Below, piece by piece: positions 1 to 35,761 of a DNA stretch of 35,761 nt. Source of the stretch: Candidatus Dormiibacterota bacterium. GTDB lineage: Bacteria; Chloroflexota; Dormibacteria; Dormibacterales; Dormibacteraceae. Under the pieces are notes generated by a model. It was not told the origin of the DNA and made no database searches. It saw only the letters and a list, made by a program, of their open reading frames with translations. Location: NCBI GenBank assembly GCA_003151935.1, contig PLYZ01000082.1, positions 222 through 35,982 on the forward strand, given 5' to 3'. The translations under genes and the position numbers were made by a program. Numbering within the stretch: the stretch's first letter is position 1; each line of letters opens with the position of its first letter.

Positions 1-1207
<1,207 letters not shown>

Positions 1208-1278
1208 TCGGTTCTCCTTGGAAAAGGGCGCGCTCAGTTAAAGGGGCAGAGTGAGCGGCCGGGCGTGCACGAACCGCC

Positions 1279-1284
1279 AGTATA
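1279..1284 (-). promoter_or_regulatory. candidate -10 element for rpoB
   Basis: TATACT on the minus strand matches TATAAT at five of six bases and lies about 72 nt upstream of the rpoB ATG in the 192-bp divergent gap. No convincing -35 hexamer is present at 16-18 bp. On the other strand a TATAAC at 1362-1367 could serve the PLP enzyme gene, also without a clear -35. Apart from these and the rpoB Shine-Dalgarno, nothing else is recognisable in 1208-1399. Confidence 0.4.
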
Positions 1285-1399
1285 CGACTAAACGCGCCCG
1301 CGGTGGGAACGTTTGATCGAAGCCAGGCGACCCGCTCGCCCGACCCGAGGTTTCGAGGCAATATAACACCGCCTGGCGTCCACCGCTAGCCTGTTACGG

Positions 1400-2542
1400 A
1401 TGCCGGACTGGAAGGCGCTCCGGGCCGAGTTTCCGCTCCTCGGGCGGTACATCTACCTCAACGCCTGCTCGCTGGGTCCCCTCCCACTTCGCGGCCGGGC
1501 GGCGCTGGAACGCTACGCCCAGGATTGGGACCAAAAGGGCACCCCGGTCTGGTTCTCGGACTGGCTCCCACTGCTGGCCGCGTTCAGGGACCGGGTCGGC
1601 GAGCTGTTGGGAGCGCCCGGCGGAACCACAGCGATCGCCCCCTCGGTCTCGGTTGCCCTGACCACCCTGGCCACGTCGCTGCCGCTGGCGGCGGGCCGCA
1701 AGAAGGTTCTGATCGGAGAGCTGGACTTCCCGACCATCGGCCACCAGTGGCTGAGCCGGCCCGAGTTTGAGGTCGAGTTCGTCCCCAGCAGGGATGGAAT
1801 GACGATCCCGCCTTCTGCCTTCGCAGAGCGGATCGACAGCCAGACGGCCCTGGTCGTGACGACCCACCTCTTCTATACGACCGGCTACCTGCAGGACGTG
1901 CGCGCGATCGCCGACGCCGCCCACGCCGCAGGGGCTCTGTGCCTGATCGACGGCTACCAGACCTGCGGTTGCGTGCCGCTGGACGTCGAGGCGATGGGCT
2001 GCGACGCGTTCGTGGGCGGCTGCCTGAAGTGGCTGAGCGGAGGCCCGGGCAATGCCTTTCTCTACGTCCGGCCCGACGTGATCCCGCGTATGCGCCCGCA
2101 GGGCACCGGCTGGTTCGCCACGCGCGACCCGTTCTCCTTCAGCCTGCAGGAGCTCGACTTCGCCGACGACGCGCGCCGTTTCGAGACCGGAACCTGGGCG
2201 ATGCCCTCCCACTACGCCGGCCTGGCGGGGCTGGAGCTGATCCTCGAGGTCGGCGTAGCGAACATCCAGGAGCGGCTGCGCGACCTGACCGATCGGATCC
2301 TGGTGCGCTGCGACCAGGCCGGCGTGCGGACGTTCACCCCTCGGGAGCGGGAGCGGCGGTGCGGGATCGTGACGCTCGAATGCGCGCAACCAGAGGAGGT
2401 CGAAGCCCAACTGCACGCAGCCGGAGTGATCGTGGACTCGCGCCCAGGCCGCATCCGTCTCTCCCCGCATTGGTGCGTAACAGAAGAAGAACTGGAACGG
2501 GGCATGGACCTGGTCTTCCACCACCTAAAAGCACACACCTGA
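1400..2542 (+). CDS. PLP-dependent class V aminotransferase / kynureninase-like enzyme
   Basis: This 380-aa protein has the fold type I PLP-enzyme pattern of the class V aminotransferase, cysteine desulfurase and kynureninase group. LCLIDGYQTCG (Asp184) carries the acidic residue that contacts the pyridine nitrogen. GGCLKWLSGGPGNAFLYVR contains the probable Schiff-base lysine (Lys210), and RRFETGTWAMPSHYAGLAGL is the later cofactor-site loop. The LKWLSGGPG context resembles kynureninase and isopenicillin-N-epimerase-like members more than cysteine desulfurases. No pathway neighbour is present, so the substrate is open. The ATG at 1400 has no good Shine-Dalgarno, so a short-leader transcript is possible. 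The gene is convergent with rplL and divergent from rpoB, inside an otherwise leftward ribosomal block, which suggests insertion there. Confidence 0.85.
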   Translation: MPDWKALRAEFPLLGRYIYLNACSLGPLPLRGRAALERYAQDWDQKGTPVWFSDWLPLLAAFRDRVGELLGAPGGTTAIAPSVSVALTTLATSLPLAAGRKKVLIGELDFPTIGHQWLSRPEFEVEFVPSRDGMTIPPSAFAERIDSQTALVVTTHLFYTTGYLQDVRAIADAAHAAGALCLIDGYQTCGCVPLDVEAMGCDAFVGGCLKWLSGGPGNAFLYVRPDVIPRMRPQGTGWFATRDPFSFSLQELDFADDARRFETGTWAMPSHYAGLAGLELILEVGVANIQERLRDLTDRILVRCDQAGVRTFTPRERERRCGIVTLECAQPEEVEAQLHAAGVIVDSRPGRIRLSPHWCVTEEELERGMDLVFHHLKAHT

Positions 2543-2620
2543 GCCGATTCGGCACGTCTGGCGCCAACCGCGCCAATGCGACGCTCGCAATCCGCATCTT
2601 TGGCACCAGACGTCCACGAA

Positions 2621-2650
2621 AAGAAAGAGCCGGGTCCGAAGGCCCGGCTC
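2621..2650 (-). terminator. rho-independent terminator downstream of rplL
   Basis: On the minus strand, GAGCCGGG (2650-2643) pairs perfectly with CCCGGCTC (2634-2627) around an 8-nt loop containing TTCG. TTTCTTTTC follows directly. It lies 23 nt beyond the rplL stop and should end the rplJ-rplL transcript before the opposing PLP enzyme gene. This supports rpoB being transcribed separately. Confidence 0.85.
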
Positions 2651-2673
2651 CCACGCCCTACCCCTTGTTTCCC

Positions 2674-3063
2674 TTACTTCATGTCGGCGGTGGCGCCGGC
2701 TTCCTTCAGCCGAGCGACAGCCTTCTCGGCGTCAGCCTTGCTGACGTTCTCCAGCACCGGCTTCGGCGCCGCGTCGACCAGGTCCTTGGCCTCCTTCAGG
2801 CCGAGTTGCGTGAGCTCACGGACCGCTTTGATCACGTTGATCTTGCTGTCGCCGACCGCGGTCAGGTTGACTGTGAACTCCGTCTGCTCCTCGACCGGCT
2901 CGGCACCGGCGCCTGCCGCAGGTGCAGCCGCGACGGTAGCCACTGCAGCGGCAGCCTTGATGCCGAACTCGTCCTCGATCGCCTTCACGGCCTCGACGAC
3001 GTCGAGGATGCTCCAGTCCTTGAGGGCTTCCACGAAATCCTTCGGAGTGAGCTTGGTTGCCAT
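2674..3063 (-). CDS. rplL: 50S ribosomal protein L7/L12
   Basis: This 129-aa protein of the ribosomal stalk recruits translation factors. The N-terminal dimerisation helices ([20 protein letters not shown]) are followed by an alanine-rich flexible hinge (about residues 38-58). The C-terminal domain carries the factor-contact segment ([29 protein letters not shown], described here in two parts: [13 protein letters not shown] then [10 protein letters not shown]). Length is normal for the family. Its ATG at 3063 lies 2 nt after the rplJ stop, with GGAGG inside the end of rplJ, so it is translated with rplJ. The mature N-terminus would be Ala-Thr after methionine removal, which matters for the nearby RimJ/RimL-type acetyltransferase gene. 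Confidence 0.97.
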
Positions 3064-3065
3064 GT

Positions 3066-3599
3066 TTACGCTGCCTCCAGTTTGGTCTTGTACGCCTCGA
3101 GCACTCCGAGGAGCTGCTGAAGCGGTGTCTGCATGATTCCGACGAGCTGGGCGACCGGTGACTGAAGCGTGCCCATGAGCTGGGCGATCAGCACTTCGCG
3201 AGACGGCAGATCAGCCAGCTGCTTGATCTGGTCCGAGGAGAAAACGCGGCCTTCGACCAGCCCGCCGACGATCTCCAGCTTGAGTCGGGTGGCGCGGATG
3301 AACTCGTTGATCAGCTTGGAAGCGATGCTCAGGTCGTCGTAGCCGAATGCGATGGCCACCGGCCCCTTGAGCTCTTCCTTCAGCGCCGGGAAGCCGGCCG
3401 CCTCCGCAGCGCGCCGAGCCAGCGTGTTCTTCACCACGCGGTACTCGACGTCGCCGCCCCGGAGCTTGCCGCGCAGCTCCTGGATCTGGCTGACCTTGAG
3501 CCCACGGTAGTCCGTGAGCACGGCGACCTTCGCCTTCTTCAGTTTCTCTATCAGAACTTCGACCTGTTCGGCCTTCTGTTCCTTTTTGGCTTTCGGCAA
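3066..3599 (-). CDS. rplJ: 50S ribosomal protein L10
   Basis: L10 is 177 aa and anchors L7/L12 dimers to 23S rRNA. The N-terminal RNA-binding domain shows [20 protein letters not shown] and [15 protein letters not shown], typical of the family. The C-terminal helix that binds L7/L12 is [20 protein letters not shown] and following residues. The start is TTG at 3599; no in-frame ATG lies near it and MPKAKKEQK is a normal L10 beginning. The likely Shine-Dalgarno (GGGGAGG, about 3610-3616) lies inside the 3' arm of the leader hairpin described separately, so translation start and transcription termination may be coupled. Confidence 0.97.
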
Positions 3600-3601
3600 A
3601 T

Positions 3602-3640
3602 AAAAAATCCTCCCCGCCCAAACGTCAAGGCAGGAAGGAT
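3602..3640 (-). terminator. L10-leader attenuator hairpin overlapping the rplJ Shine-Dalgarno
   Basis: On the minus strand ATCCTTCCTGCC (3640-3629) pairs along 12 positions, two of them G-U, with GGCGGGGAGGAT (3618-3607). TTTTTTATTT follows up to the TTG start. The hairpin and U-run sit immediately before the start codon, and the 3' arm contains the only good rplJ Shine-Dalgarno. The structure could therefore both stop transcription and hide the ribosome site. Confidence 0.8.
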
Positions 3641-3712
3641 CCAGCGTCCTTCACTTCAGATGCCTCTGTAGGAAATTAAGCGGGCGTGGCGCCCGCACCT
3701 ACGGTCTAGGGC
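3602..3712 (-). ncRNA. ribosomal protein L10 leader with attenuator
   Basis: The 5' leader of rplJ resembles the L10 leader motif known from Bacillus and relatives. On the minus strand CTAGACCGTAGG (around 3709-3698) can pair with TTTCCTACAGAGG (around 3677-3665). Inside is a 7-bp hairpin GCGGGCG/CGCCCGC and the characteristic TTAA on the 3' side. This is the region L10, with L12, binds in the known family. Downstream lies the terminator hairpin (3602-3640). The expected behaviour is autoregulation: excess L10-L12 binds and favours termination. The family assignment is from recalled consensus and would be settled by a covariance-model search. Confidence 0.8.
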
Positions 3713-3721
3713 AGATCGCGA

Positions 3722-3727
3722 ATTATA
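3722..3727 (-). promoter_or_regulatory. -10 element of the rplJ-rplL promoter
   Basis: A perfect TATAAT on the minus strand lies about 10 nt before the first leader helix. It overlaps the TAA stop of the upstream acetyltransferase gene (GTA TAA TTC). No good -35 is seen at 17 bp (CAAGCG), so recognition may be by the -10 alone or by an activator. Confidence 0.6.
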
Positions 3728-4301
3728 CCGACCTCGTGCGCCTGCGCTTGGCGCCGGCCCGCGCCCTGTGGGCCTTCTCCCAGTCATCTCGCAAGACCTC
3801 CGTCATCACGTGGTCCCGCCACTTGCCGTCGACGAACATGTCCGCGCGATGCCGGCCGATCTCGCGGTAGCCGGCCGCGGCCTGTGCCCGGGCGCTGGCC
3901 ACGTTCCCGTCGATGTAGGCGGATTTGAGCTTGCGCAGGGGAAGCTGAGTGAACGCATACGCCGCGCGCAGCTGCATCACCTCCCGGCCGAGTCCCTTGC
4001 CCCACATGGACCTGTCACCGATCACCGTGCCTGTGGTCGCGGACCCATTCCTCCAGTCGATGAGGTGAAGCGCCGTCGTTCCCACCACGGCGCCCTTGTG
4101 CTCGATAACCCAGACCACTTCGTCCGGGTTCCTCGCCGTCCTGTCGAGCCATTCCTTCTCCATGTCGATCGAGGGTGGATGGCGCAAGAGGAGGAAACGG
4201 GTGACCTCCATGTTCTCGAACCAGGTGAGCATCACCGGCGCGTCCTCAGGCTTCGGCGGCCTGAGTCGAACGAGCTTGCCCTGGATGACCGGGCCGTACA
4301 T
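3723..4301 (-). CDS. GNAT family N-acetyltransferase, RimJ/RimL type
   Basis: This 192-aa protein transfers acetyl from acetyl-CoA to an amine. The pattern is that of the RimJ/RimL group: an N-terminal GKLVRLRPPKPEDAPVMLTW strand-helix, VVWVIEHKGAVVGTTALHL, and the acetyl-CoA pyrophosphate loop MWGKGLGREVMQ. These are followed by LRKLKSAYIDGNVASARAQ and AAGYREIGRHR. I placed the start at the ATG at 4301 (MYGPVIQGK). The frame is open further up to 4382, but that extension runs through a repeat element. The gene sits between rplA and rplJ on the same strand, an unusual place. A ribosomal protein substrate is an inference. The tail is very basic (RRRTRSV). Confidence 0.85.
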   Translation of the reverse strand: MYGPVIQGKLVRLRPPKPEDAPVMLTWFENMEVTRFLLLRHPPSIDMEKEWLDRTARNPDEVVWVIEHKGAVVGTTALHLIDWRNGSATTGTVIGDRSMWGKGLGREVMQLRAAYAFTQLPLRKLKSAYIDGNVASARAQAAAGYREIGRHRADMFVDGKWRDHVMTEVLRDDWEKAHRARAGAKRRRTRSV

Positions 4302-4317
4302 GGCCCGAAAGTGTATG

Positions 4318-4342
4318 AGAGGGAACCCGGATGGTTCCCTCT
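4318..4342. other. perfect 10-bp stem-loop upstream of the acetyltransferase gene
   Basis: AGAGGGAACC and GGTTCCCTCT form a perfect inverted repeat with a 5-nt spacer, 16 nt upstream of the acetyltransferase ATG and directly next to a copy of the 36-bp repeat. There is no U-run on either strand, so an ordinary terminator is unlikely. It could be a 5' leader structure or part of the mobile repeat. Confidence 0.6.
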
Positions 4343-4344
4343 GC

Positions 4345-4380
4345 GCGCAAGCGGCGATAAGGATTGGACTTACTGATTGC
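4345..4380 (+). repeat. 36-bp interspersed repeat, copy A
   Basis: This copy belongs to a five-member family sharing GCGCAAGCGGCGAT at the left and GGACTTACTGATTGC at the right. It lies between rplA and the acetyltransferase gene, in the opposite sense to both. It differs from the family consensus in the middle (GATAAGGATTGG). Confidence 0.85.
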
Positions 4381-4470
4381 ATCGCCCGGTCGCTTCGCGA
4401 CGGGGCTGCTCATCTTCCGGAATATCGATCGGACTGATTGAGAGTCTGAAGCGGGGCAACGTCGGGAGAC

Positions 4471-4514
4471 TAGGAAACAAAGTCGCGGCCGGGGGAACCC
4501 CGGCAGCCCCTGCG
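4471..4514 (-). terminator. probable terminator downstream of rplA
   Basis: On the minus strand GCCGGGG (4504-4498) pairs with CCCCGGC (4494-4488) across TTC. Flanking GTCGC and GCGAC extend the stem with an internal loop. TTTGTTT follows. It lies about 30 nt beyond the rplA stop. The U-run is interrupted, so efficiency is uncertain. The rest of 4302-4534 holds the stem-loop and repeat copy A. Confidence 0.55.
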
Positions 4515-4534
4515 ACGCGCAGCCTAACCCTCGT

Positions 4535-5266
4535 CTAGTTGCTGGTGTGCAGCTTTGCCGCCTCTTTCACGTCTACCGGCACCGAAGGTCCCTGCGTCGC
4601 AGTCAAAAAGAACGTGCGCAGGTACTGACCCTTTGAGGTCGCCGGCTTGTTGCGGATCAGGGCGTCGACCAGCGCCGCCAGGTTCTGGTGGAGCCGGTCC
4701 GAGTCGAAGGAGACTTTGCCGATCGGCGCGTGGACGATCCCGAACTTGTCGGTCCGGAACTCCACCTTGCCTCCCTTCACCTCTCGCACCGCGCGGGCGA
4801 CGTCGAACGTAACCGTGCCCGACTTGGGATTGGGCATCAGGCCTCGGGGTCCGAGGATCTTCCCGAGCGGGCCGACCTTCGACATGATGTCCGGCGTCGC
4901 GACGGCTGCGTCGAAGTCCGTCCAGCCTTCGGAAACCTTTTTCACCAGGTCGTCGCCGCCTACGAAGTCGGCGCCGGCCTCCTGGGCTTCCTTCGCCTTG
5001 TCCGCTGTGGCGAACACGGCGACCCGTACCTTCTTGCCCGTACCGTTTGGCAGCACAACCGAGCCGCGCACCATCTGTTCCGCGTGGCGCGGGTCGACCC
5101 CGAGCCGGATGTGGGCTTCGACCGTGGCGTCGAACTTCGAGATCGAGGTCTCCCTGGCCAGCGCGACCGCTGCAGCCGGGTCCAGGCCCCCGTTGCCGTT
5201 GCTCGCGACGGCCGCCTCGACCAGCTTGGCGGCCTCGATGTACTTCTTTCCTCGTTTCTTCGGCAT
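4535..5266 (-). CDS. rplA: 50S ribosomal protein L1
   Basis: L1 (243 aa) forms the mobile stalk at the E site and in many bacteria represses its own operon. The sequence has the two-domain L1 pattern: [20 protein letters not shown] and [20 protein letters not shown] in domain I, then [20 protein letters not shown] and [11 protein letters not shown] in domain II. The return to domain I is [13 protein letters not shown]. Length is normal. The ATG at 5266 directly abuts the rplK stop codon, so the two are translationally coupled. A short low-complexity SNGNGG segment near residue 24 is the only local oddity. Confidence 0.97.
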
Positions 5267-5695
5267 CTACTCGACGATCTCCAGGCCCATCGAGCGCGCG
5301 GTGCCCTCGATCATCTTCATCGCCGCTTCGGCGTCATAGGCGTTGAGGTCCTTGCGCTTGACCTCGACCACCTGGCGCAGCTGCTGCCGCGTGACGTGCC
5401 CGACCTTCTCGCGGTTGGGCTTCGCCGATCCCTTCTCGATTCCGGCCGCGCGCTTCAGCAGGTTGACCGCCGGCGGAGTCTTGAGCACGAACGAGAAGCT
5501 GCGGTCCTCGTAGATCGTGATCTCCGCGGGCACGACGTCACCCGCCTGCGCCTGCGTGCGCTCGTTGTAGGCCTTGGTGAACTCCATGATATTGATGCCG
5601 TGCGGGCCCAGCGCGGTACCCACCGGCGGCGCCGGGGTTGCCTTGCCGGCCTGCAGTTCGAGCTTCAGGATCGCTCGGACTTTCTTCTTGCCCAT
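5267..5695 (-). CDS. rplK: 50S ribosomal protein L11
   Basis: L11 (142 aa) binds the GTPase-associated centre of 23S rRNA. Conserved motifs are [20 protein letters not shown] near the N-terminus, [18 protein letters not shown], the linker LKTPPAV, and the C-terminal RNA-binding domain with [17 protein letters not shown] and ending [13 protein letters not shown]. Length is typical. It heads an rplK-rplA pair and lies 75 nt downstream of nusG. That gap contains a G+C hairpin (GGGCGC/GCGCCC, about 5725-5743) followed by TTAGATAATTAAAGG, which may be a weak terminator or a leader. I cannot tell which. Confidence 0.97.
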
Positions 5696-5770
5696 CTGAG
5701 TCTGTTCTCTTCCTTTAATTATCTAAGGGCGCCCTGCGCGCGCCCGGCTATCGATTGGTGATGCGGTGGC

Positions 5771-6328
5771 TCAGTGAACCTTCTCGACCTGGAGCAGGTC
5801 GAGCTCAACTGGCGTCTCGCGACCGAACATGTTGACCAGCACTTTCAGCTTGCCCTTCTCGGGGTTGATCTCGTCGACCTTGCCGTGGAAGTCCGTGAAC
5901 GGCCCATCCACCACGCGCACCGACTCGCCGACCTGGAATTCGACCCGGATCTTCGGCGCTTCCTGCTTCATCTGCTTCTGGATCGCCCGCACCTCTTTCT
6001 CCTGGAGGGGAACCGGGCTGTTCGCGGATCCGACGAAGCTCGTCACGCCGGGCGTGTTGCGGACCACGAACCACGACTCGTTCGACATGACCATCCGGAC
6101 GAGGATGTAGCCGGGGAAGATCCGCTTCTGCACGTGGCGGCGCTTGCCGTCCTTGATCTCGATCTCGTCCTCCATCGGGACCAGGACCTGGAGGATCTTG
6201 TCCTGCATGTCCATGGACTCGATCCTCTTCTCGAGGTTCTTCTTGACCTTCTCCTCGTGGCCCGAGTAGGCGTGGACCACGTACCACTGGGCTTCCTGCT
6301 CAGGCGCGGCGCTCTTCTCGACCGCCAT
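5771..6328 (-). CDS. nusG: transcription termination/antitermination factor NusG
   Basis: NusG (185 aa) binds RNA polymerase and couples it with Rho or the ribosome. The NGN domain shows WYVVHAYSGHEEKVKKNLEK, a FPGYILVRM segment and SWFVVRNTPGVTSFVG. The C-terminal KOW domain shows VGESVRVVDGPFTDFHGKV and ends with LLQVEKV. The gene is complete and of normal length, with a short charged N-terminal extension (AVEKSAAPEQEA). Its ATG shares one base with the secE stop (TGATG), and GGAG lies upstream within secE. Confidence 0.97.
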   Translation of the reverse strand: MAVEKSAAPEQEAQWYVVHAYSGHEEKVKKNLEKRIESMDMQDKILQVLVPMEDEIEIKDGKRRHVQKRIFPGYILVRMVMSNESWFVVRNTPGVTSFVGSANSPVPLQEKEVRAIQKQMKQEAPKIRVEFQVGESVRVVDGPFTDFHGKVDEINPEKGKLKVLVNMFGRETPVELDLLQVEKVH

Positions 6329-6567
6329 CAGGGAGCTCCGTTGTAGATCACGCGCTTGGCGATCGTGGTCAGCAGATAGTCGGTGCCGCCGATGAACGCA
6401 CCGAGCAGAATCACGGTGAAGATCACGATCAGGGTGTAGCGGTACAGCTCCGGGCCCGTCGGCCAGACGACCTTGCGGAGCTCCTCGAAGACCTCGCGCA
6501 AAAATCGCGCCGGAGCGAACTCCGACGAGGGACGCTGCTCGGCACGCTTGTCGGCTGTGACCGCCAT
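6328..6567 (-). CDS. secE: preprotein translocase subunit SecE
   Basis: SecE (79 aa) is the small essential subunit that clamps SecY in the membrane. The amphipathic helix FLREVFEELRKVVWPTGPEL contains the conserved VxWPT motif. One transmembrane helix follows (YTLIVIFTVILLGAFIGG). This is the short, single-span form of Gram-positive bacteria and relatives. I use the ATG at 6567 ([11 protein letters not shown]); the frame extends upstream but runs into rpmG. The ATG shares one base with the rpmG stop (TAATG), and the stop shares one base with the nusG start. Confidence 0.96.
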   Translation of the reverse strand: MAVTADKRAEQRPSSEFAPARFLREVFEELRKVVWPTGPELYRYTLIVIFTVILLGAFIGGTDYLLTTIAKRVIYNGAP

Positions 6568-6716
6568 TACTTGGTTTCCTTGTGCTCGGTGTGCTTGTGG
6601 CACCACTTGCAGTATTTGCTCAGCTCGATCCGGTCCGGATCGTTCTTCTTGTTCTTCACAGTGGTGTAGTTGCGCCGCTTACACACGCCGCAAGCTAGGG
6701 TGATGATGTCTTCCAT
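6567..6716 (-). CDS. rpmG: 50S ribosomal protein L33 (zinc-binding form)
   Basis: This 49-aa gene begins [19 protein letters not shown] and ends [16 protein letters not shown]. Two CxxC pairs (Cys9/Cys12 and Cys36/Cys39) mark the zinc-binding C+ form of L33, a component of the 50S subunit near the E site. The [15 protein letters not shown] segment is highly characteristic. It leads the rpmG-secE-nusG operon, as in many bacteria. Only a weak Shine-Dalgarno (AAAGAG) precedes the ATG. Confidence 0.95.
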
Positions 6717-6740
6717 AGTTGGCTCTTTGGTGGGGCTGAA

Positions 6741-6765
6741 AAGAAAAAGCCTAGGTTACCTAGGC
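6741..6765 (-). terminator. hairpin with U-run between the TetR gene and rpmG
   Basis: GCCTAGGTAACCTAGGC on the minus strand (6765-6749) forms a 6-bp stem with a 5-nt loop, or 8 bp if fully extruded as DNA. TTTTTCTTTTC follows. Placed 26 nt after the TetR-family stop it looks like that gene's terminator. Just upstream is an extended -10-like TGCTACTAT (6781-6773), so the same hairpin might instead be the 5' end of the rpmG transcript. Confidence 0.6.
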
Positions 6766-6791
6766 GCTGTCAATAGTAGCAGCCCCGCCAC

Positions 6792-7436
6792 TTACGAGAG
6801 CAGGATTCGGGTCAGGCTGTCCCGCAGCCAGGCCGCGTAGCGCTCCGGAGACCACCCCCGCCCGCCGCGCAGCAGGCCGTGAACCTCCGGGCTGGTCATC
6901 GTCCAGACGATCGCGGCCGCGTCGTCTTCGGTGAGCCCCGCCCGCAGCGGCCCGTTGGCCGCTACCCATGACACGAACTTGCGCATGCTCTCGTAGCGGC
7001 TCCCCTGGACCCTGGCCCTGAGGGCTGCCATGTCGGCGTCCACCGCGGCAGCCCCTCGCATGATGTCATCGACCGGCCGCACCCGCTCGATGATCTCGCT
7101 GACGTCGCGGGCGAAGGTGGTGAGCTGGCGCAGCTGGTTCTGCTCCGCACGAACGGCCTGCGGCCCGGGCCTGGCCAGCAGGTCGATCGGCGCATCGTCT
7201 CCACCCGCGCGCACGTCAAGTAGCGACTTCAGGACCTCGCGCTTGCTCCCAAACGTCGCGTAGACGGTGTCGACCGCCACTCCTGCGCCCGAGGCGATTG
7301 CTTCAATCGTGCTGGCTGCATAGCCCCGCTCGGCAAAAAGCCGTTGGGCCACGTCCAGGATCCGCATCCGCGTCGCGCTCGCCTGCTGCCTCCGGAGCGA
7401 TGAGTCGTAGGCGCGCTTGGGCTTGACTCTTGGCAC
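6792..7436 (-). CDS. TetR/AcrR family transcriptional regulator
   Basis: This 214-aa repressor-type protein has the N-terminal TetR DNA-binding domain at about residues 17-65: TRMRILDVAQRLFAERGYAA, then STIEAIASGAGVAVDTVYAT and FGSKREVLKSLLD. The C-terminal ligand domain is unlike any I recognise and carries a conserved-looking IIERVRPVDDIMRGAA. The start is GTG at 7436 (MPRVKPKR); an ATG 8 nt upstream is out of frame. It diverges from the SnoaL-like gene at 7504, across 67 bp holding two 15-bp direct repeats that are a natural operator candidate. It therefore probably represses itself and that gene; the inducer is unknown. Confidence 0.92.
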   Translation of the reverse strand: MPRVKPKRAYDSSLRRQQASATRMRILDVAQRLFAERGYAASTIEAIASGAGVAVDTVYATFGSKREVLKSLLDVRAGGDDAPIDLLARPGPQAVRAEQNQLRQLTTFARDVSEIIERVRPVDDIMRGAAAVDADMAALRARVQGSRYESMRKFVSWVAANGPLRAGLTEDDAAAIVWTMTSPEVHGLLRGGRGWSPERYAAWLRDSLTRILLS

Positions 7437-7440
7437 GGTT

Positions 7441-7475
7441 TCATCCTACTATGCCAGTAGTCATCCTAGTATGCC
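7441..7475. promoter_or_regulatory. candidate TetR operator: two 15-bp direct repeats
   Basis: TCATCCTACTATGCC (7441-7455) and TCATCCTAGTATGCC (7461-7475) differ at one base and are spaced 20 bp start to start, roughly two helical turns. The spacer AGTAG makes CTACT-5-AGTAG, a small palindrome centred on the first repeat's end. Each repeat contains TAsTAT, which could double as a -10 element. The position between the divergent start codons fits a regulator site. Confidence 0.6.
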
Positions 7476-7503
7476 TCGGATGAATTAAGGAGGAGCAACT
7501 CAA

Positions 7504-7938
7504 ATGGCCGTTTCGAATGAGGCGATCTACCGCCGGCTGATCGAAGAGGGCTTCAACCAGGGCAACCTGGCGGTCGTCGACGAGCTCGTGGCGCCCGGCG
7601 CTCGCGAGCACCAGCGCGGCTCGCGTGACGGAATCGAGGGGACAAAGGAGACGATCAAATACCTTCGCTTGGCATTCCCCGACTTCAAGATCACGATTGA
7701 CGAGGTCGTTGTGTCCGGCGACAAAGTGTGGGCCCGACAGAAAGGCGGCGGCACCAACCTCGGCAGCTTCGCCGGCCACCCCCCGACCGGGATCAAGGCA
7801 TTCACCGACGTGATCGACCTGGTCCGGATCGAGGACGGAAAGATCGTCGAGCACTGGGGCGTCCCCGACCAGCTCGGCATGATGATGCAGCTCGGCCACA
7901 TCACCCCACCGGCGCGGCCGGCGCCCGTCACGGCTTAG
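7504..7938 (+). CDS. SnoaL-like polyketide cyclase / ester cyclase family protein
   Basis: This 144-aa single-domain protein has the NTF2-like alpha+beta barrel pattern of the SnoaL-like group. Visible are NEAIYRRLIEEGFNQGNLAV, VDELVAPGAREHQRG, the central IKYLRLAFPDFKITIDEVV, and the C-terminal FTDVIDLVRIEDGKIVEHWG with DQLGMMMQLG. The family covers cyclases and many proteins with no known substrate, so no reaction is assigned. A strong Shine-Dalgarno (AAGGAGG, 7487-7493) precedes the ATG. It is divergent from the TetR gene and is its likely target. A perfect 8-bp stem (GGCCCGGT/ACCGGGCC, 7945-7969) follows, without a U-run. Confidence 0.87.
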   Translation: MAVSNEAIYRRLIEEGFNQGNLAVVDELVAPGAREHQRGSRDGIEGTKETIKYLRLAFPDFKITIDEVVVSGDKVWARQKGGGTNLGSFAGHPPTGIKAFTDVIDLVRIEDGKIVEHWGVPDQLGMMMQLGHITPPARPAPVTA

Positions 7939-7971
7939 TCTCCGGGCCCGGTTCGCAGCGGACCGGGCCAT

Positions 7972-9075
7972 ATGATTCGATCAATGCCTGCACCAACAAC
8001 CATCGCTGTGCTGCACGGCGACCAGACCGGGGAGGAGCTGCTCCGCGAGGCGCTGCGCCTGCTCGAGCCCGCCGTGCTCGGGTTCGAGATCGAGCAGCGC
8101 GACTTCGACCTCTCCCTCGAAGAGCGCCGGAGGACCCGGAACCAGGCCGTCCTCGAGGCCGCCGAGGCCCTTCGCGAGCTCGGATTTGGGATCAAGGCCG
8201 CCACCATCACCCCCGAAGGGGCGGGTGACGTGGGCAGCCCGAACGCCATCCTGCGCAAGGAGATCGACGGCCGTGTGATCGTGCGGACCGGCCGCCGCAT
8301 CCCGGGCGTCCGGCCGCTGGCCGGCGTCCACGCCCCCATCTCGGTGATCCGGATGGCCGTGGACGACGCGTACGGCGCCAAGGAGTGGCGGGAGGGCCAC
8401 GAGCTCGACGAGTGGGCCTACCGGACGGAGAAGATCAGCCGGCGGACCTGCCGCATCGTGGCCGAGTACGCCTTCAACCACGCAAAGCGCATCGAGGCCA
8501 AGGTGTTCGGCGGCCCTAAGTTCACCGTCAGCCCCGTCTACGAGGGCATGTTCAAAGAGGAACTCGATGCGGCGGCCAAGAGGCATCCGGACGTCCGCTA
8601 CGACCCGCAGCTGATCGACGCCACCTACGCGCTCCTCGTCGCCACCACCGGGGAGTCGCTGGTCGTGCCGGCCCTCAATCGCGACGGGGACACCCTCTCC
8701 GACCTCGTGATCCAGATGTTCGGCACCATCGCCGGCGCGGAATCGACGCTGCTCGCTTTCGATGACCAGGGGGCGGTCAAGGTCGCGATGACCGAGGCTC
8801 CCCACGGGACGGCGCCTTCGCTTCAGGGCAAGAACGTGGCGAACCCGATGGCCATGATCCTCGCTGTCGCCTCCCTGCTCGGCTACATGAAGGAAGACCA
8901 GGCGCGCAACGCGTCGCGCACGATCTACGAGGCGGCGCTGGAGGCGGTTTCCGACGGCATCCGGACCGCCGACCTCGGCGGCGACGCCTCGACCACAGCT
9001 TTCACAGACGAAGTGATCCGCCGAGTCCGGACGAAGGTAAACGTCTGGAGGGCACTGGCGGACGTCGAGCGATAG
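7972..9075 (+). CDS. isocitrate/isopropylmalate dehydrogenase family enzyme
   Basis: This 367-aa beta-decarboxylating dehydrogenase-fold protein opens with IAVLHGDQTGEELLREALRL, corresponding to the GDGIGxE start of the family. It then shows SPNAILRKEIDGRVIVRTG, the metal-site region NRDGDTLSDLVIQMFGTIAG and the nucleotide-binding HGTAPSLQGKNVANPMAMIL. HGTAP-GKNVANP resembles NADP isocitrate dehydrogenases. The substrate loop (RTGRRIPGVRPLAGVHAP) and the first motif (GDQTGEE, not GDGIGPE) are atypical, so I do not choose between isocitrate, isopropylmalate, homoisocitrate or tartrate. The start could be 7972 or the ATG at 7984; neither has a Shine-Dalgarno. The tail ends ADVER just before a double-hairpin repeat. 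Confidence 0.88.
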   Translation: MIRSMPAPTTIAVLHGDQTGEELLREALRLLEPAVLGFEIEQRDFDLSLEERRRTRNQAVLEAAEALRELGFGIKAATITPEGAGDVGSPNAILRKEIDGRVIVRTGRRIPGVRPLAGVHAPISVIRMAVDDAYGAKEWREGHELDEWAYRTEKISRRTCRIVAEYAFNHAKRIEAKVFGGPKFTVSPVYEGMFKEELDAAAKRHPDVRYDPQLIDATYALLVATTGESLVVPALNRDGDTLSDLVIQMFGTIAGAESTLLAFDDQGAVKVAMTEAPHGTAPSLQGKNVANPMAMILAVASLLGYMKEDQARNASRTIYEAALEAVSDGIRTADLGGDASTTAFTDEVIRRVRTKVNVWRALADVER

Positions 9076-9088
9076 CGAGAGGATCTCG

Positions 9089-9132
9089 CCTCCCCAACAT
9101 GTGGGGGAGGTGGCGCGAAGCGCGGGAGGGGG
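9089..9132 (+). repeat. double-hairpin repeat, copy 1
   Basis: CCTCCCC and GGGGGAGG form the first hairpin around AACATGT. TGGCGCGAAGCGC forms the second. GGGAGGGGG closes the unit. It fills the gap between the dehydrogenase gene and the SGNH hydrolase gene, and its last part looks like a Shine-Dalgarno for the latter. Confidence 0.8.
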
Positions 9133-9138
9133 ACGGAC

Positions 9139-9732
9139 CTGGCAATCAGCTATCTGGCACTGGGCGACTCGTACACGATTGGCACCGGCTCATCCTCCCC
9201 GGCGCACAGCTGGCCCTCGATCATCGCCGAGCGCTTGAAGCAGAAGACCGGCCAGGACGTCGAGCTCACCAACCCCGCCGTCAACGGGTTCACGACCCTG
9301 GACCTGATCACCCGCGAGCTTCCGCTCGTGATTGACCTGAAGCCCGACCTGGTCACGATCTTGATCGGCGTCAACGACCTGGTCCGCGGACGCACGCCGA
9401 ACGACTACCGCGTCTCTCTCGCCAGGATCTACGACGAGGTCGGCGTGCAAATGCAGCCTGACGGCCGGGCGTTCGCGATCTCGATCCCCAACTGGTCGGT
9501 CGTGCCGGCCGCCCGCGAGTTCGGCGATCCGGAGCAGATCCGCGACCTCACGGACACCTACAACGACATCGCGCGTGAGGAGGCGACAGCGCCACGGTTC
9601 GGGTGGATCGACATCACGGCGGCCAGCATCTCCGGGTTGGGTACGGCTGGATGGATCTCCTCCGACGGCCTCCACCCGGGGGACGCCCAGTACGCCGCGT
9701 GGGCCGAGGTGATCTGGCACGGGATCAAGTAA
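9139..9732 (+). CDS. SGNH/GDSL hydrolase
   Basis: This predicted esterase or lipase-like serine hydrolase (197 aa) has all four SGNH blocks: ALGDSYTIGTG (nucleophile Ser), NPAVNGFTT (block II Gly region), LIGVNDLVRG (block III GxND) and SDGLHPGDAQYAAWA (block V, DxxH). No ATG or GTG start is available upstream in frame. The best guess is CTG at 9139 (LAISYLALGDS), placed 6-10 nt after GGGAGGGGG from repeat copy 1. Starting at the next TTG (9235) would remove block I, so it is unlikely. There is no signal peptide, so it is probably cytoplasmic. The repeat may have replaced the original start region. Confidence 0.85.
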   Translation: MAISYLALGDSYTIGTGSSSPAHSWPSIIAERLKQKTGQDVELTNPAVNGFTTLDLITRELPLVIDLKPDLVTILIGVNDLVRGRTPNDYRVSLARIYDEVGVQMQPDGRAFAISIPNWSVVPAAREFGDPEQIRDLTDTYNDIAREEATAPRFGWIDITAASISGLGTAGWISSDGLHPGDAQYAAWAEVIWHGIK

Positions 9733-9734
9733 TT

Positions 9735-9802
9735 CACCTCCCCACCTGGCCTCCCCACCCCGTGGGGAGGTCGGCCCGGCCCTAGGCCCGGCCGGGAGGG
9801 GC
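9735..9802 (+). repeat. double-hairpin repeat, copy 2 (expanded)
   Basis: CCTCCCCAC and GTGGGGAGG (9750-9770) form a perfect 9-bp stem. The second hairpin is replaced by a longer near-palindrome, CGGCCCGGCCCTAGGCCCGG and following bases (9773-9796). The unit ends in GGGAGGGGCG. It lies between convergent stops, where it may act as a bidirectional terminator. Confidence 0.75.
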
Positions 9803-9811
9803 GATTCGGCT

Positions 9812-10579
9812 TTAGACCGTGATTCTCTTAAAAGACTCCGCGTAGCGGAAGCCGCCCTTCTTCCCCACCTCGCGGTGCCGCTTGCGCATGAACTTCTCGA
9901 AGTCCCACTCGCGACCAGGCTTGGCAACCTGGCTCTTGTGCTTGCGGAGCGCCGCGATCTTCTGGTCGAGCGTCGAGCTGATATCGACGAGGTGGTCGCC
10001 CGAGGTCCAGAAGGGGATCCAGACCTCCTTCACCTCGTGCGGCTGCAGCCCTTCTTTGAGCAGGCTTCGAAACGCGCGCGGATTTCGCGAGTCGGGGTAG
10101 ACGGCCGCCATGGTGGCCTCGCCGACCGCCAGGTGATCCGGGTGCGACCCGCCCATCGGCGCATCCAGCACGCGCCCGGGGAGGTGGGTGATCACGAGCT
10201 CGGGCTTGTACTTGCGGATCATCCGCACGATGTCGTGGCGCAGCTTGAGGTCAGGCGAAAGGTGTCCGTCCTTGTAGCCCAGAAACTCGACCTTCTTGAC
10301 TCCCAGAACGCGCGCGGCCGCTTTCTGCTCCTTTTCGCGAATCGCGATCAGCTCGGAGTCCTTTTGGTTGGGGTCCTCCCCACCCTGCGAGCCGTCGGTG
10401 ACGATCGCGTAAGTCACGCGCGCGCCGTCCCTGGCCAGCTTGGCGATCGTGCCGCCAGCGCCGAAGTCCGGGTCGTCCGGGTGCGCGGACACGACAAGCA
10501 CGCTCTTGAACTTCGGTGAGTGGGAGTTGCTGGAACTGGTCGTCGCGGGCCTCTTCGTCGCTTTCCTGGTGGTCGCCAT
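9812..10579 (-). CDS. PIG-L (LmbE-like) family deacetylase
   Basis: This 255-aa zinc-dependent N-deacetylase-fold protein is of the LmbE/MshB group, acting on GlcNAc-like or related amides. The metal motif is VVSAHPDDPDFGAGG (HPDD) near residue 33, and the second ligand is GSHPDHLAVGEA (SHPDH). Other landmarks are AIVTDGSQGGEDPN and the KKVEFLGYKDG strand. The start is the ATG at 10579 (MATTRKATKR); the open frame continues upstream but through a repeat and opposing coding. A basic Ser/Thr-rich N-terminal tail of about 25 residues precedes the domain. Mycothiol or bacillithiol pathway genes are not nearby, so the substrate is not assigned. Confidence 0.9.
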   Translation of the reverse strand: MATTRKATKRPATTSSSNSHSPKFKSVLVVSAHPDDPDFGAGGTIAKLARDGARVTYAIVTDGSQGGEDPNQKDSELIAIREKEQKAAARVLGVKKVEFLGYKDGHLSPDLKLRHDIVRMIRKYKPELVITHLPGRVLDAPMGGSHPDHLAVGEATMAAVYPDSRNPRAFRSLLKEGLQPHEVKEVWIPFWTSGDHLVDISSTLDQKIAALRKHKSQVAKPGREWDFEKFMRKRHREVGKKGGFRYAESFKRITV

Positions 10580-10636
10580 CTCTCTTTGAATGTAAGCGAT
10601 TGAGGAATCTAGCTGTTCCGTTCCCTGAGGCAATTT

Positions 10637-10682
10637 CACCTCCCCACCACGTGGGGAGGTGGCGCGAAGCGCCGGAGGGGCG
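10637..10682 (+). repeat. double-hairpin repeat, copy 3
   Basis: CCTCCCCAC (10639-10647) and GTGGGGAGG (10651-10659) pair perfectly. GGCGC-GAA-GCGCC (10661-10673) is the second stem, followed by GGAGGGGCG. This is the cleanest copy and the best model for the family. It lies between the 613-aa gene's stop and the deacetylase start, both leftward. Confidence 0.85.
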
Positions 10683-10719
10683 CTGGAGTGGAAGGGCCGG
10701 TGGCCTGATTGGCCCTTGC

Positions 10720-12561
10720 CTAGCGCCTGACCCTGGCCGGCGCGACCAGCGATGCGAGCGGGATCGCCGCCTGTATCGGCTTCCAAAGCGCCTCCAGCTG
10801 CTCCGCCGTGAGCCGGGAGCGCGACGCGATCACCCGGCCGCCGAACGCCGCCGTCTTCACCGCCGCCCACCCCCCGTTCCCGGCCATCCGCATCGGAACC
10901 GTCACGACGGCTGACAGCGCGGCGGCCTCCTCGGCCGGCCTGGCGGCGCCGTCGATGGTCGCCTTCGACAGCGCGTTGGCGGCTTGTTCGTCGACCTCCC
11001 ACTGCCGGGCCAGCACCGTGCACTGGCTCGCACCGAGGCGACCCACGGCCGTGATGTACCGCGAAACCATGGCCCCGAGCGCTCGTGGATTGGTGACCGG
11101 GATCGCGGACGCGAATGGCGCATAAGAGGCGGCGAACTTGATCGGGGTCAGGTGGTGGCGGCGAACCAGCGCCGACACCGCGTGCCACGCCGCCACCGCC
11201 TCGTCATCCGACCGGCCGCCGAAGAAGTCGACCAGCGCGTCGCCCGCAGTGACCAGCGGCGCGACCGCCTCCTCGTTGGCCGCGGGAGCGGCCGCCGCGA
11301 TCCTCTTCCAGTCGTGCTTGTGCAGCGACGCCAGCCGCCGTGCGAAGCCGCTTTCGTTCGCCTCGTCGAGCGGGATCGAATGGGCGAAGGGCGCGTACAT
11401 CTGCGTCGCCTGCTCGTCAGTCATTCGACCGTGCGGCTCGATTGCGTAGCCTGCACGCTCGACGGCGGCGAAAGCGCGGCAGCGCGTGAATGTGTCGAGC
11501 TCTCGAGTCCCCTCGATGGTGGCCAGGATCGACCGCACCACGCCGGCGGGCTCGTCGCTGCTGTCGCGGGCGACGCTGGCCACCAGCGTGCGGCGGTCCA
11601 GCACGCGAAGCCACTGGATCGGCGTCAGGTCAGTGACCGCCTTGATGAAGATCGCCACCTCGGCGCTGTTGGCTCCATAAGGGGTGGCGGCCTTCGCCGG
11701 GACCGCCGCCGGGAGGCGCTTCCTCGGCGCTTTGATCGTGCGGATCGCGCTGCTCACCGCGGCCTTAACCCTCTCCGCGGCGGGTTGGTTTTCGTCTTCC
11801 GCGAGGGAGCCGAAAGGAATCACGGCTTCCAGGGGCGCCCAGAGTGTGGCGACCTCTTGGGGCGACAGGTCCGAGACGCATCCGAGCACGCGCCCGCCGT
11901 GGACTGCCGTGCGGACCGCGGCCCAGCCCGAGTCGCCGGTGACGTGGGCGGGGATCACTGTGAGGGCGGCCATCGCAACCGCCTCCTCACTCTTGACCTC
12001 AGGGTGATTGGCCACCGACTGGAGCAGGGCGCGGGAGGCGGCCGGCTCGACGCGCCACCTCCGGGCCAGGCCCTCGCACTGCGCGGCGGAGATGCCCTCG
12101 AGCTCGGCCATGAAGCGCCGCGTCAGCGGGTCGAGCACGTCCGAGCCGGACACGGGGATCAGCGCCGAGAACGGCGCGTAGTGGGCGGCGAACTTCAGAG
12201 CCGAGAGCTGGTGCCGCGTCACCAGGGCCGACATCGCCTGCCAGGCCGCGACCTGCTTCTCCTCGCTCTTCCTCGCGAGCGAATCGAACAGGATCTCGCC
12301 CGCTTTGGACATCGGCTCGGACATCCGCCCGTCGCTGCTCCGGATCGCGGTCTGGATCGAGCGCGAAGACTCGCCTGCGCCCTCTTTGGTCACCGAAGCC
12401 ACCAGGCGCCGTGCCGCGAGGACCTGGCGCCACTGCCAGGGGGTGAGCTGGGCGACCGCGTTGATGAACGCCTCCACCTCGGCGGTGTTCAGGCCGAAAC
12501 GCCGCGACGCGTCATCGTTGGCGCGCTGAATCCGGCCGAGCAGCCCATGCGAAGCCCCCAT
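10720..12561 (-). CDS. unrecognised 613-aa protein with internal tandem duplication
   Basis: I do not recognise this family. The protein consists of two related halves (about 27-256 and 300-606). AEVEAFINAVAQLTPWQW matches AEVAIFIKAVTDLTPIQW. AMSALVTRHQLSALKFAAHY matches AVSALVRRHHLTPIKFAASY. GWAAVRTAVHGGRV matches GWAAVKTAAFGGRV. A motif of the form aromatic-A/K-P-hydrophobic-xxx-I-P occurs five times, at Y128, W241, Y389, Y480 and W593, so a smaller helical unit underlies both halves. The first half lacks about 70 residues that the second half has near 355-425. It is alanine-rich with no signal peptide, membrane span or catalytic motif seen, so a soluble helical-repeat scaffold is plausible. 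It lies 40 nt downstream of pyruvate kinase with no terminator between, and may be the tail of that operon. Confidence 0.85.
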   Translation of the reverse strand: MGASHGLLGRIQRANDDASRRFGLNTAEVEAFINAVAQLTPWQWRQVLAARRLVASVTKEGAGESSRSIQTAIRSSDGRMSEPMSKAGEILFDSLARKSEEKQVAAWQAMSALVTRHQLSALKFAAHYAPFSALIPVSGSDVLDPLTRRFMAELEGISAAQCEGLARRWRVEPAASRALLQSVANHPEVKSEEAVAMAALTVIPAHVTGDSGWAAVRTAVHGGRVLGCVSDLSPQEVATLWAPLEAVIPFGSLAEDENQPAAERVKAAVSSAIRTIKAPRKRLPAAVPAKAATPYGANSAEVAIFIKAVTDLTPIQWLRVLDRRTLVASVARDSSDEPAGVVRSILATIEGTRELDTFTRCRAFAAVERAGYAIEPHGRMTDEQATQMYAPFAHSIPLDEANESGFARRLASLHKHDWKRIAAAAPAANEEAVAPLVTAGDALVDFFGGRSDDEAVAAWHAVSALVRRHHLTPIKFAASYAPFASAIPVTNPRALGAMVSRYITAVGRLGASQCTVLARQWEVDEQAANALSKATIDGAARPAEEAAALSAVVTVPMRMAGNGGWAAVKTAAFGGRVIASRSRLTAEQLEALWKPIQAAIPLASLVAPARVRR

Positions 12562-12601
12562 GTCCTCAATTTTGGCGGGGCGAGGGCCCTTTAAGGCCCG
12601 C

Positions 12602-14056
12602 TTAGACAGTCTCGACCTTGAGCAGGTTGGTCTGGCCGGCCAGGCCGACCGGCACGCCGGCCACGACCACCACGGTGTCGCCCGCCCGGACCAGGCCGCT
12701 CAGCCGCACGGCCTCGGTGGCGTTCGCGACCATCTGGTCGGTGTCCTTGCCCGGGCTGACCAGGAGCGGGATGACCCCCGAGTACAGCGCGGTCTTGCGG
12801 AGGACCTCCGGGTGTGGGCTGGCGGCCACCACCGGCACGCGGGGCCTTGCCTTGCTGCACCGAAGCGCGGTCGTCCCGGACTCTGTGAAGGCGATGATCA
12901 CCCGCGCGCCGAGCTCGTCCGCCACGGCCGCCGCGGCATGGGCGATCGCGCTTCCGACCTGGCCCGGCTCGCGCCAGGGCTGCCGAGCGCGCTCGAAGGT
13001 CGGATGGCGCTGCGCCGAGAGGCAGATCCTCGCCATCGCGCGCACCGCCTCGACCGGGTGCGCCCCCACCGAGGTCTCCTGCGAGAGCATGACCGCGTCG
13101 GTCCCGTCCCAGATGGCGTTGGCCACGTCGGACGCTTCAGCGCGAGTCGGGCGGTTCGAGGTGACCATCGACTCGAGCATCTCCGTGGCCGTGATGACCG
13201 GGACGCCCGCGCGGTTCGCGCGGTCGATCACATCCTTCTGCACCGCGGGAAGATCGCCCAGCTTAAGCTCCACGCCCAGGTCGCCACGGGCCACCATCAC
13301 GGCGTCCGCGACCTCGAGGATCTTGCTCAGGTTGCGGATCGCCTCCAGCTTTTCGAGCTTGGCGATCACCGGCGTCTTGCAGGCAAGCTCGCGGAGGTGC
13401 TTCTGGCACAAGAGAATGTCGTCCGGACGCCGGACGAACGACAGGGCGACGTAGTCCACCTGGAGCTCGACCGCCAGCTTCAGGTCCTCGAGGTCTTTTT
13501 CGGTCAGCGCCGGCATCGGCAGCGGGCGGCCGGGCACGCTGACACCCTTGCGTTCGCCCAGCAAGCCTCCCCGTATCACGGAGCATTCGGCTTGACCGCC
13601 GTCGACGCTACGCACCACCAGCTCGATGCGGCCGTCGTCCAGCAACACGTGGTCGCCGCGCTGGAGCGCCTCGACGAGCTCAGGGTGGCTGATCTCGATG
13701 TGATTGTCTGCCTGAGCCGCGCCCTGGATCGAATGTGCATCTTGCGAGCGCCTGGTCCGAGATTCGCCGGTCAGGATCACCATGCGCCCGCGCACGAGGC
13801 GCTGGAAAGCGGCCTCGAGCGGACCGGTGCGGATCTTCGGGCCCTGCAGGTCGCCCAGCAAGGCGATGGGCCGGCCCGCGGCCTCGGCCGCCTCACGCAC
13901 GTCGGCGGCGACCTGGCGGTGCGTCGCATGGTCCCCGTGGGAGAAGTTCATGCGGGCGACGTCCATGCCGGCCTGGATCATCGTGCGCAGGATCGCCGGC
14001 GAAGCGCTCGCGGGCCCAATGGTGCAGACGATTCGCGTGCGGCGGACCTGTGTCAC
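12602..14056 (-). CDS. pyk: pyruvate kinase
   Basis: This 484-aa glycolytic enzyme converts phosphoenolpyruvate and ADP to pyruvate and ATP. Motifs in order: TRIVCTIGPAS; MDVARMNFSHG; LLGDLQGPKIRTGP; the B domain with LLDDGRIEL; VIAKLEKLEAI (catalytic Lys); DAVMVARGDLGVEL (metal Glu/Asp); and TATEMLESMVTSNRPTRAE. The usual LSGET is LSQETSVG here. The C-terminal domain has IIAFTESGTTA and ends GQTNLLKVETV. The start is GTG at 14056, overlapping the NYN gene stop as GTGA. The frame is open far upstream, but that part is antisense-like and not kinase. Its place at the end of an ispDF-cysS-rlmB operon is unusual. Confidence 0.96.
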   Translation of the reverse strand: MTQVRRTRIVCTIGPASASPAILRTMIQAGMDVARMNFSHGDHATHRQVAADVREAAEAAGRPIALLGDLQGPKIRTGPLEAAFQRLVRGRMVILTGESRTRRSQDAHSIQGAAQADNHIEISHPELVEALQRGDHVLLDDGRIELVVRSVDGGQAECSVIRGGLLGERKGVSVPGRPLPMPALTEKDLEDLKLAVELQVDYVALSFVRRPDDILLCQKHLRELACKTPVIAKLEKLEAIRNLSKILEVADAVMVARGDLGVELKLGDLPAVQKDVIDRANRAGVPVITATEMLESMVTSNRPTRAEASDVANAIWDGTDAVMLSQETSVGAHPVEAVRAMARICLSAQRHPTFERARQPWREPGQVGSAIAHAAAAVADELGARVIIAFTESGTTALRCSKARPRVPVVAASPHPEVLRKTALYSGVIPLLVSPGKDTDQMVANATEAVRLSGLVRAGDTVVVVAGVPVGLAGQTNLLKVETV

Positions 14057-14490
14057 TGGTATCGCTTGACCCGGCGGTCCATCTCCGCTTCGGCGTCGAC
14101 TACCCGGCGCTCCAACTCGGGTGCGCTGATCACGGCACCGCCCATGCCGCGCACCAGGTCGCGCTGAAACCGATCTGAGGTGGCCACGGTGATCACGTCG
14201 CCCACCTGGGAGGCCCCATACGCGATGCGCTCGATGGCATGGTCGGCCGAATGACCCTTGCGTGTGAACAGCACGCGCACGCCCTCGACCAGCTCCTCGC
14301 TGTTGGAGCGCGCAGCGGAATGGTGGGCGTCGAACACGACCGTCACGTCGGCTCCGGCCACCATCCCGAACACGGAAAGGCGCTCGATCAGCTTGTCGCG
14401 GGCGGCCTCCAGCGTCGCCTCGCCCATGAGCCGCTTGAGTTGCGGCCAGGCGTGAATGACGTTGTATCCGTCGACGATCACCCGTTCCAT
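14053..14490 (-). CDS. NYN domain ribonuclease-like protein, YacP/Rae1 type
   Basis: This 145-aa protein has the NYN/PIN-like fold. RVIVDGYNVIHAWPQL carries the first acidic residue and the YNV motif. VTVVFDAHHS holds another Asp, and VITVATSDRFQRDLV and DAEAEMDRRVKRY finish the domain. In Bacillus the equivalent gene (yacP, now rae1) directly follows rlmB and encodes a ribosome-associated mRNA endonuclease. Here the site-2 protease gene lies between rlmB and this one, but the neighbourhood otherwise agrees. The ATG at 14490 is 2 nt after the protease stop. RNase activity is inferred from family and context. Confidence 0.88.
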   Translation of the reverse strand: MERVIVDGYNVIHAWPQLKRLMGEATLEAARDKLIERLSVFGMVAGADVTVVFDAHHSAARSNSEELVEGVRVLFTRKGHSADHAIERIAYGASQVGDVITVATSDRFQRDLVRGMGGAVISAPELERRVVDAEAEMDRRVKRYQ

Positions 14491-14492
14491 TA

Positions 14493-15830
14493 CTAAAAGC
14501 GCATGTTTGACTGGCCGAAACTGATGAGCCGCGGGTCGATGCCGAAGAGGCCAGTGATCTGCAGCACGGACTGGAAGAAGGCATGGCTGACGGGCGCGAC
14601 GAACCACAAAACAGCGAACACGGCGAGGATGCCGATCTGCCCGTATTGATTCGCCAGGCCCTGCACGGAGTGGGGCAGCCAGGGCCGGATGATGCCGAAC
14701 CCGTCGAGCCCGGGCACCGGCAGCAGGTTCAAAACGAATGCGATGGCTTCGATGAATCCCAGGAATGCCAGCGCCCCGAAGAAGCCGGCGTTCGTCGGGT
14801 TGAGCCACCCGGCGTTGCCTGGAATCAGAAACGGAGCTGCGACGAGCAGGCCGCAGAGCATGGTGCCCACGGGACCGGCAACCGACACCGCCGAGTCCCA
14901 GCCGCGGCTCCGGAGCGCGCCGCGATCGATGTAGACCGCTCCTCCCGGAAGCCCGATCCCCCCGAACAGCAGGAAGAGCACCGGCATGACGAGGCTCAGC
15001 AAGATGTTGGTGTACCGGAGCGGGTTCAGGTCCAGGTAGCCGGAGGCTCGCACGCTGCGGTCGCCACCGAGGTAGGCCACCAGCGCGTGACCGAACTCGT
15101 GCACGCAGACCGACGTGATCCACCCGGCGGTGACGAAGAGGATGGTCAGCCCTCCGACGAAAGCGGGAAGGATCCCAAACCAGAGCATCGCCCCAGATGC
15201 GGCCGTCGCCGCGACAAGGCCCAGGAACACCGGGCTGACCTGGATCACCCCGCGCATCGACGGCAGGGGCTTCTTGCGCAGGGCGGCATCGGGCCGGGAC
15301 CTGGGGGCCGAAGCCGTCTGGTTCGACCTGGCCGGCTGCGGCTGGGACCGGTTGCCCTGCAGCCGGTCGGACTCCCCGGGCTGGAAGTCCACCTTGGTCC
15401 CGGCCTGAAGGTGGCGGCGGAGGTCGTAGAGCGTCAGGCCGGCAGCCTGGAGCGGCGCGGACGTTTCGCGCGAGTCGCTGTAGAGCATCGTGAGGAGTAG
15501 GTGGATCGAGTCCACCTGGTAGTGGCCCAGCACCTGGGCCTCGCGGTTGGCATTCACCAGCAGCTGGCGGATCGGGAGCGGCTGGGCGCCGGAATCGCCG
15601 GGCGGAGGCAGCTGCGACATGATCGACGAAGGGTCGATGCCAAGCGCGCGGATCGCCTCGTCGGCCAGGCTGCCGCGGCTCGACAGGATCGCCTGCAGCA
15701 CGTCGGTCGGGCTCCCGCTGGCCCCGCGCGCCTTGGCCGACGCGGCGGCACGCTCGAGGATCTCGCGGGCCGAGCGTGTCAGCGGTATGTCCGCGGCGGC
15801 GTGCTCCAGCTCTAAGGTGGCGTCAGGCAT
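14493..15830 (-). CDS. Clp N-domain / site-2 protease (M50) fusion membrane protein
   Basis: This 445-aa protein joins two modules. Residues about 16-75 (PLTRSAREILERAAASAKAR) and 86-142 (PIRQLLVNANREAQVLGHYQ, then HLLLTMLYSDS) match the two Clp repeats at the N-terminus of ClpC, as in the clpC of this window. A Pro/Gln/Ser-rich linker (145-190) follows. The rest is a polytopic site-2 protease with HEFGH (244-248) as zinc and catalytic site and NLLPVPGLDG (368-377) as the third ligand motif. It therefore looks catalytically complete, cutting within membranes. No AAA+ module is present. The ATG at 15830 is 11 nt after rlmB. A regulatory intramembrane protease guided by a Clp-type recognition domain is an inference. 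Confidence 0.88.
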   Translation of the reverse strand: MPDATLELEHAAADIPLTRSAREILERAAASAKARGASGSPTDVLQAILSSRGSLADEAIRALGIDPSSIMSQLPPPGDSGAQPLPIRQLLVNANREAQVLGHYQVDSIHLLLTMLYSDSRETSAPLQAAGLTLYDLRRHLQAGTKVDFQPGESDRLQGNRSQPQPARSNQTASAPRSRPDAALRKKPLPSMRGVIQVSPVFLGLVAATAASGAMLWFGILPAFVGGLTILFVTAGWITSVCVHEFGHALVAYLGGDRSVRASGYLDLNPLRYTNILLSLVMPVLFLLFGGIGLPGGAVYIDRGALRSRGWDSAVSVAGPVGTMLCGLLVAAPFLIPGNAGWLNPTNAGFFGALAFLGFIEAIAFVLNLLPVPGLDGFGIIRPWLPHSVQGLANQYGQIGILAVFAVLWFVAPVSHAFFQSVLQITGLFGIDPRLISFGQSNMRF

Positions 15831-15841
15831 AACGAACCAGT

Positions 15842-16648
15842 CTAGGAACGGCCAATGGTCCGCTGTCTTTCGACCTCGTACAGCAGGGCAGCCGCCGCGG
15901 CCGACGCGTTGAGACTCGCGATGTGGCCTTTCACCGGCAGGCGCACCCGCGCGTCGCACCGCTCCTTGACCAGCCGGTGCACGCCTTCCCCCTCGCTGCC
16001 GACCACGATGCAGACCCGCTGGGTGAAGTCGAATTCCCACGCGTACATCTCGCCTCGCGGGTCGAGAGCCACGCACCAGATGCCCGACCGCTTGACCTCC
16101 GCGACCGCGGACGGCATGCCCGACACCATCGAGATGCGGAGCAGCTCGCTTGCGCCGGAGCTCGCCTTGACCGCCGCCGGTGACAGAGGCGCGCTGCGGT
16201 GCTCGGGGATGATCGCACCGTCGGCGCCGGCGACCTCGGCGCTCCGGAGGATGGCCCCGAGGTTCTGCGGGTCCATGATCGAATCGAGCGCGACCAGCAA
16301 CGACGGATCGGAAGCAAGCAGCTCCTTCAACGGCCACTCCTTGCGAGGCTTGAGCTCCGCGGCCACGCCCTGGTGCACGCCCGGGGCGATCACATCGAGG
16401 CGCTCGGCCGGGACCACCTCGACCCGTGCCAGGCGCGCCAGCTCGTCCAGGCGCGGATCATGACCCAGGCCGGCGGCCTGGTAGACCCTGACCACCCGCC
16501 CGGCGCGCGCCGCCTCGAGCACAGCGTTGCGTCCGTGGATGAGCGCAGTCGCCGCCGCCAGGACGTCTCGCGCGCCGTCATTTGCACCGCGGCGCGCGGT
16601 GACGTTCCCCCCCGGACGGTTTTGGCCGCGAGGGATCCGGCGCTTCAT
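15842..16648 (-). CDS. rlmB: 23S rRNA 2'-O-methyltransferase, TrmH/SpoU family
   Basis: This 268-aa SPOUT methyltransferase probably methylates the ribose of a 23S rRNA guanosine (G2251 in E. coli for RlmB). LIHGRNAVLEA starts the N-terminal substrate-binding domain. SPOUT motif 1 is LDSIMDPQNLGAILRSAEVAG, given here as LDSIMDPQNLGA plus ILRSAEVAG. Motif 2 is CIVVGSEGEGVHRLV and motif 3 is LPVKGHIASLNASAAAA, which forms the knot. I prefer the ATG at 16648, which overlaps the cysS stop as ATGA, over a GTG at 16663. A basic tail (KRRIPRGQNRPGG) precedes the domain. Gene order cysS-rlmB-yacP supports the name. Confidence 0.93.
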   Translation of the reverse strand: MKRRIPRGQNRPGGNVTARRGANDGARDVLAAATALIHGRNAVLEAARAGRVVRVYQAAGLGHDPRLDELARLARVEVVPAERLDVIAPGVHQGVAAELKPRKEWPLKELLASDPSLLVALDSIMDPQNLGAILRSAEVAGADGAIIPEHRSAPLSPAAVKASSGASELLRISMVSGMPSAVAEVKRSGIWCVALDPRGEMYAWEFDFTQRVCIVVGSEGEGVHRLVKERCDARVRLPVKGHIASLNASAAAAALLYEVERQRTIGRS

Positions 16649-18057
16649 CGGGCGCGGCGCCACCGCACGCCGTCCTGAGAGTCTTCCAGCGCGATGCCCT
16701 TGTCGCGCAGCTCCTCCCGAATCTGGTCGGCCCGCCCGAAGTCATGCCCTTTGCGCGCAGCCTCGCGCTCGGCGATCAGCCGCTCCACCTCCTGTGCAAG
16801 GCCAGGTTCCTCCGAGCGGACGATGTCGAGGTGTGCGTCGAAATCGTCAATCAGCTGCAGCAGCGCATCCCGGCCCCGCTCGCCGATGCGCCCTGAGTCC
16901 ATCGCGGCGTTCGCCTCACGGGCCAGCTCGAACACCAGGCCCACGCCCTGCGGCAGGTTGAGGTCGTCGTCCAACGCTTCGCGATAGCCGGCGCGAACCT
17001 CGCCGATCCGCCGCAGCAAATCGTCATCGTCGATCGGGCCGGGCGCCGACCGCCGCACCCGGTCCGCAAACTCACGCAGTCGCCGCACCTGCTCGGACGC
17101 CGCGTGAAGCGCCTCTGTGCTCAAGCGCAAGCGCGTCCGGTAATGGGCGCTGGCCAGCAGGAAGAAGCGGACGGCGACCGGGTCGTGGCCCGCATCGCTG
17201 AGGTCTCTCAGCGTCGTGAACCCGCCCGCACTCTTCGACATCTTCTCGCCGGTTGCGTCTGCCAGGTGCTCGGAGTGCAGCCAGAAGCGGGCGAACTGCT
17301 TGTGGTTCGCGGCCTCCGATTGCGCGATCTCGTTCTCGTGGTGCGGGAACATCAGGTCGACGCCGCCGGCATGGATGTCGAGCGTCTCGCCCAGGTAGCG
17401 CTTGCTCATCGCCGAGCACTCGATGTGCCAGCCGGGCCGGCCGCGGCCGAACGGCGCGTCCCACGCCGCCCCCAGCTTGTCGTCCATCGGCTGCGCCTTC
17501 TTCCAGAGTGCGAAGTCGCTGACCGACTCCTTGTCATATTTGTCTGCTGCTATTCGGGCACCGGCGCGCAGACCGCCGCGGTCGAGGTGCGAGAGAGCTC
17601 CGTAGGTGGGAAAGCTCGCGATCCGGAAGTAGACATCGCCGTCGGCGACGTACGCGTGCTGATTCTCGATGAGCTCGGTGATCATCTCGACCATCTCGGG
17701 AATGTGCTCGGTCGCGCGCGGGTAGTGCGTGGCCGGCTGCGCCCGGAGGGCACCCATGTCCTCGAAGAATGCGGCGACGTAAGGCTTCACGTACTCGCCG
17801 ATCGTGACCCCGGCGTGCATCGCCTGGTCGAGGATGCGATCGTCGATGTCGGTCAGGTTCATCACATGCGTCACGTCATAGCCGCTGACCTGCAGATGGC
17901 GCCGCACCAGGTCGTAGACGAGAAAGGCGCGCAGGTTGCCGGCGTGGGCGTAGTTCCACACCGTCGGCCCGCAGGTGTACATGCCGGCGCGACCTGCCTC
18001 GATCGGCTCGAAGACATCCTTGGCGGCGGTCAGCGTGTTGTGAAGCCTGAGCGTCAC
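16645..18057 (-). CDS. cysS: cysteinyl-tRNA synthetase
   Basis: This 470-aa class I synthetase charges tRNA-Cys. Motifs: MYTCGPTVWNYAHAGNLRAF with the zinc Cys29 and the HIGH-like HAGN; VMNLTDIDDRI; GRPGWHIECSAMS with a zinc Cys; GGVDLMFPHHENEIAQSEA with zinc ligands; and EKMSKSAGGF, the KMSKS loop. The helical anticodon domain follows and ends RADQIREELRDKGIALEDS and DGVRW, the usual CysRS ending. It is complete. The start GTG at 18057 overlaps the ispF stop as GTGA. It is co-translated in the ispD-ispF-cysS-rlmB operon. Confidence 0.97.
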   Translation of the reverse strand: MTLRLHNTLTAAKDVFEPIEAGRAGMYTCGPTVWNYAHAGNLRAFLVYDLVRRHLQVSGYDVTHVMNLTDIDDRILDQAMHAGVTIGEYVKPYVAAFFEDMGALRAQPATHYPRATEHIPEMVEMITELIENQHAYVADGDVYFRIASFPTYGALSHLDRGGLRAGARIAADKYDKESVSDFALWKKAQPMDDKLGAAWDAPFGRGRPGWHIECSAMSKRYLGETLDIHAGGVDLMFPHHENEIAQSEAANHKQFARFWLHSEHLADATGEKMSKSAGGFTTLRDLSDAGHDPVAVRFFLLASAHYRTRLRLSTEALHAASEQVRRLREFADRVRRSAPGPIDDDDLLRRIGEVRAGYREALDDDLNLPQGVGLVFELAREANAAMDSGRIGERGRDALLQLIDDFDAHLDIVRSEEPGLAQEVERLIAEREAARKGHDFGRADQIREELRDKGIALEDSQDGVRWRRAR

Positions 18058-18557
18058 GTTTCTTCCGTTTGATCGTCGAGGCGGTGAACCGCCTCGATGA
18101 GCGCGACGGCCTGCGCGGCGATGCCGTCCTTGCGGCCCAGCGCGCCGAGCCCTTCGGGTGAGGTGGCCTTGACGCTGACGCGGTCGATCCCGAGCTTCAA
18201 TGAGTTCGCGATGTTATCCCGCATCTGATGCAGGTGCGGGTGCAGCCGTGGTTCCTCGGCAATTACCGTGGCGTCGACGTTCCCGATTCGATAACCCGCC
18301 GAGCGCACCGCCTCAGCCGTCGTCGACAGCAGGCCAAGGCTCGAAGTGCCTTTGTATTTCGGGTCGGTGGACGGAAACAGCTTGCCTATGTCCCCAAGAC
18401 CCGCGGCGCCGAGCAGGGCGTCGATCACCGCGTGCGTGAGCACGTCCGCATCCGAATGACCCTCCAGTCCCACGGGGTGACCGATCGGCACTCCGCCGAG
18501 GACGAGATCGCGGCCGGCTTTCAGCCGGTGAATGTCATAGCCGATGCCGACCTTCAA
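18054..18557 (-). CDS. ispF: 2-C-methyl-D-erythritol 2,4-cyclodiphosphate synthase
   Basis: IspF (167 aa) makes the cyclic diphosphate in the non-mevalonate (MEP) isoprenoid pathway. GIGYDIHRL holds the zinc Asp and His; GHSDADVLTHAVIDALLGA holds the third zinc His and the active-site loop; LGDIGKLFPSTDPKYKG follows. Late motifs are NVDATVIAEEPRL and VSVKATSPEGLGALGR. Length is normal. The TTG at 18557 overlaps the ispD stop as TTGA. That start is supported by immediate KVGIGYDIH and by absence of any other plausible start. It is next to ispD, as in many genomes. Confidence 0.96.
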   Translation of the reverse strand: MKVGIGYDIHRLKAGRDLVLGGVPIGHPVGLEGHSDADVLTHAVIDALLGAAGLGDIGKLFPSTDPKYKGTSSLGLLSTTAEAVRSAGYRIGNVDATVIAEEPRLHPHLHQMRDNIANSLKLGIDRVSVKATSPEGLGALGRKDGIAAQAVALIEAVHRLDDQTEET

Positions 18558-19279
18558 TTGGCGGCGGCATTGGCAGCGGTATTGGCGGCGGCATTGGCGG
18601 CGGCTTCCTGCTCTTTGATCAGAGCCTCCACGACGCCAAGGTCCTCCCGGGTGGTGAGCTTGATGTTGGCCTGCTCGCCTTCGACGACCGTGACCGCATG
18701 ACCGGTGGCGGCCACCAGCTGGGCGTCGTCGTCGCCGACCAGCCCCGCGTCGGCGGCCTCGCGATGGGCGCGGGCGAGGAGCTCGTAAGCAAACGCCTGG
18801 GGCGTCTGCGCGAGGACGATGCGCGAGCGGTCGAGGCTCTCGACCAGGCGGTTGCCCTCGACACGCTTCACCGCGTCGCGAGGTGAGATCGCGGGAAACG
18901 CCGCCCCCGATTCCATCGCGGCGGCGAGCACCCTGCGGACGAGCGTCGCGGTGGCCAGCGGCCGCGCCGCATCGTGCACGAGCACGAAGTCGCACTCACC
19001 GAGCGCGGCGAGGCCCGCGCGGACAGACTCCTGGCGGCTCTCGCCGCCGGCCTTGACGATCACCGGCTTGCGCGGATGAAGCGATTGCACCTCGCGCTCG
19101 GCGTTCTCGAGGCGGCTCGGCGGACCCACGACAACGATCCGATCCACCTCGTCCAGGGCAAGGAACAGCTCGAGCACGCGGGCGAGCGTGGTGCGGCCGT
19201 TCAGCTGGACCAGCGCCTTGCTGCCGCGTCCGAGCCGCGAGCCTGAGCCTGCGGCCGCGACGATGGCTCCCACGATCAA
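18554..19279 (-). CDS. ispD: 2-C-methyl-D-erythritol 4-phosphate cytidylyltransferase
   Basis: IspD (241 aa) attaches CMP to methylerythritol phosphate in the MEP pathway. The CTP-binding loop is AIVAAAGSGSRLGRGSKALV. GGESRQESVRAGL and VLVHDAARPLATATLV are family signatures, followed by AQTPQAF, GDDDAQLVAATGH and VEGEQANIKLTTREDL. The start is TTG at 19279, overlapping the yacL stop as TTGA; a GTG six bases later is an alternative. The last 16 residues are AAANAAANTAANAAAN, encoded by a 12-bp tandem repeat, and are not part of the normal enzyme. Confidence 0.96.
   Translation of the reverse strand: MIVGAIVAAAGSGSRLGRGSKALVQLNGRTTLARVLELFLALDEVDRIVVVGPPSRLENAEREVQSLHPRKPVIVKAGGESRQESVRAGLAALGECDFVLVHDAARPLATATLVRRVLAAAMESGAAFPAISPRDAVKRVEGNRLVESLDRSRIVLAQTPQAFAYELLARAHREAADAGLVGDDDAQLVAATGHAVTVVEGEQANIKLTTREDLGVVEALIKEQEAAANAAANTAANAAAN
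18558..18605. repeat. 12-bp tandem repeat, four units, at the 3' end of ispD
   Basis: TTGGCGGCGGCA is repeated four times with two to three substitutions (units at 18558, 18570, 18582 and 18594). It encodes the AAAN-type tail of IspD and ends exactly at the overlapping ispF start. Units are a multiple of three, so copy-number change would lengthen the tail without a frameshift. Confidence 0.9.
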
Positions 19280-20361
19280 GCCGGGTCCTCGCGTTTGGGG
19301 CGACCGTTTGAGCGGCGGCCTTCCATTCCGGCCGGCTCGGCGAAGATCATCCGGCCGGCCGAAGTCTGGATCACGGACGTGACGACGGCGGTGATGGTCT
19401 GGTTGAGGAGGCGGCGGCCGTTCTGGATCACGACCATCGTGCCGTCGTCGAGGCTCCCGACGCCCTGGCCCTGCTCCTTGCCCTCACGCGCGACCGTCAC
19501 GACGATCTCCTCTCCGGGGATCGCGACCGGCCGCATCGCCTGCGCGAGCTCGTTGAGGTTCAGCACGGCGACACCTTCCAGGCGCGCGATGCGGTTGAGG
19601 TTGAAGTCGTTGGTCATGATCGCCCAGCCCTTTTGCTTCGCCGTGCGCACGAGGTGCGCATCGATCTCCGTGCCCGGCGCCGTTTCGTCTTCCGTCACCT
19701 GCAGGTTGACCGAGGTGTCCTTCTGCATCTCGGTCAGCACGTCCAATCCGCGGCGTCCACGACGGCGGCGCGTTGCGTCCGCCGAATCCGCGACCATCTG
19801 GAGCTCGCGCAGCACCGAGCTGAGGATCACCAGCGGCATATCGATGAAACCGGTCTTGGCGATGTCCTGGATGCGTCCGTCGATGATCACTGACGTGTCG
19901 AGCAGCACTGCGCTGAGGCGATGCTCGTCCGATGCGCGCGAGGCGCCGAAGAACAGAGACGCCAGCTCCGCGCGGCGCGTGAGCCCAATCGACGCGCCCT
20001 GTGCCGCGAGCAGGAGGGCGAGCACGAACGAAAGCGCGATCCCATAGGGGGCGACAAGGTCGCGAATGAACACGCCGATGAGAACGGCGATGATGAGGCC
20101 GACGACCATGCCGAGAAGGCCGCTCAACAGGTCGGGCAGCGGAGTGCTCGTCAGCCGGAAGTTGAACGTTCGCCATCCGCCGAGCAGGTAAGGCGTGCCC
20201 AGGTAGGCGAAGATCAATCCTTCCAGCGTGGTCAGCCCGATGATGATGTATCCGGGGTGCGGGCTACCCACACTGCGGACCATGAAATAACCGAGCGCAA
20301 AACCACCGACCACTCCGAGCCCCGCCCCTAACCACCGGGCGAGATACTCGGAACGCTTCAC
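19276..20361 (-). CDS. PIN and TRAM domain membrane protein (YacL type)
   Basis: This 361-aa protein has four N-terminal membrane spans (about 10-30, 37-57, 80-100, 105-125). A PIN nuclease-like domain follows with LLDTSVIIDGRIQDIAK, ILSSVLRELQMVAD and EIDAHLVRTAKQKGWAIMTN. The conserved acidic residues for metal binding are present. A C-terminal TRAM domain (GEEIVVTVAREGKEQGQGVG, then DGTMVVIQNG) probably binds RNA. The domain order matches YacL of Bacillus, located between disA/radA and ispD, as here. Function in the family is little known. The start is ATG at 20361, 11 nt after radA. Confidence 0.94.
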   Translation of the reverse strand: MKRSEYLARWLGAGLGVVGGFALGYFMVRSVGSPHPGYIIIGLTTLEGLIFAYLGTPYLLGGWRTFNFRLTSTPLPDLLSGLLGMVVGLIIAVLIGVFIRDLVAPYGIALSFVLALLLAAQGASIGLTRRAELASLFFGASRASDEHRLSAVLLDTSVIIDGRIQDIAKTGFIDMPLVILSSVLRELQMVADSADATRRRRGRRGLDVLTEMQKDTSVNLQVTEDETAPGTEIDAHLVRTAKQKGWAIMTNDFNLNRIARLEGVAVLNLNELAQAMRPVAIPGEEIVVTVAREGKEQGQGVGSLDDGTMVVIQNGRRLLNQTITAVVTSVIQTSAGRMIFAEPAGMEGRRSNGRPKREDPA

Positions 20362-20372
20362 GGGTTACCTCC

Positions 20373-21788
20373 TCAAGAGACCGATACCTCGGTTCCTGCG
20401 ATGAATGCGCCAGACCTCATGGGTGTAGAAAACGCGGCGGAGACGGCCTCCGCCAGAGTCCCGACCTCGATGACCTCGAGGCCGGAATGACGGCCGGCTT
20501 TGGCGCCGGCCGGAATCAAAGCGCGAGTGAGTCCATGCCGAGCCGCCTCCTGGAGGCGGCGCTCGAGCTGGCCCACGCGGCGCACCTCACCCGTCAACCC
20601 CAGCTCACCTATGACAACCAGGCCGTCTGGCAATGGCCTGTTGTTCTGGTTGCTGACGATCGACAGGGCGAGACCGAGATCTGCGGCCGGCTCCGTGACC
20701 CGGATGCCGCCCGCGACGCTGACGAAGATGTCCGACTTCCCGAATTTGTAGGTGAGGCGCTTTTCCAGAACCGCGAGGATCATGTGGAGGCGGTTGACGT
20801 CGATTCCGTTCGCGATCCTCCTCACCATGCTGTTCTCTGTGCTGTTCACGAGGCTCTGGATCTCGACCAGCAGGGGCCTCGTGCCCTCGAGCGCGGCCAC
20901 GATGGCGGTGCCCGGCGACGAGGTGGCGGCCGAACCGAGCAGCGCGGCCGACGGGTCTGGCACCTCCTCCAGACCGGCCTCGCCCATCGCGAAGACACCG
21001 ATCTCCTCGGCCGAGCCGAAACGGTTTTTCATCGCGCGCAGGATGCGAAGCTCCTGCCTCCGGTCGCCTTCCAGGTACAGCACGGTGTCAACGATATGCT
21101 CCAGGACCCTGGGTCCGGCGATTGAGCCGTCTTTGGTCACGTGTCCCACCAGGAAAATCGGGACTCCGATCTCCTTGGCCAGGCGCATCAATCGGGCGGC
21201 GGACTCGCGGACCTGGGTCACGCTGCCGGCGCTGCCTTCGAAGCCGGCGTCGGTCACGGTCTGGATCGAGTCGATGATCACCAGGGCGGGCGGCTCGGCC
21301 GAGATGGCGTCGCAGATCACGTCAAGGTCGTTCTCGGCCAGGAGAAAGATGCCCGCCTCCAGTGCGCCCAGCCGTTGCGCGCGCATGCGGATCTGCTGGG
21401 CCGACTCCTCGCCAGAGACGTAGAGCACCGCGTCGCCAAGCTGTGCGACCTGGGCCGCCGCGTGCATCAGCAAGGTCGATTTGCCAACTCCCGGCTCGCC
21501 ACCCACCAGCACCAGGCTGCCCGGCACGATCCCGCCCCCCAGCACGCGGTTCAGCTCGTCCCACGCCAGCGTCCGGCGCGGGGCCGCCTCGCTTGCGATC
21601 TCGCTCAGGGCGACCGGTTTCGAGGGCCCCGCTCGCTTGGCCTGCGACGCCGACTTACCCGCGGCCGCCTTGCGGACCTGGAACTCCTGAAGGGTGTTCC
21701 AGGCCTGGCAGTGCGGGCACTGCCCGGACCAGCGAAGGTTTTCGCCACCGCATTCCGTGCACACAAACGTGATCGTGGATTTGACCAT
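20373..21788 (-). CDS. radA: DNA repair protein RadA
   Basis: RadA (471 aa) is a RecA-like branch-migration helicase acting in recombination and repair. It has the C4 zinc finger FVCTECGGENLRWSGQCPHC, Walker A GGEPGVGKSTLLMHA, Walker B LVIIDSIQT, the RadA-specific KNRFGSAEEIGVF, and a C-terminal Lon-like domain (VSVAGGIRVTEPAADLGLAL, GELGLTGEVRRVGQ). Length is typical. ATG at 21788 has only a distant GGGAG upstream. It heads the operon running to pyk. In Bacillus disA follows radA, but here yacL follows directly. Confidence 0.96.
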   Translation of the reverse strand: MVKSTITFVCTECGGENLRWSGQCPHCQAWNTLQEFQVRKAAAGKSASQAKRAGPSKPVALSEIASEAAPRRTLAWDELNRVLGGGIVPGSLVLVGGEPGVGKSTLLMHAAAQVAQLGDAVLYVSGEESAQQIRMRAQRLGALEAGIFLLAENDLDVICDAISAEPPALVIIDSIQTVTDAGFEGSAGSVTQVRESAARLMRLAKEIGVPIFLVGHVTKDGSIAGPRVLEHIVDTVLYLEGDRRQELRILRAMKNRFGSAEEIGVFAMGEAGLEEVPDPSAALLGSAATSSPGTAIVAALEGTRPLLVEIQSLVNSTENSMVRRIANGIDVNRLHMILAVLEKRLTYKFGKSDIFVSVAGGIRVTEPAADLGLALSIVSNQNNRPLPDGLVVIGELGLTGEVRRVGQLERRLQEAARHGLTRALIPAGAKAGRHSGLEVIEVGTLAEAVSAAFSTPMRSGAFIAGTEVSVS

Positions 21789-22034
21789 GGGAAGGGCTTA
21801 CTCTCCCACCCACGGTAGGGATTTACAAGTGCGCGCGTAGCCTTTTACAGGCTCAGACGTTTTATCTGTTGAGAGGAACGGAACCAGACCCCCCGGCTCC
21901 TTGAAGCGTGAAGGCGCCGCCCCGACTACCCCCGGGGCGACGTCTCGTTTTCTTCCCTCTCCCGCTCGGGGAGCAGTCAGTAAGTCCCATCCTCATCGCC
22001 GCTTGCGCGCAGGAGCTTAAGCCCGCATCACCGG
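21789..22034. other. intergenic region upstream of radA
   Basis: This 246-bp gap holds repeat copy B (21973-22008) and an inverted repeat CGCCCCG/CGGGGCG near 21935-21956, followed on the plus strand by TCGTTTTCTT. There is AT-rich sequence at 21843-21872 that may hold the radA promoter. I could not define a convincing -35/-10 pair. No coding signal is seen. Confidence 0.6.
21973..22008 (-). repeat. 36-bp interspersed repeat, copy B
   Basis: This copy reads on the minus strand and matches the consensus, with CTGACTGC in place of CTGATTGC at its right end. Short complementary flanks (GCTC on one side, GAGC on the other) surround it. It follows the RDD gene stop on the same strand, so orientation to genes is not constant in the family. 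Confidence 0.85.
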
Positions 22035-22829
22035 CTACCCCCGCTCGAGATCGGCCAGGCGATCGAGGGCGGCAAGGGGCCCGCTCTCCGCGAAGACGTC
22101 AGGCAGCGCCGTCCGAAGGCTCGACTGCACCTGGGTCGCAAGCTGGACTCGCACCTGGAGCGAGAGCTCGGGCCGCCGCCTCGCATATGAGGTCACAAAG
22201 CGACGCAGCTCGGGGTCGAGGCGGCGCAGCGTGAGCTCTGCGGCCGAGGCCGGGGCGTAGGCGACGGTGGGAGGAGGCGGAAGCCCCACCGGTGAACCCG
22301 CAACCGGCGGTGGAGGCGGGACCCTTGCCCCCGGGAGCTGCCAGAGCCACACATGGTCTGAGTCCTTGACCACGATGGTCCCCGCCGCAAGGTCGCCCAG
22401 CCGTTTGCCCTTGCCGTTCGCGAACAGGACGATCAGCCCGACGCCATACGCATAAGGAAGAAAGTCGGCGATCCGAACGATGTTGCGGATCCCGGCCTGT
22501 GCGAAGGTGAGCGGCTCGCCTCGATCGCCCACGGCCCGCAGCCGGAACGCCTTCTTGCCGACGGTTTGCCCGGACCAGAGCGATTCGCTCAGCCAGAAGT
22601 AGCCGAAGATGACGACGAATCCGCCGATCGCAAGGACCAGCGGGGCGATGCTTGAGCCGACGACCAGCAGTGCGCTGGCGACGATGTAGACGGCCGTCAG
22701 GATGGAGCCGACGATGAGGAAGTCCAGGAGCTGCGCGATGGCTCGAGTCCCCAGACCGGCGATCTGGTAATCGAAAGAGACGCGCTCAGGCGTCGCGACG
22801 ACGAGATCGGTGTCCGGCAACGGCAGCAT
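22035..22829 (-). CDS. RDD family membrane protein
   Basis: This 264-aa protein has the RDD domain at about residues 15-155. It includes GLGTRAIAQLLDFLIVGSIL (Arg and Asp of the name), a second membrane span near 55-75, SLWSGQTVGKKAFRLRAVG, and GKRLGDLAAGTIVV (final Asp motif). A Pro/Gly-rich spacer (PPPPPVAGSPVGLPPPP) leads to a C-terminal helical cytoplasmic part. RDD proteins are often next to MoxR/DUF58 and SpoIIM-like genes; transport of some small molecule has been proposed for the domain, but no specific role is assigned. The ATG at 22829 (MLPLPDTDLVV) is divergent from the SpoIIM-like gene with 51 bp between. Confidence 0.9.
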   Translation of the reverse strand: MLPLPDTDLVVATPERVSFDYQIAGLGTRAIAQLLDFLIVGSILTAVYIVASALLVVGSSIAPLVLAIGGFVVIFGYFWLSESLWSGQTVGKKAFRLRAVGDRGEPLTFAQAGIRNIVRIADFLPYAYGVGLIVLFANGKGKRLGDLAAGTIVVKDSDHVWLWQLPGARVPPPPPVAGSPVGLPPPPTVAYAPASAAELTLRRLDPELRRFVTSYARRRPELSLQVRVQLATQVQSSLRTALPDVFAESGPLAALDRLADLERG

Positions 22830-22880
22830 GTCAGGTAATTTTGGGCATGAAATGCGGCCACTGCTTTGAGGGAAGATTTC

Positions 22881-23879
22881 GTGGCCCTGCGGCGCGACGA
22901 CTGGAACCGCCTCGAGGACCTGCTCGCAGCAGCAGCCGGCGGCCGCCTCAACAGTCTTGCGCCGGCGCAGGTGCTGACACTGGCCGCCCTCTACCGGCGC
23001 GCCACAGCGGACCTGGCGCGTGCTCAGCGCGACTGGCCGGGTGAGCCCGTCCACCGCTACCTGAACGGCCTGGTCGCCCGCGGTCACGGAACCGTTTACC
23101 GGCGCGGCGGCGAGGTCTGGAAGCGGATTCGCGCCTTCTACACTGAAACCCTTCCGCGCACGTATCGAGATTCGGCGCCGTACCTACTTGCGGCTGGGGC
23201 GCTTTTGTTCGTGCCCGCGATCGTCAGCTATTTCGTCGTCCTGGCCAACCCGGACGCGGCTAATGCAATCGCGTCTCCGCAGCTGATCGATTCGGTGCAT
23301 CACCACCAGCTGTGGACTCACATCCCGGCCGGAACCCGAGTCGAGGCGGGCGGCCTGATCACGATCAACAACATCTGGGTCTCGATGGTTGCGTTCGCGC
23401 TCGGCATTTTCTTCGGCCTGCCGGTGATGTGGGTGATGATCTCGAACGGGATCAGTCTCGGCGGATTGTTCGGGTTGACCCAGGCTTATGGATTGAGCGG
23501 CGGCCTGTTCGATTTCGTGATCGGCCATGGCGTGCTCGAGCTCTCGATCGTCATCGCGCAGGGCGCGGGCGGCCTGATGCTGGGCTGGGCGCTCATCTCT
23601 CCTGGCAATCGCAGACGGTCCGACGCGCTCGCCATGGCGGCCACGCGGGCCTTCACGCTGCTGCTCGGCCTCGCGCCGCTGCTGGTGATCGCGGGCACGA
23701 TCGAGGGCAACATCTCACCGTCGAGTGCCCCGTTCCTCGTCAAGCTGACGATCGGTCTGACGACAGGATTGCTCTTCTATTCATATCTCCTGCTCGCCGG
23801 GCGCGCGCAGGGCGGATATTCAATTAGAGAAGGGCTCGTTCCTTCAGCTCCAGGTAGCGCTCGACCAAAGCGGGGCTGA
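22881..23879 (+). CDS. SpoIIM-like (stage II sporulation protein M family) membrane protein
   Basis: This 332-aa polytopic protein has an N-terminal soluble helical part ([16 protein letters not shown], then [13 protein letters not shown]). At least five hydrophobic spans follow, with [40 protein letters not shown] and the [16 protein letters not shown] motif typical of the family. The family includes sporulation protein SpoIIM but is widespread in non-sporulators, often near RDD and MoxR genes, so sporulation is not implied. I use GTG at 22881 with GAGGG 8 nt upstream; TTG at 22866 is an alternative. Its 3' end overlaps the opposing DUF58 gene by 56 bp. Confidence 0.87.
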
Positions 23880-25146
23880 GGTTCCCCGCGACGACGTCGA
23901 GGCCGAGCACGCCCCCGCGCCGGAGCAGCTCGAAGCTCTCGCGCCGGCTGGCCACGAACTGCTCCGCGGCGGCCCATTCGTAAGCCCGGGCCGACGTGTC
24001 GATTGGAGAGTCGCGGGCGCTCAGGACGGACGGGTCGGACATCGCCACCACCAGCACGAGGTGCTTGGCTGCGAGTCGAAGGCAGTGCGCAACCAGCTCC
24101 TTCGAAGCCACTGGGTCCTGGACGTCCGTCAAGACCACGACCATCGAGCGCCGGCCGAGCCGCAGCGCCAGGTGGGTCATCGCGTGGCCGAAGTCCGGCT
24201 CGATCGACTGTGACTTGACCGCGTAGAGGGCCTGAGTCAGCCTGCGAATCTGGGTGCTTCCGCGCTCCGGCTTGATGAAGCCTGTGACGTGGTCATCGAA
24301 TGTCATGAGGCCAACCCGATCTCCGTAGGCGTGGGCGACCCAGGCGAGCATCAGCGCGGCGTTGACCGCGTGGTCGAGCTTGTCGAGCTCCCCCGCCGGG
24401 GCCGTCATGAGACGTCCGCAGTCGACCGCGATCATGACGTTCTGGCCGCGCTCGGCCTCCACCTCCACGACCACGGGATGGTCGCGCCGGGCGGTGGCGG
24501 TCCAGCTCACCCGGCGGATGTCATCTCCGCGGACGTACTCGCGCAGCCCCGCAAATGCCGTGGACGCGCCGGGCGGTCGCGCGCGACGCATGCCGGCCAT
24601 GGCGCGCAGGCCACGCCGAAGCGTCAGCTGGATGCGCTTGATCGCGACCACGTTGGGAAAGACGGCCACCTCGTCGGGTTGCTGCAAGCGAACCTGCCTC
24701 CGCCACCAGCCATCGTCTCGCCAGACCTGTACATCGACGGGGCCGAAGGGATAGGCGCCGCGCTTCGGCGAAGACGTCTGGTAAGCGACCTGCAGCCGGC
24801 CGCCCGCATCGAAGCGGCCGCCGACCTCGCGAGGCTGCGGCTTCAGGTCGGCGGGAGCGTGGTCCGCGACCACGGCATTGAGTCCCGCAGCGCCCGGGTT
24901 TTCGACCACGACTGTGACCTCCTCGCGCTCACCGAGGGAGAAGGGCTCGGGCACCGTCCGGCGCACGCGGTAGCCCGAACGCCCGGGCAGAAGCGCCAGG
25001 TCTCGCGTGGCGATGATGACCAGGCCGGCGTTATAGACCACGGCGACAAAACCCAGGAGCGGCGAGACAATGGCGAGCGCGATCAGTGCGGCGCCGATGG
25101 CGACCGCCCAGAGCAGCCTGGGCTGCGGGGCAAGCCCTCTCGTCAT
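23824..25146 (-). CDS. DUF58 domain protein (VWA-like)
   Basis: This 440-aa protein has two N-terminal membrane spans (about 12-46), then an immunoglobulin-like part ([17 protein letters not shown]). The DUF58 core is [20 protein letters not shown], a hallmark motif, then [20 protein letters not shown], an Asp-containing VWA-like strand. A later [18 protein letters not shown] supports the VWA-like fold. In MoxR systems DUF58 proteins are thought to act with the MoxR AAA+ ATPase as a chaperone-type assembly at the membrane. It lies 19 nt downstream of the MoxR gene. The last 56 bp overlap the end of the SpoIIM-like gene. Confidence 0.92.
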
Positions 25147-25165
25147 TGTGAATCGGCCGGCAGCG

Positions 25166-26131
25166 TTAACGCGGAGGGACGACCCGGCCGGCCACGGCTT
25201 CCAGGACGCTGTCCGGGGTCTGGCCGCCGACCTCCGCTTCGGGCCGGAGGATCAGACGGTGGCGGAACGCCGGAGCGAGCAGCCCCTTCACGTGGTCGGG
25301 CGTCACGAACTGCTGTCCCTCGAACGCTGCATAGGCGCGCGCGGCCAGCATCAGCAGGACTTCGGCGCGAGTGCTGGCGCCCAGGGCGATCTCGGGCGCC
25401 GTGCGGGTGGCCGACGCCAGGTCGACGACGTAGGAGCGGATCTTCTCGTCGACAACGACCTTCGCAACCTCAGCCCGGCAAGCTTCTATGTCTTCCGCTC
25501 CCAGCACCGGCTCGACGCCGGCCTTCACGGGATCGCGCAGCTCGATCCCCGACTCCCAGCGACGCAGCACCTCCATCTCGTCCGCGGGCGATGGATAGTC
25601 CAGCCGCACCTTGAAAAGGAAACGATCCTGTTGGGCTTCCGGAAGCGGATAGGTGCCCTCGTATTCGACCGGGTTCTGGGTCGCGAGGACGAAAAATGGC
25701 GCCGGCAACGGCAGCTGCTTGCCCTCGAGCGTAACGCCGCGCTCCTCCATCGCTTCCAGCAGCGCCGACTGCACCTTGGCGGGAGCGCGATTGATCTCGT
25801 CCGCCAGCAGCACGTTGGTGAAGATCGGCCCGCGGCGCAGCGCAAAGGTCCGGGTGGTGAGGTCGTAAACCGAGGTGCCGACGATGTCCGCCGGCATGAG
25901 ATCCGGGGTGAACTGGACGCGCCCGTATTCGAGCGCCAGCGCACGGGCGATCGACTTCGCGAGCAGCGTCTTGCCGGTGCCTGGGACGCCCTCCAGCAGG
26001 ACATGGCCTTGAGCCACGAGCGCGATCGCACATAGGCGGATGGCCTCCTCCTGGCCGACCACAGCCTTGATGAGCTGCTCGCGCAAGCGCGCGTAGAACT
26101 CGGGTGCCGCCACCGATGCGGTACGGGCCAT
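25166..26131 (-). CDS. MoxR family AAA+ ATPase
   Basis: This 321-aa ATPase shows IKAVVGQEEAIRLCAIALVA, Walker A LLEGVPGTGKTLLAKSIARA, PDLMPADIVGTSVYD, Walker B VLLADEINRAPAKVQSALLE (Asp-Glu), ERGVTLEGKQLPL, sensor 1 FVLATQNPVEYEGTYPLPEA and the arginine-finger region QQDRFLFKVRLDYPS. The C-terminal lid has ALGASTRAEVLLMLAARAYA. It is complete. Neighbours DUF58, DUF4350 and DUF4129 form the usual MoxR cluster. Its ATG shares one base with the DUF4350 stop. MoxR ATPases remodel or activate client protein complexes; the client here is unknown. Confidence 0.95.
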   Translation of the reverse strand: MARTASVAAPEFYARLREQLIKAVVGQEEAIRLCAIALVAQGHVLLEGVPGTGKTLLAKSIARALALEYGRVQFTPDLMPADIVGTSVYDLTTRTFALRRGPIFTNVLLADEINRAPAKVQSALLEAMEERGVTLEGKQLPLPAPFFVLATQNPVEYEGTYPLPEAQQDRFLFKVRLDYPSPADEMEVLRRWESGIELRDPVKAGVEPVLGAEDIEACRAEVAKVVVDEKIRSYVVDLASATRTAPEIALGASTRAEVLLMLAARAYAAFEGQQFVTPDHVKGLLAPAFRHRLILRPEAEVGGQTPDSVLEAVAGRVVPPR

Positions 26132-27282
26132 CAGTCCACCCTATCCGAGCCGGGTAGGTGGCCGCGCCGTCCCGCTGCTTCGATTGGGTGGGCGATTCGA
26201 TGCAGCCGCTTGGCCGCCTTCATGAGGTCGGCCTCGCTTGCCGCGGATGCATGCAGCGCGTTTTCCGCCTCTGCGAGGTCTGCGGCCAGGGCGGGCACGC
26301 GCACCCACAGAGCATTCCAGAAGCGCTCACGCGGCTGCAGCGGAATGCCCGTCCTGGCTGCGACCGTGCGCTCCGTGGCCGTGGCGAGCAGGCCGAGCGT
26401 GACGGCGCGGGCACTCGAGCGGCGAAGGAGCTGGCCGACCGCCACCGCCCACTCCACGTCGGCGCGCGCGAGCTCGCGAGGCCGCATGATGATCGGGCCG
26501 AACCGGCGCCCGCGCAGCACGAGGCCCGCAAAAACCGCAACCAGCAGCCACAGCAAGGCCGCACCCCAAGGGGTGGTGACCCAGGCCTGCGGCGTGAAGT
26601 CGCTGAGGATGATCCCGTGGTGATACTCGTCGAAAACTACCGCCGCGGTCGGACTCGCGAGGCCCAGGAGGTCGGCCAGCAGCCGGCCGTTGTCCTGCTT
26701 GTCGAGGTAGCCGTTGCACAGCACGAGAGGGTCGGCCAGGACCACGACGGCGCCTGACGAGATTCGCTGCACGTATCCGGTAACAAGACCATCGGAATTG
26801 CGCAGAAACGGAACCTGGTCGGCTGCGGGATCCAGCGGAATGACCGACGATCCGCCCGTGACCCTGGTGACTCCTGACACGGCCGGATTGCCGAGCTGAA
26901 GGGTTCCGCCCGTATAGCTGCCGAGCCGCGTCACGCCAAACGCGCGGTCCAGCTCAGGGTCTCCTTGCTCCGAGGCATAGATCAGCAAGCCGCCTGAGCG
27001 GACCCACAGGCGAGTCCGCTCCGCTTCGTCGGACGTGTAAGGGCTGGTTGGCGTGAATACGAACATGACGCCGAAGGATTCGGGGGGTGCGAACGCACCG
27101 CTGACCTCGTCTGTCGGGTGACCCATGGCCTGGGCGAAAAGTCGCGCCGCTGAGGTGCCGTTGGCCGCGTCGCTGTTCGAGCTGTGCTCGGGTGAGTCCT
27201 GTGGGGGCTGCACGAGATAGGCCAGAGCCGCAATGGCGACTGAGATGGCGGCGGCGATCACCCAGCCTCGCGCTCCCCTCAT
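26131..27282 (-). CDS. DUF4350 domain protein
   Basis: This 383-aa protein has an N-terminal membrane anchor (GWVIAAAISVAIAALAYLV) and an extracytoplasmic part with RLFAQAMGHP and FTPTSPYTSDEAERTRLWVR, then SGGLLIYASEQGDP, matching the DUF4350 layout. A second membrane span lies near 247-265 (WGAALLWLLVAVFAGLVLRG), followed by a cytoplasmic helical tail. The family is nearly always in MoxR/DUF58 clusters and has no proven activity; its fold may resemble a glutamine-amidotransferase-like domain, which I cannot test. The start overlaps the DUF4129 stop as ATGA. Confidence 0.85.
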   Translation of the reverse strand: MRGARGWVIAAAISVAIAALAYLVQPPQDSPEHSSNSDAANGTSAARLFAQAMGHPTDEVSGAFAPPESFGVMFVFTPTSPYTSDEAERTRLWVRSGGLLIYASEQGDPELDRAFGVTRLGSYTGGTLQLGNPAVSGVTRVTGGSSVIPLDPAADQVPFLRNSDGLVTGYVQRISSGAVVVLADPLVLCNGYLDKQDNGRLLADLLGLASPTAAVVFDEYHHGIILSDFTPQAWVTTPWGAALLWLLVAVFAGLVLRGRRFGPIIMRPRELARADVEWAVAVGQLLRRSSARAVTLGLLATATERTVAARTGIPLQPRERFWNALWVRVPALAADLAEAENALHASAASEADLMKAAKRLHRIAHPIEAAGRRGHLPGSDRVD

Positions 27283-28172
27283 GCGGCCAGCTCCGCGGGC
27301 TGACGAAATGGCGCGGCGACCTGGGTTGCGTGCTCGTAGGTCGCTGCGTCGACGTCACGACCGCCATAGACTGCCGCCTCGAACGGCGCGAGGAGAGGAC
27401 GAAGACCCGCGGGGTCAGGTGCGCGTTGGAAGATCTCGCGCACCGTAAGGGGGCTACCCTCCCACGTACGCTCGCCGGCCAGGGTGGCGGCGACGCCCGC
27501 ACACAGGTTCCGAATCGCACCGACCCGATCACCCCTTGCGGCGAGACGATCGGCCTCCGCGAAATAGTCGGCCGGCGCCCTGGGACCGCTGGGCTGGTTC
27601 GCCATCAAGCCCTCGGTGAACCGCCCGCGGGCGGAGCGAAACAAAATGATGGCGACGGCGCCGAGCCCCACCGCGCTCACCAGTAAAAAGAACCACCCGG
27701 GCACCTGCCCTCCGCCGCGGCCGAACAGCAGGTTCAACAGCTGGCCGATCCGATCGCCGATCCACTGCCCTAAACGGTCGAGCCACGAGGGCGGCCTGTG
27801 CAGCGCGTCGTAGCGATGCATGGCGAGCACGTCGTGCAGGCGCTGCTGGGCAAGCTGCGGGTCGGAGGTGCTGGCCGGCTGGTCCAGCACGGCCAGGAGC
27901 GCAAGCAAGCGGCCCCTGGCGTCTTCGAAATCGGGCGGCTGGCGCTGCAGGTCGGACAGGATCTCGAGCTGAGTCATCCCGGTGCCGGCTTCAAGGGCGC
28001 TGGCGGCGTTGCGCGCGCTGGCGGTGTCGTCGGGGGCGGCCGCCTCAACCAGGTTGTAGGCGTCCTCGACGGCCTGTCGGTACGTTGGAGGGGGAGGTGG
28101 GTCGGCCGAAGCCGTCAGGGCCGTGAGGGACGCGAACGCCAGGAGCAGCGCGGTCACGGCCAGGAAGCGCAT
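27279..28172 (-). CDS. DUF4129 domain membrane protein
   Basis: This 297-aa protein has a cleavable-looking signal peptide (MRFLAVTALLLAFASLTALT, then ASADPPPPP). An external helical region of about 130 residues follows, then one membrane span (WFFLLVSAVGLGAVAIILF). The cytoplasmic DUF4129 part has APADYFAEADRLAARGDRVG, AIRNLCAGVAATLAG and SPLTVREIFQRAP. This N-out/C-in layout is common for the family. The gene is translationally coupled to DUF4350 by an ATGA overlap. Role in the MoxR assembly is inferred from repeated co-occurrence in bacteria, not from sequence. Confidence 0.85.
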   Translation of the reverse strand: MRFLAVTALLLAFASLTALTASADPPPPPTYRQAVEDAYNLVEAAAPDDTASARNAASALEAGTGMTQLEILSDLQRQPPDFEDARGRLLALLAVLDQPASTSDPQLAQQRLHDVLAMHRYDALHRPPSWLDRLGQWIGDRIGQLLNLLFGRGGGQVPGWFFLLVSAVGLGAVAIILFRSARGRFTEGLMANQPSGPRAPADYFAEADRLAARGDRVGAIRNLCAGVAATLAGERTWEGSPLTVREIFQRAPDPAGLRPLLAPFEAAVYGGRDVDAATYEHATQVAAPFRQPAELAA

Positions 28173-28186
28173 CGGGATGCGGTGCT

Positions 28187-29053
28187 TCAGTGAATGCTCG
28201 CAAGGCCTGGAGCCGGCGGGGGCGGGGGCGGCGGCAGGGCTTGCGCCAGCTGGAAGAGGTCCAGCCCTTCACGCCGCACGCGCAGGTCGAAGTAGATGAG
28301 GACGATGGCGATCTGGAGGATCGGGTTGACGAGTGAATCGACGATCACGCTCGTCGCTCCGGAGATCCACAGGACAACGACCGGGGAGATGACGAGCTGG
28401 AGCAGCGTTTGAGCCAGCGCGATGAACGCGCCCAGCGCAATGCGCACCGCATAAAAGATGATGGCCAGCAGGAAGACGATCAGGAATGTGCGCCACCAGC
28501 GCCCCTGGACAAGACGCCAGCTGCGGCCCATAGCGGCTCCGAGGCCGGCGTTTTCGATGAACATCACGGGCATGACCGCGACCCAGCTGACCAAGATCCA
28601 GATCCACAGCGGCAGCAGGCAGAACACCACCAGCATCAGCACGATCAAGAACCAGTAGCCGAACAGAGGAAAGTACCGACGGCCCACCCCGCGGAGCACG
28701 CCTGAAACCGTGACCGGACGGCCTAGCGCGGACTCGCAGGCGGCATACGTGATCGCTGCGTAGGAGAACGGGACGAGGGCGAGGTCCAGGACCAGGAAGA
28801 TGCCGGCTACGACCAGGGTCGATTGGATGCTCCCGAGGTTGGGCGCCTGGGCAAAGGTGGTCTCCTGGGCGAGGCCGGCAAACAGCGCGCTGGCGACGAC
28901 TCCCGAGAAGGCTGCCGTTGGTATCGAAAGGATCACCGAGAGACCGGCGAACAGGACAAAGTGACGCCGGTACATGCGAAAGGTTTCGTCGAGCAGATCG
29001 CCGATCTCGAGGGGGCGCAGCCGAAGCGGGGGTGTGGCGGTCACCTTCGTCAA
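28187..29053 (-). CDS. polytopic membrane protein of the MoxR cluster
   Basis: This 288-aa protein begins LRLRPLEIGDLLDETFRMYR, a signature of membrane proteins often labelled glycerophosphoryl diester phosphodiesterase membrane-domain-like or DUF975-like. About six hydrophobic segments follow. Between spans 3 and 5 lie VPFSYAAITYAACESALG and ENAGLGAAMGRSWRLVQGRW, the latter a repeated pattern in the family. The C-terminus is proline-rich (LPPPPPPPAPG). No catalytic phosphodiesterase residues are present. I use TTG at 29053; GTG at 29044 is an alternative and neither has a Shine-Dalgarno. It lies 14 nt upstream of the DUF4129 gene and probably starts the MoxR operon. Confidence 0.8.
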   Translation of the reverse strand: MTKVTATPPLRLRPLEIGDLLDETFRMYRRHFVLFAGLSVILSIPTAAFSGVVASALFAGLAQETTFAQAPNLGSIQSTLVVAGIFLVLDLALVPFSYAAITYAACESALGRPVTVSGVLRGVGRRYFPLFGYWFLIVLMLVVFCLLPLWIWILVSWVAVMPVMFIENAGLGAAMGRSWRLVQGRWWRTFLIVFLLAIIFYAVRIALGAFIALAQTLLQLVISPVVVLWISGATSVIVDSLVNPILQIAIVLIYFDLRVRREGLDLFQLAQALPPPPPPPAPGLASIH

Positions 29054-29270
29054 TTGTGGGCCACGACCGGAACGCCGTCGCCACCAAGCCGTTAGGCAAA
29101 CCCCTGGCGGGCCCTCCCTCTTGTTGGCTCCCCCGCGCAAGTGGCGATGAGGATGGGACTTACTGATTGCCCCAGAGCCGGCAACGCCTATCCGCGAGCG
29201 AATCTATCGCAAGCCGTGCGGCGTTGCCAACCCAGGTTGTCAAGACGGCGAGATTCGCGAGCGCCGGAAG
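29054..29270. other. intergenic region between clpC and the membrane-protein operon
   Basis: This 217-bp gap contains repeat copy C (29135-29170) flanked by GGCTC and GAGCC. I saw no clear rho-independent terminator for clpC; GCCGGCAACGCC and GCGGCGTTGCC (about 29177-29228) are complementary and could form a long stem-loop without a U-run. No coding signal is seen. Confidence 0.55.
29135..29170 (+). repeat. 36-bp interspersed repeat, copy C
   Basis: This copy differs from the consensus only at AAGTGG in place of AAGCGG. GGCTC at 29126-29130 and GAGCC at 29175-29179 flank it as an inverted pair, which is also seen at copy E. Confidence 0.87.
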
Positions 29271-31769
29271 CTAGGGTTTGGCCGCCCCTGTGCCCGCGGG
29301 TTCCTTGTGCCGATGCTTGACCGGCGTGAACTTGAGGCTGTCCTCGCCATCGACGTCGATCTGCACGGTGTCGCCCCGCGCGATCTTCCCGCGAAGCAGG
29401 TGCTCGGATAGCTGGTCTTCGATCCGGTTCGTGATTACCCTCCGCAGCGGGCGGGCACCGTAAACCCGGTCATAGCCTTCCTTGGCGAGCAAGTCCTTCG
29501 CCGCGTCTGTGACCTCGATCGTGATCTGCTGCTCGACCAGGTGCTTGCTGAGCTTGTTCAGCTGCAGATCGACGATCTGCCGGATCTGTCCGGTCGTGAG
29601 GCTCTTGAACACGACGACCGCGTCCACGCGGTTGAGAAACTCTGGGCGAAACATCCGCTTGAGCTCCTCGTCGATCTTCTCTTTCGTGTTCTTGTGGCGG
29701 CGCTCGACCTCCTCCGACTCATCGACGACGGCCGGTTGGAACCCGAGTGAGGTGCCCGCCTGGTTGACGTCTCGAATGCCGAGGTTGGAGGTCATGATGA
29801 TCACGGTGTTCGCGAAGTTGACCACCTTGCCCTTGGCGTCGCTGAGGCGCCCATCCTCGAGGATCTGCAGCAGCATGTTGAAGACCTCGGGGTGCGCCTT
29901 TTCGATCTCGTCGAACAGGATCACCGAGTAGGGCCGGCGGCGGACCGCCTCGGTCAGCTGCCCACCCTCGTCATATCCGACGTAGCCGGGAGGCGAGCCG
30001 ACCAGTCTCGCGGTCGTGTGCCGCTCCATGAACTCAGACATGTCGAGTTTGATCAGATTGTCTTCTGAGTCGAACAGGTACTCGGCAAGGGCGCGCGCCA
30101 GCTCGGTCTTCCCGATTCCGGTGGGCCCGAGGAAGATGAACGAGCCGATGGGCCGGCGCGGGTCTTTCAGGCCGGCGCGCGCGCGGCGCACGGCCTGGGA
30201 CACAATCTTGATGGCTTCGTCCTGGCCGACCATCCGGTTGTGGAGCTCGTCCTCCATGCGCAGGAGCCGCGAGGTCTCCTCTTCGACCAGGCGCGAAACA
30301 GGCACGCCCGTCCAGGCCGCCACGATTTGCGCGATGTCCTCCTCCCCGACTTCCGGGACGGTCTCACCGAGCTTGTCGCGCCATGCCGCTTCCTTCAGCG
30401 CCAGCTTGTCCTGCAGCTTCTTGACCTTGTCGCGAACGCCCGCGGCCGCCTCGAAATCCTGCTTGTTGACGGAATCGTCCTGGTCGGTCTTCTGCTTTTT
30501 GATCTCCTTCTGCAGCTCTTTGAGCTCGTCCGGAATGGTGGTCAGCTTCATGCGGACACGGGCTGATGCTTCATCGATCAAGTCGATCGCCTTGTCCGGC
30601 AGCGCGCGGTCGCTAACATACCGGTCGCTCAGCACCGCAGCTGCGTGCACGGCAGAGTCGGTGATCGTCACCCGGTGGTGCTTCTCGTACAGCGACTTCA
30701 CACCGTTGAGGATGTCGATCGTTTCGGCAAGCGTCGGCTGGTCGACGAAAACCGGCTGGAACCTGCGCTCCAGCGCCGCGTCCTTCTCAATGTACTTGCG
30801 GTACTCGTTGAGCGTGGTGGCACCAATGCACTGGATCTCGCCGCGAGCCAGGGCGGGCTTGAGGATGTTGGCCGCGTCGATGGCCCCTTCAGCCGCGCCG
30901 GCACCCACAAGCGTATGAAGCTCGTCGATGAAGAGCACCACCTCGCGACTCGACCGAATTTCGTCGAGGATCTTCTTGAGCCGCTCTTCGAACTCTCCGC
31001 GGTACTTGGTGCCCGCCACGAGGGCGCCCATGTCGAGCGTCAGCACGCGCTTGTGCTGCAGCGACTCGGGGACGTTGCCCAGGTTGATCTGCTGAGCCAA
31101 GCCTTCGGCGATCGCGGTCTTGCCCACACCGGGCTCTCCGATCAGCGCCGGGTTGTTCTTGGTCCGGCGGCTCAGGATCTGAATCACGCGTTCGATCTCC
31201 AACTCGCGCCCGATCACGGGGTCGAGCTGGTTCCGGCGCGCGAGCTCAGTCAGGTCGCGGCCGAACTGGTCGAGCAGCGGTGTCTTCGATGGTTTCTTGG
31301 GGGCCGGCTCGGCCTCTGTCTCCGCGCTCGAGTCGTGGAGCAGGCGCTCGATTTCAGACCTCACCTTCTCGAGGGTTGCTCCCAGATCCTCGAGGACGTG
31401 GGCGGCGATGCCCTCGCCTTCGATGAGCAGCCCAAGCAGCAGGTGCTCGGTGCCGACGTAGTTGTGGCCCATCCGTCGCGCCTCTTCGAAGGAGATCTCG
31501 ATCACCTTCTTCACCCGCGACGTCGGGATGATCTGCTGGATGATGATGCGCTCGTTCCGCCCGAGGACCGACTCGATGGTCTGGCGGACCTTGCCGATTT
31601 CCACGCCAAGGTTGTTGAGAACCTTGGCGGCCAGGCCTTCGCCCTCGCGGAGCAAGCCCAGGAGCAGGTGCTCTGTTCCGATATAGCTGTGGTGCGATCG
31701 TTCTGCTTCTTCTTGAGCGAGCGTCAGAACTTTCTTGGCGCGCTCAGTAAATCTCTCAAACGGATACAA
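29271..31769 (-). CDS. clpC: ATP-dependent Clp protease ATP-binding subunit ClpC
   Basis: ClpC (832 aa) is the HSP100 unfoldase that feeds ClpP. Two Clp N-repeats (residues 3-65 and 79-142, each with [12 protein letters not shown] or [12 protein letters not shown]) precede NBD1 with Walker A GEPGVGKT (211-218). A UVR-type middle segment ([20 protein letters not shown]) and NBD2 with [19 protein letters not shown] follow. TSLGFQP contains an LGF tripeptide in the place of the ClpP-docking loop, so it should work with ClpP. Start is TTG at 31769 with AGGAGG 13-18 nt upstream and AAGGA closer. No ClpP or McsAB gene is in view. The 5' region has an inverted repeat described separately. Confidence 0.97.
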
Positions 31770-31834
31770 GGTCCTTATTCCTCCTGGATTCCTACGCCTT
31801 GGGTGGGGCCAGCACCTCCTCGAACGTTTCCTCT

Positions 31835-31850
31835 GGTACCCCGCGGTACC
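31835..31850. promoter_or_regulatory. inverted repeat GGTACC-4-GGTACC upstream of clpC
   Basis: Two GGTACC hexamers with a 4-bp spacer lie between the divergent clpC and O-antigen-ligase-like genes. AT-rich sequence nearby (TATATT on the minus strand, TATAAC on the plus strand, about 31860-31867) probably contains -10 elements for one or both genes. The repeat may be an operator or an RNA hairpin in the clpC 5' leader. It does not match the CtsR, CIRCE or ClgR sites I know. Confidence 0.4.
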
Positions 31851-31907
31851 TCCGCACCTAATATAACGTCCAAGTCAACCGGTAGCTTTCATTAGGTTGG
31901 AGGCGCG

Positions 31908-33491
31908 ATGAGACCGCTTCTCGGGCGCCTCGGCGGGTACCTCCCCGCCACCGTCGCCCTGGCCCTGCCGATCGTCTTTATACCCACGATTGAGGATTCA
32001 TTCATCCTCCCGCGTGCTTCGATCGTCATCGTAGCTGCATGCGTCGGCGCTGGGCTGGCCCTTTTGGTGCCTGGAGGGCCAGGATTGGGGAGGCTGCGCT
32101 GGCCGCTGATCGCCGCCTCGATGGCCACGATCCTCGCCTTCGCTTTCTCGATTTCGTGGCCCCTCAGCCTGGCCGGCTCGTATACGCGGTACGAGTCGCT
32201 GCCGATCCGGCTCGCCTACCTCGGCCTGTTCGCAATCGCCGTCTGGCTCCTGCGGCGCCGGCGCCCCCGTGACTGGGTCCTGACGGCACTGGTCTTCGGC
32301 ACCGCCATTGCGAGTCTCGAGGCGCTGCTGCAATGGTCCCAGCACGTCGCGTACCGGCCGGACGGGAACCTGGGTAATGCCAACCTGCTGGGCGCCTTGA
32401 TCGCCATGGCCTTTCCGCTTGCGATCGCCCGCGGGCTGCGGGGCGATCGTTTCACGGTCGCCTGGTGGCTCGGCGCTGCGGTCCTGGCAGGAGGACTGGC
32501 CGCGACCACCTCGCGGAGCGGTGCCCTGGGAGCTCTGGCGGGTTGTCTCGCGCTGATCGTCTTCTCAGTCAGAGCAAGGGCTGCCGCCATCGCGGCGATC
32601 GCCTCGACCGTGGTCATCGGCGGAGCGCTTTTCGTGATTGTGCTGTCGCCTTTGCGACTGCTGAACGACGACCCTGCCCGGCTCAGGATTCATCTCTGGC
32701 AGGACGGCCTGCACCTGATCGCGGCCCGGCCGCTCACAGGTTGGGGCCAGGACGCGACGGGTCTCGCCTTGGGGCGATTCCTGAGCGGCGATTGGTCGCC
32801 CGGCGTCACGTTCGATCGCATTCATTCAGGTCCCCTCGACATCGCCGCCACGCAGGGATTGATCGGCCTGGCGGCGGCGGGCTGGATCCTCGTGGTCCTG
32901 TTCCGCGGAGCGTGGCGAACGCGATTCGCCAGCGGCGCAGGACCTCTGGCAGCGGCCTGCGTTGGATACACGGTCTGGGTCCTTTTCAACTTCGACTGGG
33001 CGCCGGCGACGGGGGCCTTCTGGCTCCTCGCCGGGACCGCATGGTCAGCGGTCCGAGCCGTCGAGGTCGAACCCGTCGGCGGGGCCGCTGCAGCAGCTCA
33101 GCCAACGGGTGGCCCGGCCATCTGGCGGTCAGCTGCGGCCGTTGCGATGGCCCTATTTGCCGTCGCATTCGGAGTGTTACCGGTCCTGGCCGACACCTGG
33201 TATTTGCAGGGAAAGTCCGAGCTTTCGGTGCTGGTAGATCCGTTTCAGGCCCGCTATCACTGGGGGCTCGGGCAGGGCCTGGTCGCCCAGGGTTCGCTGT
33301 CGCGAGGCGTGGAAGAGCTGCGGCGCGCCGCGGACCTCGGTGAGAGCGAGCCCGGCCTCTACGTCGAGCTCGGTGACGCCGAGGCTCAGCTCGGCCGGCT
33401 GGCCGATGCGCGAAGCGATTACAGGCGAGCCCTTCAGATCGACCCTTACTACGGGCCGGCGAGCCAGCGCCTGGCCGCCATGGGGAGCTGA
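31908..33491 (+). CDS. O-antigen ligase/polymerase-like membrane protein with C-terminal TPR
   Basis: This 527-aa protein has about ten to eleven membrane spans and the Wzy_C/WaaL-like pattern. PDGNLGNANLLGALIAMAFP and TTSRSGALGALAGC are typical membrane landmarks. The large external loop carries DGLHLIAARPLTGWGQDATG, FDRIHSGPLDIAATQGLIGL, whose Arg and His match ligase-family key residues. After the last span a TPR-like pair (LSRGVEELRRAADLGESEPG; ELGDAEAQLGRLADARSDYR) ends the protein. It probably joins or polymerises surface glycans, but no other glycan genes are here. GGAGG lies 8 nt before the ATG. It is divergent from clpC and convergent with rpsA. Confidence 0.87.
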   Translation: MRPLLGRLGGYLPATVALALPIVFIPTIEDSFILPRASIVIVAACVGAGLALLVPGGPGLGRLRWPLIAASMATILAFAFSISWPLSLAGSYTRYESLPIRLAYLGLFAIAVWLLRRRRPRDWVLTALVFGTAIASLEALLQWSQHVAYRPDGNLGNANLLGALIAMAFPLAIARGLRGDRFTVAWWLGAAVLAGGLAATTSRSGALGALAGCLALIVFSVRARAAAIAAIASTVVIGGALFVIVLSPLRLLNDDPARLRIHLWQDGLHLIAARPLTGWGQDATGLALGRFLSGDWSPGVTFDRIHSGPLDIAATQGLIGLAAAGWILVVLFRGAWRTRFASGAGPLAAACVGYTVWVLFNFDWAPATGAFWLLAGTAWSAVRAVEVEPVGGAAAAAQPTGGPAIWRSAAAVAMALFAVAFGVLPVLADTWYLQGKSELSVLVDPFQARYHWGLGQGLVAQGSLSRGVEELRRAADLGESEPGLYVELGDAEAQLGRLADARSDYRRALQIDPYYGPASQRLAAMGS

Positions 33492-33530
33492 ACCAGCCGG
33501 CCGGGCGCTCCTCGGGTGGGCCCTCCCTGT

Positions 33531-33566
33531 GCGCAAGCGGCGATATGGATGGGACTAACTGATTGC
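33531..33566 (+). repeat. 36-bp interspersed repeat, copy D
   Basis: The copy carries GATATGGATGGGACTAACTG, two or more changes from consensus. It lies 40 nt after the O-antigen-ligase-like stop and is followed 18 bp later by copy E in the same orientation. Confidence 0.85.
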
Positions 33567-33584
33567 TCCCGCTGGCTCCCTGCG

Positions 33585-33620
33585 CGGCAAGCGGCGATGA
33601 GGTTGGGACTTACTGATTGC
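33585..33620 (+). repeat. 36-bp interspersed repeat, copy E
   Basis: Closest to consensus except CGGCAA at the left edge and GAGGTTGGG in the middle. GGCTC (33573-33577) and GAGCC (33625-33629) bracket it, as for copy C, giving a possible 5-bp outer stem. Confidence 0.87.
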
Positions 33621-33710
33621 CCCCGAGCCGAACTACGCCTGCCGCAGTCAACTCAAAACAGACAAGCCCAAGAGGTCAATCCAGCCTGTTAAGAACCGAC
33701 GCCGTGGGAG

Positions 33711-34910
33711 CTAGGACTCGTCCTCGACGTCGTCGTACTCGGCCGGCCGCTGCTCGGGACGCCCGTTGGCCAGGGTGGCGGGCGGCGCCGACAGCTGCTT
33801 CAGGCTGAGCGAGATGCGCCGGCGGGCGGTGTCGATACCGATCACCTTCACCTGCAGCGTCTCCCCCACCTTCAGCACGTCCTCCGTCCGCTCGACGTGT
33901 TCCCACGACAACTCTGAGATGTGGAGCAGCCCTTCGATCCCCTGCATGATCTGGAGGAAGGCCCCGTACTTCTTGGTTTTTGTGACCTGGCCTTCGACGA
34001 TCGAGCCGATGGGCATCGATTGGACGAGCCTTTCCCAGGGATCCTGCTGCAGCTGCCGTAGTGATAGTGAGATTCGCGTTTGCTCGGGATCGAGCTTGAT
34101 CACCTTCACGGTGACCTCTTCGGCGAGCTGCAGAACATCGGTCACCTTGGAGACCCGGTCCCATGACAGCTCGGAGATGTGGATCAGTCCATCGGCGCCG
34201 CCGATGTCGACGAACGCCCCGTAGCTGGTGATCCCGGAGACCGTCCCCTTGACGGTGGCCCCGGTCTGAAGCCGGCTGAAGAGCTCTTCCCGCTTGCGGG
34301 CGCGATCCTCGTCCTCGGCAGCCTTCTGGCTGACGATCAGGCGGTTGCGCTTCCGGTTGACTTCGAGAATCTTCACGGGGATCCGCTGGCCGACCAGCGA
34401 CTCCAGGCTGCCGGCGTAAGCGCGCGCGACCTGGCTCGAGGGCAAGAAGCCTCGCAGGCCGAGGATGTTGACGATCAGGCCGCCCTTGTTCTGCTCGCGT
34501 ACGTCGGCTTCGATGACAGAACCGTCGGCCTGCTTCTCGGCGGCGACGATCCACGTCGTCTCCGCCCGCGCGCGGCGCAGGCTGAGAACCACGTTGCCTT
34601 CTTCGTTCTCCGGCTGTAGGACGTAGACCTTGATCTGGTCGCCCGGCTCGAGCCCGACCGAGTCCGCGTCACCCCGGTTGCCGAGCTCCTTGCTCGAGAT
34701 GACACCTTCGGCCTTGGCCCCGATGTCGACCAGCACCTCATCCGCGTCGACCCGCACCACGATTCCGTCAACGATGTCCCCATGGTTCGGGGTCTTGAAG
34801 GCTTCCTGGTCGTAATGAAGGTAGTCCTCCATCGTCATCGCGTAGGCTGCGTCTTCCTGGTCGGGCGCCTCCTTCTGTTCTGTCAGGACAGCACCGGACT
34901 CATTGGACAA
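33711..34910 (-). CDS. rpsA: 30S ribosomal protein S1 (four-domain form)
   Basis: This 399-aa protein has four S1 RNA-binding domains at about 44-112, 128-196, 214-282 and 299-370. Each has the GxxV/G-F/hydrophobic pattern, for example GDIVDGIVVRVDADEVLVDI, GTVSGITSYGAFVDIGGADG and LIHISELSW twice or nearly so (LIHISELSW, LLHISELSW). Four-domain S1 proteins are common in Gram-positive bacteria and relatives; the C-terminal Gln/Asp/Glu tail is acidic. Start is TTG at 34910 with AGGGGGT 8 nt upstream; ATG at 34838 is a plausible shorter start. A TACAAT -10-like site lies at 34981-34986 on the minus strand in the gap after panC. Confidence 0.95.
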   Translation of the reverse strand: MSNESGAVLTEQKEAPDQEDAAYAMTMEDYLHYDQEAFKTPNHGDIVDGIVVRVDADEVLVDIGAKAEGVISSKELGNRGDADSVGLEPGDQIKVYVLQPENEEGNVVLSLRRARAETTWIVAAEKQADGSVIEADVREQNKGGLIVNILGLRGFLPSSQVARAYAGSLESLVGQRIPVKILEVNRKRNRLIVSQKAAEDEDRARKREELFSRLQTGATVKGTVSGITSYGAFVDIGGADGLIHISELSWDRVSKVTDVLQLAEEVTVKVIKLDPEQTRISLSLRQLQQDPWERLVQSMPIGSIVEGQVTKTKKYGAFLQIMQGIEGLLHISELSWEHVERTEDVLKVGETLQVKVIGIDTARRRISLSLKQLSAPPATLANGRPEQRPAEYDDVEDES

Positions 34911-34980
34911 CGGACGTACCCCCTAAGGTTTATTGGTGTGGTGTTGGTCGTCATAACGGCCTCCGCCAATACGAACCGCC

Positions 34981-34986
34981 ATTGTA
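34981..34986 (-). promoter_or_regulatory. candidate -10 element for rpsA
   Basis: TACAAT matches TATAAT at five of six bases, about 70 nt before the rpsA TTG start and 15 nt after the panC stop. No -35 match is present at 16-18 bp, as for several other promoters here. The 90-bp gap 34911-35000 shows nothing else. Confidence 0.35.
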
Positions 34987-35000
34987 ACTCAGAACCGGCG

Positions 35001-35761
35001 TTATCCCGGGAACTCCTTTGAGAGATCGTGATTGTCGATCAGTCGCGTGGCGCCGATCCGGACGGCAAGCACGGCCAACGACCCAGGAGGCGTGAACGTC
35101 TCCGGATCCACGATCTCGGCATACTCGACCCGCGCCAGCGGCTCCGCATCGAGCAGTCCGCAGAGCATCTCCCGAAGCTTTTCTGGCCTTCGCTCTCCTC
35201 TGGCGTAGGCCGCCGCGGCAAGCCGTAAAGCCGAGCTGAGGCAGACTGCCGCCGCCCGTTCCACGGTGCTGAGATAGGCGTTGCGCGAGCTCAGGGCCAG
35301 GCCGTCCGGCTCCCGGACCGTCGGGCAAACGCGGATCTCGACCGGATAATCCAGGTCGCGCGCAAGCCGTTTCACAACCGCCACCTGCTGCGCGTCCTTC
35401 TGTCCGAAGTACGCCCGATCGGGCTCGACCGCGGCGAACAGCTTGCTTACGACCGTCGCGACGCCCTCGAAGTGCCCGGGACGGGCGGCCCCTTCGAGCG
35501 GGTCCCCCACGCCGCCGACGTGCACTCGCGTGCTCGACCCCGGTGGGTACATGACGTCCACGGTCGGCCGGTAGATGGCGTCCACGCCGGCCCGCCTCAG
35601 CACGTCCGCATCGCGGGCTGGGTCACGCGGGTAGCGTTCGAAATCCTCGTCCTGACCGAACTGGATCGGGTTCACGAACACGCTGACGACGAGGATCCCG
35701 TTTTCGCGGCGCGCCCTCTCGATCAGGCTGAGGTGGCCGGCATGGAGCGCCCCCATGGTCG
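35001..35761 (-). CDS. panC: pantothenate synthetase (partial at the N-terminus)
   Basis: PanC joins pantoate and beta-alanine with ATP in vitamin B5 synthesis. PTMGALHAGHLSLIERAR has the HIGH-type nucleotide motif. VSVFVNPIQFGQDEDFERYP, RPGHFEGVATVVSKLF, DRAYFGQKDAQQVAVVKRL and ALSSRNAYLS (KMSKS-like) are family signatures. The frame stays open to the window edge, and the usual 25-30 residues before PTMG are missing. The Met at 35756 is the internal one of the TMGALH motif, so the gene continues outside the window. The stop (TAA, 35001) is 90 nt upstream of rpsA. Confidence 0.95.
   Translation of the reverse strand, partial: TMGALHAGHLSLIERARRENGILVVSVFVNPIQFGQDEDFERYPRDPARDADVLRRAGVDAIYRPTVDVMYPPGSSTRVHVGGVGDPLEGAARPGHFEGVATVVSKLFAAVEPDRAYFGQKDAQQVAVVKRLARDLDYPVEIRVCPTVREPDGLALSSRNAYLSTVERAAAVCLSSALRLAAAAYARGERRPEKLREMLCGLLDAEPLARVEYAEIVDPETFTPPGSLAVLAVRIGATRLIDNHDLSKEFPG

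Follow-up and report, generated by a model that had tools for sequence, protein, structure and literature searches.

A five-module helical protein encoded beside pyruvate kinase in Dormibacteraceae, and a likely uncatalogued domain family

TPR and HEAT proteins are helical tandem-repeat (alpha-solenoid) scaffolds, whose units are helix pairs of 34-50 amino acids. A first-pass annotation of a contig from Candidatus Dormiibacterota (Dormibacteraceae), made from the letters alone, described a 613-aa protein that appeared to have grown by nested duplication of a helix-pair module. Here we analysed this five-module protein, which we call REP5, within the 35,761 nucleotides of contig PLYZ01000082.1 that we refer to as the window. 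The earlier observation as a whole was confirmed, and its interpretation was supported in part. The reading frame lies exactly where it had been placed and was found to be on the minus strand.

10720..12561, minus strand: REP5 gene, stop codon included, 613 aa

The GC content at codon positions 1/2/3 (69/54/89%), together with a dN/dS of ~0.14-0.30 against six orthologues, indicates that this frame is a genuine gene, and the orthologue comparison shows it to be under purifying selection. An ORF on the plus strand (10984-12594) was taken to be the shadow of the minus-strand gene.

The two halves of REP5 can be aligned along their length, the first being shorter, as had been noticed before; their Smith-Waterman score of 406 lies far above that of 500 shuffles (mean 43, sd 7.3, maximum 81), and 76 gap columns fall in the first half. 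The motif [FYW]xP[LIVMF]xxxIP occurs at precisely the five residues that had been listed (128, 241, 389, 480 and 593), against a mean of 0.00085 and a maximum of 1 in 20,000 shuffles, a statistic that is descriptive because the pattern and its controls were written with the five sites already in view. The units said to alternate with this motif were likewise recovered, starting at residues 39, 157, 312, 413 and 509. BLASTP of REP5 against itself returned the full-length self match only at both settings used, and did not show the repeat. An AF2 model of the second half, computed from an alignment of both halves of 14 orthologues, reached a mean pLDDT of 79.8 and a pTM of 0.72 and consists of helices only, about five per module; the model of full-length REP5 was poor (pLDDT 50). 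The units that alternate prove to be the two ends, N-terminal and C-terminal, of a single module, so the proposed helix-pair unit was abandoned: the repeating unit is one module of 92-120 aa with roughly five predicted helices. REP5 is shown to consist of one domain in five diverged copies, which form a first block (M1a-M3a) and a second (M1b-M2b-M3b), and nested duplication, that is, a doubled block with modules inside each block, is borne out by the alignment of the halves and by profile comparisons between modules. The module borders were placed by eye on A1, an alignment of 27 orthologues with 47-91% identity.

12151..12510, minus strand: module M1a, residues 18-137, the module closest to the single-module relatives
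11812..12150, minus strand: module M3a, residues 138-250
11692..11811, minus strand: variable inter-block linker, residues 251-290, mean pairwise identity 0.40 in 27 orthologues
11371..11691, minus strand: module M1b, residues 291-397
11095..11370, minus strand: module M2b, residues 398-489
10756..11094, minus strand: module M3b, residues 490-602

In hhalign, whose E-values here are those of single comparisons between low-diversity alignments, the modules matched strongly between blocks (M1a-M1b 8e-23, M1a-M2b 1e-24, M3a-M3b 4e-32) and also across module types, in register and over most of the module (M1b-M3b 1.5e-4, M3a-M1b 2.4e-4, M1b-M2b 5e-4). Each of these three cross-type pairs beat its reversed control and 40 column-shuffled controls. 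The pairs M1a-M3a, M1a-M3b, M2b-M3b and M3a-M2b were weak (E 0.01-0.03), M2b-M3b being aligned over 25 columns only (E 0.015), and one of the 40 M1a-M3a shuffles outscored the real pair (20.6 vs 19.7). Such weakness would fit a rival explanation in which M1 and M3 are two helical domains unrelated to each other, copied together in a block duplication, their likeness reflecting helix periodicity and a YxPF-like ending. We regard this as very unlikely, given that M1b-M3b scored 29.2 and M3a-M1b 28.1 against shuffle maxima of 15.7 and 20.2, with nearly the whole module in register. A profile of ten distant two-module and DnaJ-type modules, built without any REP5 sequence, also matched REP5 at E 4.6e-7 and, in hhalign, matched M1a (4e-9), M1b (7e-7) and M3a (1.3e-5) alike, though its matches to M2b (0.005) and M3b (0.11) were weaker and unconvincing alone. 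We keep to the single repeated domain, with M1, M2 and M3 appearing weakly alike and mostly in register; across 15 module sequences only F, W, A, F, P and F are invariant.

The difference in length between the blocks maps to a single segment.

11272..11505, minus strand: segment without counterpart in the first block, residues ~353-430, comprising the C-half of M1b and the N-half of M2b; 76 gap columns

When modules of the same protein are compared, the M1a N-half is similar to the M1b N-half (42% identity, z 14.9) and the M1a C-half to the M2b C-half (47% identity, z 18.0), and the pairings M1a_N-M2b_N (z 2.3) and M1a_C-M1b_C (z 1.5) are near chance. Because M1a follows M1b in its N-half and M2b in its C-half, the extra ~76 residues correspond to one module's worth, in register. 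The single-module relatives introduced below match M1a over its full length (hhalign E 6e-14), M1b in the N-half alone (4e-8) and M2b in the C-half alone (2e-4); judged from these alignments, M1a is the most ancestor-like module. Conservation within the modules is also lowest in the extra segment (0.50 and 0.46 vs 0.74 and 0.78 in the flanks). The first-pass annotation had attributed a difference of about 70 residues to a deletion in the first block. The difference itself was reproduced. Since the single-module relatives match the whole of M1a and the extra segment is so poorly conserved, the evidence inclines towards the second block having gained residues, which may account for the ~76. The deletion of a weakly constrained segment from the first block would look much the same.

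By reading of the search matches, REP5 is present in 31 of the 42 genomes of the window's family (f1). The search itself placed 45 of 101 genomes over threshold, the matches in family f3 being short proteins; a weak match in G018 (L051), an antisense-like ORF frame without the module signature, was dropped. The five-module plan is kept in all 27 aligned orthologues, and three internal deletions leave it unchanged. Those in the second block remove about 35 residues in L025 (L039/L025) and 24 in L023, and L016, L023 and L026 have shorter linkers. Orthologues with other repeat numbers, which the earlier reading had suggested looking for, are absent among these 27, and forms with one or two modules do occur among paralogues and relatives.

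Single-module proteins of ~170 aa are encoded in family f3 of the same class (L045, L047, L048, L050, L052 and L053). They share with M1a the signature FGPNT...LTPxxW...ALVxR...YxPF and, as noted, match it over the full module, but where REP5 has five modules they have a single one, interrupted in its middle by an insertion of ~40 residues. In 30 f1 genomes their profile matches REP5 in its N-terminal region (5e-8 to 8e-4); at the one locus examined, the gene lies by nuo genes and not by pyk, and the genomes with these single-module proteins gave no pyk match. A two-module paralogue was found in 32 f1 genomes, the window's own genome included (L077), from a search that put 33 of 101 genomes over threshold and in which the G007 match is a different, single-module protein. 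The two-module proteins have the same order of module halves as REP5, which the A5 profile matches at 1e-6 to 6e-4, but they comprise ~265 aa with two modules and are encoded behind glpX rather than pyk.

Searches beyond these families drew on two samples of the phylum, of 251 and 400 genomes, for which their results speak. The A1 profile matched in 13 of the 251, and the module-level profile A6 revealed further forms in 29 of the 400, six of them outside the class, including paired acidic two-module genes, a DnaJ fusion and short proteins. In the fusion (L127:2546-4006), the module stands behind the DnaJ domain, with a hydrophobic stretch and a long tail rich in Pro and Thr following it. The acidic two-module proteins are encoded by adjacent gene pairs (L124, L125 and L126), which by eye adjoin aspartokinase and threonine-synthesis-like genes. 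The window's own genome encodes a third module-bearing protein (L123:587-1975, G000:C17; 462 aa) with one central module (E 1e-8) and, in its C-terminal part, a weak S-Me-THD_N match below the cut-off. There may be a resemblance to actinobacterial hypothetical proteins that end in a VVRD...LYGPW motif. On these profile matches REP5 appears to belong to an FGPN-type module family that is also seen outside REP5, and the domain is likely to be an uncatalogued family whose other forms in this phylum have one module, two modules or a fusion to DnaJ.

The earlier statement that no known family carries this signature holds for the libraries tried. In Pfam, no family matched REP5 at E<=10, TPR, HEAT and other repeats included, and 27 orthologues gave scattered single-member matches alone (E 0.02-0.06). 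Against PDB sequences, phmmer gave no match at E<=10 and hmmsearch with A1 none at E<=1, and no strong match to a known non-repeat family emerged from either Pfam or PDB. NCBIfam, PHROGs and PADLOC yielded sub-threshold noise only for REP5, and all five resources returned nothing meaningful for its one-module, two-module and DnaJ-fused relatives either. We treated as noise a match of one single-module relative to phrog_8332 (E 0.0019, unknown function) and two pyruvate kinase chains retrieved with the two-module profile (E 0.43 and 0.45). Nine IMG/VR stretches matched a pattern, none coding for a relative, and plasmids gave no match with three queries. We found no paper on this protein in a literature search of a kind that cannot show it to be unpublished, and none on Dormibacterota pyruvate kinase or on helical-repeat proteins in pyruvate kinase operons.

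With the model of the second half, none of 127 Foldseek matches reached E<=0.001, and the best VIA Z was 4.5, within a range described by the tool as common among helical bundles; nothing rose above the stated background, a result that does not exclude families absent from the lists. The structure rows for M3b that stand above the rest are prenyl synthases and a transporter (Z 4.5), which might be read as pointing to an enzyme or enzyme subunit, its modules holding a catalytic or cofactor site and its array being a fused homo-oligomer. Several polar residues invariant in the 27 orthologues would suit such a role (R116, E192, E193, D210, H221, R224, R468, E544 and E545 among them). However, A, L, W, F, P and G make up most of the invariant positions, no invariant His/Asp/Cys set is common to all modules, and a Z of 4.5 is unremarkable for helical bundles by the tool's own account, so that we give the enzyme explanation little credence.

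The genes on either side of REP5 encode recognizable enzymes.

12602..14011, minus strand: pyruvate kinase (pyk), upstream neighbour, start as translated; PF00224, E 4e-96
9812..10561, minus strand: PIG-L/LmbE-type deacetylase, downstream neighbour, start as translated; PF02585, E 1e-33

Between pyk and REP5 lie 43 bp of non-coding sequence plus the stop. Further upstream of pyk, one minus-strand frame of the window (14493-16337) has Clp_N and peptidase M50 matches. Adjacency to pyk was counted in the 26 of 30 REP5 loci with at least 800 bp of upstream sequence: pyk lies directly upstream on the same strand in 25 of these 26 (at 36-175 bp, once 470 bp), and in the remaining one (G008) a further ORF intervenes and pyk lies 2 kb upstream. 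The deacetylase gene follows REP5 in all 29 loci with downstream sequence. The gene order pyk - REP5 - PIG-L/LmbE is shown to be conserved across the loci read, which are not independent because gene order is inherited within one clade. REP5 is dispensable, since 11 of the 42 f1 genomes lack it and one of them (G030) keeps pyk and the deacetylase gene as an adjacent pair. Among nine pyk loci in REP5-less f1 genomes, the deacetylase gene is next to pyk in three and a histidine-kinase ORF follows pyk in six. In L097-L102 this small histidine kinase sits between pyk and the deacetylase gene, with HisKA and HATPase_c recognized by Pfam in L099. The pyk-deacetylase pair is the older arrangement, and the slot after pyk may merely tolerate genes, given that the histidine-kinase ORF takes it in six of the nine loci. 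A pyk search at E<=1e-3 gave no match in nine of 18 genomes, some of them of family f3 (G013, G022, G042, G043, G044, G045, G050, G051 and G053); these may use another enzyme for the pyruvate kinase step.

The two-module paralogue has a neighbour of its own. In all 11 distinct genes fetched, glpX lies directly upstream, the identity of GlpX being supported by Pfam, and no module was seen in the glpX neighbourhoods of genomes without the two-module gene. At the conserved start there is no in-frame ATG, GTG or TTG, and a CTG overlaps the glpX stop (CTGA) in all ten distinct genes whose junction was read (~2286-2289 in L077, G000:C47). A CTG start with translational coupling to glpX is possible from this arrangement.

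These neighbourhoods suggest, tentatively and somewhat short of an even chance, a cytoplasmic all-helical tandem-domain protein that acts as a scaffold or regulator and is made together with pyruvate kinase, as its paralogue is with GlpX. Each module would be a small helical bundle, and the five would form an elongated array serving as a protein-binding scaffold or regulator, produced in step with pyruvate kinase; the two-module paralogue would be produced in step with the class II fructose-1,6-bisphosphatase GlpX, and the array might hold or tune one of these enzymes, which exert opposed control over glycolysis/gluconeogenesis. The link of REP5 and its paralogue to these enzymes comes from gene order alone, and the scaffold or regulator is favoured because two paralogues each follow a control enzyme of one pathway, the two enzymes being opposed, and because of the apparent CTGA overlap with glpX. 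Equally likely is a five-module helical protein without any tie to pyruvate kinase or GlpX, such as a lineage-specific adaptor, a chaperone-like helper or a nucleic-acid binder in well-expressed operons. Relatives near nuo genes, or by eye between aspartokinase and threonine-synthesis-like genes, are consistent with this, as are the DnaJ fusion, the pI of 9.3 with a basic linker, and the adjacency of pyk and the deacetylase gene with or without REP5. It accounts less readily for two paralogues that stand independently behind opposed control enzymes of the same pathway, in 25/26 (pyk) and 11/11 (glpX) loci, one of them apparently in translational overlap with its neighbour. A more ambitious version of the scaffold or regulator, in which a new helical domain family supplies dedicated subunits or regulators, five modules with pyruvate kinase and two with GlpX, and so sets the direction of carbon flow, we consider improbable. 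If the gene-order link does reflect binding, it would mean that this soil lineage, which is abundant and largely uncultured, has an unrecognised way of controlling its central carbon flow.

A probably uncatalogued helical domain that is found singly, in pairs, fivefold and as a DnaJ fusion inside a single phylum offers a natural series for studying tandem-domain growth. REP5 resembles the TPR and HEAT scaffolds in its tandem helical units, in the lack of a catalytic signature and in a likely binding surface. It differs from them in its unit, which at 92-120 aa and about five predicted helices is far larger than their helix pairs.

Follow-up and report, generated by a model that had tools for sequence, protein, structure and literature searches.

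The stretch of DNA analyzed here (the window) spans 35,761 nucleotides of contig PLYZ01000082.1 and comes from a soil bacterium of the Chloroflexota/Dormibacterota. On its minus strand, an exact open reading frame at 14493..15830 (ATG at 15830, TAG at 14493-14495) encodes a protein of 445 amino acids, in which a Clp_N domain is fused in front of a protease of the M50/site-2 type. The gene sits between two neighbors on the same strand: rlmB (15842..16663), an rRNA methyltransferase-like gene from the list of ORFs that was named from its sequence and the gene order, lies 11 bases upstream, and yacP (14053..14490), encoding a NYN domain (Pfam NYN_YacP, 139.8 bits), follows 2 bases past the stop codon. 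Both belong to a housekeeping row composed of radA, PIN/TRAM, ispDF, cysS, rlmB, yacP, and pyk, which lies downstream of clpC in the window, with clpC and the fusion gene 13 kb apart. The minus-strand region between clpC and radA (22035-29140) holds GPDPase_memb, DUF4129, DUF4350, MoxR, DUF58, and RDD genes.

The protein can be divided into four parts, all encoded on the minus strand. Clp_N repeat 1 (residues 16-75, 15606..15785) was delimited by hhalign against the ClpC of the window, the structural model, and the family alignment. It is far weaker in sequence than repeat 2 (residues 86-143, 15402..15575), although both repeats appear in the predicted fold and are spanned by the profile alignment. 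A linker follows (residues 144-195, 15246..15401), variable, partly disordered, and basic at its end, and leads into the membrane-embedded protease domain (residues 196-445, 14496..15245), which was assigned from Pfam M50 and the helices of the model. This domain contains the zinc-binding motif HEFGH (residues 244-248, 15087..15101) and the motif NLLPVPGLDG (residues 368-377, 14700..14729), with His244, Glu245, His248, Asn368, and Asp376 invariant in all 44 fusion proteins aligned; Asp376 is the expected third zinc ligand.

Both domains pass their Pfam cut-offs when the whole protein is searched, Clp_N with 25.7 bits against 20.7 (residues 94-142) and Peptidase_M50 with 31.7 bits against 27.2, and each of the 44 aligned relatives matches both families (with E values up to 0.01 for Clp_N). 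The N-terminal part searched alone scores 30.6 bits for Clp_N over two matching stretches, and a Clp_N search of the whole genome independently recovered the gene above the cut-off. Pfam showed no AAA+ modules in the protein, and neither a PDZ nor a CBS domain even at E values up to 10. The fusion is therefore real, as the original prediction had it: a site-2 protease whose motifs are complete carries Clp_N at its N terminus (residues 16-143). The protein reads as a predicted intramembrane metalloprotease of the site-2 protease family. A match to the daptide maturation protease (NCBIfam NF041824) was dismissed as general M50 similarity, since its 16.7 bits fall far short of the cut-off of 300, and PADLOC gave no match for anti-phage defense.

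The original prediction had aligned residues 16-142 by eye with the two N-terminal repeats of ClpC, and this register was confirmed when a profile of 30 fusion N-domains was compared with the N-domain of the window's ClpC (99.2% probability over 141 columns, E value of 8e-20). The same profile matched the ClpB of this genome more weakly (E value of 4e-14), and by these profile comparisons the N-domain is nearer to ClpC than to ClpB. Residues 18-131 also matched a ClpC2 structure (9p2p) in a phmmer search of PDB chains, with an E value of 3.4e-4. The genome encodes a second ClpC-type N-domain protein of ∼284 residues without AAA+ modules (locus L003, G000:C80:31618-34776, frame from locus base 1417); this ClpC2-like protein keeps GTEH in its first repeat and has DTGH in its second. 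A short open frame of 180 residues at another locus (L007, G000:C19:21414-24554) also matches Clp_N, with no AAA+ module in the frame.

We modeled residues 1-149 alone with AlphaFold (pLDDT of 88.9, pTM of 0.85) and the full-length protein from the 44-sequence alignment (pLDDT of 88.6, pTM of 0.79), with low confidence falling mainly in the linker, at residues 141 to 180. The N-terminal part presents the all-helical, two-repeat Clp_N fold, and Foldseek matched it to the N-domains of ClpC2, ClpC, ClpC1, and ClpB with a probability of 1.00 and a TM score of about 0.7, the best match being ClpC2 (8ad9, E value of 8e-6). When the full-length model was searched, the N-domain dominated the outcome, and the 50 matches listed included a single site-2 protease, mjS2P (3b4r), with a probability of 0.94 and a weak E value of 0.28. 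The model places HEFGH inside a predicted helix formed by residues 222 to 254 and the LDG triplet at residues 375 to 377.

The positive-inside rule and the topology of mjS2P are an established basis for deciding on which side of the membrane such an N terminus lies. Residues 176 to 199, which precede the first membrane helix, are basic (six Lys or Arg residues and one Asp or Glu), and the model shows a single membrane helix ahead of the one carrying HExxH. Because of these two features, we read the N-domain as most likely cytosolic.

The fusion is a recurrent feature of the host lineage. The two-domain protein was found in 34 of 61 genomes (the host's own and those of its relatives), distributed as 24/37 in the host's own family, 10/12 in another family of the class, and none in two further families. 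A scan of named genomes added at least about 15 more, nearly all Chloroflexota; among the matches listed in that scan, the fusion is found in Dormibacterota and more rarely in other metagenome-assembled genomes, labeled as Roseiflexaceae, Chloroflexaceae, Herpetosiphonaceae, Anaerolineales, Thermoflexales, and, once, Bacillota. When 301 genomes were sampled evenly across the phylum, full-length matches were confined to the same class, and the fusion is therefore rare elsewhere in the phylum. Plasmids gave M50-only matches and no fusion, and the upstream frames of most of 16 additional M50 relatives, inspected by eye, showed no split pairs of Clp_N and M50 genes. One genome (G019) encodes, beside its full-length fusion, a second match to the N-domain only, 68% identical, in an open frame of 169 residues (G019:C128:48435-48881).

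In the phylogeny of the protease domain, fusions from Dormibacterota and Chloroflexia form one supported group (98*), while the remaining ones, mostly labeled Anaerolineae, are placed elsewhere. A single origin of the fusion is neither shown nor excluded by these sequences.

The gene occupies the same position between rlmB and yacP in all 22 own-family loci among the matches listed in the named-genome scan. Five relatives that lack the fusion (G010, G015, G030, G031, and G032) present a clean empty site in which rlmB directly adjoins yacP. This context does not extend to the other lineages whose loci we compared: the fusion gene of some Anaerolineae-type genomes is flanked instead by NifU/SufU-like and Rieske [2Fe-2S] genes (L106:9603-11708 and L108:6753-8796), an arrangement that suggests a link to iron-sulfur proteins in those genomes. 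One of these loci (L106) also has an aminotransferase class-V (SufS-like) gene upstream. Given that the neighbors differ between lineages and that near relatives have empty sites, the fusion gene is an accessory gene, present or absent between close species at a fixed site within a stable row. For the same variability of neighbors, we do not infer a functional link to clpC from its presence in the window. What occupies the rlmB/yacP site varies between species; in one case (G013, locus L162, contig G013:C31, locus bases 1907-3277), it is an unrelated MFS transporter-like ORF of 456 residues on the opposite strand.

The four parts of the protein are not equally constrained. Over the 44 members, repeat 2 had the highest mean column conservation (0.66), followed by the protease (0.61), repeat 1 (0.50), and the linker (0.23 over residues 144-190). 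In ten close pairs, the dN/dS of the protease domain ranged from 0.10 to 0.29, while that of repeat 2 was 0.055 to 0.18 in eight pairs and 0.26 and 0.36 in the other two. From the low dN/dS together with the conservation, the Clp_N domain is under purifying selection, repeat 2 most of all; since repeat 2 is conserved like the protease and has a low dN/dS, we consider it functional. In an alignment of 30 sequences, Tyr104, Asp107, Tyr117, Asp119, and Tyr135 of this repeat were invariant and yet unlike the corresponding residues of ClpC, which points to a ligand of the family's own.

The binding sites described for ClpC allowed us to ask what such a ligand might be. Two phosphoarginine (pArg) pockets of the ClpC N-domain depend on Glu32 and Glu106 and are also used by MecA, whereas substrates, MdfA, and cyclic peptides bind elsewhere, in a hydrophobic groove; Lys85 contacts adaptors and cyclic peptides (PMC12583610). 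In the fusion protein, Glu32 is replaced by Thr42, in repeat 1, and Glu106 by Ile109, in repeat 2. The window's own ClpC retains both glutamates. Nine of the 44 fusions have a glutamate at the first position, and no aligned Dormibacterota member is one of these; the second position is never a glutamate, being occupied by Ile, Leu, Val, Gly, and others. Most members have Arg or Lys at the position equivalent to Lys85. As the pArg glutamates are gone and other residues have become fixed in the family, the ligand of the fusion protein should, judging from the alignments, differ from that of ClpC.

These substitutions weigh directly on the proposal that the domain reads pArg and so recruits tagged proteins to the membrane protease. 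The N-domain model does share its fold with the pArg-binding ClpC domain (5hbn), and the nine relatives that keep the first glutamate fit such a role, but the loss of both pocket glutamates in the fusion protein, and of the second one throughout the family, led us to reject it here, and we regard it as the least probable of the readings considered. The original prediction that the protease could pick up ClpC's own clients through phosphoarginine is thus not supported. Searches for McsB with PF00217 and NF002194 gave no match in this genome and none in the control genomes either. Only marginally less remote is a function as a decoy that soaks up natural antibiotics directed against the ClpC N-domain. 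Mycobacterial ClpC2, the best structural match, binds cyclomarin A and protects ClpC1 in this way (PMC10030653). However, a sponge needs no intact protease, and the catalytic motifs of the fusion are invariant; moreover, the position of Glu89, one of the cyclomarin-contacting residues described in that work, is Val92 in the fusion protein. We consider this function very improbable.

The reading to which we give an even chance is that a cytosolic Clp_N receptor selects or gates substrates for the intramembrane site-2 protease. The Clp_N domain, positioned at the cytosolic face beside the active site, would be the selecting or gating module: a membrane client or a dedicated adaptor would offer an exposed segment, probably hydrophobic, to the groove between the repeats, the flexible linker would let the domain feed the client to the zinc site buried in the membrane, and the client would be cut there without ATP. 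Accessory parts of other site-2 proteases act on substrates, namely the PDZ domains of RseP (PMC10202637) and the CBS domain and interdomain linker of SpoIVFB (PMC11486902), and it is because they play such a part that we propose it for Clp_N. It counts against this reading that no neighbor shared across the lineages compared points to a pathway.

A link between Clp proteolysis and intramembrane signaling, as originally proposed, would go further than substrate selection. The membrane-anchored Clp_N domain would share adaptors or clients with ClpC, or dock on ClpC itself, so that cleavage in the membrane is coupled to degradation of the fragment by ClpCP. The closer profile match to ClpC than to ClpB, the basic residue kept in most members at the adaptor-contacting Lys85 position, and the presence of clpC in the same window are all in keeping with this coupling. 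Against it, the glutamates are missing from the pArg pockets, where MecA binds as well, a ClpS search with working positive controls gave no match in this genome, and the gene neighbors of the fusion vary between lineages. Furthermore, the products of site-2 proteases that have been documented go to ClpXP, and ClpCP left the tested RsgI fragments undegraded (PMC12203970). We therefore judge the coupling unlikely. Of the original interpretation, the conserved fusion and a most likely cytosolic N-domain are supported, and the part that relied on pArg is not. It is possible that other clients or adaptors are shared with ClpC through the hydrophobic groove. We hold with considerable doubt a broader proposal, in which Clp_N would receive, by this groove and not by pArg, adaptors or clients belonging to the ClpC network, the protease would cut them in the membrane without ATP, and one pool would serve both cytosolic Clp proteolysis and intramembrane signaling; if true, the fusion would be the Clp system's counterpart within the membrane.

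The Clp_N domain could also be regulatory instead of substrate-binding, acting through autoinhibition or oligomerization: it would sense an unfolded peptide or a small ligand, or assemble the protease, and so switch it on or off with no picking of substrates. Binding of unfolded peptides is a property of Clp N-domains, which in ClpC are allosteric control domains (PMC12583610); the strong constraint on repeat 2 and the flexible, variable linker are likewise compatible with such a switch. None of this evidence separates a regulatory role from substrate capture, and we think a pure switch rather improbable.

In the open-licence literature we found no paper describing the combination of Clp_N and M50; the architecture may well be on record in automatic domain databases. 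A 2023 review divides site-2 proteases into four groups according to PDZ, CBS, or no accessory domain (PMC10202637), and a conserved set bearing Clp_N would be a further architecture. The fusion suggests how a site-2 protease could select clients at its cytosolic face, and it presents the Clp N-domain as a portable module outside AAA+ machines. Sequences and models support the architecture well, and the role of the Clp_N domain is putative.

By its defining motifs, the protein is a site-2 protease that falls in neither group I (PDZ) nor group III (CBS); its N-terminal part belongs to the Clp_N family (PF02861). It resembles the group III enzymes SpoIVFB and mjS2P in its M50 core with HExxH and LDG, in the lack of a PDZ domain, and in having an accessory domain, predicted to be cytosolic, that is joined by a linker (PMC11486902), but theirs is a C-terminal CBS domain and that of the fusion an N-terminal Clp_N domain. 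With RseP and RasP of group I it shares the M50 catalytic motifs and an extra domain beside the catalytic core, although it has no PDZ domain and its extra domain is predicted to be cytosolic, whereas theirs is periplasmic. Unfused M50 relatives among the matches listed, from Actinomycetota (Actinomadura, Streptomyces, and Acidimicrobiia) and Ktedonobacterales, have a protease domain that is mostly 40 to 49% identical and differ in lacking Clp_N. The likeness to the N-terminal domain of ClpC extends to the fold, both repeats, and the sequence register, but the fusion has no AAA+ ATPase and conserves other residues in place of the pArg glutamates. Mycobacterial ClpC2 likewise presents a ClpC-type N-domain without AAA+ modules; it is, however, an autorepressor and antibiotic sponge with a dimerizing four-helix N-terminal part (PMC10030653). 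The fusion lacks that part: its ClpC-like domain stands at the N terminus, is followed by hydrophobic helices, and is carried by a membrane protease.
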